A stretch of DNA of 64,000 nucleotides, taken from assembly GCF_026239695.1 (NCBI RefSeq), contig NZ_JAPIVS010000008.1, forward strand, positions 186,001 to 250,000, given 5' to 3'. Position numbers and translations under genes: made by a program. The notes beneath the pieces are model-generated. The model did not search any database and had not been told where the DNA came from. It saw only the letters and a list, made by a program, of their open reading frames with translations. Positions 1 through 64,000 of the stretch are shown piece after piece (the first letter of the stretch is position 1; every line of letters starts with the position of its first letter). This DNA is from Pedobacter sp. MC2016-15 (GTDB taxonomy: Bacteria > Bacteroidota > Bacteroidia > Sphingobacteriales > Sphingobacteriaceae).

Positions 1-360
1 AGCTGTGCTGCCTGTTTCATTCAAGCTGTCCAACGCTTTGCCGGTACTGTCTATTCGGTAGTAAGTCACCGAATACGTAGGCTGCTCGTATTCTTTTGGC
101 TTGAATTCCTCAACGCTTTCTACGATGATATTATTATTAATAGAGTCCCGGTAAAGAGCTCTTGGCCTGGCGCCGGTAAATAGGGGTATAATTTGATAGT
201 TTGTATTATCTATCTTTTCATTTACTGCCGGATAGCTCTTGTATTTTTCCGGTAGGCGGGAGAGGAAATAGTTTTCACTCCTGAAGTAACGCCATGCTGT
301 TATGCCCAGGAAAACGATTAACATGGTCGATGCAATGATATACAATCTCTTTTTTTCCAT
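1..360 (-). CDS. Hypothetical membrane-anchored protein (5' part, runs off the window)
   Basis: This reading frame starts at an ATG at 358-360 and stays open to the first base of the window, so only the first 120 residues are visible. Residues 5-20 form one hydrophobic segment after a Lys-rich start (MEKKRLYIIASTM), which fits a signal anchor. The rest is polar and Tyr-rich, with no motif I recognise. It is divergent from the acetyltransferase gene at 537, with an AT-rich spacer between them. Function unknown. Confidence 0.6.
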   Translation of the reverse strand, partial: MEKKRLYIIASTMLIVFLGITAWRYFRSENYFLSRLPEKYKSYPAVNEKIDNTNYQIIPLFTGARPRALYRDSINNNIIVESVEEFKPKEYEQPTYSVTYYRIDSTGKALDSLNETGSTA

Positions 361-536
361 TAAAAGTAAATGATGTGGAATCTTATTCCGCGACTAAAAT
401 ACGCTTAGTTTTTAAAAAATTTAGTTTGAATTTAACTACAGACAACTATTTGATGACATCTTATAATATGGAAGTAGAATGAGTTCTTCAAAAGATATAT
501 TTATATTAGCGTATTGATTATACAAATAGTAGACTT

Positions 537-818
537 ATGGAAATTTTATTAAAAGAATATGAAAGCAAAGGCTCTGCAACGGCGCAGGACAATGATATAC
601 GTGTAGGTGCAATGACCTATTCCATCGCAGGGCCAGAACTCATCATTATAGATTCTACACATGTTGAACCAGCTTATAATGGTAAAGGTGTTGGCCAGCA
701 AATGTTGTATAAGATCGTAGAAATGGCGAGGGAGAAGAATATTAAAATTATTCCGTTATGTCCATTTGCTGCAAGCATGTTCAAGAAACTGGATGATATC
801 AGAGATGTATTGAAGTGA
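537..818 (+). CDS. Small GNAT N-acetyltransferase (YjdJ/NATD1-like)
   Basis: The 93-residue protein is a minimal GNAT fold of the YjdJ/NATD1 type (COG2388-like). Residues near 40-55 read DSTHVEPAYNGKGVGQQML, which contains the acetyl-CoA pyrophosphate loop (Gly-x-Gly-x-Gly-type, here NGKGVG). The later PLCPFAASMFKK block, with its Cys-Pro, is typical of this subfamily. The length equals that of other stand-alone members. The substrate cannot be read from the sequence. It stands alone, with an AT-rich upstream region and no clear Shine-Dalgarno site. Confidence 0.85.
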   Translation: MEILLKEYESKGSATAQDNDIRVGAMTYSIAGPELIIIDSTHVEPAYNGKGVGQQMLYKIVEMAREKNIKIIPLCPFAASMFKKLDDIRDVLK

Positions 819-896
819 TAATATATTGATATCAATATGCCCAACGTGAATGCTAATGAGATAATCTACAATTCCTGTAAATCAAGGACTAGTGTT

Positions 897-1313
897 ATGA
901 AAAAAGTCTTTTTACTTCTTTTTACTCTTATCACGTTAAATTCTTTTGCTCAGTCTGTAAAATACAAGATAATTACCCAAAGTGAGTCTGTAAGGTTGCT
1001 GGAATCCATCAGTAATTTTGAGGTTTTTACCGGAAAACAGCTTCACGTATCAATCTTTAGATCATCAAATGGTTCTGGTAACGCCAAGCTTCCAGAGTCT
1101 GATGAGGTTTCTTATAATTTCATATTTTGTGTAGCTCATTTCGATGAAAATCCAGATAGTAAGGTTTTCAGCGTAGGCCCGTTTATAAACCCCATAATTA
1201 GTAATAAAGCTGACTCAGGAGATTCTATCGATTTCATTATTTAAACAGGAGTTTTTGATAATAGGAAGAAAGTTAAGCTTACAGTTAGTCAGTATGGGAT
1301 TCAGATTAAATAG
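897..1313 (+). pseudogene. Small secreted protein gene interrupted by an in-frame TAA
   Basis: The ATG at 897 begins a clear signal peptide (MKKVFLLLFTLITLNSFAQ, cleavage after Ala-Gln) followed by about 95 residues without a recognised domain. An in-frame TAA at 1242-1244 ends the open frame, yet the same frame continues for 22 sense codons (TGVFDNRKKVKLTVSQYGI and on) to a TAG at 1311-1313. The alternating hydrophobic pattern of this tail looks like a final beta-strand. I therefore read the gene as one of about 138 codons with a nonsense mutation. An in-frame ATG at 837 exists, but it would place the signal peptide internally. The shortened product may still be secreted. Function unknown. 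Confidence 0.6.
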
Positions 1314-1494
1314 AATCCTATTTAAAAGGTAGCTGCCCATCTATCACTGTCGTTTGCGTATTATCTCTTATTGTTGAATTGTATCTGATGAATCATCGTC
1401 GAGGCAAATTCTTGCTGGCTAGGTATTGTAGATGGAGCTTTGATTTTATTTAAAATTTCGTTTATTTGAATACAAAGTTTATAATAATTTGATC

Positions 1495-3456
1495 ATGATG
1501 AGAAAGGTTATCAGCATTATATTGTTTTCCATTATTACCATTGTCAGTGCTAAAGGACTGGATTTGAACTCACCCAATGGTTCAGTGAAAGTGAGCGTAA
1601 AAGTGTCAGACCGGGTCTACTACAGTGTATGTAGGGAAGATATCCCTCTTCTTGAACAATGTCATCTTGGTTTAGATATTAAAGGTCTTAGCAGCGATAA
1701 AAAGTTGAAAGTCACTAGTGTCAAATCATTGCGTATATCACAGGAGCTGAATCCCGTAACTCCGATGAAATTTTCTAAAATTAATGATCTCTGCAATGCC
1801 ATGCTGATAAAACTTTCGAATGGACTTAATGTAGAGTTTCGGGCCTACAATGATGGTATAGCCTATCGGATCATTACAGCGGCTAAGGGTGATCAAAATG
1901 GTAAAGTGAAAATAAGTGATGAAGATGTAACATTGAACCTACCGGACGACTATCTGCTGCATTTACAACCTGCAAAAGATTTCACTTCCAATTATGAAAC
2001 TAATTATATTCATTTGAATGCAAAACAGTGGAAAGATGCTAATCAGATGGCTACTTTACCTGCACTCATAGATACCAAAAAAGGATTTAAGTTACTTTTT
2101 GCTGAAACCGATTTGACAGATTACCCATGTTTATTTGTTAGTGCTAATAGAGCTGATGGACTCGAAGGAACATTTTCCAAGATCGCCCTGCAAGAAAAGC
2201 AGGAAGGGGACAGGTTTATGCGGATAACAAAAGAAGCAGATTATATAGCACAAACCAGTGCCAGGAGAACGTATCCCTGGAGATATTTTATTATATCAAA
2301 AGATGATCGTGAACTATTGGAAAGTACGCTTCCTGTTAAACTTGCTGCGAAACCTGAAATCAAAGATACCCACTGGATAAAACCCGGACAGGTTAGCTGG
2401 GAATGGTGGAATGCTGCCTCACCATACGGTGGCGATGTCGACTTTGTTGCCGGATTTAATCTTGAAACATATAAGTATTATATAGATTTCGCGTCAAAGA
2501 ATAAAGTACCTTATATCATTATGGACGAGGGCTGGGCAGAAAGCGTGCACGATCCTTATCTTCCGAATAAGAAAGTAGACCTGCATGAATTGATCCGTTA
2601 TGGTAAAGAAAAACAAGTCGATATCATTTTATGGCTTACCTGGCTTACCGTAGAAAAGAATATGGATTTATTTAAGAGGTTTGCAGACTGGGGCATCAAA
2701 GGAGTAAAAATCGATTTTATGGATAGAAATGATCAATGGATGGTCAATTACTATGAACGTGTTGCAAAAGAGGCCGCTAAATATCACATCCTGGTAGATT
2801 TTCATGGATCATTCACGCCAAAAGGTTTGGAGCATAAATATCCCAATGTCATTTCATATGAAGGAGTAAGAGGAATGGAACAAATGGAAGGTTGTCAACC
2901 TGAAAATACTATATTCCTACCATTTCTGAGAAACGTCGTTGGCCCTATGGATTTCACACCAGGGGCGATGATCAATATGCAGCCCGACGTTTACGGCGGC
3001 AAACGGCCTAATGCTGCCAGTGTTGGTACTCGGGCGTATCAATTGGCACTTTTTGTTTTGTTTGAAAGCGGTTTACAGATGCTTTGTGATAATCCAACGC
3101 TCTATTATAATAATAAAGAATGTACAGATTTTATAACCCAGGTGCCAGTTACCTGGGATGAGACTAAGGCTCTAAAAGCAGAAGTGGGAGAGGTCGCGGT
3201 TGTAGCAAAAAGAAAAGGAAATAAGTGGTTTATCGGAGGAATAACAAATCGGATGGAAAGACAGTTTAGCCTCGATTTAAATTTCCTTAAGAAAGATCAA
3301 TCTTATCAAATCACTTCTTTTTCGGATGGGATTAATGCCGGTCATCAGGCGATGGATTATAAAAAGAATGCTCAAATGGTAAGTTCTCATTCAAAACTGC
3401 AGGTTCACTTGAGCAGGAATGGTGGTTATGCAGCTGTTATTACTGAAATGGAATAA
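1495..3456 (+). CDS. Glycoside hydrolase family 97, probable retaining alpha-galactosidase type
   Basis: The 653-residue protein has a signal peptide (to about residue 20) and the GH97 plan: an N-terminal beta-sandwich (about 25-280), a catalytic (beta/alpha)8 barrel (about 285-560) and a C-terminal beta domain. Key blocks are WEWWNAASPYGGD, IIMDEGWA, KIDFMDRNDQ with Asp407, and SYEGVRGMEQ with Glu462. In the retaining alpha-galactosidase BT1871 I recall the nucleophile as Asp415 and the acid/base as Glu470. The same 55-residue spacing here suggests the retaining subgroup rather than the inverting SusB alpha-glucosidases. It probably acts in the periplasm. The start is ATG 1495; a TTG two codons upstream is less likely. 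The next gene follows after 11 nt. Confidence 0.9.
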   Translation: MMRKVISIILFSIITIVSAKGLDLNSPNGSVKVSVKVSDRVYYSVCREDIPLLEQCHLGLDIKGLSSDKKLKVTSVKSLRISQELNPVTPMKFSKINDLCNAMLIKLSNGLNVEFRAYNDGIAYRIITAAKGDQNGKVKISDEDVTLNLPDDYLLHLQPAKDFTSNYETNYIHLNAKQWKDANQMATLPALIDTKKGFKLLFAETDLTDYPCLFVSANRADGLEGTFSKIALQEKQEGDRFMRITKEADYIAQTSARRTYPWRYFIISKDDRELLESTLPVKLAAKPEIKDTHWIKPGQVSWEWWNAASPYGGDVDFVAGFNLETYKYYIDFASKNKVPYIIMDEGWAESVHDPYLPNKKVDLHELIRYGKEKQVDIILWLTWLTVEKNMDLFKRFADWGIKGVKIDFMDRNDQWMVNYYERVAKEAAKYHILVDFHGSFTPKGLEHKYPNVISYEGVRGMEQMEGCQPENTIFLPFLRNVVGPMDFTPGAMINMQPDVYGGKRPNAASVGTRAYQLALFVLFESGLQMLCDNPTLYYNNKECTDFITQVPVTWDETKALKAEVGEVAVVAKRKGNKWFIGGITNRMERQFSLDLNFLKKDQSYQITSFSDGINAGHQAMDYKKNAQMVSSHSKLQVHLSRNGGYAAVITEME

Positions 3457-3467
3457 AATCAGAGTAT

Positions 3468-4829
3468 ATGGTATATAATAATGCAAAACCCGAAGACCTT
3501 GCTGTTCAGGTGATGGAAAAGTTAGCCCACAGCAGCTTATCAAGTCCCGTACCCTCTTTAGATACATTAAAAGATCTGTTTGAGTGTCTGTTTTTTACCA
3601 GCATGCAGACTGAGGAAGGTGATCTGATCAAAGTTACAATCACGATCATCGATCCTGAGAATCCAGATCCAAAACCTCCGGAAGTACTTCCTTCTGAGCG
3701 CTGGAACATTATTTCTTTCAGTGAACTTATTCATCTTTCCATCAAAACCTTGTCTAAGCTCTCGAAAGCTTCGGATCCGACGGCAACTTCCCTGGCGGTT
3801 TATTATGATGCAGAGGGTAAACTATTCATCTGGGGTATGATTGATCAGGCTATACATTACCAAAGTTTTCTGAATTATGAATCAGATTCCGGTTCGGAGC
3901 AGCCGGGCATCTTTCAAGTTACGATTAGTGATATTGGTACCTTAAATGTGCTTTTTGACTATGAGCTTTTAGCCACATTAAAGCAAAACATTTTGGTTAC
4001 CCATTATCTTGATGTTTTCACTATTGGTCCAATTGCGAAGATATTAAAAGCGAATGCACAGCATCTAAAGGCCGACATCCTTGAGTTTTTAAAAAGTGAA
4101 CATCAAAATGAAAATTTTGAGGACTGGGAGTCATTTATTAATAGCTTATGGATCCAAACGATATCAAGGCTGCTTCTTAGAATACAGAACTATCATCATG
4201 GCGGGGCGGTGTTAATTACAGATAACTTGCTGGAAATTGATATCAAGTACCGGATCAATTATGACAGGCTGAAGGTAGCTATCAGTAGGCTGGCGAAAGA
4301 AACAATCAATAATTTTGTCGCAGAGACACTCATTGATGAGCATATAACAAAAGGGAATAAGACTATCTCCAAAGACTGGTATGTAGAGGAGTCACGAAGC
4401 TTATTTCTTAAAAAAGAAGTCGCAGATGAGATCCGAGGGGCCATCTCCTTTTTAGCTTCTCAGAGTTGTGTTGATGGGGTGTTGCTTTTTGATCGGGATA
4501 TGGTGTCCAGCGGATTTGGGGGTGTTTTAAAATCTAGAAGGATGCCAAAGAAAATATATATATCACCTACTGCAACCGCAAGCCCAAAATCCCTTGTAGC
4601 AACTGACCCAACTCACTTCGGTACAAGGCACCGGTCTATGATCGCCTATTGCTGGAAAAACACTGGAAGTCTGGGACTGGTGATATCTCAAGATGGTGAT
4701 ATACGTGCCTTTTTGCGGATTGATAACAAGCTGATCATGTGGGAGAATATTAAAACTCAACAGTTTATTACAAAAAGAAAGTCAAAGAAGCAGTCGAATG
4801 GTAATCTCAATAATGGAGATACTAATTAA
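3468..4829 (+). CDS. Sensor-type protein with a divergent C-terminal diadenylate cyclase (DAC/DisA_N-like) domain
   Basis: The 453-residue soluble protein has an unassigned N-terminal region (about 1-300) and a C-terminal DAC-like domain. The latter carries Asp336-Gly337-Val338 where DisA/CdaA enzymes have Asp-Gly-Ala, a Gly-rich loop (SSGFGGVL), the hallmark GTRHRS at 385-390, and VISQDGD where cyclases have Val-(V/I)-Ser-Glu-Glu. The RHR signature binds the ATP phosphates in known cyclases. c-di-AMP synthesis is therefore plausible, but the changed DGA and SEE motifs leave activity open. The architecture recalls the DACNV-type sensor-DAC proteins predicted in bacterial nucleotide signalling. 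It lies 11 nt after the GH97 gene and may be cotranscribed with it. No membrane segment is present. Confidence 0.75.
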   Translation: MVYNNAKPEDLAVQVMEKLAHSSLSSPVPSLDTLKDLFECLFFTSMQTEEGDLIKVTITIIDPENPDPKPPEVLPSERWNIISFSELIHLSIKTLSKLSKASDPTATSLAVYYDAEGKLFIWGMIDQAIHYQSFLNYESDSGSEQPGIFQVTISDIGTLNVLFDYELLATLKQNILVTHYLDVFTIGPIAKILKANAQHLKADILEFLKSEHQNENFEDWESFINSLWIQTISRLLLRIQNYHHGGAVLITDNLLEIDIKYRINYDRLKVAISRLAKETINNFVAETLIDEHITKGNKTISKDWYVEESRSLFLKKEVADEIRGAISFLASQSCVDGVLLFDRDMVSSGFGGVLKSRRMPKKIYISPTATASPKSLVATDPTHFGTRHRSMIAYCWKNTGSLGLVISQDGDIRAFLRIDNKLIMWENIKTQQFITKRKSKKQSNGNLNNGDTN

Positions 4830-4923
4830 ACTCAGTTTTAATACAATTTTTTGACTTGGAGAAATAGCTCTTCTGATTACAGTTTTGGGATAAACAATTC
4901 AACCTTCATGCGGTTCTTACTGC

Positions 4924-5478
4924 ATGAAGCGAATTGTATTTTTTGGAGATAGCCTCACAGCAGGCTATGGTCTTCAACAACCTGATGAACAATCTTTTCC
5001 TGCATTAATACAGCGAGAGCTGAATAATACGGGGCTAGACTACCTGGCGGTGAATGCCGGACTGAGCGGGGATACTTCGGCTTCGGGGCTATCACGTTTG
5101 AGTTACTGGCTCAGCGAGCCAATAGATGTGTTTGTCCTTGAACTAGGTGCCAATGACTTGCTAAGAGGCCTTGCGCCTGCCGGAACACAGCGTAATCTGC
5201 AGGCTATCATTGATCAGGTCAAAAGCAAGTTTCCTTTAGCCAAGTTATTATTGTTGGGCATGCAGCTTCCGTTATGGGTGCCGGGTCAGCGCGCTGCGGA
5301 GTTCAGACAGCTATATCAGGATCTGGCGATGACAAACAAGATCCCATTTTTGCCGTTCTTGCTGGATGGTGTTGCAGGGATCAAGCACCTAAACATGCAT
5401 GACGGTGTGCATCCACTAGCAGAAGGGTATCAGATTATTGCCGGTAGGGTGTGGCGTATTCTTTTACCATTGCTTTAA
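4924..5478 (+). CDS. GDSL/SGNH-family esterase (TesA/arylesterase-like)
   Basis: The 184-residue SGNH hydrolase hydrolyses ester or thioester bonds. Block I is FFGDSLTAGYG with nucleophile Ser10, block III is GAND at 75-78, and block V is DGVHP with catalytic Asp160 and His163. These are the family's Ser-Gly-Asn-His set and the length is normal. The TesA relatives are usually exported, but this protein begins directly at the first beta-strand, so it should be cytoplasmic. The start ATG 4924 is forced, because the GDS motif follows seven residues later. The substrate is unknown. Confidence 0.9.
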   Translation: MKRIVFFGDSLTAGYGLQQPDEQSFPALIQRELNNTGLDYLAVNAGLSGDTSASGLSRLSYWLSEPIDVFVLELGANDLLRGLAPAGTQRNLQAIIDQVKSKFPLAKLLLLGMQLPLWVPGQRAAEFRQLYQDLAMTNKIPFLPFLLDGVAGIKHLNMHDGVHPLAEGYQIIAGRVWRILLPLL

Positions 5479-5546
5479 TGTATTTTATAAATTAATAGAG
5501 GGAATTGATAGTCCAACATCAAAAGGTTTATCTTGATAAAAAAAAT

Positions 5547-5566
5547 AGTACGAATTATTTCGTACT
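5547..5566. repeat. 8-bp inverted repeat in the spacer before the DUF6624 gene
   Basis: The arms agtacgaa (5547-5554) and ttcgtact (5559-5566) are perfectly complementary around a 4-nt loop. The repeat lies 69 nt after the esterase stop and about 57 nt before the next start. Only a short T-rich stretch follows, so it could be a weak terminator or an operator. Confidence 0.5.
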
Positions 5567-5623
5567 TTAATTCGAATTTTGTTATTTGCTTGAAATTATT
5601 GTTTTAGTCACATATTAAGAGTT

Positions 5624-6301
5624 ATGAGAAACGGTATCTTTATCCTATTTTTTATCTTATTAGATTTTCATTACGTAAGTGCACAGGACTTTTCGTGCAG
5701 TGATACACTTCAGCTTCATCAAAAGTTAACTGAAATCAGGAAGAGAGATCAGGGAGCCCGGGCGCGCATCATTAAGGATTTGGAGAGTAAGACACCTGAA
5801 GCAATTAGGTCTGCTGCATTAGAGATGAAAATATCCGACCGCAAAAATCAACTCTTTATTGCCGCTTTACTTGATAAATGCGGATGGCCACAAGGTCTTT
5901 CAACCATAGAGAATAACACAATTTTCCTCGTCATTGACCATGCCGATACTGCTTTTATGGCGAAATACTTTCCAATGTTAAAAACTCAGTGCGACCGTGG
6001 TGTTGTTGCTAAGAGTGATTATGCAACCATGCAGGATCGGATGCAGTTGCGGAATGGCCAAAAACAAACTTACGGTACACAAACGTTTAAAGTTGGAATG
6101 CTAGTCACTATTTGGCCGATAGAGGAATTAGTGAGCCTTGACTCACGTCGAAGAGCAATGGGACTGCTTCCTATGATGGATTATATCAATTTGTTGAATC
6201 AAACTTATAAGTCTGAGATAGTGTGGGATAAGGAAATGACGCTTGAGCAGGCAAAGGAGAGGATAACAGGTAAAAATCTAAATGGTAATGTGATACACTA
6301 A
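5624..6301 (+). CDS. Secreted DUF6624-type protein
   Basis: The 225-residue protein has an N-terminal signal peptide (MRNGIFILFFILLDFHYVSA before Gln). The mature part has the run of motifs I associate with DUF6624: RKRDQGARARI near 40, NTIFLVIDHADTAFM near 105, and DRMQLRNGQKQTYGTQ near 150. Its biochemical role is not established. It is probably a monocistronic gene located between the esterase and the AIM24 gene. Confidence 0.75.
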   Translation: MRNGIFILFFILLDFHYVSAQDFSCSDTLQLHQKLTEIRKRDQGARARIIKDLESKTPEAIRSAALEMKISDRKNQLFIAALLDKCGWPQGLSTIENNTIFLVIDHADTAFMAKYFPMLKTQCDRGVVAKSDYATMQDRMQLRNGQKQTYGTQTFKVGMLVTIWPIEELVSLDSRRRAMGLLPMMDYINLLNQTYKSEIVWDKEMTLEQAKERITGKNLNGNVIH

Positions 6302-6358
6302 ATTTGTACCCCTTCCGTTAATTTGCGATCTTAGTTAGCACGTTATAACTCAACCCTT

Positions 6359-7057
6359 ATGGAAAAGAAAGAATATACCCTTGCTGAACTGATTGTCGAA
6401 GCCGCTGAAAACCCTGCTGAAAATGACTTTTTTGAATTGGAAAAGCCTGCTATGCTGGAAATCAACCTTAAGAATCAAAAGATCCTGGCAAAGGCTGGCT
6501 CAATGGTAGCATACATAGGTAATATTGATTTCAAAAGAGAGAGTATGCTAAGTAAAGGGCTTGGCGGACTGATCAAAAAGGCAATTTCAGGAGAAGGAAC
6601 TTCATTAATGTACGCTTCGGGAAGTGGTAAGCTTTATCTGGCTGATGAGGGAAAAAAAGTTAAAATTATAAAACTGCAGAACGAATCAATCTTTGTCAAC
6701 GGAAATGACGTGCTGGCGTTAGAAGAGAGTATCAAGAATGAAATAAAAATGCTGAAAAGTGTTGCAGGAATGGTTTCCGGGGGATTATTCCAGGTCAGGC
6801 TTTCGGGCTCAGGATATATTGCAATCACGACTCATGGAGAGCCTATATTACTAAAAGTAACTCCGGGACAGCCAGTGTTTACGGATCCAAATGCGACGGT
6901 CGCGTGGTCAGAAAACTTAACTCCATCTATTAAAACGAACCTTACTTTCGGATCCTTTATTGGACGAGGCAGTGGCGAATCTTTCCAGTTGGAATTTATG
7001 GGACAGGGTTGGGTGTTAGTGCAACCTTATGAGGAGGTTAAATACACTCAGAAATAG
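6359..7057 (+). CDS. AIM24 family protein (TIGR00266-like)
   Basis: The 232-residue protein is a bacterial relative of yeast mitochondrial AIM24 (DUF124). The Gly-rich repeated beta pattern is visible: ILAKAGSMVAYIGNIDFKRE, GEGTSLMYASGSGKLYLAD, VRLSGSGYIAITTHGEPI, and the closing MGQGWVLVQPYEE. Length is typical for the family. It has no signal peptide or membrane segment and is presumably cytoplasmic. Its molecular function is unknown beyond a suggested scaffold or tubulin-like trimer role in relatives. The start ATG 6359 fits the family length. Confidence 0.88.
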   Translation: MEKKEYTLAELIVEAAENPAENDFFELEKPAMLEINLKNQKILAKAGSMVAYIGNIDFKRESMLSKGLGGLIKKAISGEGTSLMYASGSGKLYLADEGKKVKIIKLQNESIFVNGNDVLALEESIKNEIKMLKSVAGMVSGGLFQVRLSGSGYIAITTHGEPILLKVTPGQPVFTDPNATVAWSENLTPSIKTNLTFGSFIGRGSGESFQLEFMGQGWVLVQPYEEVKYTQK

Positions 7058-7127
7058 GTCCTTTACTAGTCTTGGAAGAAAAACCTTGTTGGTATATCTA
7101 CGGATCGAAATGTCATTAAAGCAAAAA

Positions 7128-7169
7128 ACACGCCCTGGTACGCTGTTCTTATGGTGTAGCGTGGCGTGT
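7128..7169. other. Bulged hairpin downstream of the AIM24 gene
   Basis: Outer arms acacgcc (7128-7134) and ggcgtgt (7163-7169) and inner arms acgct (7140-7144) and agcgt (7158-7162) form a two-part stem with a 5-nt bulge. It lies in the 292-nt spacer between the convergent AIM24 and AraC genes. No T-tract follows it closely on either strand. It may be a processing or termination structure; nothing else was found in this spacer. Confidence 0.4.
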
Positions 7170-7349
7170 ACTGTTAATACAAAGATCAGAATAATTTTAA
7201 TGTTTGTAAAGTCTAATGTTTATCGAGAGAATTACCAAAGGACCGAGGACAAACAAAAATACTGAATCACTGGAACTTAGAGATTATATCTTTGTTGTAT
7301 TACAATAAAGATTGAAACAAATCTTCGGCTTTTGGCAATGAATTCAGGA

Positions 7350-8267
7350 TCAATTAAAAGTTTGCCTAAACGCTGCCGGAGTCTGCTGAGTTCTGCTTTT
7401 GAATAATTTACTAAAGGTCTGCGGGTAATCGAATCCCAATGCATAAGCTACCTCACTTATCGACAAACCTGTAGTCGACAGCATCTCTTTAGCACGTGCA
7501 ATCAGCTTATCCTGAATATGCTGTTGTGTACTTTTGCCGGTAAGGTTTTTCAGCAGGCCGCTCAGATAATTCGGAGAAACTTTAAGCGCTGCCGCAACAG
7601 ATATTACTGTTGGCATTCCTTTGCTACTCAGATGATCTTCACGGAACGACTTGTCCAAAACTTCTTCCAACTTGATGAGAACATCGTGGTGGTGTATCTT
7701 ACGAGTTAGGAACTGCCGCTGATAAAATCGTTGTGCGTAAGACAAGAGCACCTCTAATTGACCAAGAATAATATTTTGGGTGAATTGGTCAATGCTCCGC
7801 TGGTATTCCGTTCGGATATTCAACATAATCCCATTTAGGATCGTTTCTTCCTGTTGTGACAGAAAAAGCGCTTCATTGACCGCGTAGCCGAAGAACTCAT
7901 ATTGCCTTATGCTTTTTGCCATGGCTGTCTTCCATAGAAAGTCTTCGTGGAAGATCAGCAGCCAGCCGTAATGTCCTACCGGTTTTACTGAATCAGATTC
8001 AATTCCGATCTTCTGTCCCGGTGCCATAAAGGTCATGATCCCTTCATCGAAGTCGTAGATCTGCTGTCCATATTTTAATTTCGCATCGAAATTGTTTTTG
8101 AGTGCAATGGCATAAAAATCGAGTATCCAGCTTCGCGGATGGTCTGCTTCCTGCTTCATATCTTCAAAGCGTACCACACTTACCAGCGAATGCACCGGGC
8201 CGGGTAACCCCCGGAGCCGGTGGAACTCAGTGATCGATTTGATATGCAGGGGCTGCGACATTGTCAT
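7350..8267 (-). CDS. AraC-family regulator, cassette 1
   Basis: The 305-residue protein has an N-terminal cupin-like sensing domain with the block LKYGQQIYDFDEGIMTFMAP (about 83-102), which is shared with four paralogues in this window. The C-terminal AraC/XylS double helix-turn-helix (about 215-303) includes SISEVAYALGFDYPQTFSKL. It starts 3 nt after the stop of the NmrA-type oxidoreductase gene, so the two are surely cotranscribed and probably functionally linked: enzyme first, regulator second. An ATG two codons further in (8259-8261) is an alternative start. The ligand is unknown. Confidence 0.9.
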   Translation of the reverse strand: MTMSQPLHIKSITEFHRLRGLPGPVHSLVSVVRFEDMKQEADHPRSWILDFYAIALKNNFDAKLKYGQQIYDFDEGIMTFMAPGQKIGIESDSVKPVGHYGWLLIFHEDFLWKTAMAKSIRQYEFFGYAVNEALFLSQQEETILNGIMLNIRTEYQRSIDQFTQNIILGQLEVLLSYAQRFYQRQFLTRKIHHHDVLIKLEEVLDKSFREDHLSSKGMPTVISVAAALKVSPNYLSGLLKNLTGKSTQQHIQDKLIARAKEMLSTTGLSISEVAYALGFDYPQTFSKLFKSRTQQTPAAFRQTFN

Positions 8268-8270
8268 AAT

Positions 8271-9170
8271 CTAAGGTACCTGTTTTTGATAAGCCAGCGC
8301 GAAACCTTTGGCAAAATCTTTCAGTTTAACCCTGCCCAATTCCGGTTTGTGCTGATAATAATCTTCCGCGATCAGACCTTTGTGATGACCCTCCTGCAAT
8401 TCTACCAATAGTTCGGCTGAGCTGGACGGTAAACCAGCAGCTTCCAGGTTTTGCTGTGCTTGTTCCTTCGTAATGAGTTCCCATCTCAGGTCCGGTTTGC
8501 CTATAGCTTCTCCCAGGATGCGGGCTACCTCATTGCAGCTCAGTTCTTCACTTGACACGTAGCGGAAACTTCTGGGGGTATTATTTTCCAGCTCTTCAGC
8601 AACTACAGCGGCTATATCTTCCGGCGCAACTAGCACCGTATGGTCCTCAGCGCCGTAATTAGCTGCGATCTTACCAGTTTTTTTTATTGCAGGGATAAAC
8701 CCATAAAGATTATAATAGAAGGAAGCAGGGCGAATGTGGGTACTATTAACTACTGCGGGAAGTTCGTTTATGATCTTCTCCAGGTAATACGTCCCTACAA
8801 TTCCACCCGTACCATTGTCGCGATGTGCCCCCCAGCTGCTTAGGTTCACTACCCGCTTGATACCTGCCTTTCGGATAGCTTGTGCATAATTGTTGCCGAT
8901 ACGGCTGAAATGCTGCACCGGGTCAAGATCTTGCTGCATATAATTTACCGGTGGCACCATGGTATATACAGCATCGGCTCCTTTGAAAGTCTCTGCTAAA
9001 AAAATTGCATCCTCTACTGAACCAATGGCGGCTACTGCGCCCATATCCTGGATAGTTTTGCGTTTATTGATATCACTGCTGATTATGATCACATGGTGAC
9101 CTTTCTTAAGCAACTCCTGCACAAGAGGTTTACTGATATGTCCTAATGAACCTGTTACGACGATTTTCAT
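8271..9170 (-). CDS. NmrA-like NAD(P)-binding oxidoreductase, cassette 1
   Basis: The 299-residue atypical SDR starts with MKIVVTGSLGHISKPLVQEL, a Gly-rich Rossmann loop (TGSLGHIS) of the NmrA/QorB type. It continues with MVPPVNYMQQDLDP, VVNLSSWGAH, an Asn-Tyr-Gly region (IAANYGAEDH) and the SCNEVARILGEAIGKPDL block, which recurs in its paralogues at 15597 and 61318. It has no Tyr-x-x-x-Lys pair, so it may be a reductase of the NmrA class or an NAD(P)-sensing protein. The gene is first in a two-gene operon with the AraC regulator. Confidence 0.87.
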   Translation of the reverse strand: MKIVVTGSLGHISKPLVQELLKKGHHVIIISSDINKRKTIQDMGAVAAIGSVEDAIFLAETFKGADAVYTMVPPVNYMQQDLDPVQHFSRIGNNYAQAIRKAGIKRVVNLSSWGAHRDNGTGGIVGTYYLEKIINELPAVVNSTHIRPASFYYNLYGFIPAIKKTGKIAANYGAEDHTVLVAPEDIAAVVAEELENNTPRSFRYVSSEELSCNEVARILGEAIGKPDLRWELITKEQAQQNLEAAGLPSSSAELLVELQEGHHKGLIAEDYYQHKPELGRVKLKDFAKGFALAYQKQVP

Positions 9171-9587
9171 ATTTTTCTATTTATAATACGAAGGTCTGTA
9201 CTGAAAAAGAGGTGTTTTTAACTCTATCTACTTTTGTTGTGTCGGAATCTACTATATATAAATAATATGTAAGTGTTAATATCATTTTACATGTATAGGT
9301 CAGCCAATTACTTAATGGGGCCTATAAAAGACGAGAATGAAAGCAGCTGTATATTTACTCTAAATTGTTGTTTAATTAAACAAAATACTGTAAATTATTA
9401 AATATAAATATAAGTACTCACAAAATTTATTCATCTAATGTATCGCAAAAGCATACATATACTATATTTGACAGAGTTTACCAAATTGTTAAAGTTCTAA
9501 CCAAATTATTTCTTCAAAGCCTTTACCATCCCGGCACCAAGCCATTGGCTGAAGAAAACAATTTGGTTTCTAAAGCTAAAGTGAAGT
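9171..9587. other. AT-rich divergent spacer with no gene seen
   Basis: This 417-nt stretch separates the NmrA operon (leftward) from the XRE genes (rightward). It is AT-rich and must carry both promoters. I found no open frame with coding character, no strong inverted repeat and no RNA gene. Confidence 0.6.
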
Positions 9588-9941
9588 ATGGCAAATATTA
9601 ATTCTGTAAATAAGGTAGGATCGAGAATCAAATTTTTGAGGAAACGAAAGGGGTGGCCGCAGAGCGAAATCGCAAAGAAGCTTTCAATTTCCAGTGCTGC
9701 CTATTCGAAGATCGAACTTGGGTTCACAGATTCCAACATTTCAAGATTACAACAGATTGCTCAGCTTTTGGAGGTTCATGTACTGGATCTGCTAAATGAT
9801 AGCGATGTGCATATTTTGTATCAGGTAGCAGCGACAGTTAATGACCTTAAAGAAAAAATAACATTATGTGAAACAAAAATCGGAGAACTCCAGACAAAGA
9901 CAATCAACCTTTATGAAGAATTGCATAGATCAGGAAAATGA
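9588..9941 (+). CDS. XRE-family regulator with C-terminal coiled coil
   Basis: The 117-residue protein has an N-terminal Cro/CI helix-turn-helix (about 10-70: IKFLRKRKGWPQSEIAKKLS, SSAAYSKIELG, RLQQIAQLLEV). A predicted coiled coil follows (about 80-115: VNDLKEKITLCETKIGELQT), probably for dimerisation. The stop overlaps a short downstream frame by four bases (ATGA at 9938). DNA target and function are unknown. Confidence 0.85.
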   Translation: MANINSVNKVGSRIKFLRKRKGWPQSEIAKKLSISSAAYSKIELGFTDSNISRLQQIAQLLEVHVLDLLNDSDVHILYQVAATVNDLKEKITLCETKIGELQTKTINLYEELHRSGK

Positions 9942-10015
9942 GTCAGCCAGTCTTATTGATCGAGGATGAAGTCCACATTATTACTAGTTTAAAATCTTTA
10001 TATAGAGAAACATGA
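9938..10015 (+). pseudogene. 25-codon response-regulator-like fragment between two XRE genes
   Basis: The frame starts in an ATGA overlap with the upstream XRE stop and ends in a TGA that overlaps the ATG of the next XRE gene at 10012. The peptide begins MSQPVLLIEDEVHIITSLKS, which resembles the first beta-strand and acidic pocket (Glu-Asp-Glu) of a CheY-like receiver. The fragment ends after the first helix, so the phosphoacceptor Asp is absent. It may be the stub of a deleted response regulator, or a short coupling peptide. The overlaps at both ends suggest it is translated. Confidence 0.5.
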
Positions 10016-10290
10016 ATAGTAAAAATAAGATAATAGAGGGCAAAGTAAGGACTGCTATTATCAACATTAGAAAAATCAGGGAATATCGTAATTATTCGCA
10101 ACATTATGTTGCGGCTAAACTTTCTATATCACAAAATGCATACAGCAAGATTGAGCTTTTCCGAAGTGCGATTACTTTAAACCGGCTCTTTCAAATTGCG
10201 GTAATACTGGAAGTAGAGGTAATGAATTTGCTCTATGTTGAGCACCTAACTGAAGATATGTTTAACGATTTTCCTCCAATTAAAGGGTAG
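10012..10290 (+). CDS. Small XRE-family regulator (NYSQ-type, copy 1)
   Basis: The 92-residue protein is essentially one Cro/CI helix-turn-helix: IRKIREYRNYSQHYVAAKLS, ISQNAYSKIELF, TLNRLFQIAVILEVEVMNLL. It is a clear paralogue of the protein at 47864, which shares NYSQxYVAxKLSISQNAYSK and ends with the same PPIK. The start ATG overlaps the stop of the upstream 25-codon frame, suggesting translational coupling. Target unknown. Confidence 0.85.
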   Translation: MNSKNKIIEGKVRTAIINIRKIREYRNYSQHYVAAKLSISQNAYSKIELFRSAITLNRLFQIAVILEVEVMNLLYVEHLTEDMFNDFPPIKG

Positions 10291-10344
10291 ACCGGATATT
10301 ATATATTAATGGTCTTATCTGCCATCATAACGAAAGATTAATAA

Positions 10345-10596
10345 TCATATATCTGTGTCTCTGGATTCTTTAAAAGGCTTGTCTGGCATAAAGAGTCTTG
10401 GAGAAACCCCAAAATATGCCGCCAGAGTATTTATATGTTTCAAGTTGTACTTAGCAAGATTTGAAGTATTTTCCACGTTGCCCACAAATGAAGTTGTGGT
10501 ATTGAGAATTTGTGCGATATCACTCAGTTTCAAGTTGTGCTGGCGTCTAAGCTTTATTGATATATCAATAGCGTATTGTTCAATAGGAGGTATCAA
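10345..10596 (-). CDS. Tiny XRE-family regulator (PIEQYAI-type, copy 1), TTG start
   Basis: The 83-residue protein has PPIEQYAIDISIKLRRQHNL, TTSFVGNVENTSNLAKYNLK and AAYFGVSPRLFMPDKPF, a compact helix-turn-helix. Two paralogues at 36652 and 46973 start with ATG at exactly the same point (MIHPIEQYAI, MLHPIEQYAI), whereas this copy has TTG (10594-10596 on the minus strand). This may lower its expression. It is convergent with the XRE gene at 10012. Function unknown. Confidence 0.8.
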   Translation of the reverse strand: MIPPIEQYAIDISIKLRRQHNLKLSDIAQILNTTTSFVGNVENTSNLAKYNLKHINTLAAYFGVSPRLFMPDKPFKESRDTDI

Positions 10597-10823
10597 AATC
10601 TGATCGTTTTAACAATACCTAAGATATGAAGAATAAAGAAAAAATGCAGGGAGAAAAGTAATTTTGAAATGGAGTCTTTCAAAACTTCCCTATGTCCGAA
10701 ATTACATGTATTTGTGCTATTTTTTTTGTTTCATTACACAAATAAGTTTATTAAACAGTATCTCAAGGGGTTTTGGCCTGGAATTGGATTTTAAGTATTC
10801 AATTGTAACATAATCTATCATCT

Positions 10824-11054
10824 ATGAATGAATTATTGGTTGATACTGCCGAGATGATTGCATTTCTGCAATTCAAAGCTCAGGAATCAAAAGAGCATCT
10901 CGACCAGCTTAAAAGGAAGATTTGGACACATCAGGGCAATCTCAGTATCGATAGTAAAGTTAACTTACTGGCAGTTATTGAGAACCTGGAGCCGGAGATC
11001 AATGATGCAATACAAAGTCGCATTTACGAGATCAGGAAATTAAATGAAGAATAG
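10824..11054 (+). CDS. Small coiled-coil hypothetical protein
   Basis: The 76-residue, highly charged, mainly helical protein has no signal peptide or known motif; it contains stretches such as EHLDQLKRKIWTHQ and NLEPEINDAIQSRIYEIRKL. The ATG at 10824 follows an AT-rich region. A strong terminator lies 77 nt after the stop. I cannot assign a function. Confidence 0.6.
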   Translation: MNELLVDTAEMIAFLQFKAQESKEHLDQLKRKIWTHQGNLSIDSKVNLLAVIENLEPEINDAIQSRIYEIRKLNEE

Positions 11055-11130
11055 GCAATTATTTTAAAACCTTAATGGTTTCTTCATGTTGATCAAATGC
11101 GACCTAATTGAAATACATACCCTATTAAAG

Positions 11131-11160
11131 ATCCCCGGTAGAAATGCCGGGGATTTTTTT
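11131..11160 (+). terminator. Rho-independent terminator
   Basis: The arms atccccgg (11131-11138) and ccggggat (11147-11154) form a perfect 8-bp stem with an 8-nt loop, followed by a run of seven T. It would end transcription from the 10824 gene before corA. Confidence 0.9.
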
Positions 11161-11241
11161 ATACCCCAAATCTCAAACAATGCTCAAAGCCGTTCGTTTA
11201 TCATATCTCAGCCGCGTTTGAGATTAATAGATTATTAGTAG

Positions 11242-11270
11242 CCCTTGCCAGTGGATTCTGGTGAGGGTTT
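11242..11270 (+). other. Hairpin just upstream of the CorA-type gene
   Basis: Bases 11242-11251 and 11258-11267 form a 10-bp stem with two G-T pairs and a 6-nt loop, followed by tttt. It sits 19 nt before the corA start, so it may be a leader attenuator or simply a second terminator. Confidence 0.45.
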
Positions 11271-11288
11271 TGTATAAAATAAAGAATA

Positions 11289-12188
11289 ATGATAAATCAA
11301 ATAGCAGACAGTGCGTTGAACGGTTTGGAGTGGATAGACATCACGGCTCCAACTGAAGAGGAATTTAAAGAGTTAGCACAAAAATACAACCTGCATCCCG
11401 CATTGGTTAAGGATTGCTTGCAGCCAGACCACCTGCCAAAATTTGAGCGCATGGAGAAGTATGCGTTTATCATCTTTCGCCTATATACTGACAATGATCT
11501 GCCTGAAGCTGATAGCATACAGGAGCTTACCAACAAGATCGCTATTTTCATTTCTGAAGAGTTTGTACTGACTATACACCGCAGAAAACAACCTTTAATT
11601 GAGCAGGTGAAAGACTCTTTAAAAGAGAAACCTTGCTCAACAACAGCAGAATTACTTAATATCCTGATCAGTGCCTGTCTCAATACCTACGAACCACCTT
11701 TGCTGAAGCTATCAAAATCAATTGATCATTTTGAAGAGGTCGTATTTCTGCGTCCAAAGAATGGACCTATCTTAAAAGGGCTCTATTATTTAAAACGCAA
11801 GACTGACCTGCTTAAGCAGATGCTTATTCTATCATATGATATTATTGATAACATTGATGATAAGGAACATGGAACGGTGGATACCAGAGATACCAGGGAC
11901 CATTATCTTAAACTGCAAAACATGTTTTCTTCGCAGTCAGAAAATATCAACCAGCTCCTCAATGTTTACTTTTCTGCCTCTTCTCAAAGAACAAACGAAA
12001 CGATAAGGATCCTGACGATTTTTTCCGTGTTCTTTATGCCCTTGACTTTCATTGTGGGCGTGTATGGGATGAACTTTGAGTTTATGCCAGAACTAAAATG
12101 GAAGCTGGGATATCCCGGCGTAATGCTGCTGATGGTGGTGATCACCTTGCTGATCTATATCTGGTTTAAAAGAAAGAAGTGGTTATGA
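11289..12188 (+). CDS. corA: CorA-family divalent cation transporter
   Basis: The 299-residue protein has a cytoplasmic N-terminal alpha/beta domain and long helices. Two C-terminal membrane segments (about 235-258 and 268-290) flank the pore signature YGMN (VGVYGMNFEFMP), which is the selectivity element of CorA channels. It should carry Mg2+ (or Co2+/Ni2+) across the inner membrane as a pentamer. The C-terminus is Lys-rich, as usual. Its stop overlaps the next gene's ATG (ATGA at 12185), so a transporter and an FAD monooxygenase are translationally coupled, which is an uncommon pairing. Confidence 0.95.
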   Translation: MINQIADSALNGLEWIDITAPTEEEFKELAQKYNLHPALVKDCLQPDHLPKFERMEKYAFIIFRLYTDNDLPEADSIQELTNKIAIFISEEFVLTIHRRKQPLIEQVKDSLKEKPCSTTAELLNILISACLNTYEPPLLKLSKSIDHFEEVVFLRPKNGPILKGLYYLKRKTDLLKQMLILSYDIIDNIDDKEHGTVDTRDTRDHYLKLQNMFSSQSENINQLLNVYFSASSQRTNETIRILTIFSVFFMPLTFIVGVYGMNFEFMPELKWKLGYPGVMLLMVVITLLIYIWFKRKKWL

Positions 12189-13384
12189 TAAATAAGAAAA
12201 TATTGGTCACTGGCGCAAGTATTGCCGGGCCAACGCTGGCTTATTGGCTCAATAAGTATGGATTTAAAGTAACAGTTGTTGAACGTGCGCCCGAGCTCAG
12301 GTTGGGCGGGCAGAACATTGATGTTAAAGGACCGGCAGCTGAGATAGCACGCAAGATGGGTATAGAAAAAGCTATCCGCGAAAAGAACACTACAGAGGTA
12401 GGCCTGCGCTTCGTCAATGTAAATAACGAAACAGTAGCAGAGTTTCCGGTAGGAAATTCACTGAGCATGACCCAGGAGCTGGAGATCCTGCGCGGTGACC
12501 TGGTGCAGATCCTTTATGATCAAACGAAGGACGATGTTGATTATCGCTTTAATCAGTACATCACAGCTATGGTACAATCTAAAGAAAATGTAGCAGTTAC
12601 CTTTTCAAACGGTAATGCAGAAACTTTTGACCTGGTGATCGCTGCGGAAGGAATAGGATCAGCAACACGGCAGCTTGCTTTCAAAGATAAGCCTGATTTT
12701 AAATATCTTGGCTTATATACAGCTTATCTGACGATCTCAAAATCAGCGAAGGACAGCAGATGGGCGCGATGGTGCAATGCAGAGAAGGGAATCGTGTTCA
12801 TGATGCGTCCGGATAATTATGGGGAGACAAGAGCTTCTGTTACTTTTACTGCAGAAGAAGATCGATACAAAGGCCTCTCACTGGATCAGCAAAAGAAAGC
12901 ATTAGTTAAACGTATCAAGGGCAGCGGCTGGGAATCTGAGCGGCTGATCAGGGAAATTAGAAAAACCAACGATCTCTATTTTGAAAGAGTAAGCCAGGTT
13001 AAAGCTGCCAAATGGAGCGAAGGGAGAGTAGCGATTGTTGGGGATGCGGCGTATTGCGCGACACCGATTGCCGGTAAGGGTACTGACATGGCTATGTCCG
13101 GAGCTTATATCCTTGCGGGCGAGTTATTCAAGGCGGATAACTATGAGGAAGCTTTTAAAGCATATGAGCAAAAGATGCGTCCATATGTTGAGAAATGCCA
13201 GAAACTTCCTCCGGGAATACCTGGCATTGTCTATCCACAAACCAAGCTTGGTGTAAGGGTATTAAATACTATGGTGTCTATCGTAGGCAGCAAGCCTGCC
13301 AAATGGGTTACCGGTTTGTTTGGTAAGGAGAAAAAAGAGCCGAAACCAGAGATTATTCTTCCTGATTATGGAAACAGAAAATAG
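12185..13384 (+). CDS. FAD-dependent monooxygenase (PHBH/TetX-like group)
   Basis: The 399-residue class A flavoprotein monooxygenase has an N-terminal FAD-binding loop (LVTGASIAGPTLAYWLNKYG), a basic and acidic pair VVERAPELR, and the second FAD motif GDAAYCATPIAGKGTDMAMS (about 280-300). Such enzymes hydroxylate aromatic or polyketide-like molecules using NADPH and O2. The first Gly of the usual Gly-x-Gly is Ala-Ser here, as in several TetX-like relatives. I would not call it a tetracycline-inactivating enzyme from sequence alone. A GTG start two codons upstream is possible, but the ATG in the ATGA overlap is preferred. Confidence 0.87.
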   Translation: MINKKILVTGASIAGPTLAYWLNKYGFKVTVVERAPELRLGGQNIDVKGPAAEIARKMGIEKAIREKNTTEVGLRFVNVNNETVAEFPVGNSLSMTQELEILRGDLVQILYDQTKDDVDYRFNQYITAMVQSKENVAVTFSNGNAETFDLVIAAEGIGSATRQLAFKDKPDFKYLGLYTAYLTISKSAKDSRWARWCNAEKGIVFMMRPDNYGETRASVTFTAEEDRYKGLSLDQQKKALVKRIKGSGWESERLIREIRKTNDLYFERVSQVKAAKWSEGRVAIVGDAAYCATPIAGKGTDMAMSGAYILAGELFKADNYEEAFKAYEQKMRPYVEKCQKLPPGIPGIVYPQTKLGVRVLNTMVSIVGSKPAKWVTGLFGKEKKEPKPEIILPDYGNRK

Positions 13385-13410
13385 GAGGGCAGCTGGAAGC
13401 GCGCCCTCCT
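13383..13410. terminator. Bidirectional-type terminator between monooxygenase and nitroreductase genes
   Basis: The arms aggagggc (13383-13390) and gccctcct (13403-13410) form a perfect 8-bp stem with a 12-nt loop, followed by aaggtttt. It begins inside the monooxygenase stop codon and ends 7 nt before the convergent nitroreductase stop. Confidence 0.8.
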
Positions 13411-13416
13411 AAGGTT

Positions 13417-14115
13417 TTACTTTTGGACAAATGAGTCTAGATTCATTGGCGCAGGAAGATCGACATCAGTGGAAGCATCCGCCATGGTCATCTCGGTGAT
13501 AAACATTGATTTTGGTGTTCTTACCTTTTTCATGTTAACCAACCAATCCTGTTCACTTTCCCGGTAGCCCAGAGGAAGTATCACGGTGCTTTTATAACCT
13601 GAGCCTTTCAGGTTTAACAACTCATCGAGTTTTTCAGATAGAAAACCTTCGATCGGTGTTGCATCTACCTTTTGTTCTGCGGCAGCAGCAATAGCCATTG
13701 CAAAAGATATATAGCTCTGCTTGGCAGCATGATGTGCCTGCCATTCCTGACCGGACCGTTCGTACAAATCAAGAATCACCTGTTTGTATCCATCCATTGT
13801 CTCATGTGGCAGGCCACGTTCATCCATGATATAATTGAAGACATTAGAGATCCGTTCATCCGTATATCCGTCCCATGCAGCAAAAACCAGCAAATGCGAG
13901 CAGTCAGTGATTTGGCTTTGATCATAGGCAACCAGCCTAATCCGCTCCAATAGTGCACTATCGGAAATGACTATAACTTTATACTGTTGTAATCCCGATG
14001 AAGACGGCGCCAGTCGCGCGGCTTCTAATATATAATCCAGCTTCTCCTGCGGGATCTTTTTCCCATTCATTTTTTTGGTAGCATAACGCCACTCCAGATC
14101 AGTTAATAAACTCAT
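13417..14115 (-). CDS. Nitroreductase-family NAD(P)H-dependent flavoprotein (1)
   Basis: The 232-residue FMN protein is of the NfsB/NfnB type. The N-terminal WRYATKKMNGKKIPQEKLD and ARLAPSSSGLQQYKVIVI blocks carry FMN phosphate and ring contacts (Arg10, the SSSGLQ loop). The C-terminal TVILPLGYRE block completes the site. It reduces quinones, nitroaromatics or flavins. It is divergent from the HxlR regulator at 14224, and the 108-nt spacer holds a strong palindrome, so redox- or electrophile-controlled expression is likely. A TANNTTTG-type -7 element for this gene lies at 14133-14140 (minus strand). Confidence 0.9.
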   Translation of the reverse strand: MSLLTDLEWRYATKKMNGKKIPQEKLDYILEAARLAPSSSGLQQYKVIVISDSALLERIRLVAYDQSQITDCSHLLVFAAWDGYTDERISNVFNYIMDERGLPHETMDGYKQVILDLYERSGQEWQAHHAAKQSYISFAMAIAAAAEQKVDATPIEGFLSEKLDELLNLKGSGYKSTVILPLGYRESEQDWLVNMKKVRTPKSMFITEMTMADASTDVDLPAPMNLDSFVQK

Positions 14116-14181
14116 AATGTAAAATATTTAAACAAATGTACCTTTGCCTGGTGTCAATAAGTAACTTTGTGACCGAAAGTA

Positions 14182-14203
14182 ATGGTGACATCTGAGTCAC
14201 CAT
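14182..14203. promoter_or_regulatory. Candidate HxlR operator between nitroreductase and hxlR genes
   Basis: The arms atggtgac (14182-14189) and gtcaccat (14196-14203) are a perfect 8-bp inverted repeat with a 6-nt spacer. Further gtgac half-sites flank it at about 14169 and 14205. It ends 20 nt before the HxlR start, so autoregulation and control of the divergent nitroreductase gene are the simple reading. Confidence 0.65.
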
Positions 14204-14223
14204 AGTGACAAGAAAGTAACCTT

Positions 14224-14607
14224 ATGGAATTAGAAACTACTGATCAGTCATTACCGCCTTTTGGCGACTGCCTAAAAAAGATAAGAGCTATTGATGATAC
14301 GATGGAGCTGCTGTCAGGGAAATGGAAACTGCCGATCCTGGCCCGACTGTGCTATAAACCAATGCGCTATTCTGAAATATTGAGTGACATTGAACCCCTA
14401 TCAGGGAAAGTGCTCAGTCGGGAGTTAAAGGATCTGGAAATCAACGGTCTGATCAACCGTCATGTGAGCCTGAGCAAGCCAGTTTCTGTTACTTATAGCG
14501 TTTCTGATTATGGGATGTCGCTTAGGGATCTTTCTGATACAATCGCTGAGTGGGGTTTGCAACACCGCGACCGTATCAAAAGCTCGTTCAGGGAAAAGGT
14601 CGTTTAA
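14224..14607 (+). CDS. HxlR-family transcriptional regulator (1)
   Basis: The 127-residue winged-helix protein has the family core MELLSGKWKLPILARL (about 29-44), then SGKVLSRELKDLEINGLINR and VTYSVSDYGMSL. Cys16 (FGDCLKK) lies at the N-terminal position where redox-sensing HxlR members such as HypR and YodB carry their reactive cysteine. It is divergent from the nitroreductase gene with a shared palindrome between them. The 3' end faces the AraC gene at 14618 with a 10-nt gap. Confidence 0.93.
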   Translation: MELETTDQSLPPFGDCLKKIRAIDDTMELLSGKWKLPILARLCYKPMRYSEILSDIEPLSGKVLSRELKDLEINGLINRHVSLSKPVSVTYSVSDYGMSLRDLSDTIAEWGLQHRDRIKSSFREKVV

Positions 14608-14617
14608 TACAAATCCT

Positions 14618-15532
14618 TTATGAGTACGAAGATCTGAACTCCAGGGGTGAAAGATTGGTCTTTGATTTGAACATCTTACTAAACGACTGGCTATGCTCAA
14701 AACCCAGTCTGTAGGCAATTTCACTGACAGACAGGGTTGTAGTAGAGAGGTTTTCTTTTGCTTTCTCTATAATCTTATTTTGGATATGCTGCTGTGTACT
14801 GAGCCCGGTAAGCTCCTTTAATAGGCGGCTTAGATATCCGGGAGATATATTCAGTTCGTTCGTTAAATATTGCACAGTAGGAAGTCCCAGGGCTGATAGA
14901 TTATCATTGTCGAAATATTTTGCCAGGATACCTTCCATACGGTCAAGCACCTCATGGTTGCTTATTTTACGGGTGATAAACTGCCTCTGGTAAAATCTTT
15001 CAGCGTAGTTCAGCAGGGTTTCGATCTGTGATATGATGATATTCTGGCTAAACTTATCAATATTGGAACGGTGCTCAGATTTGATATTCTGAATGATACC
15101 TTCCAGGATTACCTCTTCATTTTCCGAAAGAAAGAGCGCTTCGCTTACAGAATAATCAAAAAACTCATATTTCCTCATTTTTTTCGCCAGGGCAGTATTC
15201 CAGAGGAAGTCGGGATGGATCAGCAAGAACCAACCAGATTTATTATCCTGTCTCTCTTGCGGTACCTCAATGCTGAATACCTGCCCGGGCGCAATGAAAA
15301 ACATTAATCCTTCATCAAAATCATATTGCTGCTGTCCATATTTTATTTTGGCCGGCATATTTCTTTTGAGTGCTATGGAGTAGAAATCATAGACCCAGCT
15401 GACGTTGTTATTTTCTGGCGACAAGCGCATTGTAGCATAATCTACCACACTGATCAGCGGGTGCAGTGGTGGGGGTAAACCTCTGGACCGGTGAAATTCT
15501 ATCAATGATTTTAACTTGCGCACTTCCTTCAT
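14618..15532 (-). CDS. AraC-family regulator, cassette 2
   Basis: The 304-residue paralogue of the other AraC proteins here has the sensing block IKYGQQQYDFDEGLMFFIAP and FLWNTALAKKMRKYEFFDY in its N-terminal domain. The C-terminal double helix-turn-helix includes SVSEIAYRLGFEHSQSFSKM (about 265-284). It lies 64 nt downstream of the NmrA-type gene at 15597 on the same strand, repeating the enzyme-then-regulator order of cassette 1. The inducer is unknown; the partner enzyme suggests a small electrophile or quinone. Confidence 0.92.
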   Translation of the reverse strand: MKEVRKLKSLIEFHRSRGLPPPLHPLISVVDYATMRLSPENNNVSWVYDFYSIALKRNMPAKIKYGQQQYDFDEGLMFFIAPGQVFSIEVPQERQDNKSGWFLLIHPDFLWNTALAKKMRKYEFFDYSVSEALFLSENEEVILEGIIQNIKSEHRSNIDKFSQNIIISQIETLLNYAERFYQRQFITRKISNHEVLDRMEGILAKYFDNDNLSALGLPTVQYLTNELNISPGYLSRLLKELTGLSTQQHIQNKIIEKAKENLSTTTLSVSEIAYRLGFEHSQSFSKMFKSKTNLSPLEFRSSYS

Positions 15533-15596
15533 ATGTCAGCAATAACGAAACTCAAATATAATTATTTAGGGATGGATGTAGTGTTCTGCTACACGC

Positions 15597-16493
15597 TTAG
15601 CCATTGTAAGCCTTTGCGAATTCTTTGGCATAATCGGTCATTTTGATCGTACCAAATACTGATGGCTTGTGCTGCTGGTAATGTTCAAACAATGTTCCGC
15701 TATGCATGGAGGCATTCATTTCTACCAGTCCGGAAACCTGTTGAGGAGCCATACCGATCTTCAGAAATTTGGAATACTCTTCTTCATCAGAGACGACCTC
15801 CCATTTCAGGTCTGGCTTTCCTATCGCGTCACCTAGTATTTTCGCAACTTCATTACATGACAATTCATCACTTACCACATAGCGGAATTTCCTGCCCTCT
15901 GCTGTGGCTTCCAGTTCTTCAGCTATTACATCAGCAATATCGATAGGAGACACCCATGGGATGATATCATCCCCACCATAATTGGCAGCAATCCTACTTG
16001 TAAATTTAATTCCGGGAATGAAGTTGAGGAGATTATAATAAATGGCAAGCGCACGGACATGCGTAATCGAGATATCAGCAGGTAATTCTTTTAGAATATT
16101 TTCAACCAGGTGGTGGAAGTGGAGCATTCCGACACCCTGATCGGTATGTGCGCCGATGCTGCTTAAATGTACTACGTGCCGTACTCTTGAGTCTAGCACT
16201 GCCTTTGCGAAACTGTGGCCTAATTCTCCGTAATAGGCTGCTATATCAAGCTCTTTGTCAAAAAAGTCAACCGGTGGCTCCATTAAATAGACAGCATCTG
16301 CACCAGAAAATGCGGTGTTGAGGAATGCCGGATCTTCCATAGAACCTATAGCTGCTGTAGCGCCCAGCGCGTCAATGATTGATCTTTTTTCCGGATCTCT
16401 GCTGATAACCGTGACAGTATGTCCTTTTGAAATTAGATTTTTTATTAGTGGGATATTTATATTTCCCAAAGAACCTGTGAGTGTGATTTTCAT
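15597..16493 (-). CDS. NmrA-like NAD(P)-binding oxidoreductase, cassette 2
   Basis: The 298-residue protein is close to cassette 1's enzyme: MKITLTGSLGNINIPLIKNL with the TGSLGNIN nucleotide loop, MEPPVDFFDKELD, HVVHLSSIGAHTDQG, IAANYGGDDI, and LSCNEVAKILGDAIGKPDLK. The last block is nearly identical among the NmrA proteins at 8271, 15597 and 61318, so these are recent paralogues. It has no Tyr-x-x-x-Lys catalytic pair, so NAD(P)-linked reduction or NAD(P) sensing are both possible. It is cotranscribed with the AraC gene downstream. Confidence 0.9.
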   Translation of the reverse strand: MKITLTGSLGNINIPLIKNLISKGHTVTVISRDPEKRSIIDALGATAAIGSMEDPAFLNTAFSGADAVYLMEPPVDFFDKELDIAAYYGELGHSFAKAVLDSRVRHVVHLSSIGAHTDQGVGMLHFHHLVENILKELPADISITHVRALAIYYNLLNFIPGIKFTSRIAANYGGDDIIPWVSPIDIADVIAEELEATAEGRKFRYVVSDELSCNEVAKILGDAIGKPDLKWEVVSDEEEYSKFLKIGMAPQQVSGLVEMNASMHSGTLFEHYQQHKPSVFGTIKMTDYAKEFAKAYNG

Positions 16494-16631
16494 TTTGTCA
16501 TAATTGTTTATGCAAAACTACAGGCGCAATGGCGGAGGAATGTATCCAGATCTGACTTTGTTGTAATCAGAAATGGTTATTTGTGAGGAACTGATTTTTC
16601 TCAGGTTCCTCCTACAACGATATTTCAGAAA

Positions 16632-17000
16632 TCACGAAGTCATCGCTTCCTTGTTATCCAATGATTCTTTCTCCAGTTGTTTCTGTCCCCAATTGTGTAA
16701 ATGATTGATAAAAGGCACTAATTCCAGACCTGTATCGCTCAAGGAATATTCTACCTTGGGTGGCACAACGTGGTACATCTTTCGGATGATTAATTTATCT
16801 TCTTCCAGTTCGCGTAAGGTTTGGGTAAGCATTTTAGTGGTAATGTCTGGCAATGTCCTGCTCAACTCTCCATAACGCAATACAGCTTGCATGCTCAGGT
16901 GCCATAAGATGCGGCCTTTATATTTTCCTCCGATACGTTTAAAAGCATATTCAACGCCACATCTCTGTATACACTCGGGAATTTTTGATTTATTTTTCAT
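16632..17000 (-). CDS. HxlR-family transcriptional regulator (2)
   Basis: The 122-residue winged-helix protein has the core FKRIGGKYKGRILWHL, LPDITTKMLTQTLRELEEDK and PPKVEYSLSDTG. Two N-terminal cysteines (Cys10 and Cys14, PECIQRCG) give it the best potential for thiol-based sensing among the six HxlR proteins here. It is divergent from the quinone-oxidoreductase-like gene at 17128, and the 127-nt spacer contains overlapping palindromes and a promoter, so it very probably represses that gene and itself. Confidence 0.93.
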   Translation of the reverse strand: MKNKSKIPECIQRCGVEYAFKRIGGKYKGRILWHLSMQAVLRYGELSRTLPDITTKMLTQTLRELEEDKLIIRKMYHVVPPKVEYSLSDTGLELVPFINHLHNWGQKQLEKESLDNKEAMTS

Positions 17001-17045
17001 TTTAAATAAGGGTCAAACTATTGATTATCAACAATACATTCTTTT

Positions 17046-17105
17046 AAGTATGTAACATACAAATAAGTACATACTTGTCAAAGGTAATCAAACGGTCTAA
17101 GTTTG
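17046..17105 (+). promoter_or_regulatory. Promoter overlapped by HxlR-type palindromes
   Basis: GTATGTaACATAC (17048-17060) is a perfect 6+1+6 palindrome and AAGTAcaTACTT (17065-17076) a 5+2+5 palindrome. Their outer arms (17046-17053 and 17069-17076) also pair as an 8-bp repeat. The second palindrome overlaps a CTTG -33 element (17074-17077), which is followed after 20 nt by TAAGTTTG (17098-17105), a full Bacteroidota -7 element. The gene at 17128 starts 23 nt on. A repressor bound here would block the -33 site. Confidence 0.75.
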
Positions 17106-17127
17106 TAGCTCATTAATTTATACAGTT

Positions 17128-18177
17128 ATGGAACAATTTGAGGATAAAATAAATACGATAGAAAATGGAATGATGAAAGCTGTTCGCCAACACGAATTCG
17201 GCGGACCAGAAGTGTTGGTATATGAGGATGCACCGGTGCCAGAAATAATGCCAGGTGAAGTGCGTATCCGCGTTCATGCAGTGGGACTCAACCCTCCCGA
17301 CTGGTATCTACGTGACGGCTATAGAACTCTTCCTCCGGAATGGCAGCCGAAGGTGAATTTCCCAATTATCCTGGGAACAGATATATCGGGTGTTATTGAG
17401 GGAGTCGCTGAGGATGTTACAGATTTCAATGTTGGTGACGAGGTATACTCAATGGTTAGATTTCCCACCGGAATGATGGCTGAGAGTCAGGGTTATGCTG
17501 AATATGTAACTGTTCCTGCATCAGAAGTAGCGCTTAAGCCAGCAGGTATAGATCACATCCATGCCGCGGCAGCGCCGATGTCATTGCTAACTGCCTGGCA
17601 ATTTTTGATTGAACTTGGGCATGACGAGCAAAATCCCTTACAGTCCTTTAAACACGAACCTGTTCCGCTGGAAGGCAAAAGGGTAGTGATCAACGGTGCT
17701 GGAGGAGGGGTGGGACATTTCGCGGTACAACTCGCGAAATGGAAGGGTGCATATGTCATCGCGGTGGCATCAGGTAAGCATGAAGCGTTCCTGCGCGATC
17801 TTGAGGTGGATGAATTTATTGACTATACCAAGATTGTTCCCGAAAACGTTGTTCATGATGTTGATCTTGTTTTAGACGGAGTTGGCGGTCCTACGACTGG
17901 CAGATTTCTACGTACGATAAAACGTGGTGGTGCCTTGTTCCCGGTTTTCCCATTAGGTTTCACAGATGCTGAAGTGGGTAAAGAACTTGGTGTAACGGTA
18001 TCAGCAACGCAGGTTCGTTCGAGTGGTGCGCAGCTCGCAGAACTAGCTCCATTACTTAACGATGGAACAATACGGGTAGCCATTGACAGTACGTTTCCGC
18101 TATCCGAAGCCCGCAAAGCACATGAACGTGCCGCTCAGGGTAACATCCAGGGTAAAATAGTTCTTACTGTAAGTTAG
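17128..18177 (+). CDS. NADP-dependent quinone-oxidoreductase-like MDR protein
   Basis: The 349-residue zinc-free medium-chain reductase has an N-terminal GroES-like domain (VRQHEFGGPEVLVYED, GLNPPDWYLRDG, GTDISGVIEGV) and a central Rossmann domain with NGAGGGVGHFAVQLAKWKGA (about 187-207). The catalytic and structural zinc cysteines of alcohol dehydrogenases are missing. It should reduce quinones or alpha,beta-unsaturated carbonyls with NADPH. The N-terminus is about 15 residues longer than usual, so ATG 17167 or 17170 is an alternative. The promoter position still makes 17128 reasonable. Probable target of the divergent HxlR regulator. Confidence 0.9.
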   Translation: MEQFEDKINTIENGMMKAVRQHEFGGPEVLVYEDAPVPEIMPGEVRIRVHAVGLNPPDWYLRDGYRTLPPEWQPKVNFPIILGTDISGVIEGVAEDVTDFNVGDEVYSMVRFPTGMMAESQGYAEYVTVPASEVALKPAGIDHIHAAAAPMSLLTAWQFLIELGHDEQNPLQSFKHEPVPLEGKRVVINGAGGGVGHFAVQLAKWKGAYVIAVASGKHEAFLRDLEVDEFIDYTKIVPENVVHDVDLVLDGVGGPTTGRFLRTIKRGGALFPVFPLGFTDAEVGKELGVTVSATQVRSSGAQLAELAPLLNDGTIRVAIDSTFPLSEARKAHERAAQGNIQGKIVLTVS

Positions 18178-18236
18178 TGGATGAGATAGGTGCTCCCTGC
18201 TGCCGCACTAACAATTATAACTCATAATTTCTATTG

Positions 18237-18270
18237 GGCCTGAAGATTTGGATAAAACTTCAGGCCTTTT
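18237..18270 (+). terminator. Rho-independent terminator
   Basis: The arms ggcctgaag (18237-18245) and cttcaggcc (18258-18266) form a perfect 9-bp stem with a 12-nt loop, then tttt. It ends the quinone-oxidoreductase-like transcription unit 60 nt after its stop. Confidence 0.85.
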
Positions 18271-18369
18271 CATAAGATCTATTCTCCATTTCGGCTACAA
18301 CCTAGCGACTTTTGCATACATTTTACCCTGGCGTATCCTGCAACTTTGATGTAACAAAAAACATCAGAT

Positions 18370-19161
18370 ATGGATTTACAAAATAGCACAGTTCTGATCA
18401 CCGGTGGGACCAGTGGAATCGGGTTGGAACTGGTCAAACAACTTACTGAACTTGGTACCCAAATCATCATTACCGGTCGTGATCAGGATAAACTAGCGGA
18501 AACCCAAAGGCAATTTCCTAATGTGCAAACTTTTCAAAGTGATGTCAGCAATCCGCAGAATATCAGGCAGCTTTATGAAACTGTCACCCGGCAATTTCCC
18601 GACCTGAATATCATCATCAACAATGCTGGAGAGATGCGGCTGCTGGACCTGCAGGATACCGAAAAAAGCCTCGAGGACATTTCGCGGGAGATTGATATCA
18701 ATCTTTCTGGAACCATCCAAATGGTGCACCAATTCTTACCGCAGCTAATTAAAAAGGATTCTGCAGCCGTTGTGAATGTTTCGTCGGGCATTGCTTTTAT
18801 GCCCTATTCGGTAGCACCGGTGTACAGTGCCAGTAAAGCAGGAGTGAGGGCTTACACACAATCTTTGCGTTTGCAGCTGAAAGGGTCCAGCGTAAAGGTT
18901 TTTGAGATGATTCCTCCAGGCGTCAATACCAATCTGCAAAAAGACTGGGTGTTGCCAACTAATGAATCCATGATGATGGATGTCGGGAAAATGGTTAGCG
19001 TGGCCATCAAGGGATTGCAAAAAGACCAAACGGAACTCAAGCCTTTCCTCATTAGTGTCATCAAATTGGTAAGTCGGCTCATACCAGGTACTCTGATCAA
19101 TTTCGGGCACAGAGAATTTGAAAAATTCAAGCAATTAAATAGTAACATAATCCCTAATTAA
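18370..19161 (+). CDS. Classical short-chain dehydrogenase (DltE-like), cassette 3
   Basis: The 263-residue SDR has VLITGGTSGIGLELVKQL (about 9-26, cofactor loop), IIINNAGEM (structural NNAG), VNVSSGIAF (catalytic Ser) and YSASKAGVRAYTQSLRLQL (catalytic Tyr and Lys). It resembles the DltE group of stand-alone SDRs. It is first in a tight operon: DUF2147 follows after 1 nt, then a small membrane protein, then an AraC regulator. This is the third enzyme-plus-AraC unit, with a classical SDR in place of an NmrA protein. Substrate unknown. Confidence 0.92.
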   Translation: MDLQNSTVLITGGTSGIGLELVKQLTELGTQIIITGRDQDKLAETQRQFPNVQTFQSDVSNPQNIRQLYETVTRQFPDLNIIINNAGEMRLLDLQDTEKSLEDISREIDINLSGTIQMVHQFLPQLIKKDSAAVVNVSSGIAFMPYSVAPVYSASKAGVRAYTQSLRLQLKGSSVKVFEMIPPGVNTNLQKDWVLPTNESMMMDVGKMVSVAIKGLQKDQTELKPFLISVIKLVSRLIPGTLINFGHREFEKFKQLNSNIIPN

Positions 19162-19162
19162 C

Positions 19163-19597
19163 ATGAAAAAAACAATTTTAGCGGCAATCATGATGCTTTT
19201 AACAATGGCAACTTTTGCTCAGAAACTACCAGCAGAGCAGATTCTTGGCACTTGGCAATGTACTGACTATACTATAGAGGTTTATAAAGCCGCCGGTACA
19301 TATTCGGCCAAACTTTTGTGGTCAAGTGATATGTTTGAGGGCGATGGGAAAACATCCAAAAGAGATTTGAAGAACCCTAACGAAAAACTAAGAAACAGGC
19401 CGGTGCAGGGGCTGACACATATCACGGGACTTGTCTATAAAGATGGCGAGTTTGTAGATGGCAAATTATATAGTGTGCAGGATGGAAATATGTATAGCCT
19501 AAAAGCCAAGCTTAACGGTGTTGATGACCTCGAAACAAGGGGTTATAAAGGTGTACCTATGCTAGGCAAAACATACAAATGGAAACGTATGCAATAA
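19163..19597 (+). CDS. Secreted DUF2147 protein, cassette 3
   Basis: The 144-residue protein has a signal peptide (MKKTILAAIMMLLTMATFA before Gln-Lys) and a lipocalin-like beta domain of the DUF2147 type. Typical blocks are ILGTWQCTDYTIEVYKAAG, KNPNEKLRNRPVQGL and the closing GKTYKWKRM. It should sit in the periplasm or outer membrane. A second DUF2147 gene occupies a comparable place at 62295, between an NmrA gene and an AraC gene, so this protein is a recurring partner of the cassette. Molecular role unknown. Confidence 0.85.
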   Translation: MKKTILAAIMMLLTMATFAQKLPAEQILGTWQCTDYTIEVYKAAGTYSAKLLWSSDMFEGDGKTSKRDLKNPNEKLRNRPVQGLTHITGLVYKDGEFVDGKLYSVQDGNMYSLKAKLNGVDDLETRGYKGVPMLGKTYKWKRMQ

Positions 19598-19612
19598 CAA
19601 AATCTAAAAGCA

Positions 19613-19966
19613 ATGATAAAAAACATTATTTCATTAATACTGCTGATCGTATCTGTATCGCTCAGCTTTAAACACGCATGGGATACGGCACATTATCAGA
19701 CCAACCCGACATCGCTGGACATGATGACAACCCTCGGGATAAATAAGTCGGCCGTACCGGTATTCGTGATTTTGACTCTCGCTATCGGTGTGCTTTTGCT
19801 TATCCCTCAGACATTCTTTCTCGGGAATATGCTGAATGCTATTTCTATCCTCCTGATCATGGGACTAGCATTACGCTCGGGAAACTATAAGATCGCTTTG
19901 ATGGAGATTCCTTTTTTAGCGATGCCACTTATCATGATCTGGCTGAAATATCCTTTTAAAAATTAA
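19613..19966 (+). CDS. Small four-helix membrane protein, possibly DoxX-like
   Basis: The 117-residue, very hydrophobic protein has predicted membrane helices at about 3-20, 49-70, 72-90 and 94-113. The size and helix pattern (ILTLAIGVLLLIPQTFFLG, then ISILLIMGLALRS) resemble small DoxX-like proteins, but no decisive motif is present. It lies between the DUF2147 and AraC genes (15 nt and 12 nt gaps), clearly inside the operon. Inner-membrane location expected. Confidence 0.7.
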   Translation: MIKNIISLILLIVSVSLSFKHAWDTAHYQTNPTSLDMMTTLGINKSAVPVFVILTLAIGVLLLIPQTFFLGNMLNAISILLIMGLALRSGNYKIALMEIPFLAMPLIMIWLKYPFKN

Positions 19967-19978
19967 CTAAATTGCCAT

Positions 19979-20887
19979 ATGTCTAACGATGTGCCATATA
20001 GAATTAAGTCGATAACAGAGATTCACCGCTTGATGGGGCTGCCAAAGCCTCATCATCCTCTCATCAGTATTGTTGATCTCAAAGGGTTTAAAAATGACCA
20101 TGATATCGATGCTGTGATTTTCGATCTGTATGTGATCTCCATGAAAAGGGGCTGCGACAACCTGTTTTACGGACAGCAGAAGTATGATTTTGATGAAGGC
20201 TTGATGGGCTTCATGTCCCCGGGGCAGGTCCTGCGTGGCGAGGAGAATGGTCTGCCGCCAGCTTTGGAAGGTTGGATGCTTTTTATACACCCCGATTTCC
20301 TCTGGAATACATCGCTTGCAGCAAAGATTAAGAAATACGAATTCTTTAGCTATGCGACCAATGAAGCGCTGTTTCTTTCTGATAAAGAAGAAACTGTTAT
20401 CAATGGCATTATCATGAATATCAGAAATGAATATCATACCAACATCGACAAGTTCAGTCAGGATATTATTATTTCAAATATTGAAACACTGCTGAATTAC
20501 GCCGAACGCTTTTATCAGCGGCAATTTATTACCCGGAAGATAACGAATAGTAGGATACTGGGCAGATTGGAGGAGCTAGTGGATGGATACCTCAACAATG
20601 ATGCTTTGCTCTCAAAAGGGGCTCCAACGGTGCAGTATGTTGCTGAAACTTTGAACATATCCTCTAAATATCTGAGTAGCTTGCTGAAACAACTAACTGG
20701 ACAAACTACCCAACAGATCATCCAGGAGAAGCTGATTGAAAAAGCGAAAGAAAAGCTGTCTACGACTGAACTATCCGTGAGTGAGATTGCCTACGGTTTA
20801 GGCTTTGAGCATTCTCAGTCATTCAGTAAATTATTCAAAAGCAAGACCAAACAATCACCATTGGCGTTTCGGGCTTCCTTTACTTAG
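19979..20887 (+). CDS. AraC-family regulator, cassette 3
   Basis: The 302-residue paralogue has ITEIHRLMGLPKPHHPLIS at the N-terminus, LFYGQQKYDFDEGLMGFMSP in the cupin-like domain, and SVSEIAYGLGFEHSQSFSKL in the second helix-turn-helix. It is last in the operon after SDR, DUF2147 and the small membrane protein, so it is made together with the enzyme it probably senses for. The residues CDNLF shorten the loop before the YGQQ block compared with its paralogues. Confidence 0.92.
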   Translation: MSNDVPYRIKSITEIHRLMGLPKPHHPLISIVDLKGFKNDHDIDAVIFDLYVISMKRGCDNLFYGQQKYDFDEGLMGFMSPGQVLRGEENGLPPALEGWMLFIHPDFLWNTSLAAKIKKYEFFSYATNEALFLSDKEETVINGIIMNIRNEYHTNIDKFSQDIIISNIETLLNYAERFYQRQFITRKITNSRILGRLEELVDGYLNNDALLSKGAPTVQYVAETLNISSKYLSSLLKQLTGQTTQQIIQEKLIEKAKEKLSTTELSVSEIAYGLGFEHSQSFSKLFKSKTKQSPLAFRASFT

Positions 20888-20899
20888 AGACCACTTCAA

Positions 20900-21517
20900 C
20901 TACATAAACAAATCTGGTGTAACTCTCTTAATGTAATTATCGTATAATTTACTTTCAGTGCTCAAAGGATTATATGTGATATAATGAATATACCTATTTC
21001 TGAATATATCAGCATAATGTATTTCTATATCACACCCTACACTGACCTTGGATTTATAACCACTATCACTAATTATAACCTTCGGCTCACCAATGGCATA
21101 AATAGTCAGGTTATAGTTAGGATCCAATTGCTTTGTGTGATAGGGCTCCCTAATTAACCAATTAGTGTCTGAAACTTTTATATCAATATCTTTGATCGAG
21201 TTTTTGGCAATATTCTTTATCGAGAAGCCGAGATGTGTCCTTGTTTTATCTTCATTTTCTGGATTTATTTCAGTGTCAACTCTTCCCATGGTAGAAGAAA
21301 ATGATGGTACAACTTCTGATTGAAAACGTGCCTGTTCAATCTGTTGAACTTTCAATTGTGAACTCAATGTTTCCTGTTGTGATTTAAGAACTTTATTCTG
21401 TGATCGGAGAGTTAAATAAACTAGAATCCCAGTTCCAGCAGTGACAAAAAAGACGCCCCAGTCTGAAACCGTTCCCCATACTTCTGCGTCAAATGCGCCA
21501 AAATTGTTAATGTTCAT
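20900..21517 (-). CDS. Single-pass membrane protein of unknown function
   Basis: The 205-residue protein has one N-terminal membrane helix (about 18-38, VSDWGVFFVTAGTGILVYLT). A short coiled coil follows (about 40-65, SQNKVLKSQQETLSSQLKVQ), then a soluble beta-rich domain (about 75-200). The pattern resembles small membrane-tethered proteins scattered through Bacteroidota genomes, but I recognise no family. Convergent with the AraC gene (12-nt gap). Possible anchor or regulatory protein; function not assigned. Confidence 0.7.
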   Translation of the reverse strand: MNINNFGAFDAEVWGTVSDWGVFFVTAGTGILVYLTLRSQNKVLKSQQETLSSQLKVQQIEQARFQSEVVPSFSSTMGRVDTEINPENEDKTRTHLGFSIKNIAKNSIKDIDIKVSDTNWLIREPYHTKQLDPNYNLTIYAIGEPKVIISDSGYKSKVSVGCDIEIHYADIFRNRYIHYITYNPLSTESKLYDNYIKRVTPDLFM

Positions 21518-21943
21518 ATGATAAAGAGGTTAACGGAAAGCAAGAATTTTTCTTGATCATAAAAATTATATATTTTAAATTATCTGAACAGCAAATTAGT
21601 CAAAAAAACACATTACCGTAAATACAATTTCAATATCTGAGTGTCATATACTGTATACCAATTCCGGGTACAGTTCAATATGGCGGACGAAGAGACATTA
21701 AACCTCGACTTCGGTCACTATAGTAGCTTCAAATTGTGCATAGAAGCCAAGCATTAACATCTACTACTTCCTCAGTATAAAACTGGGAATGTCCCCGCCG
21801 TCTCTTTTAGCGATAAAAGGAAAATGTAATTTAGTATAAACGATTGTTCATTTGAAATATATGATTTCTGAATGCTCTACATCTTGGACCTGATACAACT
21901 ATTGCCAATTCAGAATCAATTAGGTACCCTTTAAATCTAAAAT
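21518..21943. other. 426-nt spacer, no gene seen
   Basis: This AT-rich stretch lies between the divergent membrane-protein gene (leftward) and the glycine-rich gene (rightward). I found no coding-like frame, no strong hairpin and no RNA gene. It probably holds the promoters of both neighbours. Confidence 0.5.
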
Positions 21944-22306
21944 ATGATGAAAACACATAGTGCAAAAGAAGAAAGAAAACTTTCAGCAAAGGTTGGAATT
22001 AAGGCTACAGCGCCAATAATCTTATTTGGTAATCTCACATTGCCGCCTTGGGTTGAAGGAGGAGGAGGAGGTGGTGGTGGACCACAGTTCCCAGGTAATG
22101 ATCCATTTCCTGGCGGAGATCCAGGGAGTGGTGGAGTAGGAGGTGGTTGCGGAGGCTATGGTGAATGGATGGCAGGTCAAGTTACAGTAGCTAGCGATTT
22201 CGTATCAGAAACTGTTACTAATATTGATCCCTCACATAGGACAATCACATACACCTGGATACCTTTCAAACAGGTGGGCAATATTTATAGATATGAAAAG
22301 TCGTGA
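21944..22306 (+). CDS. Glycine-rich protein, N-terminal half of a possibly frame-broken gene
   Basis: The 120-residue frame has a basic N-terminus (MMKTHSAKEERKLSAKVGIK), a short hydrophobic piece (APIILFGNLTLPPW) and a very Gly/Pro-rich stretch (about 39-75) with eight consecutive Gly and PFPGGDPGSGG motifs. An ordinary stretch follows, ending at a TGA at 22304. The next frame (+1) begins inside its end and reads on smoothly, so both may be one protein of roughly 210 residues. The protein has no classical signal peptide. The GGA/GGT repeat is prone to slippage. Function unknown. Confidence 0.5.
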   Translation: MMKTHSAKEERKLSAKVGIKATAPIILFGNLTLPPWVEGGGGGGGGPQFPGNDPFPGGDPGSGGVGGGCGGYGEWMAGQVTVASDFVSETVTNIDPSHRTITYTWIPFKQVGNIYRYEKS

Positions 22307-22577
22307 GGTAGCCACACAAGAGTTGATAGCTGGTTCGTGGGAATTTACAGCACTTTCACATCAAGGCGTTATACTGGCTGGTTTAACTTCTGGATTTACC
22401 CTGCAGTGGTTTGATTTGAATACACCCGAAACTTCAATTACTCCAACTGTAGCAACAGTGACATTAAATTTTAGAATTAGACAATCATTCAATTGCGGTG
22501 GTTTTCCTTTTGAATGGAACATGAGATTTGCTGATGGCAGTACTAACGGATATGCTCAACATCATTTTTATGTGTGA
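22293..22577 (+). CDS. C-terminal half of the glycine-rich gene or separate small protein
   Basis: The 94-residue frame starts at an ATG 14 nt before the stop of the preceding frame, and is open further upstream in the same frame. It reads as a beta-rich domain: ELIAGSWEFTALSHQG, GFTLQWFDLNTPETSI, and a Cys-containing FNCGGFPFEWNMRFADGSTN. Either a one-base indel has split a single gene, or the two are coupled by overlap. No known domain is visible. A secreted-protein gene follows after 7 nt. Confidence 0.5.
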   Translation: MKSREVATQELIAGSWEFTALSHQGVILAGLTSGFTLQWFDLNTPETSITPTVATVTLNFRIRQSFNCGGFPFEWNMRFADGSTNGYAQHHFYV

Positions 22578-22584
22578 TAAGCTT

Positions 22585-23373
22585 ATGAATATGTATTTCA
22601 ATAGAAGAAATTCCTTACTTGTGATTGCGATTATCTTGATATTCTGTGCATTTACCCATTCAAAAGTTGATTCCAAATTTAAAGCCTTACATATCAGTTG
22701 GGTTTTTCAAATGTTAATTGATGGGGAACTTGTTGCGGAACGCCAGTATGCTGACGTTTTTTGTTCAAAAGACTACCTCATTGCAAGAACGCGTCAAAAT
22801 AATTTTACAGTTGATACCAGACTGAAACCTGGCACCAATGAAGTATTGGAAGAAAAGACTACTATCGATTCTAGCTACGTCTATTATATCAGTAAAAAAG
22901 GGGAAAAGTATGGACTTGCTTTTAATTCGTCGATCTATAAAACAGGAAAGCATATTAAAATTGATGTGGACTCTTTTATTAATTCAACCCTAACACCTCC
23001 TGCATTTTTCTATAGCGTAAAAAGTAAGGGAAAAGATTCAATGTACGTTGAGCGTGACGTGGACAAGGGAATATTGATAGAAAAATATCTAAACAGAAGG
23101 CGAGAGGTCCAGGAACCTGACTCCAGCTATTTTTATTTCAGAAAAAAGCCAATGCCATATTCGTTTATTGTAAAAGATAAACGCGATGATGATATGTACC
23201 TCTATAAAATGAGAGCAATCTGTAATGCAAGCCCCAACGGGAAATTTCCAAATATCAATTATCCTGTAAAGAAGTATGAACATGCTTTTGAAATTATAGA
23301 AATTGATGTTCCGGAACCTGAATTGCAGAAGGTAATTGAGAGTTTTAAGCAAGCCAGTCAGATCATAAAGTAG
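22585..23373 (+). CDS. Secreted hypothetical protein
   Basis: The 262-residue protein has an N-terminal hydrophobic signal (RRNSLLVIAIILIFCAFTHS). The mature part is lysine- and tyrosine-rich with alternating beta-strand character (MLIDGELVAERQYADVFCSK, TIDSSYVYYISKKGEKYGLA). ATG 22585 gives a proper signal peptide and begins 7 nt after the previous stop; ATG 22591 is equally possible. It may act with the glycine-rich protein just upstream. Family not recognised. Confidence 0.65.
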   Translation: MNMYFNRRNSLLVIAIILIFCAFTHSKVDSKFKALHISWVFQMLIDGELVAERQYADVFCSKDYLIARTRQNNFTVDTRLKPGTNEVLEEKTTIDSSYVYYISKKGEKYGLAFNSSIYKTGKHIKIDVDSFINSTLTPPAFFYSVKSKGKDSMYVERDVDKGILIEKYLNRRREVQEPDSSYFYFRKKPMPYSFIVKDKRDDDMYLYKMRAICNASPNGKFPNINYPVKKYEHAFEIIEIDVPEPELQKVIESFKQASQIIK

Positions 23374-23398
23374 GCGCTGTTTACATAGACAGCGCCTA
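23371..23398. terminator. Perfect 10-bp hairpin between convergent genes
   Basis: The arms taggcgctgt (23371-23380) and acagcgccta (23389-23398) pair perfectly around an 8-nt loop. It starts at the stop codon of the secreted-protein gene and lies 22 nt from the convergent trehalase stop. A T-tract is lacking, so it may protect 3' ends rather than terminate strongly. Confidence 0.7.
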
Positions 23399-23420
23399 CA
23401 TAGTTGAGCTCGAGATTAAG

Positions 23421-24956
23421 CTAGTATTTTTTCATCCATAAATATATCGCATTCGTCCAGCCAAAACCATCCTGGTTTGGATATTCTCCACCTCCGGCTG
23501 GGAGATCAATATCTACTACATTGTACTTCTCCATCATCTTACCAGTTTCTCTGAAAACCTTATCATTCAAAGCAATCCAACGATTCTTCAATTCGTCTGC
23601 AGTATCATCAAAATTGTAATTGCGAAGCGCTACGTAGGTCATGTATTGCAGAGGAGCCCAACCATTAGGGAAGTCCCACTGCTGGCCACTCTCGTACAGC
23701 GAGGAAACAACTCCGCCATTTTTCAGGAAGCTCTCCTTGATATGTTCATGAACATGACTCGCCTGTTCGTCGGTAGCAATCTTGAAAACCAGCGGATATA
23801 CTGCTGCCAGAGACATGATTTTGGTGGATTTATTTAAGGATATATCGTAGTCCATGAAAAATTGCTTCTCTTCATTCCAGCAATATTGCATGATTGCTTT
23901 CTTCCTCTGTTCAGCCTTCTCCAGAAAATGGCCGGAAGGTTCAGAAAATTCGCTATGGTCATACGCTTTTGACAAGGTTAACTCCAATTCGTATAAAAGG
24001 CAGTTTAAATCTACCGGTATCAGGTCTGTTGTTTGAACGCTTTCTATATGATCGGCATCCCTGAACCAGCGGCAGGAAAAATCCCAGCCCGACTCGCAAG
24101 CTGCCCTGATGTGCCTGTAAAATGTTGAAGGCTCCACACCATATGAAGTAGTCTGATGCGCCATTTCAACATCTTCATGATATGATTCAGGACGGGGAGC
24201 AGCAAGATCATCCCAGTATCGGTTCAGGAAACTTCCGTCTGGCAGTAAAACTACCCGTCGGAACTTCGTTTCACTGTCTGACAGGCGGAAGTACCCATCC
24301 ATCCAGTAATTGTATTCTTTCTGAAGGTGCGGAAGATATTTGGCAAATACTTCCGGTCCGTCAATCTCTGCGAGCAGAGATATCATTGGAGCGAAAAAAG
24401 GAGGCTGGGAGCGGGTAAGGTAATAACTCCTGTTTGCATTTGGAATATGGCCATATGCATCAACCAGGTATGCGAAGTTATCAACCATATCTCTGATAAG
24501 ATCATACTTGCCTGCAGTTTGTAAACCTAACATTGTGAAGTAGCTATCCCAATAGTACAGGCCTCTGAACCTGCCGCCGGGAACAATATAAGATTTTGGA
24601 ACAGGCAACATGGAGCAATCTGACTGCGTTGCCCGTGTTAACAGTGGCCAGAGCCGATTGATATGTTCAGTGGTAGGCAGCGTTTGGTCGCTGATATAAT
24701 CTGTTTTGATAGGCTGCGGTATCTCAAAATACGCTTCTACAAATTCAGCAAGATTAAAGTTCTCCAAATGTTTCTCAATTTCATATAAACTCAGGATTTC
24801 TTCAGGAGAACGCTTGGGGCAACAATCAGCAAATGTTATTGAATCAGAAAAGATTTGTTGCATTTGCACATCGTGAAACAAGGGGCCAAATAACTGATCT
24901 GGTGGTAAAATAGCAGGTACTACACTATATATTGGTGAGGGATTCGTCGATATCAT
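23421..24956 (-). CDS. Trehalase, glycoside hydrolase family 37
   Basis: The 511-residue (alpha/alpha)6-barrel enzyme splits alpha,alpha-trehalose into two glucose units. Both family signatures are present: PGGRFRGLYYWDSYF (about 126-140) and QWDFPNGWAPLQYM (about 429-442). No signal peptide is evident, so it is probably the cytoplasmic (TreF-like) form used in osmolyte turnover. It follows a LuxR-type response regulator by 73 nt on the same strand, which suggests a regulated operon with the signalling genes at 25.0-26.5 kb. Confidence 0.95.
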   Translation of the reverse strand: MISTNPSPIYSVVPAILPPDQLFGPLFHDVQMQQIFSDSITFADCCPKRSPEEILSLYEIEKHLENFNLAEFVEAYFEIPQPIKTDYISDQTLPTTEHINRLWPLLTRATQSDCSMLPVPKSYIVPGGRFRGLYYWDSYFTMLGLQTAGKYDLIRDMVDNFAYLVDAYGHIPNANRSYYLTRSQPPFFAPMISLLAEIDGPEVFAKYLPHLQKEYNYWMDGYFRLSDSETKFRRVVLLPDGSFLNRYWDDLAAPRPESYHEDVEMAHQTTSYGVEPSTFYRHIRAACESGWDFSCRWFRDADHIESVQTTDLIPVDLNCLLYELELTLSKAYDHSEFSEPSGHFLEKAEQRKKAIMQYCWNEEKQFFMDYDISLNKSTKIMSLAAVYPLVFKIATDEQASHVHEHIKESFLKNGGVVSSLYESGQQWDFPNGWAPLQYMTYVALRNYNFDDTADELKNRWIALNDKVFRETGKMMEKYNVVDIDLPAGGGEYPNQDGFGWTNAIYLWMKKY

Positions 24957-25029
24957 TATGTTGTGTTTTTAATAATAACGCATTTCCGGCATTTATGTTA
25001 GGTTTTTTTCTATACTTTGGAAGCGAATT

Positions 25030-25680
25030 TTATTCCAACGATCCAGAACGCATAGCCGTGCATATTAATTCTGCCACATTACGTACTTTAAATTTATCTA
25101 ACAGCGCTTGCCTGTGACCTTCAACAGTTCTTTTACTTAAAAATAATTCATCACACATTTCATGATTGGTGCGTCCCTTAGAAAGCAGTACCAGCACTTC
25201 GTGCTCACGTGAAGATAATTCAAAGTCTGGAGCCTGCAAGGAGGTACGGGGGCGGTTCCGCTCCACATTGCTAAATATATGGTTTATTGCCAGGGAAGGG
25301 CAAATGTACTGTCCGCCTGAATGCACGTGATTGATTGCAAATTTCAATTCATTTGCTGAGGCAGATTTCATCATATATGCACTTGCGCCAGCACGGAATG
25401 CTTCATAAACAAAATTGTCATTGTTGTGCATAGACAATACAATGACTTTTACATCTAAAGACTTCTCTTTTATTTTCCTGGTGAGTGCCAGGCCATCCAT
25501 TACAGGCATATCAATGTCAGTCAATACAACGTCTACCTTAATTTGCTGATCGAGAATTTCTACAGCCTGCAGCCCGTTTTCCGCTTCTCCAACCACATTT
25601 ATGCTCTTCTCGGATTCCAATAGATATTTTAATCCTTCACGCAGGATAGTGTGATCTTCGGCAATAAGAATGTTAGTCAT
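25030..25680 (-). CDS. NarL/LuxR-type response regulator
   Basis: The 216-residue protein has a receiver domain (residues 1-120) with acidic Glu8/Asp9, phosphoacceptor Asp55 (VVLTDIDMPVMDG) and the conserved Lys in AYMMKSASANEL. A LuxR-type DNA-binding domain follows (about 150-212: LSSREHEVLVLLSKGRTNHE, LSKRTVEGHRQALLDKF). The start MTNILIAEDH at 25680 is chosen because the upstream ATG adds 11 residues before the first strand. It lies between the kinase-like gene at 25868 and the trehalase gene. Confidence 0.93.
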   Translation of the reverse strand: MTNILIAEDHTILREGLKYLLESEKSINVVGEAENGLQAVEILDQQIKVDVVLTDIDMPVMDGLALTRKIKEKSLDVKVIVLSMHNNDNFVYEAFRAGASAYMMKSASANELKFAINHVHSGGQYICPSLAINHIFSNVERNRPRTSLQAPDFELSSREHEVLVLLSKGRTNHEMCDELFLSKRTVEGHRQALLDKFKVRNVAELICTAMRSGSLE

Positions 25681-25867
25681 TAGTGGATTTGTTAGGTAAA
25701 ACTGATCAACCAACGTTCATTATGGTGTGTAATGAATTAATTAGTGATGATTAGTAACAAGTGATACACAAAAAGGTTGTGAAATTCGTGAATTATTATG
25801 CAAGTTATGCTTCTCTAATACTTCAGATCGTGTATAAATTGCCCATGTTAAGTGATTTTTAAATAGC

Positions 25868-26491
25868 TTAACCACTGTATTTCTTCCATCTCGAATCAAT
25901 CAGGTCGGTGATCACCGTTTTCAGCCTTTCCAGCGCTTGTTCACCATTTGTTAAGAGCATTTCATGTTGAGGCGAATTCTTATCCGGTAACCTTTTGAGC
26001 ATTTGTAAGGCAAGGGTAAGGCCTAATACCGGGTTTTTAATGTCATGGGCAATGTTACTCAGCAATAGCTTATGTTCTGTGATTAAATGCTCCTGTTCTT
26101 TTAATTCGCTGTTCTGCGGAGTAAAATCTACATAAGTGATGATCACGCCAGCAATTCGTTTTTCTTTGCGGATCAGGTAAGGTAAGATGTTGACCCTGTA
26201 CCAATGAAGATCAGTGGTTTGGATTTCCTTTTCCAGCATTTGCCCTGTAGAAATAACTGTTTTGATATTCTCAATGATTTCAGGAAATTTAAAGGTTGCG
26301 AAAATAAGCTTCAGCTGACTGCCAATAAATCCTGGTTTCAACTGAAACTTTTTCATTGCCAGAGGAGTAAACTTGCAAAGCACCAATTCAGCGTCTACAT
26401 AAAGCTGGGTAACAATGGTATTAGCAAAGTAATTTTCCAGTTCTTCGTTCAGCGTAATCAATGAACTTATTCGATCATTTTCTTCGACCAT
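25868..26491 (-). CDS. PAS domain plus histidine phosphoacceptor (DHp) protein lacking an ATPase domain
   Basis: The 207-residue soluble protein has a short coiled start (1-20), a PAS domain of the type found in CheB/CheR-linked sensors (about 18-125, YFANTIVTQLYVDAELVLCK and VDFTPQ) and a DHp helix pair. The latter has His149 in NIAHDIKNPVLGLTLALQML. The protein ends after the second DHp helix, so the HATPase_c catalytic domain is absent and it cannot phosphorylate itself. It may act as a phosphotransfer or dimer partner for another kinase. It lies 187 nt upstream of the LuxR-type regulator gene and is divergent from a receiver-only gene. Confidence 0.8.
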   Translation of the reverse strand: MVEENDRISSLITLNEELENYFANTIVTQLYVDAELVLCKFTPLAMKKFQLKPGFIGSQLKLIFATFKFPEIIENIKTVISTGQMLEKEIQTTDLHWYRVNILPYLIRKEKRIAGVIITYVDFTPQNSELKEQEHLITEHKLLLSNIAHDIKNPVLGLTLALQMLKRLPDKNSPQHEMLLTNGEQALERLKTVITDLIDSRWKKYSG

Positions 26492-26629
26492 AAAGGGTAA
26501 TTGGCTTACCCTTATTGGCGCGCAATTGTAATGTACCTAAAAGATATTGCATTCAGGTATTTTATCTCCAAGAAGAGGTAATTTGCAATAATATTGAATA
26601 GGTATGTTTGTATACAGACCATTAATAAT

Positions 26630-27064
26630 ATGCCTTTAATAAATACCAAGCCTGTAAAAAATACCAGGTATTTTAGAGCCAGGATTTTGATTATTGAGGA
26701 TGATGAACCTACAGCCTCCGTCTTGCATGATTTCTTTCAGATGTTTGGTTATGAATGTATTACCATTCCATTCGTGGTTGATATTGTTGACGTTACAAAG
26801 GATGTCAAGCCCAGTCTGATCATTATGGATTATCTGTTGCCAAAAGCTAATGGTGGTGAAATGTGTGGTCGTTTGAAACGCGATGTTGCTTTGGGTCAGA
26901 TCCCGGTAATTATATGCTCAGCCTACAATAAGGAATATTTATCACTGGACAAGTACCTTTCTGACGCCTTTATTGCAAAGCCATTTGATCTCGATGATTT
27001 ATTATATACAGTACATAGATTATTATATAAACCCAATAGCTATTTTCCAGTTGTAAATGTTTAA
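26630..27064 (+). CDS. Receiver-only response regulator
   Basis: The 144-residue protein is a CheY-like domain with no output domain. An acidic cluster occurs at Glu23-Asp24-Asp25, the phosphoacceptor is Asp67 (SLIIMDYLLPKANG), and the conserved Lys is in FIAKPFDLDDLL. It could shuttle phosphate in a phosphorelay or bind a partner protein. It is divergent from the PAS-DHp gene at 25868, which has no ATPase domain, so the two may form a split pathway. The start ATG 26630 replaces an earlier TTG that adds an unneeded 12 residues. Confidence 0.88.
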   Translation: MPLINTKPVKNTRYFRARILIIEDDEPTASVLHDFFQMFGYECITIPFVVDIVDVTKDVKPSLIIMDYLLPKANGGEMCGRLKRDVALGQIPVIICSAYNKEYLSLDKYLSDAFIAKPFDLDDLLYTVHRLLYKPNSYFPVVNV

Positions 27065-27172
27065 GAATATTATTTACCGGACTTGCCTTGAAAAATACCT
27101 GTCAGATCAGGTATCTTATTATCAACACTATAAGCTATCAACTGTTAATCAGGTAACATATTCCTTTGAGCT

Positions 27173-29386
27173 ATGAAACCTATATCAATTTGGGCTGCCA
27201 ATGCCCAATCAGAGTTTACGGACCTAGAGCCCCTTGCTATCATAGATACAGATGAGATCAAATTAGAGGCATATCTTTCCAGTGATTCCTTCTTGCTGGT
27301 CTACAAGTGGCCAGACCAAAGCACTTCCTGTTTTCGGACCGCATTCTCAGCGTCAGGCAACCTGTGGTTTGTGTCCCGAGAAAAGAAGGGGAGCTCTACC
27401 ATTTACAAATTGGAGTCTTCAACTTTTACGTACACGGTAAATATACAATTTCCCGAATCTCCCTTGGCACTATTCAGATATACCGTAGTGGTCAGGCCGA
27501 AACTAAACCTATTGATTAAATTTTGGCCAAAAGACATCTTAAGTTTTAACAAAAGAGGGACCATCACTGATAACGGTGACATCCATACGAATCAGAAAGG
27601 TACCAGATCGGGCATAATTTTTTTCAATTCTGGTATAGCAGGCAGTGTATTTTACTTCCAGAACCTAACGGCTATTAATGATTATTTCCAACAAACAGAG
27701 ACATCTGCTGCAGATACCGTAGGTGGCAGCTGGCCTGAGGTTGGATTTTCTTTGCCTTCCGGGGAGAAACCGCTGCTGAAAAATTTATCCTATACAGTTT
27801 CTGATGCTTTTATCACCCTCAATAAAGAAGCGGTAACCAAAATTTCAGATATCTCTACACGCTACCTGGATCAGTTGGCAAATACGTACCTGGTTATTCC
27901 AAGGCCCGAGCGCGTTTACCACAACTGGCTTGATACGGTAGAAAATGGGTTAAATGACCTTCTTTACCATAAAGGATGCTGGACATTTGGGGGCGGGCAT
28001 ACCTATCTGAATGCTTACGTTGCAGATTATAAAACCCCGCCTGAGATTATGGTCCAGCTTGCGGTACTATTACCTATGATGGATTATGTGGCCTGGAAGG
28101 GTGAAAAGAACCATCAGCTCATAGATGAATTGAAGGCAGGGATTGCCAGCTTTTATCAGGAAGATATGGGCACTATCGTTCGCTGGCTTCCGGCTTTGGA
28201 ATCGCAGCTGGATCACTCTGAAGAACAAAAGACTCCAAGAGTTATGGACTCCTGGTATCTTCACCACCCGCTAATGAACCTGGCCCGGCTTGCAGAAAAG
28301 GGAGAGCCGGAAGCACGCGACATACTCATGAACTCTATAGACTATGTCATCAGGGTAGCGCATAAGTTCAAATACGAGTGGCCAGTCTTTTATCAAATGG
28401 ATACACTACACATCATTAAAGCAGAAACTTCAGAAGGTGAAGGTGGGGAGAAAGATGTACCTGGTACCTATGCAGACCTTATGCTTAGAGTGTGGAAGAT
28501 TACTGGTGAGAAAAAATACTTTGAGGAAGCTGTAAAATCTGCAGAGCATCTAAAAGGGCTGGGTTTTAATATCTTTTATCAAGCGAATAATACTGCATAT
28601 GCAGCAGGTGCGCTGTTACGGTTATACAAAGAAACCAGTAAACAAGTATATCTTGACCTGAGCTACGACTGCCTTGCCGGAATTTTCAACAATGTACAAC
28701 TTTGGGAATGCGATTATGGACATGCCAAGAACTTCCCGACATTTTTTGCCGTATTCCCGCTTAAAGACGCGCCATATACTGCTGCTTATGAAGAGCAGGA
28801 AGTGTATGCGGCATTGCACGATTATCTTCAGCAAGCTGAGGGTATTGATATCCTCCCTTCGGTACGGCTGCTCATCTCTGAATTTGTCCGTCACATGCTG
28901 GGCCGCGTAGCCTATTATTATCCGCCAATGTTAACCGAGGATATGCTGGTGAAAAAAACCAAAACCGGAGAAATAGACCCCAAGCTGTGGATAGCACTTG
29001 AAGATTTGCATGATGGCTGGGAGCAAAACGGAGAGGTTGGCCAGGAGGTCTACGGCGCTGGCATCGCTTTTGGCGTTATTCCCAAACAATACTTTAAGGT
29101 TCCCGGTGAAGACTTCACCATCTTCTGCGACTATCCTGTAAAGGGATTTAAATTACGGAAGGATACGGTGAGCTTAACCCCTGACGGTGATCCCGCACTT
29201 TATTGCAGGATTATTATTCTCACTGAAGGCAATTCGGGAGATCATGAGTTTATGGTTACCGATAGTTTAAAAAGCTCAGAATTGAAACCGTTAAAATCGA
29301 ATTCAAAGCTGATCGAGTATCAGTTGAATGGGGGCCAGAGTATAAAGATCAAGTGGCAGGTAAAGAAAAAGGCCCGAACTATATAA
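27173..29386 (+). CDS. Large glycosidase-like (alpha/alpha-toroid) hypothetical protein
   Basis: The 737-residue soluble protein has no signal peptide. The first 220 residues are beta-rich, the middle (about 235-610) is helical with recurring Trp/Tyr pairs and Asp/Glu in loops (VYHNWLDTVENGLNDLLYHK, CWTFGGGHTYLNAYVADYKT, KDVPGTYADLMLRVWKITGE), and the last 100 residues are beta again. This plan matches six-hairpin glycosidases or lyases, but I recognise no family signature. It may act on a sugar connected with the trehalase nearby. Its 3' end overlaps a terminator hairpin for the facing gene. Confidence 0.6.
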   Translation: MKPISIWAANAQSEFTDLEPLAIIDTDEIKLEAYLSSDSFLLVYKWPDQSTSCFRTAFSASGNLWFVSREKKGSSTIYKLESSTFTYTVNIQFPESPLALFRYTVVVRPKLNLLIKFWPKDILSFNKRGTITDNGDIHTNQKGTRSGIIFFNSGIAGSVFYFQNLTAINDYFQQTETSAADTVGGSWPEVGFSLPSGEKPLLKNLSYTVSDAFITLNKEAVTKISDISTRYLDQLANTYLVIPRPERVYHNWLDTVENGLNDLLYHKGCWTFGGGHTYLNAYVADYKTPPEIMVQLAVLLPMMDYVAWKGEKNHQLIDELKAGIASFYQEDMGTIVRWLPALESQLDHSEEQKTPRVMDSWYLHHPLMNLARLAEKGEPEARDILMNSIDYVIRVAHKFKYEWPVFYQMDTLHIIKAETSEGEGGEKDVPGTYADLMLRVWKITGEKKYFEEAVKSAEHLKGLGFNIFYQANNTAYAAGALLRLYKETSKQVYLDLSYDCLAGIFNNVQLWECDYGHAKNFPTFFAVFPLKDAPYTAAYEEQEVYAALHDYLQQAEGIDILPSVRLLISEFVRHMLGRVAYYYPPMLTEDMLVKKTKTGEIDPKLWIALEDLHDGWEQNGEVGQEVYGAGIAFGVIPKQYFKVPGEDFTIFCDYPVKGFKLRKDTVSLTPDGDPALYCRIIILTEGNSGDHEFMVTDSLKSSELKPLKSNSKLIEYQLNGGQSIKIKWQVKKKARTI

Positions 29387-29395
29387 GTTCGGGCC
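29371..29395 (-). terminator. Terminator of the manganese catalase operon
   Basis: The arms ggcccgaact (29371-29380) and agttcgggcc (29386-29395) form a perfect 10-bp stem around a 5-nt loop. On the minus strand it is followed at once by tttttcttta, so it terminates the leftward operon. The stem lies partly within the last codons of the rightward 737-residue gene. Confidence 0.88.
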
Positions 29396-29432
29396 CAGTG
29401 TCTATCGAATCAATGATAGTTGTTGGATTTCA

Positions 29433-30374
29433 TTACTTCTCCGATGAGTAGTCACTCCAGGATGCTACACCATCAGGTTCAGCAGCTTTCACTTCTTCGC
29501 TGCGTAACTGACTCATTTCCTGGTCAATTTCATCTGTTTCTTCCAGTTCAGTGGTCTTTGGATCTTCCAGATCTGTTAGGCCCTGAGTGTCTTGGACATG
29601 CTCCAGGGGTTTTTCAATATATTCCCACTCTTTACCCAGATCGGGCATTTCGCCCTCGTTCCATGGTCCGCGGACGCTTTTTTCCGGAGAGAAATTAAAG
29701 TATTGCTGCGTGAATCTAGGGTCGGCCTGCAATACACCAGGAGGAAAATTAGGCTGGATGGTTTCCAGTGCGGCTTCAAACATTTTATAGTGCGCCACCT
29801 CACGCGTCATCAAAAATGAAAGTGTATCCTTTACATAAGGGTCATCCGTAAATTTCATCAAATGTTCATATACCAGCTTTGCTCTTGATTCGGAGGCCAG
29901 GTTGCTACGAAGATCTACAGTTAGGTCACCGTTGGAATGGATATATGATGCACACCATGGAATACCCTGACTATTGCGCAGGGTTGGTCCCCCACCAGTA
30001 ATGATGGGAAACTGCGGATTAGCGGTGAGCGCGGCATGAATGATATTTTCCTTTGCTGCTTTGCCTTCCAGAACTTGCATGATCTCCGATGAGTCTGCAG
30101 CATTCTTTAATTCCCCGTTTACTCCTTTGAGAAGCATCTGAATAGTTGCACCAACGATCTCGAGATGAGAGAATTCTTCGGTGGCAATATCCATCAGCAT
30201 ATCATATTTGTCGGGATGTGGCTGCTTGGCACCAAATGCCTGTGTAAAATACTGCATGGCAGCCGCAAGCTCCCCATTTTCACCGCCGAACTGTTCCAGC
30301 AGGATGTTAGCAAAGGCTGGATCCGGTTTGGATACACGGGCATTAAATTGTAGATCTTTTGAATGATGAAACAT
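29433..30374 (-). CDS. Manganese (non-haem) catalase
   Basis: The 313-residue dimanganese enzyme splits H2O2 to water and O2. The ferritin-like four-helix core carries metal ligands that can be matched to the Lactobacillus plantarum enzyme: Glu35, Glu67-x-x-His70 (IATEEFSHLEIVG), a Glu in RSNLASESRAKLVYEHL and a Glu-x-x-His in MTREVAHYKMF. The Asp/Glu-rich C-terminal tail (about 265-313) is not conserved. It forms an operon with a tail-anchored protein and an alcohol dehydrogenase, which suggests a stationary-phase or oxidative-stress unit. Confidence 0.95.
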   Translation of the reverse strand: MFHHSKDLQFNARVSKPDPAFANILLEQFGGENGELAAAMQYFTQAFGAKQPHPDKYDMLMDIATEEFSHLEIVGATIQMLLKGVNGELKNAADSSEIMQVLEGKAAKENIIHAALTANPQFPIITGGGPTLRNSQGIPWCASYIHSNGDLTVDLRSNLASESRAKLVYEHLMKFTDDPYVKDTLSFLMTREVAHYKMFEAALETIQPNFPPGVLQADPRFTQQYFNFSPEKSVRGPWNEGEMPDLGKEWEYIEKPLEHVQDTQGLTDLEDPKTTELEETDEIDQEMSQLRSEEVKAAEPDGVASWSDYSSEK

Positions 30375-30416
30375 AGTGGTAGATATTAGATTTGTTGAGA
30401 TGTTGGACTTGAATGA

Positions 30417-30926
30417 TTAGATTAGCTGATGGTACCAGCGTTTTTTCTTTGTGGATTTTAACTTGAGAAACAGATATAGCCCTGCTACCGCTACAATGCC
30501 GACTTTGAGAGCCATTTTTTTAGGTTTGTATTTCCATTCCACACGCCATCCTCTTTCAGCAGCAATATTTGGTAGATAACCTTCACTGATATCTTTAACA
30601 ACACCCTCCACCATATTTATCCGGTCGGCTAGTATAAGCGGAATCCAATGCCGGTATCTGTCTTCACTATGTGAAAAGGCATATCTGCGGATTACACCAC
30701 TGAGTCCTGAAGGAGGTACCGTATTTCCAAATACCCGTGTCGGTGCAGGACGTTCAGTAGAGAGCAGAATTTCCAGGTCGATAGGCTGCTGGTCCGCACG
30801 TTCATAATTAATGCGGTTATGATCGTCACCTGTCCAGGTCTTCATAGGGTATGTTGGTTCATTTTCCGGGTCAGCGTCCATCCCCCAGCCAGGTATATTT
30901 TTATAGTTGAACTTTGTATCTTTCAT
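30417..30926 (-). CDS. Tail-anchored hypothetical protein in the Mn-catalase operon
   Basis: The 169-residue protein has a polar N-terminal region rich in Pro and Asp (NIPGWGMDADPENEPTYPMK), a middle part with RYAFSHSEDRYRHWIPLILA, and one hydrophobic helix near the C-terminus (about 139-156, LKVGIVAVAGLYLFLKLK) followed by a basic tail. It has no signal peptide. It is separated by 4 nt from the alcohol dehydrogenase gene upstream and 42 nt from catalase. I do not recognise the family; membrane tethering near these enzymes is an inference. Confidence 0.7.
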   Translation of the reverse strand: MKDTKFNYKNIPGWGMDADPENEPTYPMKTWTGDDHNRINYERADQQPIDLEILLSTERPAPTRVFGNTVPPSGLSGVIRRYAFSHSEDRYRHWIPLILADRINMVEGVVKDISEGYLPNIAAERGWRVEWKYKPKKMALKVGIVAVAGLYLFLKLKSTKKKRWYHQLI

Positions 30927-30930
30927 ATAT

Positions 30931-32082
30931 TTAAGATTTTGTAGAAGGGATCAAGACAGTTTTTATACAGTTATCCAGTTTTGAAGAAAATAGCCGGTAG
31001 GCATCTGCCACTTCTTCCAAAGGTACTCTGTGGGTGATCAATCCTTTGGGATTTAACCTTCCTGATTGCACATGGTCGATTAGTTTAGGCAGCAGGCGCT
31101 TTACTGAGGCCTGATTGGCGCGGATAGTGATCCCTTTGTTTACGACATTGCCGATTGGGATCAGGTTGAATGGTGGGCCGTATACGCCAACTATAGATAC
31201 AATACCACCCTTTTTAACTGAATTAATTGCCCACTGCAGGGCGGTTCCTGCCCCAGACTGCATAAGCATTATCCGTCCGCTGAATGTTTGCAACGTATTA
31301 CCTTCAGCTTCACAGCCCACACAATCTATACAGACATCGGCTCCGTACCAATCCGTCGTTTTTTTAAGGAAAACCACCGGGTCTTCCATATCCTTGAAGT
31401 TGTAGGCTTCACAATGGGCATAATTCTTTGCAAATTCCAGGCGATAATCAATATGGTCAATAATGATTACTCTTGATGGGCCAAAGAACCAGGCACACCT
31501 TGCAGCCATGATCCCGATCGGCCCGGCGCCAAAAATAACTACAGTATCACCTTGCTTGATACCACCCATTTCTGCGGCCTGATACCCTGTGGGTACTACA
31601 TCAGTTAACAATACGGCATCATCCGGATCCATATCTGCTGGAATTACAGTAGGTCCAACGTCTGCGTAAGGTACCCTGACATATTCTGCCTGTCCGCCAG
31701 CATAGCCACCAGCAGTATGTGAATAGCCAAAGATACCGCCCACAGCAGTAGCCATAGGGTTGGATTCATGACAATTCCCATAAAGCCCTTGTTTACAGAA
31801 ATTACATCTGCCGCATGCAACATTGAATGGTACAAGTACCTGATCGCCGACTTTCAATTTCTGCACTAAAGGCCCTACCTCTTCTACAATCCCGGTAAAT
31901 TCATGTCCGAAGGTTGAACCTACCCTAGTGTCTGGTACCATTCCGTGATAGAGATGCAGATCTGAACCGCAAATACAACTTCGAGTGACGCGAATGATCG
32001 CATCTTCGGGATGAAGAATTTCCGGCATGGGCCGCTGTTCTGTCCGGATCCTATAAGGACCCCTGTAATTCATCGCTAGCAT
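30931..32082 (-). CDS. Zinc-dependent alcohol dehydrogenase (formaldehyde-dehydrogenase-like group)
   Basis: The 383-residue MDR enzyme has the catalytic zinc site Cys-Ile-Cys-Gly-Ser-Asp (about 36-41) with GHEFTGIVEEVG, a structural zinc loop with four cysteines (CGRCNFCKQGLYGNC, about 91-105) and a Rossmann NAD(P) motif (FGAGPIGIMAARCAW). The long insert GIFGYSHTAGGYAGGQAEYV is typical of glutathione-independent formaldehyde-dehydrogenase-like members. An ATG three codons in (MNYRGPYRI) is also possible. It is first in the three-gene operon ending with manganese catalase and probably detoxifies aldehydes. Confidence 0.92.
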   Translation of the reverse strand: MLAMNYRGPYRIRTEQRPMPEILHPEDAIIRVTRSCICGSDLHLYHGMVPDTRVGSTFGHEFTGIVEEVGPLVQKLKVGDQVLVPFNVACGRCNFCKQGLYGNCHESNPMATAVGGIFGYSHTAGGYAGGQAEYVRVPYADVGPTVIPADMDPDDAVLLTDVVPTGYQAAEMGGIKQGDTVVIFGAGPIGIMAARCAWFFGPSRVIIIDHIDYRLEFAKNYAHCEAYNFKDMEDPVVFLKKTTDWYGADVCIDCVGCEAEGNTLQTFSGRIMLMQSGAGTALQWAINSVKKGGIVSIVGVYGPPFNLIPIGNVVNKGITIRANQASVKRLLPKLIDHVQSGRLNPKGLITHRVPLEEVADAYRLFSSKLDNCIKTVLIPSTKS

Positions 32083-32421
32083 ATGTCTTGTTTATAATAG
32101 GTAATGATTGTTTAAGATTATTACCATGAACATCTACAACCAACTGAGGTTTTCAGAAGAGGACAGATCACGTATTTAGCTTTTACTTTAGCGTATTTGT
32201 ACGTAGCTTATCAGTAAAAAGTACCAACATCCTGTAGAGTGTATTTGTTATAGCTAAAGCAATTTCTTTACTACTACTTTTATACATTCCAGGGCTGTGG
32301 GCATTCATAAATGAAAACTGATATGAAAGGCCGAGGGATAAAATTGACGGTTTTGCAAATTCTGATGATTTATAAAACCAATTGCTTAAGAGCCTGTTAA
32401 TGTTAAAAAAAATATCGCATT
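32083..32421. other. 339-nt divergent spacer, no gene seen
   Basis: This spacer lies between the leftward alcohol dehydrogenase operon and the rightward small membrane protein gene. It is AT-rich and should hold both promoters. I found no coding-like frame and no convincing repeat. Confidence 0.5.
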
Positions 32422-32604
32422 ATGGGATTTATAAAGAACGCAATTGTTGGTGTCGCGATATACGAGGCCATCAAGTACCTAACTAAAAAAGACGCGCTGG
32501 GTTATTCGAAATTCGACGAACTTAAAGAGCAGGCGCCTGAATGGCTCGAGAAAGCAAAAGATGCTGTATCGGAAGTTAAACAGGGAAAATTACCACAAGT
32601 ATAA
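32422..32604 (+). CDS. Small stress-type protein with N-terminal hydrophobic helix
   Basis: The 60-residue protein has an amphipathic or membrane-associated start (MGFIKNAIVGVAIYEAIKYL), then a charged helical tail (EWLEKAKDAVSEVKQGKL). The size and composition resemble small YtxH-like stress proteins, but the similarity is weak. A perfect terminator follows 4 nt after the stop, which strongly supports a real gene. It is divergent from the aldehyde/peroxide-defence operon. Confidence 0.75.
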   Translation: MGFIKNAIVGVAIYEAIKYLTKKDALGYSKFDELKEQAPEWLEKAKDAVSEVKQGKLPQV

Positions 32605-32608
32605 TTGA

Positions 32609-32638
32609 AAGGCCGCATAATTGCGGCCTTTTATTTTA
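32609..32638 (+). terminator. Rho-independent terminator
   Basis: The arms aaggccgca (32609-32617) and tgcggcctt (32622-32630) form a perfect 9-bp stem with a 4-nt loop, followed by ttattttatt. It belongs to the 60-residue protein gene. Confidence 0.93.
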
Positions 32639-32800
32639 TTTTTAAGTCATTAACACAGTTACCGGATACTTTAGAACGGATATCTCCGTTTAGGGACAAC
32701 TAGATATTAAAAATAATCGTAGTTGATAGAGTTATTAGCAAATTGTGAGATTAACTACGATTGCGACTAAATACTAAAAATATTAGTATATGTTTGTGCT

Positions 32801-33031
32801 ATGAAGCAAAGCACGGCAGTTGTAATCAACAAAAGACTTTATGAAATCCATCATCCTATAGGGGATGCTTTTAAATACAGAGTAGTATCTCAAAAGATAG
32901 ATCTGGGATGGATTTTCATAGTTCAAAAGGACAACAACGGTTATCATATGTGGTCCGGATCCAATACTCAACTTATCGAACTGGCCAATGGTCTTGGCTA
33001 CGTGATCGATTTTTATAACGACGTGAGTTAA
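32801..33031 (+). CDS. Small hypothetical protein (76 aa)
   Basis: The ATG at 32801 opens a 76-codon frame with mixed alpha/beta composition (VVINKRLYEIHHPIGDAFKY, DLGWIFIVQKDNNGYHMWSG). No motif is recognised. The next small gene begins 15 nt after its stop, so the two may be cotranscribed. A leftward frame overlaps it, but the codon pattern of the rightward frame looks better. Confidence 0.5.
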   Translation: MKQSTAVVINKRLYEIHHPIGDAFKYRVVSQKIDLGWIFIVQKDNNGYHMWSGSNTQLIELANGLGYVIDFYNDVS

Positions 33032-33046
33032 GTTGAGAATTGAAAT

Positions 33047-33382
33047 ATGGAAATGGGATACTTTGCTCGGAAAACGTTAATACCTTCACTAATGGTCTGG
33101 GTTAATGGAAGTAAAATGAAACCGCACCTGCCACTGGTACAGTTTCATTTCTTCTCCATGCTTAATCAGGATACAATTCAAATAAATCTATCATATTTTG
33201 ATTCCGATTACCGAACAAAGCACATTGTACCTGATCTAGCTGTATACTGTACAGCATTTGCTGAACATATGACACCAGTACTGCGCGCCTGGACTAGCAG
33301 GAATAATATGACGGAAGTACGTTTTCAATTGAGATTCAATTCATACTTCATTTATAATACTGAAATAGTCTTTAAGATATAA
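33047..33382 (+). CDS. Small hypothetical protein (111 aa)
   Basis: This protein of 111 residues has beta-strand-like alternation (LVQFHFFSMLNQDTIQINLS, VRFQLRFNSYFIYNTEIVFK) and no signal peptide. It follows the 76-residue frame closely on the same strand. The leftward metallopeptidase gene ends 46 nt away. No family is recognised; I keep it because the strand pattern is protein-like. Confidence 0.5.
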   Translation: MEMGYFARKTLIPSLMVWVNGSKMKPHLPLVQFHFFSMLNQDTIQINLSYFDSDYRTKHIVPDLAVYCTAFAEHMTPVLRAWTSRNNMTEVRFQLRFNSYFIYNTEIVFKI

Positions 33383-33427
33383 TAGAGTAAATAGATAATG
33401 TGGTGACTCGTTTTTGCACGTTTCCTA

Positions 33428-34456
33428 CTACTTTACAATATTATTTAATTCAGCGTCAAACAACTTTGCAAGATCTTCAGCTGGTAAAATAGGCGTCTGT
33501 TTACCAGTGACAGTGGCCAACTTATATCCCCATTCGGTAGCCGCCTTTCTTTGAGCAGGTGTACCATGATGAGAATCAACGGCAAAGTCGCAATCACCTG
33601 TATTAAAAAACACCTCAGCAACTTGTTGCAGGTTTGTTAATGACATCCCTGCTCCCTGAGGATGCGCCAAGAAGTAGGCAGCATAAGCATCAGCCATCAG
33701 CTCGATACGGCGGGAGGTTTTTGGAACCAGCTTCATACCCGTTTTTAAGATTCCCAATTCATACTGCAGGTGATGTCCAAGCTCATGGGCCAGGATAGCC
33801 TGAGGAGCAACATCTTTGAAACCTAGTTCGTCAAAACCCTTCAAAAGACCATCTCCGATAATGATCTTTGCCGGAATCCTACCCACATTCGCAATGGTAG
33901 TGTCTGGGATAGCCAATTGATTAAACGAAAAGGCAGGGTGGTCTCCTTTTAGAAACTGGGGATAGGTTTTTAATAAAGTGCCTATCGAATCAGCATAGCG
34001 GTTTGCCTTGTCGTCAGGGTAGTTGAAAACTGTTTTGTACATTTTGAATACTTTTTCCCGGTCCTGCATCATGGATCCATGTGAACCGACTACAAAAACG
34101 TTTTTATTGTTGTACTTCCAAAAGCGTTTAAGGTCTTTGTAAACGCTATTGATTTTGTCGGTATGCTCAGCATTTGTACCAAAATATTGGTTTTCGCCAC
34201 TGTTCTCGTAATGCAATGCGTAAAAATTGGCCATGTCTGGCATGTGCAGTTCTGGACTGGCTGAAATGAGTGTCAGTTCCTGGCCCCATGTTACAAACTG
34301 ACTAAAAAGCCATAGCCGGAGGGGAGGAGTGGTACAGTTGCCAGGTACCACGTCGGCCAAATCAGGAATAGCGGGATTATTATCCGATTTTCTACAGCCA
34401 GCAAGCAGAATTAAAGATGATGCGATAGTTAATGTAATGATATGAATCAGTTTCAT
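33428..34456 (-). CDS. Lipoprotein with HEXXH zinc-metallopeptidase motif
   Basis: The 342-residue protein starts with a lipoprotein signal (MKLIHIITLTIASSLILLAGC, lipobox LAGC, Cys21). The mature part contains ILAHELGHHLQYE, a His-Glu-x-x-His zinc site. A downstream RRIELMADAYAAYFLAHP provides a possible third ligand (Glu) as in gluzincins or Asp-zincins. It should be a membrane-anchored peptidase on the periplasmic side. The start is placed at the lipoprotein signal; upstream in-frame ATGs add a non-functional leader. Confidence 0.8.
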   Translation of the reverse strand: MKLIHIITLTIASSLILLAGCRKSDNNPAIPDLADVVPGNCTTPPLRLWLFSQFVTWGQELTLISASPELHMPDMANFYALHYENSGENQYFGTNAEHTDKINSVYKDLKRFWKYNNKNVFVVGSHGSMMQDREKVFKMYKTVFNYPDDKANRYADSIGTLLKTYPQFLKGDHPAFSFNQLAIPDTTIANVGRIPAKIIIGDGLLKGFDELGFKDVAPQAILAHELGHHLQYELGILKTGMKLVPKTSRRIELMADAYAAYFLAHPQGAGMSLTNLQQVAEVFFNTGDCDFAVDSHHGTPAQRKAATEWGYKLATVTGKQTPILPAEDLAKLFDAELNNIVK

Positions 34457-34627
34457 AGCATAATTTTTTTTCTTAATGATCTTCATAACGCAAAAATACC
34501 CCGTCATTAAACGTGAATGTTTTAATTACCTCTGAAGTGATCAAATTCTAAGATGAAGTAGCCTTTTGATCCATTGAATTGTCATTCTTTAGAGTAAGAA
34601 AAGTTCATTGCATTTTGGTCATTAAGC

Positions 34628-36457
34628 TTATTGATATCCCAATGCCTGTAGCGCAAACAGCTCGGCATAGCGGCCTCCTTTAGCTATTAACTCTTCATGC
34701 GAACCCACTTCTTTGATCTCACCTTTCTCAAGTACCAAAATCCGGTCTGCCATACGGACGGTAGAGAAGCGATGTGAGATCATCACCGCCATTTTATTTC
34801 GGGTCAGTTCCGTAAACCGCTGAAAGACCTCAAATTCCGCACGGGCATCGAGAGCTGATGTAGGCTCATCCAGTATCATCAGCTGCGCTTCGCGCATGTA
34901 CGCACGTGCGAGGGCTACCTTTTGCCATTCGCCACCTGAGAGTTCCACACCTTTAGCAAAACGTTTGCCCAGCATCTGGCCATATCCACCCGGTAAATTC
35001 TGTGCTATATTGTCTGCCAGGCTCTGTTCTGCCGAGCGGTGGATCAGCTCTTCATTGCCCTGTTCCCGGATATTCCCTGCCGCGATGTTTTGCGAGAAAG
35101 TCATCTGGTATCGTAAAAAATCCTGAAAGATAATGCCGATATGCTCACGAAGATCATACAGGTCGTATTCTTTAAGGTCATAACCATCCAGCAGAATGCG
35201 TCCTTCAGTAGGGTCATATAAACGCGCCAGCAGTTTCACCAGCGTACTTTTGCCGGCCCCGTTCTCACCCACTAAAGCCACCTTCTCTGCGGGATGCAGG
35301 GTAAAATTGAGATTGCGGTTGGCCCAGCGTTCACTGTTCAGGTATTTGAAACCAACGTTCTCAAAGGTAAATCCATGCATGATCGGATTTGGGAAGCATC
35401 GCGGGGAATCTGAATTATGAATCTTTGGGTGGATCTCGAAAAATTCAAAGAAGTCGCTGAGGTAGATTGCACCCTGAGATACCGCTGTAAAGCGGGCCAG
35501 CATACTTTCCAGCATACTGCGCAACTGACGGAAGGAACCCGCCAGGAAGCTGAGCTCCCCAATGGTCAGCACACCTTTTATCGTTTGCTGGATAATAAAA
35601 ACATAGGCGCCGTAATACCCCAGGCTTCCCAATAAGGTGAAAAAAGTGCCCCATAGCGAGCGGTTTACAGCAATCTTCGTGTTATCGACATAAAATTGTT
35701 GCGATAAAACCTTAAAGCGGTCGATCACAAATCCGGACAGGCTGAACATCTTGATCTCTTTAGCAGTTTCGTCACTCGCGCCGATATAGCGCAGGTAATC
35801 CAGTTCCCGTCGTTCAGGTGTTTGGCGGCGGCTTAGCGCATACGTTTGATCATTAAAGTAAGATTCCCCAAGAAAGGCCGGTAATACCGCTATGACCAGC
35901 AAAAGGATCAGCCATGGATTAAAAACAATCAGACCGGCCGCCAGCAGACCTATCGATATCAGGTCCTGCAGCTGGCTCAACACTTGCGAAACCAGAACTG
36001 TGCGTCCCGCCGTTTGCTGTCGCGCACGTTCCAGTTTATCGTAAAAGATGGCATCTTCAAACTGATCCAGATCCAGGGAAGCTGCGTGCTCCATTATTCG
36101 TACAGAAGTATGGTTGGCAAACAGGTCGCCCAGTAGACTGTCCATTAATGTTATAGCACGCGTTAATCCATCAGAAAGGATTGCCAGCAGAAGTTCTGCC
36201 GCCACCAATTCCCAGAGGTAAGTTTCTGAAAATGACGACTGATTTCTGGATAGCAGGAGGACCTGATCAATGATCAGCTTGCCGATAAAAAGGAGGGAGA
36301 ATGGTATGGCGGCTTTGAGTAAGCGCAACACAATATTTGCGGTCATCATTCCCGGACCAGATTGCCATACTAGCCTGAAAAATTGCGGCAGGTTACGAAA
36401 GGCACTAAGACGGTCTCGTAGGGTAAGTTTTGTTGTAGGTTTATATGTTTTGGGCAT
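34628..36457 (-). CDS. ABC exporter (fused membrane and ATPase half-transporter)
   Basis: The 609-residue type I exporter half has an N-terminal six-helix membrane domain (about 30-330) and a nucleotide-binding domain (about 350-605). The latter has Walker A VGENGAGKSTLVKLL, Q-loop IIFQDFLRY, signature LSGGEWQKVALARAY, Walker B LMILDEPTSALD and the switch His in VMISHRFSTVR. It resembles MsbA/lipid or peptide exporters; the cargo cannot be told. It appears monocistronic. The unusual second signature residues (GGEWQK) are within the normal range for such Bacteroidota transporters. Confidence 0.95.
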   Translation of the reverse strand: MPKTYKPTTKLTLRDRLSAFRNLPQFFRLVWQSGPGMMTANIVLRLLKAAIPFSLLFIGKLIIDQVLLLSRNQSSFSETYLWELVAAELLLAILSDGLTRAITLMDSLLGDLFANHTSVRIMEHAASLDLDQFEDAIFYDKLERARQQTAGRTVLVSQVLSQLQDLISIGLLAAGLIVFNPWLILLLVIAVLPAFLGESYFNDQTYALSRRQTPERRELDYLRYIGASDETAKEIKMFSLSGFVIDRFKVLSQQFYVDNTKIAVNRSLWGTFFTLLGSLGYYGAYVFIIQQTIKGVLTIGELSFLAGSFRQLRSMLESMLARFTAVSQGAIYLSDFFEFFEIHPKIHNSDSPRCFPNPIMHGFTFENVGFKYLNSERWANRNLNFTLHPAEKVALVGENGAGKSTLVKLLARLYDPTEGRILLDGYDLKEYDLYDLREHIGIIFQDFLRYQMTFSQNIAAGNIREQGNEELIHRSAEQSLADNIAQNLPGGYGQMLGKRFAKGVELSGGEWQKVALARAYMREAQLMILDEPTSALDARAEFEVFQRFTELTRNKMAVMISHRFSTVRMADRILVLEKGEIKEVGSHEELIAKGGRYAELFALQALGYQ

Positions 36458-36651
36458 GGGTGACTAAGTCTGGCAGCTAGTGATGATAAAGATGTAATAT
36501 ATGCTAAATTCAAAACTTTGGCTCTAAAATATTGTCATACTTCTGTGCAACAAACTTTACTAATTTACTATCATATTTAGGGCTCTAGAGGCTTAAATAT
36601 TGTTTTTTGAAAGAGCCAGACAAATCTCCGAGACTATAAAAATTAGATATA

Positions 36652-36900
36652 ATGATACATCCGATTGAACAATACGCAATTAATGCGGTTACTGAACTTA
36701 GAAAAAGGCATAATCTAAAACAAAGTGATTTAGCTACAGTACTAAATACTGTACCGTCTTTTATCAGCAATGTTGAAATATCAAGCCATCCGGCGAAGTA
36801 TAATCTTACTCATCTCCATTCATTGTCAGCTTTCTTTAAAGTGTCGCCAAGAGAATTCTTTCCTGACCAAGCATTTCATATTGATCCAGAAAATGAATAA
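36652..36900 (+). CDS. Tiny XRE-family regulator (PIEQYAI-type, copy 2)
   Basis: This protein of 82 residues starts MIHPIEQYAINAVTELRKRH, with a helix-turn-helix (QSDLATVLNTVPSFISNVE) and the tail SPREFFPDQAF. It is nearly superimposable on the copies at 10345 and 46973: same start motif, same AKYNL block in the middle and the same Pro-Asp near the end. A rightward group of small orphan genes follows. Its role is unknown. Confidence 0.85.
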   Translation: MIHPIEQYAINAVTELRKRHNLKQSDLATVLNTVPSFISNVEISSHPAKYNLTHLHSLSAFFKVSPREFFPDQAFHIDPENE

Positions 36901-37043
36901 CGCAGATTGTAGTGATTTAAATGTACCTGTTTTACGCGTGCATTTAAACTTATAGAAAGAGAATTGGTCCATTTTAAGGTCTCCCTTATCCATATTATGG
37001 ACTGTTATTTGCATGTAGATAAATCTAAAACAAAACGCATAAT

Positions 37044-37337
37044 ATGGAATCCCACATCGAAGTTATGTATGACGACAGGTATCACGATGCCAGGTCTAAA
37101 TTCGAGATCCTCATCTATCAAATACAGTCTTCTTACCAGGTCTGGTTTGATAAACGAATTAATGTAATGACGAATGATTTTCCTGACAAAATCTATAATT
37201 ACTACCGTTATTATTATAATGACAAACATGAAATCGCACTATCTATCAAGGAAGAATTACCAAAAGTTATAAGCAGAGAATGCTCTCAGGCATTTGATTC
37301 TATATTCTTATCGAGTGTAGTTATAAATGCTCAATAG
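37044..37337 (+). CDS. Small hypothetical protein (97 aa)
   Basis: The 97-residue frame from ATG 37044 is Tyr- and Asp-rich (VMYDDRYHDARSKFEILIYQ, NYYRYYYNDKHEIALSIKEE) and looks helical. A leftward frame (37005-37229) covers part of it but has a poor composition. The gene follows the tiny XRE regulator by 143 nt. No family is recognised. Confidence 0.5.
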   Translation: MESHIEVMYDDRYHDARSKFEILIYQIQSSYQVWFDKRINVMTNDFPDKIYNYYRYYYNDKHEIALSIKEELPKVISRECSQAFDSIFLSSVVINAQ

Positions 37338-37543
37338 GGGGTTATTTGCGTATAATTCTCTTTGTTACTCTACACCATTCATATTGGAGATTATTCTATA
37401 TGTGAATTCCGATCGTAGTTTACCCTATAATTTATCTATCTATAAATTAATATAGTTGAAATAGCTTAATGTCTTATTATCAGTCATTTTCTAAAACTTT
37501 ATAGAATAGAAATCGTTTTAGCAGCTGTCAAAATTCACAATAT

Positions 37544-37687
37544 ATGACGGTTCAAAAGAAACAGAACAAGATAATAACAGTAATCATTGTAGTTTTTCTT
37601 ATTGTAATCTCAATAATGATATCTTACTATCTCAACCTCTTTGACAGCTATTCTCCGCATGAGGTTCATAATGGATATCCATTTTGA
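37544..37687 (+). CDS. 47-residue single-pass membrane protein
   Basis: From ATG 37544 to TGA 37685 the peptide reads a Lys/Gln-rich start (MTVQKKQNK), one strong hydrophobic helix (about 10-31, IITVIIVVFLIVISIMISYY) and a short polar tail (YSPHEVHNGYPF). The composition is what a real small membrane protein would show, with positive charges on the inner side, so the N-terminus should stay in the cytoplasm. It lies in a group of small orphan genes. Function unknown. Confidence 0.55.
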   Translation: MTVQKKQNKIITVIIVVFLIVISIMISYYLNLFDSYSPHEVHNGYPF

Positions 37688-37767
37688 TGGTATGGATGTA
37701 TTATTATTTAACTTTTGTTGATGATAGATAGATTTAGCTTAAACAAATTGGCCAGATCTTTGTAAAT

Positions 37768-38058
37768 ATGAATGCGCTCAACTTAACGCTTTTAAAAATG
37801 AACCAATCTAAAAACTTTTTTAACGATTTCAGATCAGGCAATATTAAAATTGGGGACATCATCAATTTTAATCGATCAGAGTATAATATTGATGAAAAGA
37901 TCAATCTTTCTGATGCTGAATTTCAAAAACAGTGGGATAATTTCAAGGATCTCATGTCCACGTATATTACATTCAAGCCTATTCTTGCTAAGTTTGATCC
38001 AAACGGAAATGGTGTTTCGATAGTGGTCACCCGCTTGTATTCTTCACCAGAAATGTAG
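37768..38058 (+). CDS. Small hypothetical protein (96 aa)
   Basis: The 96-residue frame has a helical start (LLKMNQSKNFFNDFRSGNIK) and a beta-like end (NGNGVSIVVTRLYSSPEM). The second Met (residue 11) is an alternative start. No known domain is seen. It lies between the 47-residue membrane protein and the SDR gene of cassette 4, with 179 nt before the latter. Confidence 0.55.
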   Translation: MNALNLTLLKMNQSKNFFNDFRSGNIKIGDIINFNRSEYNIDEKINLSDAEFQKQWDNFKDLMSTYITFKPILAKFDPNGNGVSIVVTRLYSSPEM

Positions 38059-38237
38059 ACTTACCGTTAGATGGTCATCAAAGGAGGTATATTTTATCAA
38101 ATCCCCTAAAGATAGTATCTCAAAACAATTATGCTTAATCTGCAGATATACCAGTAAAAAGAATACAAATATCCTGAATTCGTTTAGCGTCTGAATTCGG
38201 GGCCCCAACGACCTTTACATTTCAATTAATCAACGAA

Positions 38238-39053
38238 ATGAAAAAGACAATTTTAATAACTGGAGCAAGTAGTGGTTTGGGAAAAGAAGCCGCAATTAAA
38301 TTTCAAAAACAAGGTTGGAACGTAGTTGCAACTATGCGTAATGCTAATCATGCGCATGAATTGGAATCACTGGAGAATGTATTGATTACTACACTAGATG
38401 TAACGGATTTAGACTCCATCACAGCTTCCGTGGAGGCGGGTATTCAGAGATTCGGCAAAATCGATGCACTACTCAATAATGCAGGTTATGGGGCTTATGG
38501 GCCTTTGGAATCATTTTCAAGGGAAAAAATCCTGCGTCAATTTAATACAAATGTTATCGGCCTCCTGGATGTAACAAAGGCATTATTACCTCATTTTCGT
38601 GCCAATAAAAGTGGTGTTATCATTAATATCTCTTCAATTGGTGGCAAAATGGCCTTTCCATTGGGTACATTGTATCATGGGACGAAGTTTGCAGTGGAAG
38701 GCATTTCCGAATCGTTAAGTTACGAGCTGGCACCAATGGGTGTAAGGCTGAAAATTGTTGAACCTGGTGCGATAGCAACTGACTTTACCGGACGATCCCT
38801 GGACTTTAGCAACAATGAATCTCTCACAGAATATCAACCTTTTATCGGAAAAATTATGTCAGCAATGGAGACACTGTTCCAGCATGCTTCGCCAGCAAGT
38901 CTTATTGCAGATGTAGTCTACGAGGCTGCTACAGATGGCAAAGATCAGCTAAGGTATATCGCTGGAGATGATGCACAGGCCATGATTGCTTTTCATAAGC
39001 AATCTGATGATCCTGCATTTATCCATGGCATTCAATCACAATTTGGAATTTAA
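38238..39053 (+). CDS. Classical short-chain dehydrogenase, cassette 4
   Basis: This 271-residue SDR has TGASSGLGKEAAIKF (about 8-22, cofactor loop), LLNNAGYGAYGPL, INISSIGGKMAFP (catalytic Ser) and YHGTKFAVEGISESLSYEL (catalytic Tyr-x-x-x-Lys). The retinol-dehydrogenase-like tail (VRLKIVEPGAIATDFTG) is typical. An AraC gene follows on the same strand 76 nt later, so this is the fourth enzyme-plus-regulator unit. NADP(H) is likely, because a basic Arg follows the second strand (TMRN). Substrate unknown. Confidence 0.93.
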   Translation: MKKTILITGASSGLGKEAAIKFQKQGWNVVATMRNANHAHELESLENVLITTLDVTDLDSITASVEAGIQRFGKIDALLNNAGYGAYGPLESFSREKILRQFNTNVIGLLDVTKALLPHFRANKSGVIINISSIGGKMAFPLGTLYHGTKFAVEGISESLSYELAPMGVRLKIVEPGAIATDFTGRSLDFSNNESLTEYQPFIGKIMSAMETLFQHASPASLIADVVYEAATDGKDQLRYIAGDDAQAMIAFHKQSDDPAFIHGIQSQFGI

Positions 39054-39129
39054 TAACCTGAAAATAAATTATTGAGATCATTATATAATAATGGTTTCAA
39101 TAATTTTGATATTTACGTTATCATCTATT

Positions 39130-40044
39130 ATGAAAAATACATTCACTCATCTGCAAAACATATCTGAAATATTTAACCTATTCGGATTGGCTAAGGATCT
39201 GTACCATCCCTTGATTGGTGTAGTGGATTTCAGTAAAGTATGTCAGCAAACAAAGCAGGATATTAAACTATCGGCGGATTACTACTCTATCATGTTCAAA
39301 AATTATCCTAATGATAAATTTAAATATGGTAGAAAGTCTATTGATTTCCAGGACGGAAGTTTAATCTGCATGGCGCCTAATCAGGTTATTGAAATTGATA
39401 GCCAGGAGAACGCTTCTGATAATATTCAAGGTTGGGGACTATTCTTTCATCCTGATCTGATAAGAGGGACTTCTTTAATGGCAAAGATGAAGGATTACAG
39501 TTTTTTTTCATATGACACGTCCGAAGCACTTCATTTGTCGGACCAGGAGAAACAGGTTCTGAATGAGTGCGTACAGAAGATCGACAGCGAGCTGAAGCAG
39601 AATATCGATGTCTACAGCCAAATGATTATCATTTCGACCATTGAACTGTTACTGAACTACTGCACCAGATTTTATGGCCGCCAGTTTATTACCAGAAAGA
39701 GCAGCCATAGTTCGGCTCTTAGTCAGTTCGAAAATATACTCACTACTTATGTCGAAGCTGCTGATCTACAGGAAAGGGGATTGCCTACAGTGAAATACCT
39801 GTCAGAACAGATGAACTTGTCTCCTAATTATTTGAGTGACTTAATAAAGAAAGAGAGTGGTAAAAATGCTCAGGATCATATCCATTTTTATTTAATAGAA
39901 AAGGCAAAAAGTAAACTTCTAAGTACCGACAAGTCGGTAAGTGAAATAGCTTACGGATTAGGTTTCGATTACTCACAGTACTTCACTAAACTATTTAAGC
40001 AGAAAACCGGGAAGACACCAATGGAATTCCGTAATGTCAACTGA
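39130..40044 (+). CDS. AraC-family regulator, cassette 4
   Basis: The 304-residue protein is the most divergent of the five AraC paralogues: KFKYGRKSIDFQDGSLICMA replaces the usual YGQQxYDFDEG block. It still keeps LFFHPDLIRGTSLMAKMKDY, FYGRQFITRKSSH, and SVSEIAYGLGFDYSQYFTKL in the helix-turn-helix. Start ATG 39130 (MKNTFTHLQN) is preferred to the upstream 39091 ATG, because it matches the length of the other copies. It lies 76 nt downstream of the SDR gene. Confidence 0.9.
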   Translation: MKNTFTHLQNISEIFNLFGLAKDLYHPLIGVVDFSKVCQQTKQDIKLSADYYSIMFKNYPNDKFKYGRKSIDFQDGSLICMAPNQVIEIDSQENASDNIQGWGLFFHPDLIRGTSLMAKMKDYSFFSYDTSEALHLSDQEKQVLNECVQKIDSELKQNIDVYSQMIIISTIELLLNYCTRFYGRQFITRKSSHSSALSQFENILTTYVEAADLQERGLPTVKYLSEQMNLSPNYLSDLIKKESGKNAQDHIHFYLIEKAKSKLLSTDKSVSEIAYGLGFDYSQYFTKLFKQKTGKTPMEFRNVN

Positions 40045-40154
40045 AGAGTTGTAAATCGAACATCAAAGTTCGGGACGATTTTTAATTTGGTCAAGTATCT
40101 ATCACACTTTAAGAAGAAGTCTCTTATTATAAAGATCAATTTTACTGATGCAAC

Positions 40155-40196
40155 CTCAAGCGGATCAAATCGAAGGAACCAATTGATCCGCTTGAG
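40155..40196. repeat. 14-bp perfect inverted repeat between convergent genes
   Basis: The arms ctcaagcggatcaa (40155-40168) and ttgatccgcttgag (40183-40196) are perfectly complementary with a 14-nt loop. The repeat lies 110 nt after the AraC stop and 26 nt before the stop of the facing gene. It has no T-tract on either side, so it is either a bidirectional terminator or another structured element. Confidence 0.7.
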
Positions 40197-40222
40197 TGCA
40201 TACGGGATATCCTGCTCAGGTT

Positions 40223-41236
40223 CTACGAAAATTCCAGGTTGTCTTCCATAACTTCCACACCGAATTCTTTTAACCGGTTGCTGATATTTTGGTTACTGAT
40301 AATCGTTTCTGGAAGATACAAACCCCCAGTCTTTGATTCAGATTCTCCATTCAGGCCCAATATCTTTTCAGTGATTAGATAAACGCCCACCGCAGTGAGG
40401 TGGGAATTACCTTCGGGTCCGGATACTATTGTGCTGAATGTTCTCTCTTCGCCTGACAAAAGGGTGCCAGAAATAGTGATATATAAATCATGTGATGCAT
40501 GCAAACCTTTGCCAGTTCCTATAGACTCCCCGGTAATAAAGTCGAAACGAATATTCTTCGCACTTGTAAAAGCGGCTATACTTGGCACATCCAGCGTACT
40601 CATTGGATAACCTATTGCTGATGATCCGTTGTGCAAATGTATAATTCTTGGGTTTTCTTTGGCTTGCACTGACAGCCAATTACCCTCTTTGCGAATCAAC
40701 GCTTCTCCGACAAAACCGCTTACTTCATTGGCAACTAAGGGCCCTACCATATCTTTTGGATCGTATAATCCTGCGAGTTCGATAGTTTCTATCTGACTGA
40801 ATTTACTTGCTAGCTCCCTTGCCATAAGCGTCAATAGTCCTGCTTGCCAATGACCTGCATATACAACAGGGGCAGCAATCGCTTTATGGAGTCCCAAAAA
40901 CGCCGTAGGAGCAATTTGATCTGCTAATTCGCTTACTGCGATACACGCAATGCCCTTTGAAATGGCAGTTTCTCTCAATATATTACTGTGATCATCTACC
41001 GCTGATATAATCAGATCAATTTTCTCAAAGGCACTTAAATCGAAACCTTCTTCGAGATTAACATAGGCCGTTTCTGTATGATTTAATTCCTTCGCTAAGG
41101 ACATTCCGTTGTCCGGATTTCGACCTCCAAGTATAAGGTTGATACCCTTATCAGCTTTTCTGATTAATCGTGCAATGTTACTTCCGACCATTCCATAACC
41201 ACCAACAATTAGAATTCGTTTTTCCTGTGTTTTCAT
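40223..41236 (-). CDS. Saccharopine-dehydrogenase-like NAD(P)-binding protein
   Basis: The 337-residue protein has an N-terminal Rossmann domain: RILIVGGYGMVGSNIARLIR with a Gly-x-Gly-x-x-Gly-type loop, LILGGRN, and LIISAVDDHSNILRETA. Its C-terminal part is of the saccharopine dehydrogenase/carboxynorspermidine type (SSAIGYPMSTLDVPSI). It should use NAD(P)H, but the substrate is unclear. It is divergent from the HxlR regulator at 41451. The start is MKTQEKR at 41236; the longer frame to 41293 adds an unlikely leader. Confidence 0.8.
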   Translation of the reverse strand: MKTQEKRILIVGGYGMVGSNIARLIRKADKGINLILGGRNPDNGMSLAKELNHTETAYVNLEEGFDLSAFEKIDLIISAVDDHSNILRETAISKGIACIAVSELADQIAPTAFLGLHKAIAAPVVYAGHWQAGLLTLMARELASKFSQIETIELAGLYDPKDMVGPLVANEVSGFVGEALIRKEGNWLSVQAKENPRIIHLHNGSSAIGYPMSTLDVPSIAAFTSAKNIRFDFITGESIGTGKGLHASHDLYITISGTLLSGEERTFSTIVSGPEGNSHLTAVGVYLITEKILGLNGESESKTGGLYLPETIISNQNISNRLKEFGVEVMEDNLEFS

Positions 41237-41399
41237 ATTAAAATTTAATTTATATAACCTTGCAACCTGCAATTCATTTAGGTGTAAGCTCAATCACAAC
41301 CTATCACAAAATGCCAAATCAGATCTTGCAGTAAAGAGCGATAATGCTTTAGACACCTTTCAATGACTGGTTGATAGGGCAAAATTAAGGTTGCATATA

Positions 41400-41407
41400 T
41401 AATTTTG
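41400..41407 (+). promoter_or_regulatory. Candidate -7 element for the HxlR gene at 41451
   Basis: TAATTTTG (41400-41407) matches the Bacteroidota -7 consensus TANNTTTG. It sits within an AT palindrome-like stretch (atata-N8-tatat, about 41396-41413). The -33 element is not clear. It would serve the HxlR gene 44 nt downstream. Confidence 0.4.
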
Positions 41408-41450
41408 TATATTACCCGCCTATTGTTAGGTACTATAAATAATGTAAGTA

Positions 41451-41819
41451 ATGAGTGAGATCAAGCAATCCTCAACCAACTTCGCAAATAAGCTCGCTCT
41501 GAGCGATGAATGTCCGGAAGTATATGCCTCACATATCATCGGAGGACAATGGACTTTGGTAATCTGTTCTTGGTTATTGAACGGGAAACTAAGATTTGGA
41601 GAACTGTCTAAAAAAATACCTGGCATTACCGAAAGAATGTTGACGCTGCAACTGCGGAAGCTCGAAGAGCATAAAATAATCAGCAGGACTGTTTATGCAG
41701 AAGTGCCGCCACGCGTAGAATATGAGCTTACAGAAATTGGATACGCATTGAAGTCGGTTATTATGGAGTTGGAAGTTTGGGGTAAAAGCCATAAAGATTT
41801 GATTGATCCATCAGTTTAA
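41451..41819 (+). CDS. HxlR-family transcriptional regulator (3)
   Basis: This 122-residue winged-helix protein has IIGGQWTLVICSWLLNG, PGITERMLTLQLRKLEEHK and PPRVEYELTEIGYAL. The N-terminal cysteine is at residue 21 (SDECPEV) and a second one lies in the recognition core (VICSW). It is divergent from the saccharopine-dehydrogenase-like gene, with a 214-nt spacer that should hold the operator. Probable ligand: electrophile or metabolite handled by that enzyme. Confidence 0.92.
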   Translation: MSEIKQSSTNFANKLALSDECPEVYASHIIGGQWTLVICSWLLNGKLRFGELSKKIPGITERMLTLQLRKLEEHKIISRTVYAEVPPRVEYELTEIGYALKSVIMELEVWGKSHKDLIDPSV

Positions 41820-42046
41820 GCAGATACTGGAGGCCCTAGGGTTGAACTACAAATTTCATATATCATAATTATACATCTGAATACCAACTTATTGTTTTTT
41901 GAAACGATATCGTAATCATGTTGTTGTAAATGCGATTGGTGCATGTGCACTACATTAAATTCAGTTGCTAAATCAACAAAAATGATCTTAAGAAATTATC
42001 AGATCCTGAATGTGGATTGCCTGAGAGTTTTAAAATACCTGGAATT

Positions 42047-42760
42047 ATGAGTTTTGAAGGAAAGAATATTTTAGTAGTCGGCGGTAGTTCCGGTATTGGC
42101 CTGTCGCTGATCAAATCATTAACTGCCAGGGGAGCTACAGTGTATAACCTGTCACGGTCGATCTCTGAGGAATGGCCGCAGGGTATTCATCACCTCAATT
42201 TCGATGTGCTGGATAACGCTGATCAATTAAGCGGCTTTTTACCTGAACAGTTACATGGACTTGTTTATGCTGTAGGAAGCATAAATCTGAAACCTTTTAA
42301 TAGGCTAAGTGAAGAAGATTTTTTAAATGACTATCGCCTGAATGTGACAGGAGCAGTAAAAGTTATTCAACAGGCTATGAAATCCCTTAAAAGTTCACAT
42401 GCAGCAGTAGTTTTGATCAGTTCTGTAGCTGCCCGTACCGGGATGGGTTTTCATGGCAGTATTTCGGCGGCGAAAGCAGCAGTTGAGGGGATGGCACTTT
42501 CATTGGCAGCTGAATTGGCCCCTAGCCGGATTCGCGTAAATGTAGTATCGCCTTCACTCACTGATACACCCTTAGCCGGGAATTTATTAAATACACCGGA
42601 ACGTCGTGAAGCTTCCGATAAACGTCACCCGCTGGGGAGAGTTGGTACACCAGAAGATATCAGTTCAGCGATCGGCTATTTGTTAAGCGAAGATAGCTCC
42701 TGGATGACCGGCCAGGTAATAGGAATTGACGGTGGCCTGGGTAAATTAAAGAATTCATAA
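42047..42760 (+). CDS. SDR-family protein with an altered active site
   Basis: The 237-residue protein has a normal SDR cofactor loop (VVGGSSGIGLSLIKSL, about 9-24) and catalytic Ser (LISSVAARTGM), but the Tyr-x-x-x-Lys motif reads ISAAK (GSISAAKAAVEGMALSL). The catalytic Tyr is thus replaced by Ile while Lys remains. Related SDRs in photolyase/folate-type clusters show the same ISAAK/VSAAK pattern and SLTDTPLA segment. It is the first gene of a three-gene operon with flavin reductase and MpaB oxygenase. ATG 42047 is preferred to the upstream TTG. Confidence 0.85.
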   Translation: MSFEGKNILVVGGSSGIGLSLIKSLTARGATVYNLSRSISEEWPQGIHHLNFDVLDNADQLSGFLPEQLHGLVYAVGSINLKPFNRLSEEDFLNDYRLNVTGAVKVIQQAMKSLKSSHAAVVLISSVAARTGMGFHGSISAAKAAVEGMALSLAAELAPSRIRVNVVSPSLTDTPLAGNLLNTPERREASDKRHPLGRVGTPEDISSAIGYLLSEDSSWMTGQVIGIDGGLGKLKNS

Positions 42761-42761
42761 T

Positions 42762-43406
42762 ATGAAACAATTTCAACACGACGATATTCTCAGCTCTGAG
42801 AAACAATTCAGGATCAATATGATCAATGGTTTGCTTGGTTACAAGACACTTAACCTTTTAGGCACTACCAATTCAAATAGATTAACGAACCTCTGTGTAA
42901 TTAGTTCCGCTTTTCACCTTGGAGCAAATCCTCCTTTGATCGGCCTAATCATGCGTCCTCAACGTGATCACAATGATACCCTAAAAAATATTATAGCAAC
43001 TGGTGAGTATACGCTCAATAATGTATTACCTGAATTTTATAAAGAAGCACACCAAACCAGTGCGGCTTACCCATCAGAAGTTTCAGAGTTTGAGCTTTGT
43101 GGCTTTAGCGAGCATTACATATCTGGGTTTAAAGCTCCCTTTGTATCTCAATCAACAATTCGTATTGGACTGGAACTGAGAGAAATTGTGGATATGAAAA
43201 TCAACGGAACTACTTTAGTTGTAGGGGAGGTGGTGCAGATTTTGGCGGAGGATGAAATCATAGGTGACGATGGTTTTATCAATCACATCACGGCGGGTAC
43301 AGTGACTGTCTCTGGCCTGGATGCTTATTTTCTGCCCGAGCCATTGGCAAGGTTGAGCTATGCCAAACCCGATCTCCCGGTTCAGGAAATCAAGGAGGAG
43401 AAGTAA
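42762..43406 (+). CDS. Flavin reductase / flavoredoxin-like FMN-binding protein
   Basis: The 214-residue split-barrel flavoprotein has FMN-contact blocks TNSNRLTNLCVISSAFHLGA and PLIGLIMRPQRDHNDTLKN, and ATGEYTLNNVLPEFYK. It likely reduces flavin with NAD(P)H or uses bound FMN for electron transfer. It starts 1 nt after the SDR stop, and its stop overlaps the MpaB start by one base (TAATG). Thus the three enzymes are made together, perhaps supplying reducing power to the oxygenase. Confidence 0.85.
   Translation: MKQFQHDDILSSEKQFRINMINGLLGYKTLNLLGTTNSNRLTNLCVISSAFHLGANPPLIGLIMRPQRDHNDTLKNIIATGEYTLNNVLPEFYKEAHQTSAAYPSEVSEFELCGFSEHYISGFKAPFVSQSTIRIGLELREIVDMKINGTTLVVGEVVQILAEDEIIGDDGFINHITAGTVTVSGLDAYFLPEPLARLSYAKPDLPVQEIKEEK
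43392..43400 (+). promoter_or_regulatory. Strong Shine-Dalgarno site before the MpaB gene
   Basis: The sequence aaggaggag ends 5 nt before ATG 43406 and is fully complementary to the usual 16S rRNA tail. It is rare in Bacteroidota, where Shine-Dalgarno sites are normally weak. It also encodes Lys-Glu-Glu at the end of the flavin reductase gene. Confidence 0.5.
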
Positions 43407-44482
43407 TGAGGGTGGGGAAAAGCTTAGTCAGCGGCAGTTATACGAACGAGATGCTGGAGCTACAACGGCAAACGGGAGATGTAGAAGCCGACCGTTTTAT
43501 TGCTCAGGTCTTCAGCGACCCAGCCCAAAAAATTGATTTGCAGCATATCTTAAGTGGCAAAACTAATACAGAGCTCATCAGCGAACTACAAAGCAGATAT
43601 GGAGAATTTGATTTTATCAGAGATGCTACAAGATTGCCATCATGGGCGGATCCGAAATTGATCAATGCCGGAACTGACTTTTTTGCCCGTCATGCAGAAA
43701 GTATCATGAGTTTGCTAGGCTTGTTGTCCCTTCCTTACTGTTATGCAGGTGCCAATGGATCTATGGTATTGTATCTTTCTGAGCTAATCCGGAAGCAGAC
43801 TACAAAAAGGCTCCACGATACTGCTCTATTTGTTTGGGGGGTATTGGCTCCCGGCGCTTTCGATAAGAATGGCAAAGCATATGAAGAAATTATAAAAGTT
43901 CGGATCATGCATGCTGCGGTACGGTATTATACGCTTCAAAGCGGCAAATGGAACAATACCTGGGGCTTGCCTGTTAATCAGGAGGATATGGCAGGTACCA
44001 ATCTGTCTTTTTCTTTAATAGTCATTCGTGGTCTCCGATTACTTGGCTTCTCTGTAAGCCAGGATGAACAAGCAGCTTTTTTACACATCTGGGCGGTAAT
44101 TGGTTATCTGTCTGGTTTGAATGAAGAACTGATCCCAGAAGATTCCAGAAAAGCGCAGCAACTGGACAAGCTGATCAAAAAGCGTCAGTTTCGCAGCTCT
44201 GTCCATGGGCGCGAGCTCGCCTTGTCTTTGACCGAACATATTTTAAAGGTAAACAAGTCCAAAGCAACTGCTAAAGATATATTGGGACTGATGCGTCATC
44301 TTCTGGGAACCGAAATTGCAGATATGATTGACATTAAGAAACATATCATTCCAGCTTATAAGTTAAAGACTCTCAGGGCTATAAATTTTTTAAAAGGTTT
44401 CAGGCCTCAGCGCGACACCCGGCGATTGTATCACGAAGCATATGCAGCATTTAAAGCTCAAGCGGTGAACGTTAATAATTAA
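43406..44482 (+). CDS. MpaB/DUF2236-family oxygenase
   Basis: The 358-residue helical protein is of the ER-bound oxygenase MpaB / rubber oxygenase type (DUF2236). Hallmarks are YAGANGSMVLYLSELIRKQT, KVRIMHAAVRYYTL, WGLPVNQEDMAGTNLSFSLI and HIWAVIGYLSGL. In the family, haem b is bound by His and nearby Arg/Lys/Thr residues. It should cleave or oxidise an unsaturated lipid-like substrate with O2. The start overlaps the previous stop (TAATG), and an unusually strong Shine-Dalgarno stretch (aaggaggag, 43392-43400) precedes it. Confidence 0.8.
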   Translation: MRVGKSLVSGSYTNEMLELQRQTGDVEADRFIAQVFSDPAQKIDLQHILSGKTNTELISELQSRYGEFDFIRDATRLPSWADPKLINAGTDFFARHAESIMSLLGLLSLPYCYAGANGSMVLYLSELIRKQTTKRLHDTALFVWGVLAPGAFDKNGKAYEEIIKVRIMHAAVRYYTLQSGKWNNTWGLPVNQEDMAGTNLSFSLIVIRGLRLLGFSVSQDEQAAFLHIWAVIGYLSGLNEELIPEDSRKAQQLDKLIKKRQFRSSVHGRELALSLTEHILKVNKSKATAKDILGLMRHLLGTEIADMIDIKKHIIPAYKLKTLRAINFLKGFRPQRDTRRLYHEAYAAFKAQAVNVNN

Positions 44483-44503
44483 GTTTATTGTTCTTCAGAA
44501 AAG

Positions 44504-44527
44504 TTAGCTTAACATTTGTTAAGCTAA
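44504..44527. terminator. 10-bp hairpin between convergent MpaB and QorB-like genes
   Basis: The arms ttagcttaac (44504-44513) and gttaagctaa (44518-44527) pair perfectly with a 4-nt loop, followed by ttt. It lies 22 nt after the MpaB stop and 45 nt from the facing stop. A bidirectional terminator is likely. Confidence 0.75.
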
Positions 44528-44571
44528 TTTACGATAAGACACTTATCGAACTCAGATTCTTAAATAAGTTT

Positions 44572-45450
44572 TTATGCTTTATTGTGACCGTACTTACTTC
44601 TTAAAAAATCTTTTAAAGGCATTGAACTTCTGCCTAGTAGTTGTCCGATATCGCTATGGTTCGTGTCAAACTCTCCGTTGGCTATTGCATCAGCGAACCG
44701 TGACAGATATGCTGCATCCTCTTGAGAAACTCCGACCTGTACAAGTTGCTTAATATAACTTGTTTTGTCAGTTTGATTATAAGCTACCGAAGTGCCTGTT
44801 ACTTGGGATATGATCTCAGCAATCTCAGCAAAGGATAAAGCAGTTTCTGCAGCAATAACATATTCTTTATTCTCATGTCCGGTATTAGTGAGTACTACAG
44901 TAATAGCTTCAGCCATTTCTGTTATGGGTAAAAAAGGTGTTTTACCATTTCCGGCAGGAATTGTAATACCCTCTGTTAGTATGTTATTTCCCGAAATAAC
45001 AGGGATCAGGTCAGCATAGAGGGTATTATTCAATAAAGTGTAAGTTACGCCTTTCTGTTTTAGATAATAACTGGTGTCTGCATGGTACTGAACATCTGCG
45101 GCCATATCACTTCCACGCAGGTCTTTCATGTCAAAACTTGTATAAACGATATGGGAAACGCCGGTCTCCTTAGCAGCATCAATTACGTTTTGATGTTGCT
45201 CAAATCTTTTCTTTATGTCTGAAGAAGAAGATATAAGTAGTAGCTTATCCACATCGGCAAAAGCACTTTTCAAAGCATCAATGTCATTGTAGTCACCAAT
45301 TCTTACCTGAATTCCTTTTGATTTAAACTCTTCAGATTTAAATTCATTTCTAACCAATACTGCGATATTGTTTGCGGATATTCCATTATTCAATAAAGAA
45401 TTCATGGTGGCCTTACCTAAATTCCCAGTTGCACCTGTTATTAAAATCAT
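44572..45450 (-). CDS. QorB-like NAD(P)H:quinone oxidoreductase (NmrA/SDR family)
   Basis: The 292-residue protein resembles E. coli QorB/YtfG. It has MILITGATGNLGKATMNSL (cofactor loop), VRIGDYNDIDALKSAF, DKLLLISSSSDIKKRFEQHQ, IVYTSFD, GNGKTPFLPITEMAEAI and SDIGQLLGRSSMPLKDFL. It should reduce quinones with NADPH. It is divergent from the HxlR regulator at 45571, as E. coli qorB (ytfG) is from ytfH, which strengthens the assignment. The 120-nt spacer includes a short GGTAACC palindrome. Confidence 0.92.
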   Translation of the reverse strand: MILITGATGNLGKATMNSLLNNGISANNIAVLVRNEFKSEEFKSKGIQVRIGDYNDIDALKSAFADVDKLLLISSSSDIKKRFEQHQNVIDAAKETGVSHIVYTSFDMKDLRGSDMAADVQYHADTSYYLKQKGVTYTLLNNTLYADLIPVISGNNILTEGITIPAGNGKTPFLPITEMAEAITVVLTNTGHENKEYVIAAETALSFAEIAEIISQVTGTSVAYNQTDKTSYIKQLVQVGVSQEDAAYLSRFADAIANGEFDTNHSDIGQLLGRSSMPLKDFLRSKYGHNKA

Positions 45451-45570
45451 TAGTTTTGTTTTAAGATAAATACTCTATTAATTCGTTGAGCAAAGAAACT
45501 GAAATCGATGCTATAAAATACCGCATCACGTCGATCACGATATATTAACTGGTAACCTTAAAGTAACAAG

Positions 45571-45906
45571 ATGGAAGATAACTTGAATCCTGCGAACTGT
45601 CCGGCTATGGAAACTATAGCGCTTATTGGTGGACGTTGGAAAGTGATTATCTTACATATACTATCCAAAGGAGCAAGGCGTTTTGGAGAAATTAATGTTC
45701 GGATACCTACAATATCAAGAAAAGTATTGACTGAACAACTCAGAGAACTTGAGGCTGACGGCTTAATTAGCCGTAGACAGGATGAAGAATTTCCTCAGAA
45801 AGTAGAGTATGCACTCACAGAATTTGGAGAAAGCCTCTGCCCATTGCTGGCATATATATCAGCATGGAACAAACAAAACTCTCCATCACAACCTTTAATT
45901 CCTTGA
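45571..45906 (+). CDS. HxlR-family transcriptional regulator (4), YtfH-like
   Basis: This 111-residue winged-helix protein has ALIGGRWKVIILHILSKG, PTISRKVLTEQLRELEADG and FPQKVEYALTEFGESL. The N-terminal Cys10 (PANCPAME) occupies the canonical redox-sensing position. Divergent from the QorB-like gene, it is the counterpart of E. coli YtfH (QorR) and should repress that gene until oxidised or alkylated. Confidence 0.94.
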   Translation: MEDNLNPANCPAMETIALIGGRWKVIILHILSKGARRFGEINVRIPTISRKVLTEQLRELEADGLISRRQDEEFPQKVEYALTEFGESLCPLLAYISAWNKQNSPSQPLIP

Positions 45907-45985
45907 AACCCATGTAACGATGGTAACTATCCATTTTCAACTGTTTTGGCTGTATTGAACCAAATGTTAAAATTAATTTCTACCT

Positions 45986-46834
45986 ATGGATGAAGAGATA
46001 AATATCGATGACGCCCTGTACGGGTCTATTAAAATTGATGGTGTCTTTAAAGAACTTGTGCAATCATCTGCCTTTCAACGTTTAAAAGAGATCAATCAGG
46101 GAGGCGCGGTCTTTATGGTTAATCCGGATTCTAACCATACCCGTTTTGACCATTCGTTGGGTGTTTACTGGTTAGTAACGAAATTCGGAGGGGATCTCAG
46201 GGAACGTACAGCAGCGCTTTTGCATGATCTTTCGCATACGGCCTTCTCCCACGTTGTAGATGCAGTTTTTGATCATCGGAACGAGGATTATCATGAAAGC
46301 ATTTTTGAGGAAGTTATCAGAAATTCTACGATTCCATCTATTTTGAACAAGTATGATCTGAGTGACGCACTTGATAGCTTTGAACGTTATACGCTTCTTG
46401 AACAATCCCTGCCAGAAATCTGTGCTGATCGAATCGATTATACGCTACGTGACCTTTTTCAGGCTCGTATGATCACCAGTGATGAAGTAAACAGTTTCAT
46501 TGCTGATCTACAAATAGAAAATGGAAAATTTGTGATATCTACTACCGCATCTGAAGAATGGTTTAAATATCAATACAAAAGATTAAACGAAGATTATTTC
46601 AGACGTCCTGAGCATCTGTTTGCCAACCAAAAAATGGCAGAGTTACTTAAACGAGCAGTTGCCGATGGTAATCTTAGCAAAGCTGACCTAATGACTACTG
46701 ATACTGAAGTTATTCGTAAGCTTAAATCAGCTGGTTTTCATGAGGAAATATCTGCTTTAAGAAATCTTGATGGATTTCAATCTTTTGATATGAAAAGAGC
46801 CGCTCAAAAACTCAAGCTAAGGGTAATGCCTTAA
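45986..46834 (+). CDS. HD-domain phosphohydrolase (dNTPase-like)
   Basis: The 282-residue protein has the HD metal site: RFDHSLGVYWL (first His), TAALLHDLSHTAFSHVVD (HD pair plus His), and a later Asp in EICADRIDYTLRD. The HxxxHD...D order and size resemble the small HD hydrolases related to dGTPases, rather than HD-GYP proteins. Its substrate could be a nucleotide or cyclic nucleotide. It is followed by a tiny XRE gene. A link to defence or nucleotide control is only a thought. Confidence 0.85.
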   Translation: MDEEINIDDALYGSIKIDGVFKELVQSSAFQRLKEINQGGAVFMVNPDSNHTRFDHSLGVYWLVTKFGGDLRERTAALLHDLSHTAFSHVVDAVFDHRNEDYHESIFEEVIRNSTIPSILNKYDLSDALDSFERYTLLEQSLPEICADRIDYTLRDLFQARMITSDEVNSFIADLQIENGKFVISTTASEEWFKYQYKRLNEDYFRRPEHLFANQKMAELLKRAVADGNLSKADLMTTDTEVIRKLKSAGFHEEISALRNLDGFQSFDMKRAAQKLKLRVMP

Positions 46835-46972
46835 GTCAAACATATAGTTTTGTAGCCGTATCTAAAGAGAGTTGTTTAATCAAGGATATTGGACAAAGGA
46901 TGATCAGATTTACTTTAATATTATTATTGTCAATTATATTCGATATATTTAATAATAGATTAAAACAACATT

Positions 46973-47233
46973 ATGTTACATCCTATCGAGCAGTACGCTA
47001 TTGACATAGTAATTAAACTTAAGCAAACACATAAATTGCGATCAATTGATATCGCAAAAATTATTAATACCAAAAGCTCCTTCATAGGTAATGTAGAAAA
47101 TCCAGACAGTCCGGCAAAATATAACTTAAAGCATATTAATCTTTTGGCAGCCTATTTTGAACTTTCACCTCAATATTTTTTGCCAGATACTGCTTTTAAT
47201 TTTAAAACAGAAAATATTGTTTTACCTATTTAA
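46973..47233 (+). CDS. Tiny XRE-family regulator (PIEQYAI-type, copy 3)
   Basis: The 86-residue protein reads MLHPIEQYAIDIVIKLKQTH, then SIDIAKIINTKSSFIGNVEN, AKYNLKHINLLAAYFELSPQ and PDTAF. It is closest to the copy at 10345 (AKYNLKHIN and AAYFxxSP shared). Its stop overlaps the facing gene at 47226 by 8 nt. Role unknown. Confidence 0.85.
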   Translation: MLHPIEQYAIDIVIKLKQTHKLRSIDIAKIINTKSSFIGNVENPDSPAKYNLKHINLLAAYFELSPQYFLPDTAFNFKTENIVLPI

Positions 47234-47609
47234 TACTCAGTTCTTTACCGGTCATTGAAAAATATAAATTTTGCAGCTGATGTATATATTGTATGTGCTG
47301 CAGCACAGTATAACAAGCTTCCACGACTAAAAATAGCGTGCCCTCTCTATAAATCAGATCAATACAACTATTAATTTCCAGTTTGCTATCTTTAAAACCC
47401 AATCTCTCAATCCATTCCTTAGATATCTCAATAGGTTTTGCTGAGGAATGACCGTCAACTTTAGATATCGGTTCGGTAGATACGGAACCTGATATTCCTA
47501 CTGGCTGGGTTACAATCCTATTTCCACTGATACTAATTACAATTTGATCTTCAAGATGACCATCCTGTCCAGTTAAGTAGTTACCTATTCTCACGTCTGT
47601 TACTCTCAT
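47226..47609 (-). CDS. Conserved hypothetical protein of a Bacteroidota phage/genomic type
   Basis: The 127-residue protein starts MRVTDVRIGNYLTG and ends with IQYIHQLQNLYFSMTGKELS. This pair of motifs, together with EWIERLGF in the middle, I recall from many unassigned proteins in Bacteroidota genomes and prophages. No function is known. The rest of the neighbourhood is not phage-like. It is convergent with the tiny XRE gene, overlapping by 8 nt. Confidence 0.7.
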   Translation of the reverse strand: MRVTDVRIGNYLTGQDGHLEDQIVISISGNRIVTQPVGISGSVSTEPISKVDGHSSAKPIEISKEWIERLGFKDSKLEINSCIDLIYREGTLFLVVEACYTVLQHIQYIHQLQNLYFSMTGKELSIK

Positions 47610-47863
47610 TATCTTCTACTATCGTTTTCGCAGGGATTAATTTCCCAGGTCTTCTCCCAAACAACAGTCGCGCCATCTTTTTGCATCATCTTCTCTATTT
47701 TATCCAAGGTGATACTTTATTTGATTCAGATTACTTCCAGTGGGAATAGTATTATCATAAATATTATGACTTGATTTTTTGTTATATAAAGTTCTTTCGT
47801 AACGCTGTAGTACCAATGTATGATGTATCCTACTTATATTGCAATGCGTTATTTAAAATATGA

Positions 47864-48142
47864 ATGAACAATATGGATCAAATCATTTCCCAAAGAGTTA
47901 AGATTATCATTAGCAATATCAGAAAGGTTAGAGAATACCGGAATTACTCACAGGAATATGTAGCGATGAAGCTCTCGATTTCGCAAAATGCATATAGCAA
48001 AATAGAGGTTTTTCAGAGTAAGATCACTCTGAACAGATTATTTAACATTGCGATTATTCTCAATGTAAAAGTGAAACAGTTGATCACTATTGATCATTTT
48101 ACAAGCGAAATGCTCGAAGCTCTTCCTCCAATCAAAAATTAG
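47864..48142 (+). CDS. Small XRE-family regulator (NYSQ-type, copy 2)
   Basis: The 92-residue protein is a close paralogue of the one at 10012: IRKVREYRNYSQEYVAMKLS, ISQNAYSKIEVF, TLNRLFNIAIILNVKVKQLI and the same PPIK end. Like copy 1 it lies near a PIEQYAI-type XRE gene, so the two small regulators occur together twice. An ATG three codons on (MDQII) is an alternative start. Confidence 0.87.
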   Translation: MNNMDQIISQRVKIIISNIRKVREYRNYSQEYVAMKLSISQNAYSKIEVFQSKITLNRLFNIAIILNVKVKQLITIDHFTSEMLEALPPIKN

Positions 48143-48448
48143 TTCTTTAGGTTGTTGTTATAGCTTGAGCCAACAATCTATCAATTATTGGTCAAATAGG
48201 TAGTTAGAAGTAAGGCATGGAAAAGTTTCATGGTGAGTCGTCTATTGATAAAAGAAGACCATTGATATATTTTTCAATAGCCTATAAAGTACTGAAAATA
48301 ACAGGATCTTTTTCAGCCATGAAATAAGGCTATCTTGATTAGAAATCGTTAAATACTGGGAAGTATTATTGTTCATATGAGTAAAGAACTTCAATCCTTG
48401 GTATAAGTTCTGCTAGGTAGATAGTGAACTAAGACTAATCTTCACAAG
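48143..48448. other. 306-nt spacer, no gene seen
   Basis: AT-rich spacer between the small XRE gene and the membrane protein gene. I see no coding-like frame and no strong hairpin. It should hold the promoter of the membrane-protein gene. Confidence 0.5.
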
Positions 48449-48832
48449 ATGAAATACTTTAAAATCATTATTTACAGTTTTCTTATAGCCTCAGCTATTA
48501 GCCTGGCAGGTGTATTTGTCATGCAATCTACAGAAATGATAGGTGCAGCCGATACGGATTTTAAGAATTTACCTTACGGTATTGCTCTTGGTATCAATAG
48601 CTTTTTCCTTCTTGGAAGCTTCACTATTTTATTAAATTTGAAACGAAGTGTTAGCAATAACACCTTGTACAACGCACTTAGTTTTTTTCTGGTGCCTTGC
48701 TTGCTTGTAATACTATTACTGTTTGCCATGTGGGATGAACCCTGGCCAGGCGTCCTTTTTTGTATTCCCTATCTGATTGTATTATCGATCTTTTTTGTTC
48801 GTTCCAAAAATAAAAAGTGGGAGCATTTTTAA
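48449..48832 (+). CDS. Four-helix membrane protein of unknown function
   Basis: This 127-residue protein has predicted membrane helices at about 4-24 (FKIIIYSFLIASAISLAGVF), 44-66, 77-97 (LSFFLVPCLLVILLLFAMWD) and 101-120 and ends with basic RSKNKKWEHF. It should sit in the inner membrane. No known family is recognised. Convergent with the histidine kinase gene at 48952. Confidence 0.7.
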   Translation: MKYFKIIIYSFLIASAISLAGVFVMQSTEMIGAADTDFKNLPYGIALGINSFFLLGSFTILLNLKRSVSNNTLYNALSFFLVPCLLVILLLFAMWDEPWPGVLFCIPYLIVLSIFFVRSKNKKWEHF

Positions 48833-48951
48833 ATCGTCCAAGGTTGCAACAATCATAGTGATTATAAATTCATTTGCATGCTACAAATTTACTTCCCGAT
48901 AGGGGCAACATAGTTGCCATCGTCGATCCGTATTTCTACCTATGGAAAACA

Positions 48952-51054
48952 TCAGGAAAGTCCTACCAAGGGTAAACTGAAATAAAAAGTAGATCCCTTA
49001 CCGCTTTCACTATCCACCCAAATCTCGCCATTATGTTGGCGAATAATTTCTGCACTTAAATATAACCCAATACCAAAGCCGGAGATCAGGCGCGTATGGT
49101 TGCTTTCCACACGATAATAGCGATCAAATACTTTATCTATATCCTGTGGTTGTAAGCCCATGCCTTCATCTTTAACACTAATCCGTACAGTATTTTCTAT
49201 TAGCTCACATTTAACTTCAATCACTTTTCCATTTGGCGAATACTTCACAGCGTTGCTGATCAGATTTGTAAGGACAGAGTTGATCTTGTCACTATCCGCA
49301 TTAATTATTATTTTGGTTAAATTTTGAAAGGTAACCGTATGGCTAGAGATTGTCAGCCTGGTTTCTTTAACAATATCCTCAATCAGTTCCTGCAGATCAA
49401 ATTCGTGCTTGTCAATTAAAAGTTTGGCAGATTCGAGTCGTGATACATTTAGGAAGCTACTGATCATATTGCTCATGCGTTTCACCTGTATATTTGCTTT
49501 CTGCATTGCGGTAACCAAAAATTGATCTTCGCTGTTTTTTAATTTACGGTCTGCAAGTTGCAGGATAGCGGCTAGTGAGGTAAGAGGCGTTTTTAGTTCA
49601 TGGCTTACCATGCCAATAAAATCATTTTTTCTAAGTTCGTCCTCCTTTTGTTCGGTTATATCCAGCACAGAGCCGATAAACCTTACAGGCTTGTCCTGCG
49701 AATCAAAATAGGCCTGGCCTTTTGCCCGTACCCATCTGAGCTGTTGGTCCTCTGCACCCACTGTGCGGTACTCTACGTCATATACCCCGCCAGTGAGTGA
49801 CTTCATAAAAACAGAATCAATTATATTTAAAATTCTTTCTTTATCGTCGGCATGCAACCCTGTAATAAAATCCTTCTCAAAAGTTACGGTATCATTATGA
49901 GATATTCCGAAGATTTCCCGGCACCTTGCATCCCATACTAATGTATCTTTAGTTACATCCAGGTCAAAGAACCCTAACTGCGCTGCCTCCTTTGCAAGGC
50001 GCAATTGGTCATAGGCACTTTCAAGAAAATTTCTGGATTCTACCTGCTCCGTAATATCCATCACTACCCCTGTAAAGGCAGAAAAAGCACCTGATGGGTC
50101 AGCTTTTAAATTTCCAATGGCCCTTAGCCATCGTAAGCGATTATCATGTAAGCCGATAACAGGATAAGTTACGTCATAGTCACCATTGTTATAAATGGCA
50201 TTCTCCAGTTTATCAGCCACGTATCCTCGATATTCTTCAGTAATTTGAGCAACAGCCTGCTCGATAGAAAGAGCTTCATCGGGATAATATCCAAATAGCT
50301 CTTTTAGTCGCCGATCAGTGATAAACTCGCGGGTTTGCGAATGAATAAACCAAGTACCAAAGTCGGCGGCATCAATCGCCAATCGCAGCGCAATCTCGCC
50401 TTCCTCAATTTTTTGCCTTGCAACTAGGATCTCATCATTGGCTTGCGCCAGTTCCTCATTTGTTGACCTTAATTCTTCATTGGAGGTAGCCAATTCTTCA
50501 TTGGCGGCTGCCATTTCCTCATTGATAGATTGCAGTTCTTCGGTGAGATTCTGATTGTCAAGTTCAGCGAGTTTGCGATTTGTGGTCTCAATAACATTCG
50601 TTAGTACACCTTCTATTACACCCTCTTCATTTCTAATTGGGCTGTAAGAAAAATCAAAATAGCACTCTTCTTTACTTCCGTTTCGTTCTAAAAATACTTG
50701 AAAATCATGAAAGCGGACAGCTTTCCCATCCATAACACCATAAATCAATGGCCCGATAGTATCCCAAATTTCCGGATAGGATTCATAAATAGGTAATCCT
50801 AAGGCCTTTGGATGTTTAACGTTTCCCAAAACCGGCTGATAGGCATCATTATATAGTAGGATAAATTTTGGGCCCCAGGTGATGTGCATAGGAAAGGGGG
50901 AAGCTAGCATCACACTGACCATCACCTTCAATGAATTTGGCCATAAAGACGGATCGCCAAGCATGGAGTTCGACCACTCATAGGAGCGAATAAGTTCAGC
51001 CATCTCACCGCCACCTTGTAAGAATTTGTAATCTGATGTGTTTCGGCTATTCAT
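48952..51054 (-). CDS. Multi-PAS sensor histidine kinase
   Basis: The 700-residue soluble kinase has an N-terminal PAS/sensor region (about 1-180, with ITWGPKFILLYNDAYQPVLG) and a long coiled coil made of NEEL repeats (about 185-235, EELATSNEELRSTNEELAQA). Two PAS domains follow (about 240-355 and 365-470), then DHp with His in GMVSHELKTPLTSLAAIL, and a HATPase_c domain with N box LISNAVKYSPNG, G1 DEGMGL and G2 GFGIGLYLS. Cytoplasmic sensing is expected. No response regulator is adjacent. ATG 51054 is preferred to two upstream ATGs. Confidence 0.93.
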   Translation of the reverse strand: MNSRNTSDYKFLQGGGEMAELIRSYEWSNSMLGDPSLWPNSLKVMVSVMLASPFPMHITWGPKFILLYNDAYQPVLGNVKHPKALGLPIYESYPEIWDTIGPLIYGVMDGKAVRFHDFQVFLERNGSKEECYFDFSYSPIRNEEGVIEGVLTNVIETTNRKLAELDNQNLTEELQSINEEMAAANEELATSNEELRSTNEELAQANDEILVARQKIEEGEIALRLAIDAADFGTWFIHSQTREFITDRRLKELFGYYPDEALSIEQAVAQITEEYRGYVADKLENAIYNNGDYDVTYPVIGLHDNRLRWLRAIGNLKADPSGAFSAFTGVVMDITEQVESRNFLESAYDQLRLAKEAAQLGFFDLDVTKDTLVWDARCREIFGISHNDTVTFEKDFITGLHADDKERILNIIDSVFMKSLTGGVYDVEYRTVGAEDQQLRWVRAKGQAYFDSQDKPVRFIGSVLDITEQKEDELRKNDFIGMVSHELKTPLTSLAAILQLADRKLKNSEDQFLVTAMQKANIQVKRMSNMISSFLNVSRLESAKLLIDKHEFDLQELIEDIVKETRLTISSHTVTFQNLTKIIINADSDKINSVLTNLISNAVKYSPNGKVIEVKCELIENTVRISVKDEGMGLQPQDIDKVFDRYYRVESNHTRLISGFGIGLYLSAEIIRQHNGEIWVDSESGKGSTFYFSLPLVGLS

Positions 51055-51259
51055 AAGGGGATTTACTGTCATAAAGCAGATCAAAAATTTTAAAAGTATG
51101 CAATAATCTTCAGAGTTTAATGGGTTGGCTATCGTTTGTAACAATTGTATCAGGCATTATGAAACGTCTACAACCACTATCAAATAGTTCTGATTTACCA
51201 AAGATATAGTGCAGCCATTGATTTCTCTGGGAGTTTTGGGATCCTGATAAGTACTAAGT

Positions 51260-52453
51260 TTATGCAGGAAACAGAATTGTAAATTCAGTTTGAGTGTTAT
51301 CAGATATAACATTAATGCTTCCTCCATGAGCAAGTACAATTTCTTTCGATATATAAAGTCCGAGACCTAAACCCTCTTGTCCTGGTCTCACCTTTCCTCT
51401 TGAATATGGCATGAAAAGGTGCGGTAATACACTTGCTGGTATAGGCAATCCAGAATTAGATACGGTTATTGTTTTTCCATCTACAGTTTCTTTCAGACTC
51501 AGTTGTATTGGTTTACCTTTTTCACCATGTGTGATGGCGTTGCCAAGGATATTGGATAGCAGTTGAGCTATTCGCTTGTAGTCAGCTTTGAGTTCAGAGG
51601 ACAAATCAATATTTTTAATTATTTTAACCTCTGGCCAGGCCATATTCAGTTCAGTTATCACCTGCTGTATGGTTTCATCAAGACTAAGGTCATTCTCATA
51701 ATTGAGCTTAATACCGCCACCAAGTTTTCCACTTGCAAAGTCAAGAATATTATTAATTAATCCTTTTGTACGCGTTGTAGCATCATTGATTATTGCTGCC
51801 AGACGCTTATTTCTGTCGTCAAGGTCACCGCGTAGTTGTAGCTGTACTGCATTTGAAATGGCATTCACCGGATTTCTTAAGTCATGTCCGAGCATTGCTA
51901 TGAACTGCTCCCTTATTTCTGCGTTGCGCTGCTCAAGCTTCAAAACCCGCGAACTTTCATCGAGCTCATCTTGTGAATCCAGATGAAAGCCGATAAGTTC
52001 TGCAAATAGGCTAAAAGTGTTAATTACTTTTATGTTGTTAACTTCATTAGGAACCCGGTCAATAGCACAAAGGGTACCAAAGAATTTTCCATTTTTACGA
52101 ATAATAGGCACAGAAATATAGCTCTGCAGTCCATACATATTTGGTGTATGGTGATTTTTATAAGTTGGGTCCAGATCAGCATGATCAATTGCAACAGGTT
52201 GATGATGTTGCATGATTTCATTGCAAATAGTGGTCTCCAGTTTTAATTCTCCACCAACTCCCAGTCCAAAATTAATCCGATCTTTGGTAGCACATGCTAC
52301 CCATGAGCTTTCAGTCACACGGGCAATAGCAGCAAAGCCCATTCCAGTGATTTCGCACGCTACTTCTAATATGTTGGCAACTGCAGGAATGCGTGATATC
52401 TTTACGATGTCAGACTGGATATTTGCTATTTCTTCCTGTTTATAGCTTTCCAT
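51260..52453 (-). CDS. GAF-domain sensor histidine kinase
   Basis: This 397-residue soluble kinase has an N-terminal GAF domain (about 20-160, with GLQSYISVPIIRKNGKFFGT), a DHp domain with His in MLGHDLRNPVNAISNAVQ (about 186-203) and a HATPase_c domain with LLSNILGNAITHG (N box), VSNSGLPIPASVL (G1 region) and GLGLGLYISKEIV (G2). The Gly-rich GKLGGG before the catalytic part is a short linker. The GAF ligand is unknown. No cognate response regulator lies beside it. Confidence 0.93.
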   Translation of the reverse strand: MESYKQEEIANIQSDIVKISRIPAVANILEVACEITGMGFAAIARVTESSWVACATKDRINFGLGVGGELKLETTICNEIMQHHQPVAIDHADLDPTYKNHHTPNMYGLQSYISVPIIRKNGKFFGTLCAIDRVPNEVNNIKVINTFSLFAELIGFHLDSQDELDESSRVLKLEQRNAEIREQFIAMLGHDLRNPVNAISNAVQLQLRGDLDDRNKRLAAIINDATTRTKGLINNILDFASGKLGGGIKLNYENDLSLDETIQQVITELNMAWPEVKIIKNIDLSSELKADYKRIAQLLSNILGNAITHGEKGKPIQLSLKETVDGKTITVSNSGLPIPASVLPHLFMPYSRGKVRPGQEGLGLGLYISKEIVLAHGGSINVISDNTQTEFTILFPA

Positions 52454-52958
52454 GAGCTTACTGTTTTACAATTACTATTGTAAAGATATAACAATCTGGG
52501 CTACAATAATTAGTTGCTCTGCTAAACATCAATAATAAATCAGAATTCTATTCATATCGCTTGTTAAAAGTATATTTATTTCACCTTTCATTTAGTCTGT
52601 TGCATTAATCTGGGATCGACCGACAGGTGTGAGTGCTGCAGACTGCTCAAAGTCACATTTGAGTAAATGGTATATTTACTTTACCGGTTACCATCGCAAT
52701 GCTCACAGATTACTCTTTCGGTGTTCTACATTATTCCATTTTTCCGATAAGATTATTGCCGACGATAATGAACAATTAAATACTGTATTAGGTCACAGCT
52801 TTTAAAAATATAAAATGCCTCGGGAAAAATTTAAGGTATAACAACAAAAGCAGGTGTCGTTTTAACCCTCTAAAATGAAGCTCGTGATTGTTGCCATACA
52901 AAACTTTCTAACTTTTGCTCACAGGTGAGGCCTTTGCCTGTGAGCAAAACTAGATTTA
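52454..52958. other. 505-nt spacer, no gene seen
   Basis: The spacer separates the GAF kinase gene from the end of the NmrA gene at 52959, both leftward. I found no coding-like frame above background, no strong hairpin and no tRNA. It should hold the promoter of the GAF kinase gene. Confidence 0.5.
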
Positions 52959-53864
52959 CTATTTTTTATTAGCCGAAGCCGTCAATACATCTTTATTTTC
53001 AGCTAAATACTCCCTAACTGTTTTTGCAGGCCTGCCTAGGATGTACGGAATATCGTTCTGGACCATTGACATGTATGACATTCTTCCGTCAAGCATTTGC
53101 TTAACAAATTCAATGTTTGCGCTGGCATACCAACTGTCCGCACCATTAGCTATCCAAGCTTCAATTAGTTGTTTAAATTCATCGAGTCCTTTTTCTTCGC
53201 ATTTGATATCAAGTCCGGTTACCTCACTCATAAGTTGGGCGATCTCTTTCCCATTATGGCTTTCTACACTTAACCAGTAATGTTCACTGGCATGTCGATC
53301 TGGCCCATCCACCAAAACTTGTGCGGCCACAGCAGCAATATCACTGGTAGCAATATAACCTACCCTGCGATCTTCCCAGTAAGTGGTGAAGGAAAGGTTC
53401 TTTGGTAAGTAAGCACCTGTAAGTGCTTCCATAAACATGTTGGGATGAAGGTGTGTCCAGGAAATACCACTCGCCTCTATATATTTTTCGATCATCTGGT
53501 GCCATGCAAAGTGAGCATCTGTTGTATCCCACTCCGCAAACACTCCTACGTGTACAATGTGACTAACGCCTGCTTTCTTCGCAGCATCCACCAATGTTTT
53601 ACTTTGGGTAAGCATGCCAACTGAATACCCTGTTAGCAAAAATACACGATCAACACCTGCAAGGGCAAGAGCAAAGGTTGTTGGATCATCAAGGTCAAGA
53701 AATTTACAGTCTTCTCCCTTGCGGCACTGTTGCTCCACTTCATATTGCTTACGGGAAGTAGTTCTGATGTTTACAGGTTTATCCTTGAGATCCTTAACAA
53801 GTTTACTTCCGATTGTTCCGCTGGCACCTAAAATAAGTACCGTTGGATATTCCTTATTCTCCAT
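52959..53864 (-). CDS. NmrA-like NAD(P)-binding oxidoreductase
   Basis: The 301-residue atypical SDR has VLILGASGTIGSKLVKDL (cofactor loop, about 9-26), RTTSRKQYEVEQQC (basic residues suited to NADP), DRVFLLTGYSVG, HIVHVGVFAEW and YIATSDIAAVAAQVL. Compared with the AraC-linked NmrA proteins it is a separate subfamily, since it lacks the NYG and NEVARILGxAIGKP blocks. It lies 58 nt downstream of the Ohr gene on the same strand, as the last gene of a probable three-gene redox operon. Confidence 0.87.
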   Translation of the reverse strand: MENKEYPTVLILGASGTIGSKLVKDLKDKPVNIRTTSRKQYEVEQQCRKGEDCKFLDLDDPTTFALALAGVDRVFLLTGYSVGMLTQSKTLVDAAKKAGVSHIVHVGVFAEWDTTDAHFAWHQMIEKYIEASGISWTHLHPNMFMEALTGAYLPKNLSFTTYWEDRRVGYIATSDIAAVAAQVLVDGPDRHASEHYWLSVESHNGKEIAQLMSEVTGLDIKCEEKGLDEFKQLIEAWIANGADSWYASANIEFVKQMLDGRMSYMSMVQNDIPYILGRPAKTVREYLAENKDVLTASANKK

Positions 53865-53922
53865 TTGGATTAAATTTATAATGTATTTGTAATTGGTTTA
53901 CTACAAACCGGGCGCTCGGCAT

Positions 53923-54345
53923 TTAATTATTTGTAGTAACAAGACTTACGATAATATTATTTTTGGTAGCATTGGAATATGGACAAACCTGATGTGCGCG
54001 TTCAGTAAGTCGTTGTGCTTCTTCAAGAGAAACATCGGAAATATTCACTGCAAGTTCTACTGCCAGTCCGAATGCACCACCTTCAAGAGGCCCAATTGAC
54101 ACTTTTGCAGCAACGGAAGTCTCACCAGTTTTAATCTTTTCCAAGCGAATAGTATGGTTCAGCGCACTGTCAAAACAAGCAGCATAACCAGCTGCAAATA
54201 ATTGCTCAGGATTAGTGTAATCATCATTTGCACCGCCCATTGCTTTGGGTACTCTTACCTGTAGATCTAAAACCCCGTTATCACTTTTGACCTTACCATT
54301 CCTACCTCCGGTAGCAGTGGCTTCTGCTGTATATAAGATTTTCAT
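53923..54345 (-). CDS. ohr: Organic hydroperoxide resistance protein Ohr
   Basis: The 140-residue Ohr/OsmC-fold thiol peroxidase has both catalytic cysteines: GYAACFDSAL (about Cys57) and HQVCPYSNATKN (about Cys120). Length and the PEQLFAAGYAACF motif are those of true Ohr rather than OsmC. It reduces organic hydroperoxides with dihydrolipoamide or thiols. It lies between an F420-reductase-like gene upstream and an NmrA gene downstream, in what looks like a peroxide/electrophile defence operon. No OhrR-type regulator gene is adjacent. Confidence 0.95.
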   Translation of the reverse strand: MKILYTAEATATGGRNGKVKSDNGVLDLQVRVPKAMGGANDDYTNPEQLFAAGYAACFDSALNHTIRLEKIKTGETSVAAKVSIGPLEGGAFGLAVELAVNISDVSLEEAQRLTERAHQVCPYSNATKNNIIVSLVTTNN

Positions 54346-54362
54346 TTTTATTTATAAATTAT

Positions 54363-55109
54363 TTATTTACGTCTACCCATTTCATACAAGCGGTTCCCGG
54401 CTAATATTTCTTCGTACGAGGGCCAAGAATCCAATTTCATCAAGTTGTCCATAATGAAATCCCGAACCGCAGGGGCTTTTCCCTTTTCAGCATCAGCTAA
54501 TGCTTGTTTTAATTCAACCTCATTTATTTCCGTGCAATAGGCGGGCGTGCCTGGTTGCTGTCTCCAGCTTTCGGCCAAGCTTCCTGCATCAACGGTATCG
54601 AAACCTGTAAGATCAACCAGCGCGGCAACAACTTTTTTATGCTTGTCGTTATCTCCAGCTATAGAAATTGCAACTCTGTCTTGTGCACCGGCTGCTTTAC
54701 CCTTGTATTTCAAGGTGCCTTCCAGCATATTATTAAATACCTTTATGAGAGGGCGATTTAGTATTTCAGAAATATATTCGCTTTCAGATATCTGTTCTAA
54801 TTCTGGGAGCTTACCATCCCTGAATGGATAATAGTTTGAAGTATCCATTACAACTACGTCTTGAGGTACCTCTTTCAATAAATCTTTCGGTAAGTCCCTA
54901 TAAGCATTAAAAGGCATAGAAAAGATAATGGCATCGACGTCGTTCACCACTTCATGTATAGTTGCTGCATTTGCGCCCAAACTGGTAGCCATTTTTTCTA
55001 GTTCAGGCATCGCCCTGGTGTTTGTCACTTTAACCTGGTGACCGGCTTTCGATAATTTTTTTGCTAAAAGGCTTCCTATGGAACCTGTTCCAATAATTCC
55101 TATTTTCAT
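54363..55109 (-). CDS. NADPH-dependent F420-reductase-like NAD(P)-binding protein
   Basis: This 248-residue protein has the dinucleotide loop MKIGIIGTGSIGSLLAKKL (Gly-x-Gly-x-x-Gly), VTNTRAM after the second strand, and DAIIFSMPFNAYRDL and VVMDTSNYYPFRDG in the core. It belongs to the F420_oxidored-like (PF03807) group. Bacteroidota lack F420, so it probably uses another acceptor. ATG 55109 is chosen over an in-frame ATG at 55142. It is first in the ohr operon. Confidence 0.87.
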   Translation of the reverse strand: MKIGIIGTGSIGSLLAKKLSKAGHQVKVTNTRAMPELEKMATSLGANAATIHEVVNDVDAIIFSMPFNAYRDLPKDLLKEVPQDVVVMDTSNYYPFRDGKLPELEQISESEYISEILNRPLIKVFNNMLEGTLKYKGKAAGAQDRVAISIAGDNDKHKKVVAALVDLTGFDTVDAGSLAESWRQQPGTPAYCTEINEVELKQALADAEKGKAPAVRDFIMDNLMKLDSWPSYEEILAGNRLYEMGRRK

Positions 55110-55149
55110 AATTTTTATATTTTTCTGTTTACTTGTGATCATAATTTAT

Positions 55150-55407
55150 TTAAACCCGAGGGTTGATGCCATATTGTTCCGTTGCATTAATATGATCTCT
55201 AAGCGTGGTGCCTTCATAGTCTTAATGAAAAGTCCGCGCTTCTGTAAAATGGGAACTACTTCATCAACAAAAGCATCTATACCATCTTCCAAAATATCAG
55301 GCGAGATCTAAAAGCCACTCCTGGCATGCGCCACGCTCCGGGCTGAAAGCCGTAATACTTACCCGAGGTTAACCGGTGAGCATTATTCTGTTATTTCCAG
55401 CTTTCAT
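55150..55407 (-). pseudogene. Remnant of an LLM-class flavin-dependent monooxygenase
   Basis: On the minus strand, 55309 to about 55220 reads PDILEDGIDAFVDEVVPILQ then KRGLF. After a -1 frame break it continues as DYEGTTLRDHINATEQYGIN to a TAA at 55150-55152. This is the C-terminal signature of luciferase-like monooxygenases (FVDxVVPxLQxRGLF-YEGxTLRDHL). Just upstream a second piece reads AHRLTSGKYYGFQPGAWRMP, which looks like the enzyme's N-terminus, with an ATG at 55407 in another frame. About 1 kb between the pieces is missing. It is a decayed, internally deleted gene. Confidence 0.72.
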
Positions 55408-55420
55408 TTTATATTAAAGA

Positions 55421-56125
55421 TTATTGGTGAAAAATGACATTGCTGGAAATTGGGTCCCGCCCTAACTTATATGAGTTACCAGGTGAATTGAGATCGGCAT
55501 AACCAAATGAAATTCCAAACAACATTTTTAGTTCAGCTGGTACATTCAATATTTCCCTTATGGTTCCAGCAAAAAAGCCTAATGCTGTTTGTGGAATACC
55601 TGCCAGACCGTGTGCCGTGAGGGATAGCAAAAAAGTTTGTCCATACATTCCTATATCGCCACCTACCCGCACGTTGTCTCCGAATGACGGCATAAAAGGA
55701 ATTGCAATATGTGGGGCATTAAAAAATTTATAATTTTGGTCTGAAATCTCTTTCCTGCCTTCTCTATCTTCACGTTTGACTCCATATGCTTCATAATTTA
55801 TACTGGCTAAGTTAAAGTAGCGTTCCTGGTAACGACCTTGATACTCCTCTGTATCAAAGCTAAAATCCGGCGAAAACCTATGTGCGTTATTTTCTTTTAA
55901 GAGCACATCAGAAAGTTCTTTTAATTTTTTACCAGAAACGATATGCGTTTCCCAAGGTTGAGTATTGCAGTTTGACGGAGCTAAAGCGGCATCTTCTAAA
56001 ACGGAAGTTATCATTTTATCTGGCACCGGTGTTTCTAAGAAACCACGACATGATTTTCTTGATCTGAGAATCTCTTTAAATAAATAGATGTCTTGTTGTG
56101 TCTTGTCAAATGTTCCTGTTTCCAT
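55421..56125 (-). CDS. Nitroreductase-family flavoprotein (2)
   Basis: This 234-residue protein has SRKSCRGFLETPVPDKMIT (FMN phosphate Arg-Ser-x-x-x-Arg), AALAPSNCNTQPWETHIV (about 46-63) and a C-terminal GISFGYADLNSPGN. The insertion YQGRYQERYFNLASINYEAY is typical of the larger quinone/nitro reductases of this family. It is divergent from an HxlR regulator 103 nt away and lies just upstream of the decayed flavin monooxygenase, so the remnant was probably a former operon partner. Confidence 0.92.
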   Translation of the reverse strand: METGTFDKTQQDIYLFKEILRSRKSCRGFLETPVPDKMITSVLEDAALAPSNCNTQPWETHIVSGKKLKELSDVLLKENNAHRFSPDFSFDTEEYQGRYQERYFNLASINYEAYGVKREDREGRKEISDQNYKFFNAPHIAIPFMPSFGDNVRVGGDIGMYGQTFLLSLTAHGLAGIPQTALGFFAGTIREILNVPAELKMLFGISFGYADLNSPGNSYKLGRDPISSNVIFHQ

Positions 56126-56185
56126 AGTGTCTAAATTTAAAATCTTAAGACAAATTTCAAATAAATGTGCTTTACTTTGTATAGG

Positions 56186-56202
56186 CCTTTCCTAAAGGAA
56201 AG
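56186..56202. promoter_or_regulatory. Candidate HxlR operator between nitroreductase (2) and hxlR
   Basis: The arms ctttcc (56187-56192) and ggaaag (56197-56202) are perfect with a 4-nt spacer, and ccttt/aaagg arms (56186-56190 and 56194-56198) overlap it. The repeat ends 26 nt before the HxlR start and lies in the shared divergent promoter region. Confidence 0.55.
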
Positions 56203-56228
56203 CGGATTATTATTTTCACAAGACAATT

Positions 56229-56585
56229 ATGGCGGTAAAAAGAGGTTATAATGATTGCTTAAGTACTATCAAGCCGGTTCGGGATTTTTTAGACGTATTG
56301 AGCGGCAAGTGGAAAATTCCGATAATTGTCTCTATCGGGGTAGGCAATGATAGATTTGTTGATATCCAGGAAAGCATTCCTGGCATTACTCCAAAGGTTT
56401 TGGCTAAAGAGTTAAAGGACCTGGAACAGCACCAACTTATTAAAAGAACCGTGGTAGGGGAATACCCAGTAAAAATTATATATACTCATGAACCCTATGC
56501 TGAAACATTAACACCAATTATTTATGCAATGAAAGACTGGGGCATTGGCCACCGTAATAAGGTCATAGGCACTCGAAAAGAATAA
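56229..56585 (+). CDS. HxlR-family transcriptional regulator (5)
   Basis: The 118-residue winged-helix protein has FLDVLSGKWKIPIIVSIG, PGITPKVLAKELKDLEQHQ and YPVKIIYTHEPYAETL. Cys10 (YNDCLSTIK) is in the redox-sensing position. It is most like the HxlR at 14224 (both have SGKWK and a YNDC/FGDC start), and both are divergent from nitroreductase genes, so these two units are probably duplicates. Confidence 0.93.
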   Translation: MAVKRGYNDCLSTIKPVRDFLDVLSGKWKIPIIVSIGVGNDRFVDIQESIPGITPKVLAKELKDLEQHQLIKRTVVGEYPVKIIYTHEPYAETLTPIIYAMKDWGIGHRNKVIGTRKE

Positions 56586-57156
56586 TTTTATAAACAAACC
56601 TGCAATATTCCAGTAAACCCTCATAAATTAATAACTTTCACTGTTGTATATCTTTTTGCTGCCATTGGTGACCAGACTGAGCGATAGAGGTCTTGATTTG
56701 ATCAGTAAGTTTGGCTATTTACTTATAGAAAGACTCTTTGCTCCAATTAGTTCATTACACCTTTTTAGCAAGAGCTATCTCGCACAAATCTCCTTACGGG
56801 TACTTCCGGAACGAGATATCTATCTTCCGCTAAGAAAGATAACAATTTAAGAATGATCTATTGAATCTCTAACGTGTGCCGATGTTATTTGGAAGGAAAC
56901 TCATGCTTGAAGGTGTCGTATGGGGTAGGGGATCCTCTATAACCTAGGATAGAAAATTTAGCGCATTAAATAATGGCTGGCGTCTGAGCAGGACAAATTA
57001 CCAGGTGGATTTAGGTATTAAAGGAAGTTTCAGATGAGCACTGGCAATAAGAATACGCTTTCTTTCAACAGCGGGCTACTATCCCCGCTAATACCCCTCA
57101 AAAAACCAACGGAAGCGTTCACAGAACAAATAATAATAGATTTCTCTTTATTAAAG
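56586..57156. other. 571-nt stretch without a convincing gene
   Basis: The region holds one 68-codon frame (56644-56850) that is rich in Leu and Arg and gives no protein-like pattern, so I do not annotate it. The rest is AT-rich. The promoter side of no gene faces it except the end of HxlR (5) and of the ABM gene, so it is an intergenic scar or holds something not visible to me. Confidence 0.45.
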
Positions 57157-57182
57157 AGAGGCCCATTTGCGGGCCTCTTTTA
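57157..57182. terminator. Terminator of the ABM monooxygenase gene
   Basis: The arms agaggccc (57157-57164) and gggcctct (57171-57178) form a perfect 8-bp stem with a 6-nt loop, followed by tttt on the plus strand and ctttaataaa on the minus strand. It lies 22 nt after the leftward ABM stop. Confidence 0.8.
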
Positions 57183-57203
57183 TAATCTTTTTACTTTATT
57201 GGG

Positions 57204-57497
57204 TCATTTAACGGCTAGCAAAGCTACTTTATTTATTACAGGCGGAACGGCCAGCAACTCATCCGCGTGCGCCATCAATGCTTTAGGAATTTCACCGGCT
57301 AGGTGTGCATTGCGACCAGCTTCATCGGCAAATGTATCAAATATACCAAATGTAGACGGGCCGAGTTGGAGTGCATACCAGCGAATTGTGCCGGTCTCTG
57401 TATTGGCCAAAGGTAAAGCGCTCTTAAGAAAATCAGCAAGCTGCTGTTCTTTACCTGGTTTGGCCTCAAGTTGGGCCAATAATGCTAATTTTTCCAT
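57204..57497 (-). CDS. ABM-domain quinol monooxygenase-like protein (YgiN type)
   Basis: The 97-residue ferredoxin-like dimeric-barrel protein has LALLAQLEAKPGKEQQLADF, ETGTIRWYALQLGPSTFGIF and DTFADEAGRNAHLAGEIPKA, the core of YgiN-like quinol monooxygenases. It may hydroxylate or detoxify quinones without a cofactor. ATG 57497 (MEKLALL) starts exactly at the first strand; the longer frame to 57581 adds a basic hydrophobic leader that is not family-like. It fits the quinone theme of the neighbourhood. Confidence 0.87.
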   Translation of the reverse strand: MEKLALLAQLEAKPGKEQQLADFLKSALPLANTETGTIRWYALQLGPSTFGIFDTFADEAGRNAHLAGEIPKALMAHADELLAVPPVINKVALLAVK

Positions 57498-57841
57498 TTG
57501 ATTTGTTTTAAATAGCAATTTGATAACGGCAATATACCGCCATATACTTAGCCACATGAATAGTGCCATGATGCTGTTCAACCCGGACTAAATGAGTTTA
57601 GTACATTGCATTATCAAAAAAGGCAAATGTCTACCATTTTCGCTTAGACACATATAATTGAATTTAGCATTTAATTACCTAGCCATTGATTATCACAAAG
57701 ATATACCACCCGAACACTGTAAATTTTTAAATACTACTATCTTGATCAGAAGTTTGCAGTTGTTACAGTATAGCTTGCAGGAATGTCAAAATAAATTTAA
57801 CTTGCTTTACATTCCCTGATCAGCTATTTAAAGTAACTTAT
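57498..57841. other. 344-nt divergent spacer, no gene seen
   Basis: The AT-rich spacer lies between the leftward ABM gene and the rightward PAS protein gene. No coding-like frame, repeat or RNA gene was found. It should contain both promoters. Confidence 0.5.
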
Positions 57842-59227
57842 ATGAACGTCGCTATTACTGCGTTGGCTGTAATTATCATTGCCAATTTTGTGCTATTATT
57901 TAAGTTACTGAAACACCGCCAAAACCGCGACAGGATAGCGGATGATTACAAAAGACTATTTGTCGGAATTCCTGCGCCAATGTACATCTATGACGATCAT
58001 ACTTTTAGATTCCTGGCAGTGAATGATGCCGCTATTGAACAGTATGGCTTTACAAGGGAAGAACTCTTAAATCTCAAAATTACGGATATCCGGCCTCCAG
58101 AGGAAATTCCTACTCTACTTAAATTTCACGAAAGCCTTCCGGAAGGCCATGTAAATGCAGGGCGTATGTTACATTGGAATAAGGCTGGGCAACGCTTTTA
58201 TGTCAGCGTTTATACTCATCATACGATTTTTGAAGGCAAAGATGCGCGCCAGGTACTGATCATCAATACTGATGAGAAAATGCGTGCCGACCAGATCGTT
58301 AGTGATAAATCTGCTGAGCTCGAAAATATGCTCGACAGTATTACAGATGGTTTTTATGCATTGAACAGAAACTGGGAGGTGACCTTCATCAACAAAGCTG
58401 CTGAACAGACGCTATCTTGTACCCGAAAATCCGTGATGGGCAAAAATCTTTGGGACTATTTTCCAAATTCCAGGGAAAGCCGCTTTTATTACGAATATGA
58501 ACGAGCTATGAATGAAAGGGTGAGTGTGCATTTCGAAGAATTGTACGCACCACTTGGGGTATGGGGCTCCTTGAATGTCTATCCTACCAAGGACGGTATC
58601 GCCGTCTATTTCGTCGATATAACTGAACAAAAGAAAATTCAGGAAAAAATTTACAATGATGGGCAGAACCTCCGTGCGATCATTAACAATACTCGCGACT
58701 TGATCTGGTCGGTGAACAGACAATCGGAAATTATAACTGGTAACCAGGCCTTTTGGGACCGTGTAAAAGAACATACAGGGAAAGGTGAAGGAGAGGTGAC
58801 TAAAGAAGATTTTGGACAGGAAAGCCTCAAAATCTTTTTTGATAGTTATGAGTCTGCTTTTCTGGGTGAAGCCTTCAGCCTAGTCAGACAAAGGGATGAC
58901 GACGGTTGGCAGATTTATGAGGAAATTAGCTTTAATCCAATTCGCGATGTGCATAATATGGTCATTGGCGTAAACTGTTTCATGCGAGACATCACCAAAT
59001 CTCAAGAATATTTGCATAAAATTGAAGATCAGAATAAACGCCTGCGCGACATCGCCTGGATCCAATCGCACAGGGTTCGTTCGCCACTTACAAACATCTT
59101 AGGTCTCATTTCACTTTGTGATCTAAATGATTCTCCCAATGCTGAAATTATTCCCCTCATTAAAAAATCAGCGGATGATTTGGATCATGTGATTAAAGAG
59201 ATCACCAGGTTGACAGACAATCTCTGA
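57842..59227 (+). CDS. Membrane-anchored multi-PAS protein ending in a DHp helix, no ATPase domain
   Basis: The 461-residue protein has one N-terminal membrane helix (about 2-22, VAITALAVIIIANFVLLFKL). Three PAS domains follow (about 35-145, 155-265 and 272-395), each followed by a typical linker such as FVDITEQKKIQEK or FMRDITKSQEYLHK. It closes with a DHp-like helix pair carrying His410 (RDIAWIQSHRVRSPLTNILG) and ends at residue 461. A HATPase_c domain is missing, as in the protein at 25868. The SHRVRSPL motif is a variant of the usual SHExRxPL. A frame break is not seen after the stop. Confidence 0.85.
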   Translation: MNVAITALAVIIIANFVLLFKLLKHRQNRDRIADDYKRLFVGIPAPMYIYDDHTFRFLAVNDAAIEQYGFTREELLNLKITDIRPPEEIPTLLKFHESLPEGHVNAGRMLHWNKAGQRFYVSVYTHHTIFEGKDARQVLIINTDEKMRADQIVSDKSAELENMLDSITDGFYALNRNWEVTFINKAAEQTLSCTRKSVMGKNLWDYFPNSRESRFYYEYERAMNERVSVHFEELYAPLGVWGSLNVYPTKDGIAVYFVDITEQKKIQEKIYNDGQNLRAIINNTRDLIWSVNRQSEIITGNQAFWDRVKEHTGKGEGEVTKEDFGQESLKIFFDSYESAFLGEAFSLVRQRDDDGWQIYEEISFNPIRDVHNMVIGVNCFMRDITKSQEYLHKIEDQNKRLRDIAWIQSHRVRSPLTNILGLISLCDLNDSPNAEIIPLIKKSADDLDHVIKEITRLTDNL

Positions 59228-59422
59228 TAGTCTTTTATCTCGATGAGGTTTACCAATTAATATGGAATATTTTCACTTAAGTGAAATTTCGTAGAGCTGA
59301 TAATTGTAATTTTACAACGGGTATCACAGTCGCGCGGTAAAACAGATCGTTATTTCGGATACCAATTATACCAATCAGGATACTTTTAAAATATGATCGG
59401 CAGCATATTGAAACTCATTTGA

Positions 59423-59991
59423 CGCACAGTTGCCCGAGCGCAAAACGGGATGGAAAACAACTGGTTCAACGAGGGCTTTAACGATCATATCGCTATTTAC
59501 AACCTAGTGAAAACAGGACTTTATAGCAAGGCTGATTTTTTAGATTACGTAAATGGGGGAAATCTGGCTTCACAATGCAGCAGCCAAGTGGGTCAGAAAC
59601 AGGCGATTCCGTTGAAAGTAACTTTTTCAAAAACGGACTGTACGAAAGGCTATCATACCAGCGCGGATTCATTTTTGCCTTTTATCTGTACAACCAGCTG
59701 CGGCTGGCTTCTGAAGGGAAAAATACAATCCGCAACTTTCTCCGGGCGCTTAAAGCACACCCAAATTCTATAGGCGCAAGGGTATTAACTACGGCTGAGT
59801 TCGTTAGCGTAATCCGAACGTTTTTACCCGATAAGAATATGTATGCAGAGATTAAGCGGTATTTGCTAAGTGGGCAGTATCTTGGCTTTCGTAAAATTAA
59901 ATTGATAAAGGGTCTCCGTATTCACTATGAGCAGCAGGTGCCGGTGTTGGAAATCTCCGATCAAGTGAATGTGCAACAAATTTACCGGTAA
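59423..59991 (+). pseudogene. Frame-broken remnant of an M61-like peptidase
   Basis: The first frame (start at 59423-59450) reads NNWFNEGFNDHIAIYNLVKT and YSKADFLDYVNGG, which matches the region following the zinc site of M61-type peptidases (W-x-N/S-E-G-F-T/N-D-Y). From about 59575 a second frame reads SNFFKNGLYERLSYQRGFIF, AFYLYNQLRLASEGKNTIRN and FLRAL to a stop at 59991. The two frames join if one base is lost. The HExxH motif and the N-terminal domain are absent, so this is a truncated and shifted pseudogene. Confidence 0.6.
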
Positions 59992-60070
59992 TTCAATATT
60001 GGAAAGATTAGAGATAGTCCCTCTTGCTTTTTCAATGAGTTTGATCGGATAATCTACAGGCAGGGGAAAA

Positions 60071-60442
60071 TTGAAGCCCGGCTTCATCACCGTTCGCTCA
60101 ACCCATCCTCACACGTACCTTGTTCGGACTGTCTCCATGGTGTCAGGGGGGAAATGGAAACCTTGTCTGATCCTGAATATACACAATGGCGCAAAAAGAC
60201 CGAGTGAATTACAGCGGCTCAACCCGCTTGCAAGCCGGAGGGTTCTTCATGTACAATTAAAAGAATTAGAAGAACACGGCATTATCAGGCGAATAGTATA
60301 TGCCGTTCTTCCACCAAAGGTAGAATACTTGCTTACTGATCTTGGCAAGTCACTGCTTCCGATGATATTGTTATTGGATGACTGGGGGGCACAGTACCTC
60401 TCAAAACCAGAAGAATTGCCTAAGCTCAGAAAAGTGATTTAG
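60071..60442 (+). CDS. HxlR-family transcriptional regulator (6), without the N-terminal cysteine
   Basis: The 123-residue winged-helix protein has VRTVSMVSGGKWKPCLILNI, SELQRLNPLASRRVLHVQLK and PPKVEYLLTDLGKSLLP. At the position where the other five HxlR proteins have Cys (Cys-Pro before the first helix) it has Tyr (HTYLVRTVS). The only cysteine is in the GGKWKPC core. Redox sensing through the usual thiol is therefore unlikely. It lies 79 nt after the decayed peptidase gene, without an obvious partner oxidoreductase. Confidence 0.85.
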   Translation: MKPGFITVRSTHPHTYLVRTVSMVSGGKWKPCLILNIHNGAKRPSELQRLNPLASRRVLHVQLKELEEHGIIRRIVYAVLPPKVEYLLTDLGKSLLPMILLLDDWGAQYLSKPEELPKLRKVI

Positions 60443-60505
60443 GATGGGTAAGAGAGTAGCTAATTCTTAGCTCTGCCTGAAGTGAATGATATTACAAGCT
60501 TATGG

Positions 60506-61054
60506 TTAGTGATTAACAGATGAAACTTGATTTTGTATTTCCAATTTCATCATAATGTCGGTCTGTTCGTCCTCACCCAGTTTAAAGATATGTTTGTCAA
60601 ACGCTAGAAATCCGTTCTTTTCATAAAAGCGGATGGCCCTTGTGTTTTCTTCCCACACACCCAACCATACGAAGGAAGATTTAAGCTCTTCAGCGATCTG
60701 GATTGCTTTATGATATAAGAGCTGGCCAACTTGCTTCCCTTGATATGCAGCAAGTACATATATGCGTTCAATCTCCAGTGCTTTAGTGTCCAGGGATTCT
60801 GTTTGTGCGTTTCCGGAATTTATTTTTAGATAACCAATCAATTGTTCGTTTAATTTGGCAAAGTAAAACTGTGAAGCAGTATTGCGGACTTCTTCAGTGA
60901 GCTTCTCTACGGAAAATCCATCTTCAAGGTATGTACGCATGTTATCAGCACTGTTGGTGCCCGAAAATGTTTCCTGGAATGTTTGTCTGCCAATTTGTGC
61001 CAGAGCGTTAATATCATTTAGCGTCACTTTTATAATTTCTATATTCGATTCCAT
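60506..61054 (-). CDS. GNAT-family N-acetyltransferase
   Basis: This 182-residue acetyltransferase has IEIIKVTLNDINALAQIGRQ at the start, ALEIERIYVLAAYQGKQVGQ (about 94-113, with the acetyl-CoA loop Gln-Gly-Lys-Gln-Val-Gly) and TRAIRFYEKNGFLAFDKHIF near the end. Such RimI/Pat-like proteins acetylate small amines, peptides or protein N-termini. ATG 61054 (MESNIEI) is preferred; a longer start at 61111 adds 19 residues. The gene stands alone. Confidence 0.93.
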   Translation of the reverse strand: MESNIEIIKVTLNDINALAQIGRQTFQETFSGTNSADNMRTYLEDGFSVEKLTEEVRNTASQFYFAKLNEQLIGYLKINSGNAQTESLDTKALEIERIYVLAAYQGKQVGQLLYHKAIQIAEELKSSFVWLGVWEENTRAIRFYEKNGFLAFDKHIFKLGEDEQTDIMMKLEIQNQVSSVNH

Positions 61055-61317
61055 ATCTGCAAAAATACACACTCCGTCATATGTAAAAAATGATAATTTG
61101 TCAATAAGCAATGTTTATTTGTTCAGTAGTTATAGTGATAAGATCAAGCCGATCTTTCTTCAGGTTGATGTGATAAAGTCAAATGATTAGTAAAATTTCA
61201 ATAAATAACCTTGTATTACTATCCAAAGAGTGTTTAGAACACAAGAAAAATAGATTTGAACACGTCCGGGTAATGTAATCGACAGAATTTTGCATTGTAA
61301 ATAAATGCGAAATCAAT

Positions 61318-62298
61318 ATGAAAATAGTTGTGACAGGTTCATTGGGACAAATCAGCAGGCCTTTGGTGCTGCAGTTGGTTAAACAAGGGCATCAAGTTAC
61401 CGTAATCAGTAGTTCGGTCTCAAGGCAAGGCGAAATAGAGCAGTTGGGAGCAAAGGCTGCGATCGGCGAAATAGAGGATGGGATTTTTCTAAGCAATACC
61501 TTTAAAGGTCAGGATGCTGCCTACTGTATGATTCCACCATTTAATTTTTTTGGAGATCTGAATCTTGATTATCACAAACAGGCATTGAAAATCAGTACAA
61601 ATTATGTTCATGCGATTCAAAATGCGGGTATAAAAAAAGTAATCCATCTGAGCAGTGTTGGTGCCGAAAAACCAGACGGGGCAGGGGTCTTGGTTTTCCA
61701 CTACATCGTAGAAGGTATATTTTCTCAACTTCCTCCCGATGTATCAGTTACCCATCTTCGCCCGGCATCTTTCTTCTATAATTTGTATGCCTTTATGGAT
61801 ATGGTTAAGGGCAAAGGATTTTTGGAGGGTGTGATCGGTAAATTACTCTACCTCAAACATTATGGTCTGAAAGGTCTTCTCAAAGGATATTCCGGAATTA
61901 TCTTATCTAATTATGGAGCCAGCGACAAAATTGCATGGGTTTCGCCCATCGATATTGCAGCTGCCATTGCTGAAGAAATTAACGCTGAACAAATAGGAAA
62001 AAAAGTGAGATATGTTGCCAGCGAAGAACTTACATGTCAGGAGATAGCCTCTGCTTTGGGAAATGCAATTGGGAAGCCATACTTGAAATGGGTGCTGATC
62101 AGCGACAAACAAATGAGTGATGCCTTTATAAAAATAGGGGCATCAGAGAAGATTGCCAAAGAATTTACAGAAATGAATGTTGCGATGCATGATGGTAGTT
62201 TGTTTGAAGATTACTTTAAAAATAAACCAGACAACCTGGGCAAAATCAAAATTAAAGATTTTGCAGAAGAGTTTGCTATAAAATACTTTGAACAATGA
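61318..62298 (+). CDS. NmrA-like NAD(P)-binding oxidoreductase, cassette 5, with an inserted helix region
   Basis: The 326-residue protein is like those at 8271 and 15597: MKIVVTGSLGQISRPLVLQL, MIPPFNFFGDLNLD, VIHLSSVGAEKPDGAG, and SEELTCQEIASALGNAIGKP. It has about 28 extra residues at about 163-190 (MDMVKGKGFLEGVIGKLLYL, KHYGLKGLLKGYSG) before the SNYGASDKIAW block, so it has a unique insertion, possibly a membrane or lid element. Its stop overlaps the next ATG (ATGA at 62295). It is the first gene of the fifth cassette. Confidence 0.9.
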   Translation: MKIVVTGSLGQISRPLVLQLVKQGHQVTVISSSVSRQGEIEQLGAKAAIGEIEDGIFLSNTFKGQDAAYCMIPPFNFFGDLNLDYHKQALKISTNYVHAIQNAGIKKVIHLSSVGAEKPDGAGVLVFHYIVEGIFSQLPPDVSVTHLRPASFFYNLYAFMDMVKGKGFLEGVIGKLLYLKHYGLKGLLKGYSGIILSNYGASDKIAWVSPIDIAAAIAEEINAEQIGKKVRYVASEELTCQEIASALGNAIGKPYLKWVLISDKQMSDAFIKIGASEKIAKEFTEMNVAMHDGSLFEDYFKNKPDNLGKIKIKDFAEEFAIKYFEQ

Positions 62299-62750
62299 AA
62301 CATCTGATTATAACAATTCTATTTCTTAACACCTCAACACTAGTGTTTTCACAATCAAAAGCCGATGATATTATTGGGGTATGGTACAGTCAATTAAAGG
62401 AAGGCAATGTACAGATATATAAGAGTGGTAAAAAATATTACGGCAAACTAGTCTATTTAAAACATGCTGTAGATGATCAGGGAAAACCTGTTTTGGACGT
62501 CAATAATCCTAATAAAGAACTCCGGAAAAAACCTTTGGTGGGGATCCTTTTATTATCAGATCTTACATACGATACAAAGAAAAACAAGTGGAAAGGAAAA
62601 CTCTATGATTATGATGGGGAAAAGGGAAATACCTATGATTCTTATCTTACCATTACAAAAAACGGCAACCTTAATATCAAAGGCTTTTGGGGACTTTCTT
62701 TCCTGGGATTAAACCCCGGTCTTACTTTAGAAAGAGTTGACCTGGAATAA
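62295..62750 (+). CDS. Secreted DUF2147 protein, cassette 5
   Basis: The 151-residue protein has a signal peptide (MKHLIITILFLNTSTLVFS before Gln-Ser) and a DUF2147 beta domain: ADDIIGVWYSQLKEGNVQIY, DVNNPNKELRKKPLVGILLL and GFWGLSFLGLNPGLTLERVD. It is a paralogue of the protein at 19163 and sits at the same place within an oxidoreductase-AraC operon. The start overlaps the NmrA stop (ATGA). Confidence 0.9.
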   Translation: MKHLIITILFLNTSTLVFSQSKADDIIGVWYSQLKEGNVQIYKSGKKYYGKLVYLKHAVDDQGKPVLDVNNPNKELRKKPLVGILLLSDLTYDTKKNKWKGKLYDYDGEKGNTYDSYLTITKNGNLNIKGFWGLSFLGLNPGLTLERVDLE

Positions 62751-62780
62751 TCTTATCTTTAAACTTGTAAACTAATCAGA

Positions 62781-63701
62781 ATGATTTTGCAGCAGCCCTA
62801 CAGAATAAAAACCATTAAAGAATATCATAAAATACTTGGTGTGGGTAATCCTGAACATCCTATGATAAGTGTCATAGACCTTTCTAAAATTACACCATAC
62901 AAGAGTGAGGAAAGTATCAGGGTAATTTTTGACTTTTACATTATTTCACTTAAGAAGGTGCAGGCAGGAGACGTACATTATGGCTATGGGCAGCAAAAGT
63001 ATGATTTTGATGACGGCATTTTGTTCTTTATGTCTCCTAATCAGGTTTTTACATTCAAAGCCGGTGATGACTTTAAGAGTACAGGAAGTATGTTGCTCAT
63101 TCATCCAGACTTTTTATGGGGTAATCCATTAGCTAAATCCATCAGAAGATATGAGTTTTTCAGTTATGCGATAAATGAAGCTCTTTTTGTTTCCGAAAAA
63201 GAAGAATTTGTCTTAAACAGTTTTATCAAAAATATTGAGCAGGAATATCATTCACATATCGATAAATTCAGTGAATCTATTATCATCTCTCAGATTGAAG
63301 CGTTCCTCAACTACTCAAATCGGTTTTACACGCGTCAGTTTCTTACACGTAAAATTTCAGCAAGCAGGATCCTGGAAAAATTGGAAAAAATCCTTGACGA
63401 CTATTTTGATGATGACAAGATGATCAATAAGGGATTACCGAGCGTACAGTATATTGCTGGGCTTCTTAATTGTTCCCCTAACTATTTGAGCGGAGTCTTG
63501 AAAACCCTTACCGGTCAGAATACCCAGCAGCACATTCATGAAAAGATCATCGAAAAGGCAAAGCAAAAACTTTCAACAACTAGGCTCACAGTAAGCGAAA
63601 TTGCTTTTGAATTAGGATTCGAATACCCACAGTCGTTCAGCAAATTGTTTAAGAGTAAGACCGATCTATCTCCGGTTCAGTTCAGGGCAACCTTCAATTA
63701 A
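62781..63701 (+). CDS. AraC-family regulator, cassette 5
   Basis: The 306-residue paralogue has IKTIKEYHKILGVGNPEHPM, YGYGQQKYDFDDGILFFMSP in the sensing domain, FLWGNPLAKSIRRYEFFSYA, and TVSEIAFELGFEYPQSFSKL in the DNA-binding domain. It is the last regulator of the NmrA-DUF2147-AraC operon, 30 nt after DUF2147. The sensing block is unusually duplicated (YGYGQQ). The gene that starts after it, at 63723, may belong to the same operon. Confidence 0.92.
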   Translation: MILQQPYRIKTIKEYHKILGVGNPEHPMISVIDLSKITPYKSEESIRVIFDFYIISLKKVQAGDVHYGYGQQKYDFDDGILFFMSPNQVFTFKAGDDFKSTGSMLLIHPDFLWGNPLAKSIRRYEFFSYAINEALFVSEKEEFVLNSFIKNIEQEYHSHIDKFSESIIISQIEAFLNYSNRFYTRQFLTRKISASRILEKLEKILDDYFDDDKMINKGLPSVQYIAGLLNCSPNYLSGVLKTLTGQNTQQHIHEKIIEKAKQKLSTTRLTVSEIAFELGFEYPQSFSKLFKSKTDLSPVQFRATFN

Positions 63702-63722
63702 TTTTACTTTATCTATTACCCT

Positions 63723-64000
63723 ATGTTCAAATTTCTAGCATTGTTGAAGTTCAGAAATGAATACTTATTTTATTTTGGAATGCTATGTTTGTTAAGTGCA
63801 GTATTGATTTTGATGATATCAAAATTTTTCTATGTACAGATTAACGGAGTAAATGCCTGGTACAAACCAATAAAGTTTGCGCTGTCAATGGGGATTTTTA
63901 GCTTGACTATGGGTTGGTATACAGGTTATCTTACGTCTTACAAATATATCAATATGTACAATTGGTGTTTAATTGTTTTTTTGGGGTTCGAAGTGTTCTA
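63723..64000 (+). CDS. Membrane protein, N-terminal part (runs off the window)
   Basis: From ATG 63723 a hydrophobic frame stays open to the end of the window (92 codons). Predicted helices are at about 15-35, 48-68 and 80-92. The piece NGVNAWYKPIKFALSMGIFS recurs in unassigned Bacteroidota membrane proteins, as far as I recall. It lies 21 nt after the AraC stop, so the two may be cotranscribed. Function unknown. Confidence 0.65.
   Translation, partial: MFKFLALLKFRNEYLFYFGMLCLLSAVLILMISKFFYVQINGVNAWYKPIKFALSMGIFSLTMGWYTGYLTSYKYINMYNWCLIVFLGFEVF

Follow-up and report, generated by a model that had tools for sequence, protein, structure and literature searches.

A predicted DACNV-type diadenylate cyclase of Pedobacter whose putative sensor half may be a degenerate cyclase fold

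The closest described systems to the protein considered here are the DACNV-domain diadenylate cyclases, a class reportedly named by Galperin in 2023; in Pfam, DACNV has the label "probable sensor domain" and is tied to the diadenylate cyclases (DAC). In the open-access literature that we searched, a scope outside which Galperin 2023 lies, the term DACNV does not occur, nowhere is such a region described as a degenerate DAC, and no enzymatic data on DACNV proteins were found. CdaA shares the DAC fold and most ATP-contact residues with our protein, but has a transmembrane N-terminus, the motifs DGA, RHR and SEE, and a DAC domain free of the hairpin insert described below. DisA, which furnishes the top match of the C-terminal half by VIA-align and of the N-terminal half by Foldseek, differs in that the DAC domain is C-terminal in our protein, where the DisA linker and HhH regions find no match. 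Paired catalytic halves are a feature of the animal adenylyl cyclases, to which we liken the tentative tandem of pseudo-DAC and DAC proposed here. Degenerate GGDEF domains that act as sensors beside an active domain show that a catalytically dead domain can take on such a role (PMC7288161); we propose the same working principle for the N-terminal half, from which these domains differ in domain family and nucleotide.

The gene lies on the forward strand of the window, by which we mean the entire 64,000-nucleotide stretch analyzed (positions 186,001 to 250,000 of contig NZ_JAPIVS010000008.1 from the soil bacterium Pedobacter sp. MC2016-15). Its frame at 3468..4829, which opens with ATG, and its length of 453 aa are as a first-pass annotation of the DNA had given them, and it is not a chance frame, because relatives are encoded at 22 distinct loci in public genomes. 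The features of the gene are as follows.

3468..4829, forward strand: DACNV-DAC protein, 453 aa (open reading frame, Pfam, relatives)
3489..4001, forward strand: N-terminal half (residues 8-178), a putative pseudo-DAC whose predicted fold is that of a degenerate DAC and takes in Pfam DACNV (model of residues 1-189)
3543..3842, forward strand: Pfam PF21751 DACNV, residues 26-125 (E 2.6e-16)
3831..3848, forward strand: WGMIDQ, residues 122-127; G, I, D and Q invariant in 34/34 rows
4026..4757, forward strand: predicted C-terminal DAC domain, residues 187-430 (structure model, Foldseek, VIA-align)
4200..4217, forward strand: GGAVLI, residues 245-250, which probably corresponds to the GALI strand; GG invariant in 63/63 rows
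4266..4472, forward strand: predicted helical hairpin insert within the DAC domain, two long helices at residues 267-294 and 302-336 (model)
4473..4481, forward strand: DGV, residues 336-338, catalytic Asp position; DG invariant in 63/63 rows
4620..4637, forward strand: GTRHRS, residues 385-390, phosphate-binding loop; GTRH invariant in 63/63 rows
4686..4697, forward strand: SQDG, residues 407-410; SQD invariant in 63/63 rows, the motif register putting Asp409 opposite the Glu that binds metal in SEE

Pfam DACNV matches with 60 bits against a gathering cut-off of 27, which bears out the first-pass guess of a DACNV-type module and supplies the family that had not been recognized for the N-terminal region; this region is probably not an unrelated ligand sensor, given the DAC-like fold predicted for it. 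The Pfam DAC family (PF02457) stays below threshold on residues 382-414 (12.4 bits, cut-off 27), the NCBIfam profiles gave a single match far under its cut-off (14.5 bits vs 194), and the PADLOC anti-phage defence profiles matched in 0 families up to E 5. Against solved structures, phmmer returned six weak matches, none better than E 0.87 and five to ubiquitin-conjugating enzymes, and a profile of 20 relatives returned nothing at E 10. Pfam matched neither the CdaA_N transmembrane domain, which the genome's own CdaA carries, nor the DisA linker or HhH families. With a DACNV match over the cut-off and a C-terminal DAC domain, the protein resembles the DACNV-domain diadenylate cyclases and belongs to a family that is known but has received little study, akin to the enzymes producing c-di-AMP; unlike the norm of that class, its subfamily has DG[VL] rather than DGA and mostly keeps RHR.

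The relatives at the 22 loci, 36-74% identical in the best segment, come from Mucilaginibacter, Pedobacter, Hymenobacter, one Flavobacteriaceae genome and one Sericytochromatia MAG. Two of the 22, in Mucilaginibacter conchicola (L010:5875-7344) and Pedobacter fastidiosus (L024:5962-7334), have broken frames, attributable to gene loss or assembly errors. The genome of the window has two DACNV genes. Among 60 genomes of the genus, 57 carry a core paralog of ~380 aa and 14, the window's own genome included, have a second gene resembling that of the window, four of these 14 constituting a 39-42% identical subtype; the gene is thus accessory within the genus. A survey of 296 genomes of the phylum recovered any DACNV in eight, seven of which (own included) belong to the same family. 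In a single FastTree run the protein groups with Mucilaginibacter (support 0.99 for a group that includes the MAG SP236, 0.84 for the next and 0.44 for the local placement), a grouping that suggests either that the gene passed from one genus to another or that ancient copies were lost unevenly. There was no match to the gene in 72,556 plasmid records, and none in viral contigs with the two peptide patterns searched for.

The core paralog (380 aa; G000:C9, L001:1399-2541) has the same two-half layout and the same GG, DG, FG, GTRH and SQD motifs, but the window protein is about 70 residues longer, with a larger DAC insert, and has GTRHRS where the 30 paralog rows examined have GTRHLS or GTRHFS (own copy GTRHLS). 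The two are too distant for a blastp match at E 1e-4; a profile-to-profile comparison matches them across 316 columns (E 6.5e-16, 22% identities). Conservation was counted in 34 subfamily rows, which represent at most 32 distinct genes since L059 and L064 duplicate L016 and L014, and in 63 rows with core paralogs added. The protein sets exclude the two broken frames and the window itself (L002), and the 63-row set excludes a fused frame of 623 aa that lacks the third motif (B_L046); the paralog rows come from the 30 loci that scored best within a single genus and are closely related. The CdaA set comprises 17 of 26 loci tried, and because its filter demanded DGA and G[TLS]RHRA, the conservation of these motifs within it is not independent evidence.

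The first-pass annotation had recognized a DAC relationship in the C-terminal half and named structure prediction as what could overturn it; prediction returned a DAC fold for this half, with Z up to 12.9 to DisA. The full-length AlphaFold2 model is of moderate quality (20 sequences, pLDDT 80.3, pTM 0.73; the other four models 78.2 down to 61.2). For its C-terminal half, Foldseek put CdaA and CdaM structures at the top (best E 1.8e-3, probability 1.00), and VIA-align placed it closest to DisA with c-di-AMP (9y4s; Z 12.9, rmsd 2.5 over 130 residues) and to 2fb5 (Z 12.4). Among the best 50 VIA-align entries the first 40 were all DAC (Z 10.1-12.9), the first non-DAC entry standing at 5.2. As this match begins near residue 187, the domain appears larger than previously thought: the earlier start at residue 300 is wrong, and the predicted core goes back to about residue 187-212. 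A predicted helical hairpin splits it. GG and DG, 90 residues apart in the window protein and 90-96 in 34/34 subfamily rows, are separated by 64-65 residues in 28/29 core paralogs and by 42 in 15/17 CdaA, these 28 and 15 being the rows for which the spacing was read. DG and GTRH are 49 residues apart in 30/34 subfamily rows, 51 in 29/29 core paralogs and 30-31 in 17/17 CdaA. The poor Pfam DAC score probably results from the hairpin splitting the domain, and profile similarity of this half to CdaA is short, extending over 35 columns locally (34.5 vs 15.9 for the best decoy).

Taken literally, only RHR among the canonical motifs is present, DGV and ISQD standing for DGA and (V/I)SEE. The first-pass annotation had placed GTRHRS, DGV and SQDG correctly, but its reading of the latter two as divergence does not hold, since SQD is kept in 63/63 rows and position 338 is V in 25/34 and L in 9/34. 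The supposedly divergent motifs are instead a family signature that retains the chemistry-bearing residues: GG, DG, FG, GTRH and SQD are all invariant across the 63 aligned rows of subfamily and core paralogs. The FG lies at residues 350-351, and we know of no FG motif after DG in CdaA. A review of the CdaA-ATP structure (PMC7288161) gives the side-chain contacts as Leu31, Asp71, Thr102, Arg103, His104, Ser122 and Glu124 (metal), with Glu123 making its contact through the main chain. By motif register these would correspond to position 248, Asp336, Thr386, Arg387, His388, Ser407 and Asp409, Gln408 taking the place of Glu123; thus placed, Asp409 replaces the metal-binding Glu of CdaA. Position 248 is mostly I, L or V, and the other six contact residues are invariant in 34/34 subfamily rows and in 63/63 with core paralogs. 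With 51/453 positions invariant in the 34 subfamily rows, the probability that six random positions would all be so is 1.6e-6, a post hoc figure that ignores the clustering of conserved residues.

That such strict retention reflects use is argued by mutants of a CdaA: replacing the Asp of DGA, or an Arg of GxRHRxA, by Ala left the enzyme inactive, and a Ser-to-Ala mutant was reduced, with 47.5% conversion reported (PMC12974146). The third RHR residue is more variable (R in 28, Q in 4, C in 1 and N in 1 of the 34 subfamily rows; L or F in core paralogs), and as it is absent from the CdaA contact list its variation may be tolerable. A DisA-type enzyme in which RHR was changed to AAA lost ATP binding and activity, the Gly of DGA being dispensable (PMC3328451); the loss with AAA is a caution for family members without the third Arg, which the window protein keeps. 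On the alignment, the ATP-binding residues of the DACNV-DAC protein look intact.

The N-terminal half was modeled alone as residues 1-189 (20 sequences, pLDDT 80.9, pTM 0.80). Foldseek ranks five DisA structures first (E 1.0e-3 to 3.4e-3, probability 0.98-0.99) before dropping to E 0.8 at the next match, and VIA-align returned 39 DAC entries at Z 6.2-7.8 followed by fructose-bisphosphatase at 4.0; 2fb5 has the best value (Z 7.8, rmsd 4.4, 135 residues), and 9y4s has Z 7.5 (rmsd 3.8, 117 residues). Values below 8 lie within the stated background of this tool for models without clear relatives, and the claim consequently rests on the exclusiveness of the DAC match. Both halves, as modeled, have the element order H-E-E-H-E-E-H-E-E-E, to which the C-terminal half adds one helix in the insert and two short strands before the seventh element, and the N-terminal half one short terminal strand. 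Placed by this order, WGMIDQ just precedes the helix that in the C-terminal half begins with GTRHR; G-x-I-D-Q, invariant in 34/34 subfamily rows, thus occupies the counterpart of GTRHR. GxRH occurs in 0/63 N-terminal halves, and a DG[AL] string in 2/63, both of them core paralogs. The half has its own conserved residues, with Ser45, Glu49, Glu50, Lys97 and Gly123 retained in 63/63 rows, and Asp103 and IDQ in 34/34 subfamily rows. On the strength of the DAC-only fold matches, the shared element order and the lost GxRH, we consider it likely that DACNV together with the strands that follow it is a degenerate DAC fold, a structure-based reading that the profiles do not support: in six pairings of N-terminal halves with CdaA or C-terminal halves, compared locally and globally with shallow alignments, none of the profile scores rose above that of its best column-permuted decoy. 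Most positive controls beat their decoys (N-half A to N-half B, 80.0 vs 20.2), but one positive control failed (core paralog C-terminal half to CdaA, global, 3.7 vs 6.6), and the method is therefore weak at such distance.

Signaling by c-di-AMP is plausible in the host, because its genome encodes CdaA (L003), the single DAC over the Pfam cut-off, a 7TM-HD protein, which we take to be of the PgpH kind, and a membrane protein with two TrkA_C matches that by eye is a cation:proton antiporter. No c-di-AMP riboswitch was found in this genome by a search that matched in 2/14 control genomes. Porphyromonas gingivalis, of the same phylum, makes c-di-AMP (PMC9259658). Beside its canonical DAC, one Bacteroidota genome has another DAC match (G082:C94:58454-58804), weaker at 44.9 bits, inside a frame of 591 aa.

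We propose, with even credence, that the protein is a soluble, accessory DACNV-type diadenylate cyclase in which a pseudo-DAC N-terminal half regulates the pairing of catalytic halves. The DAC fold of both halves and the conservation of the catalytic site are supported by prediction and alignment; catalysis, the product, ligand binding by the N-terminal half and the control of pairing we infer. The C-terminal DAC domain would bind ATP and metal via Asp336, Thr386-Arg387-His388, Ser407 and Asp409, and two such domains meeting face to face would most likely produce c-di-AMP. The N-terminal half, a putative DAC-fold domain with lost ATP loops and conserved residues of its own, would most likely be regulatory, binding a ligand (c-di-AMP itself or some other nucleotide being the leading candidates) and governing the ability of the catalytic halves to pair, in the way that degenerate GGDEF domains regulate adjacent domains. 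More tentatively, the arrangement might be a built-in pseudo-heterodimer, with the DACNV pseudo-DAC docking head-to-head on the DAC domain of the same chain and capping its single ATP, such that a ligand would have to release the pseudo-DAC before two catalytic halves could meet and make the dinucleotide.

The retained active site must be weighed against the view that the C-terminal domain is a binding-only relative, a receptor of ATP or c-di-AMP in a cell whose sole real cyclase is CdaA. A canonical CdaA in the same genome, the replaced SEE motif, a DG-to-GTRH spacing longer than that of CdaA, and the loss of the third RHR residue to L or F in the core paralog are all compatible with this, but a pure binder could dispense with the catalytic Asp, which is invariant in 63/63 rows together with the first Arg and the acidic residue at the metal site, and we judge the view unlikely. 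Some of the same peculiarities could indicate a pocket rebuilt by the hairpin insert, the FG after DG and SQDG so as to make some other dinucleotide, whether cyclic or linear. The GG-DG and DG-GTRH stretches, unlike those of CdaA in length, and the invariance of FG in 63/63 rows would fit such a change; yet the residues for phosphate and metal are standard and nothing points to another base, making this quite improbable.

For the N-terminal half, taking the Pfam label at face value would make it an unrelated small-molecule sensor whose DAC likeness is that of a common alpha/beta arrangement. The lack of profile similarity to DAC and the Z values below 8 speak for it, but both Foldseek and VIA-align place DAC entries alone above background and the element order is identical to that of the C-terminal half; we accordingly give this reading a minor share of belief and prefer the degenerate DAC. 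Directly upstream on the same strand, after a gap of 11 bp, lies a GH97 gene, an assignment of the first-pass annotation that Pfam PF10566, PF14508 and PF14509 confirm, and such proximity might signify that the two genes work together in sugar use. However, among 36 loci of relatives a related immediate neighbor occurs only at the Hymenobacter locus L020, on the other side and 28% identical, and within about 6 kb the GH97 protein's cluster is common only to L020 among 22 loci. No other locus of the neighbor comparison has a GH97 relative directly upstream. A role in sugar use with this neighbor is very improbable, and we rejected the partnership.

Nor was any conserved operon partner found, either within about 6 kb at 22 loci or among the neighbors at the 36 loci of relatives (a table that leaves out L019, removed by the motif filter). 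A histidine kinase cluster lies near the DACNV gene at 14/23 loci within about 6 kb, the scanned cluster members being kinases, and a Pfam scan of 9 hand-picked neighbors found HisKA over the cut-off in three and below it in one; as several loci represent one lineage, we make no claim on these kinases. RlmF adjoins the core paralog at 7/37 loci and was discarded as a conserved link. Around the gene, three promoter-like sites were seen vs 4.7 in shuffles, and two terminator-like sites vs 0.9 expected. In a single case, a gene 204 bp downstream of a relative's DACNV gene (L057:7468-8682) encodes an HD domain followed by a Pycsar effector PycTM domain. Elsewhere in the window, at 9588-10290, two adjoining short genes (117 and 92 aa), by eye of the XRE-type helix-turn-helix kind, were grouped by blast with proteins that lie close to L008 and L010.

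DACNV-DAC proteins are already a named class; what is new is the structural idea, as yet unproven and drawn from models, of DACNV as a degenerate DAC. A DAC was reported as needed by the DS-2 phage-defence system (PMC13092281), and unusual accessory DACs therefore merit attention, though nothing in the present analysis ties the window gene to defence. Few of the signals that diadenylate cyclases read are known, and the annotation of DACNV goes no further than "probable sensor". If DACNV is a dead copy of the cyclase, the family would gain a concrete control mechanism, either self-capping or product sensing by the pseudo-domain, and the face-to-face meeting that DAC domains require would have to reckon with a decoy partner inside the protein itself.
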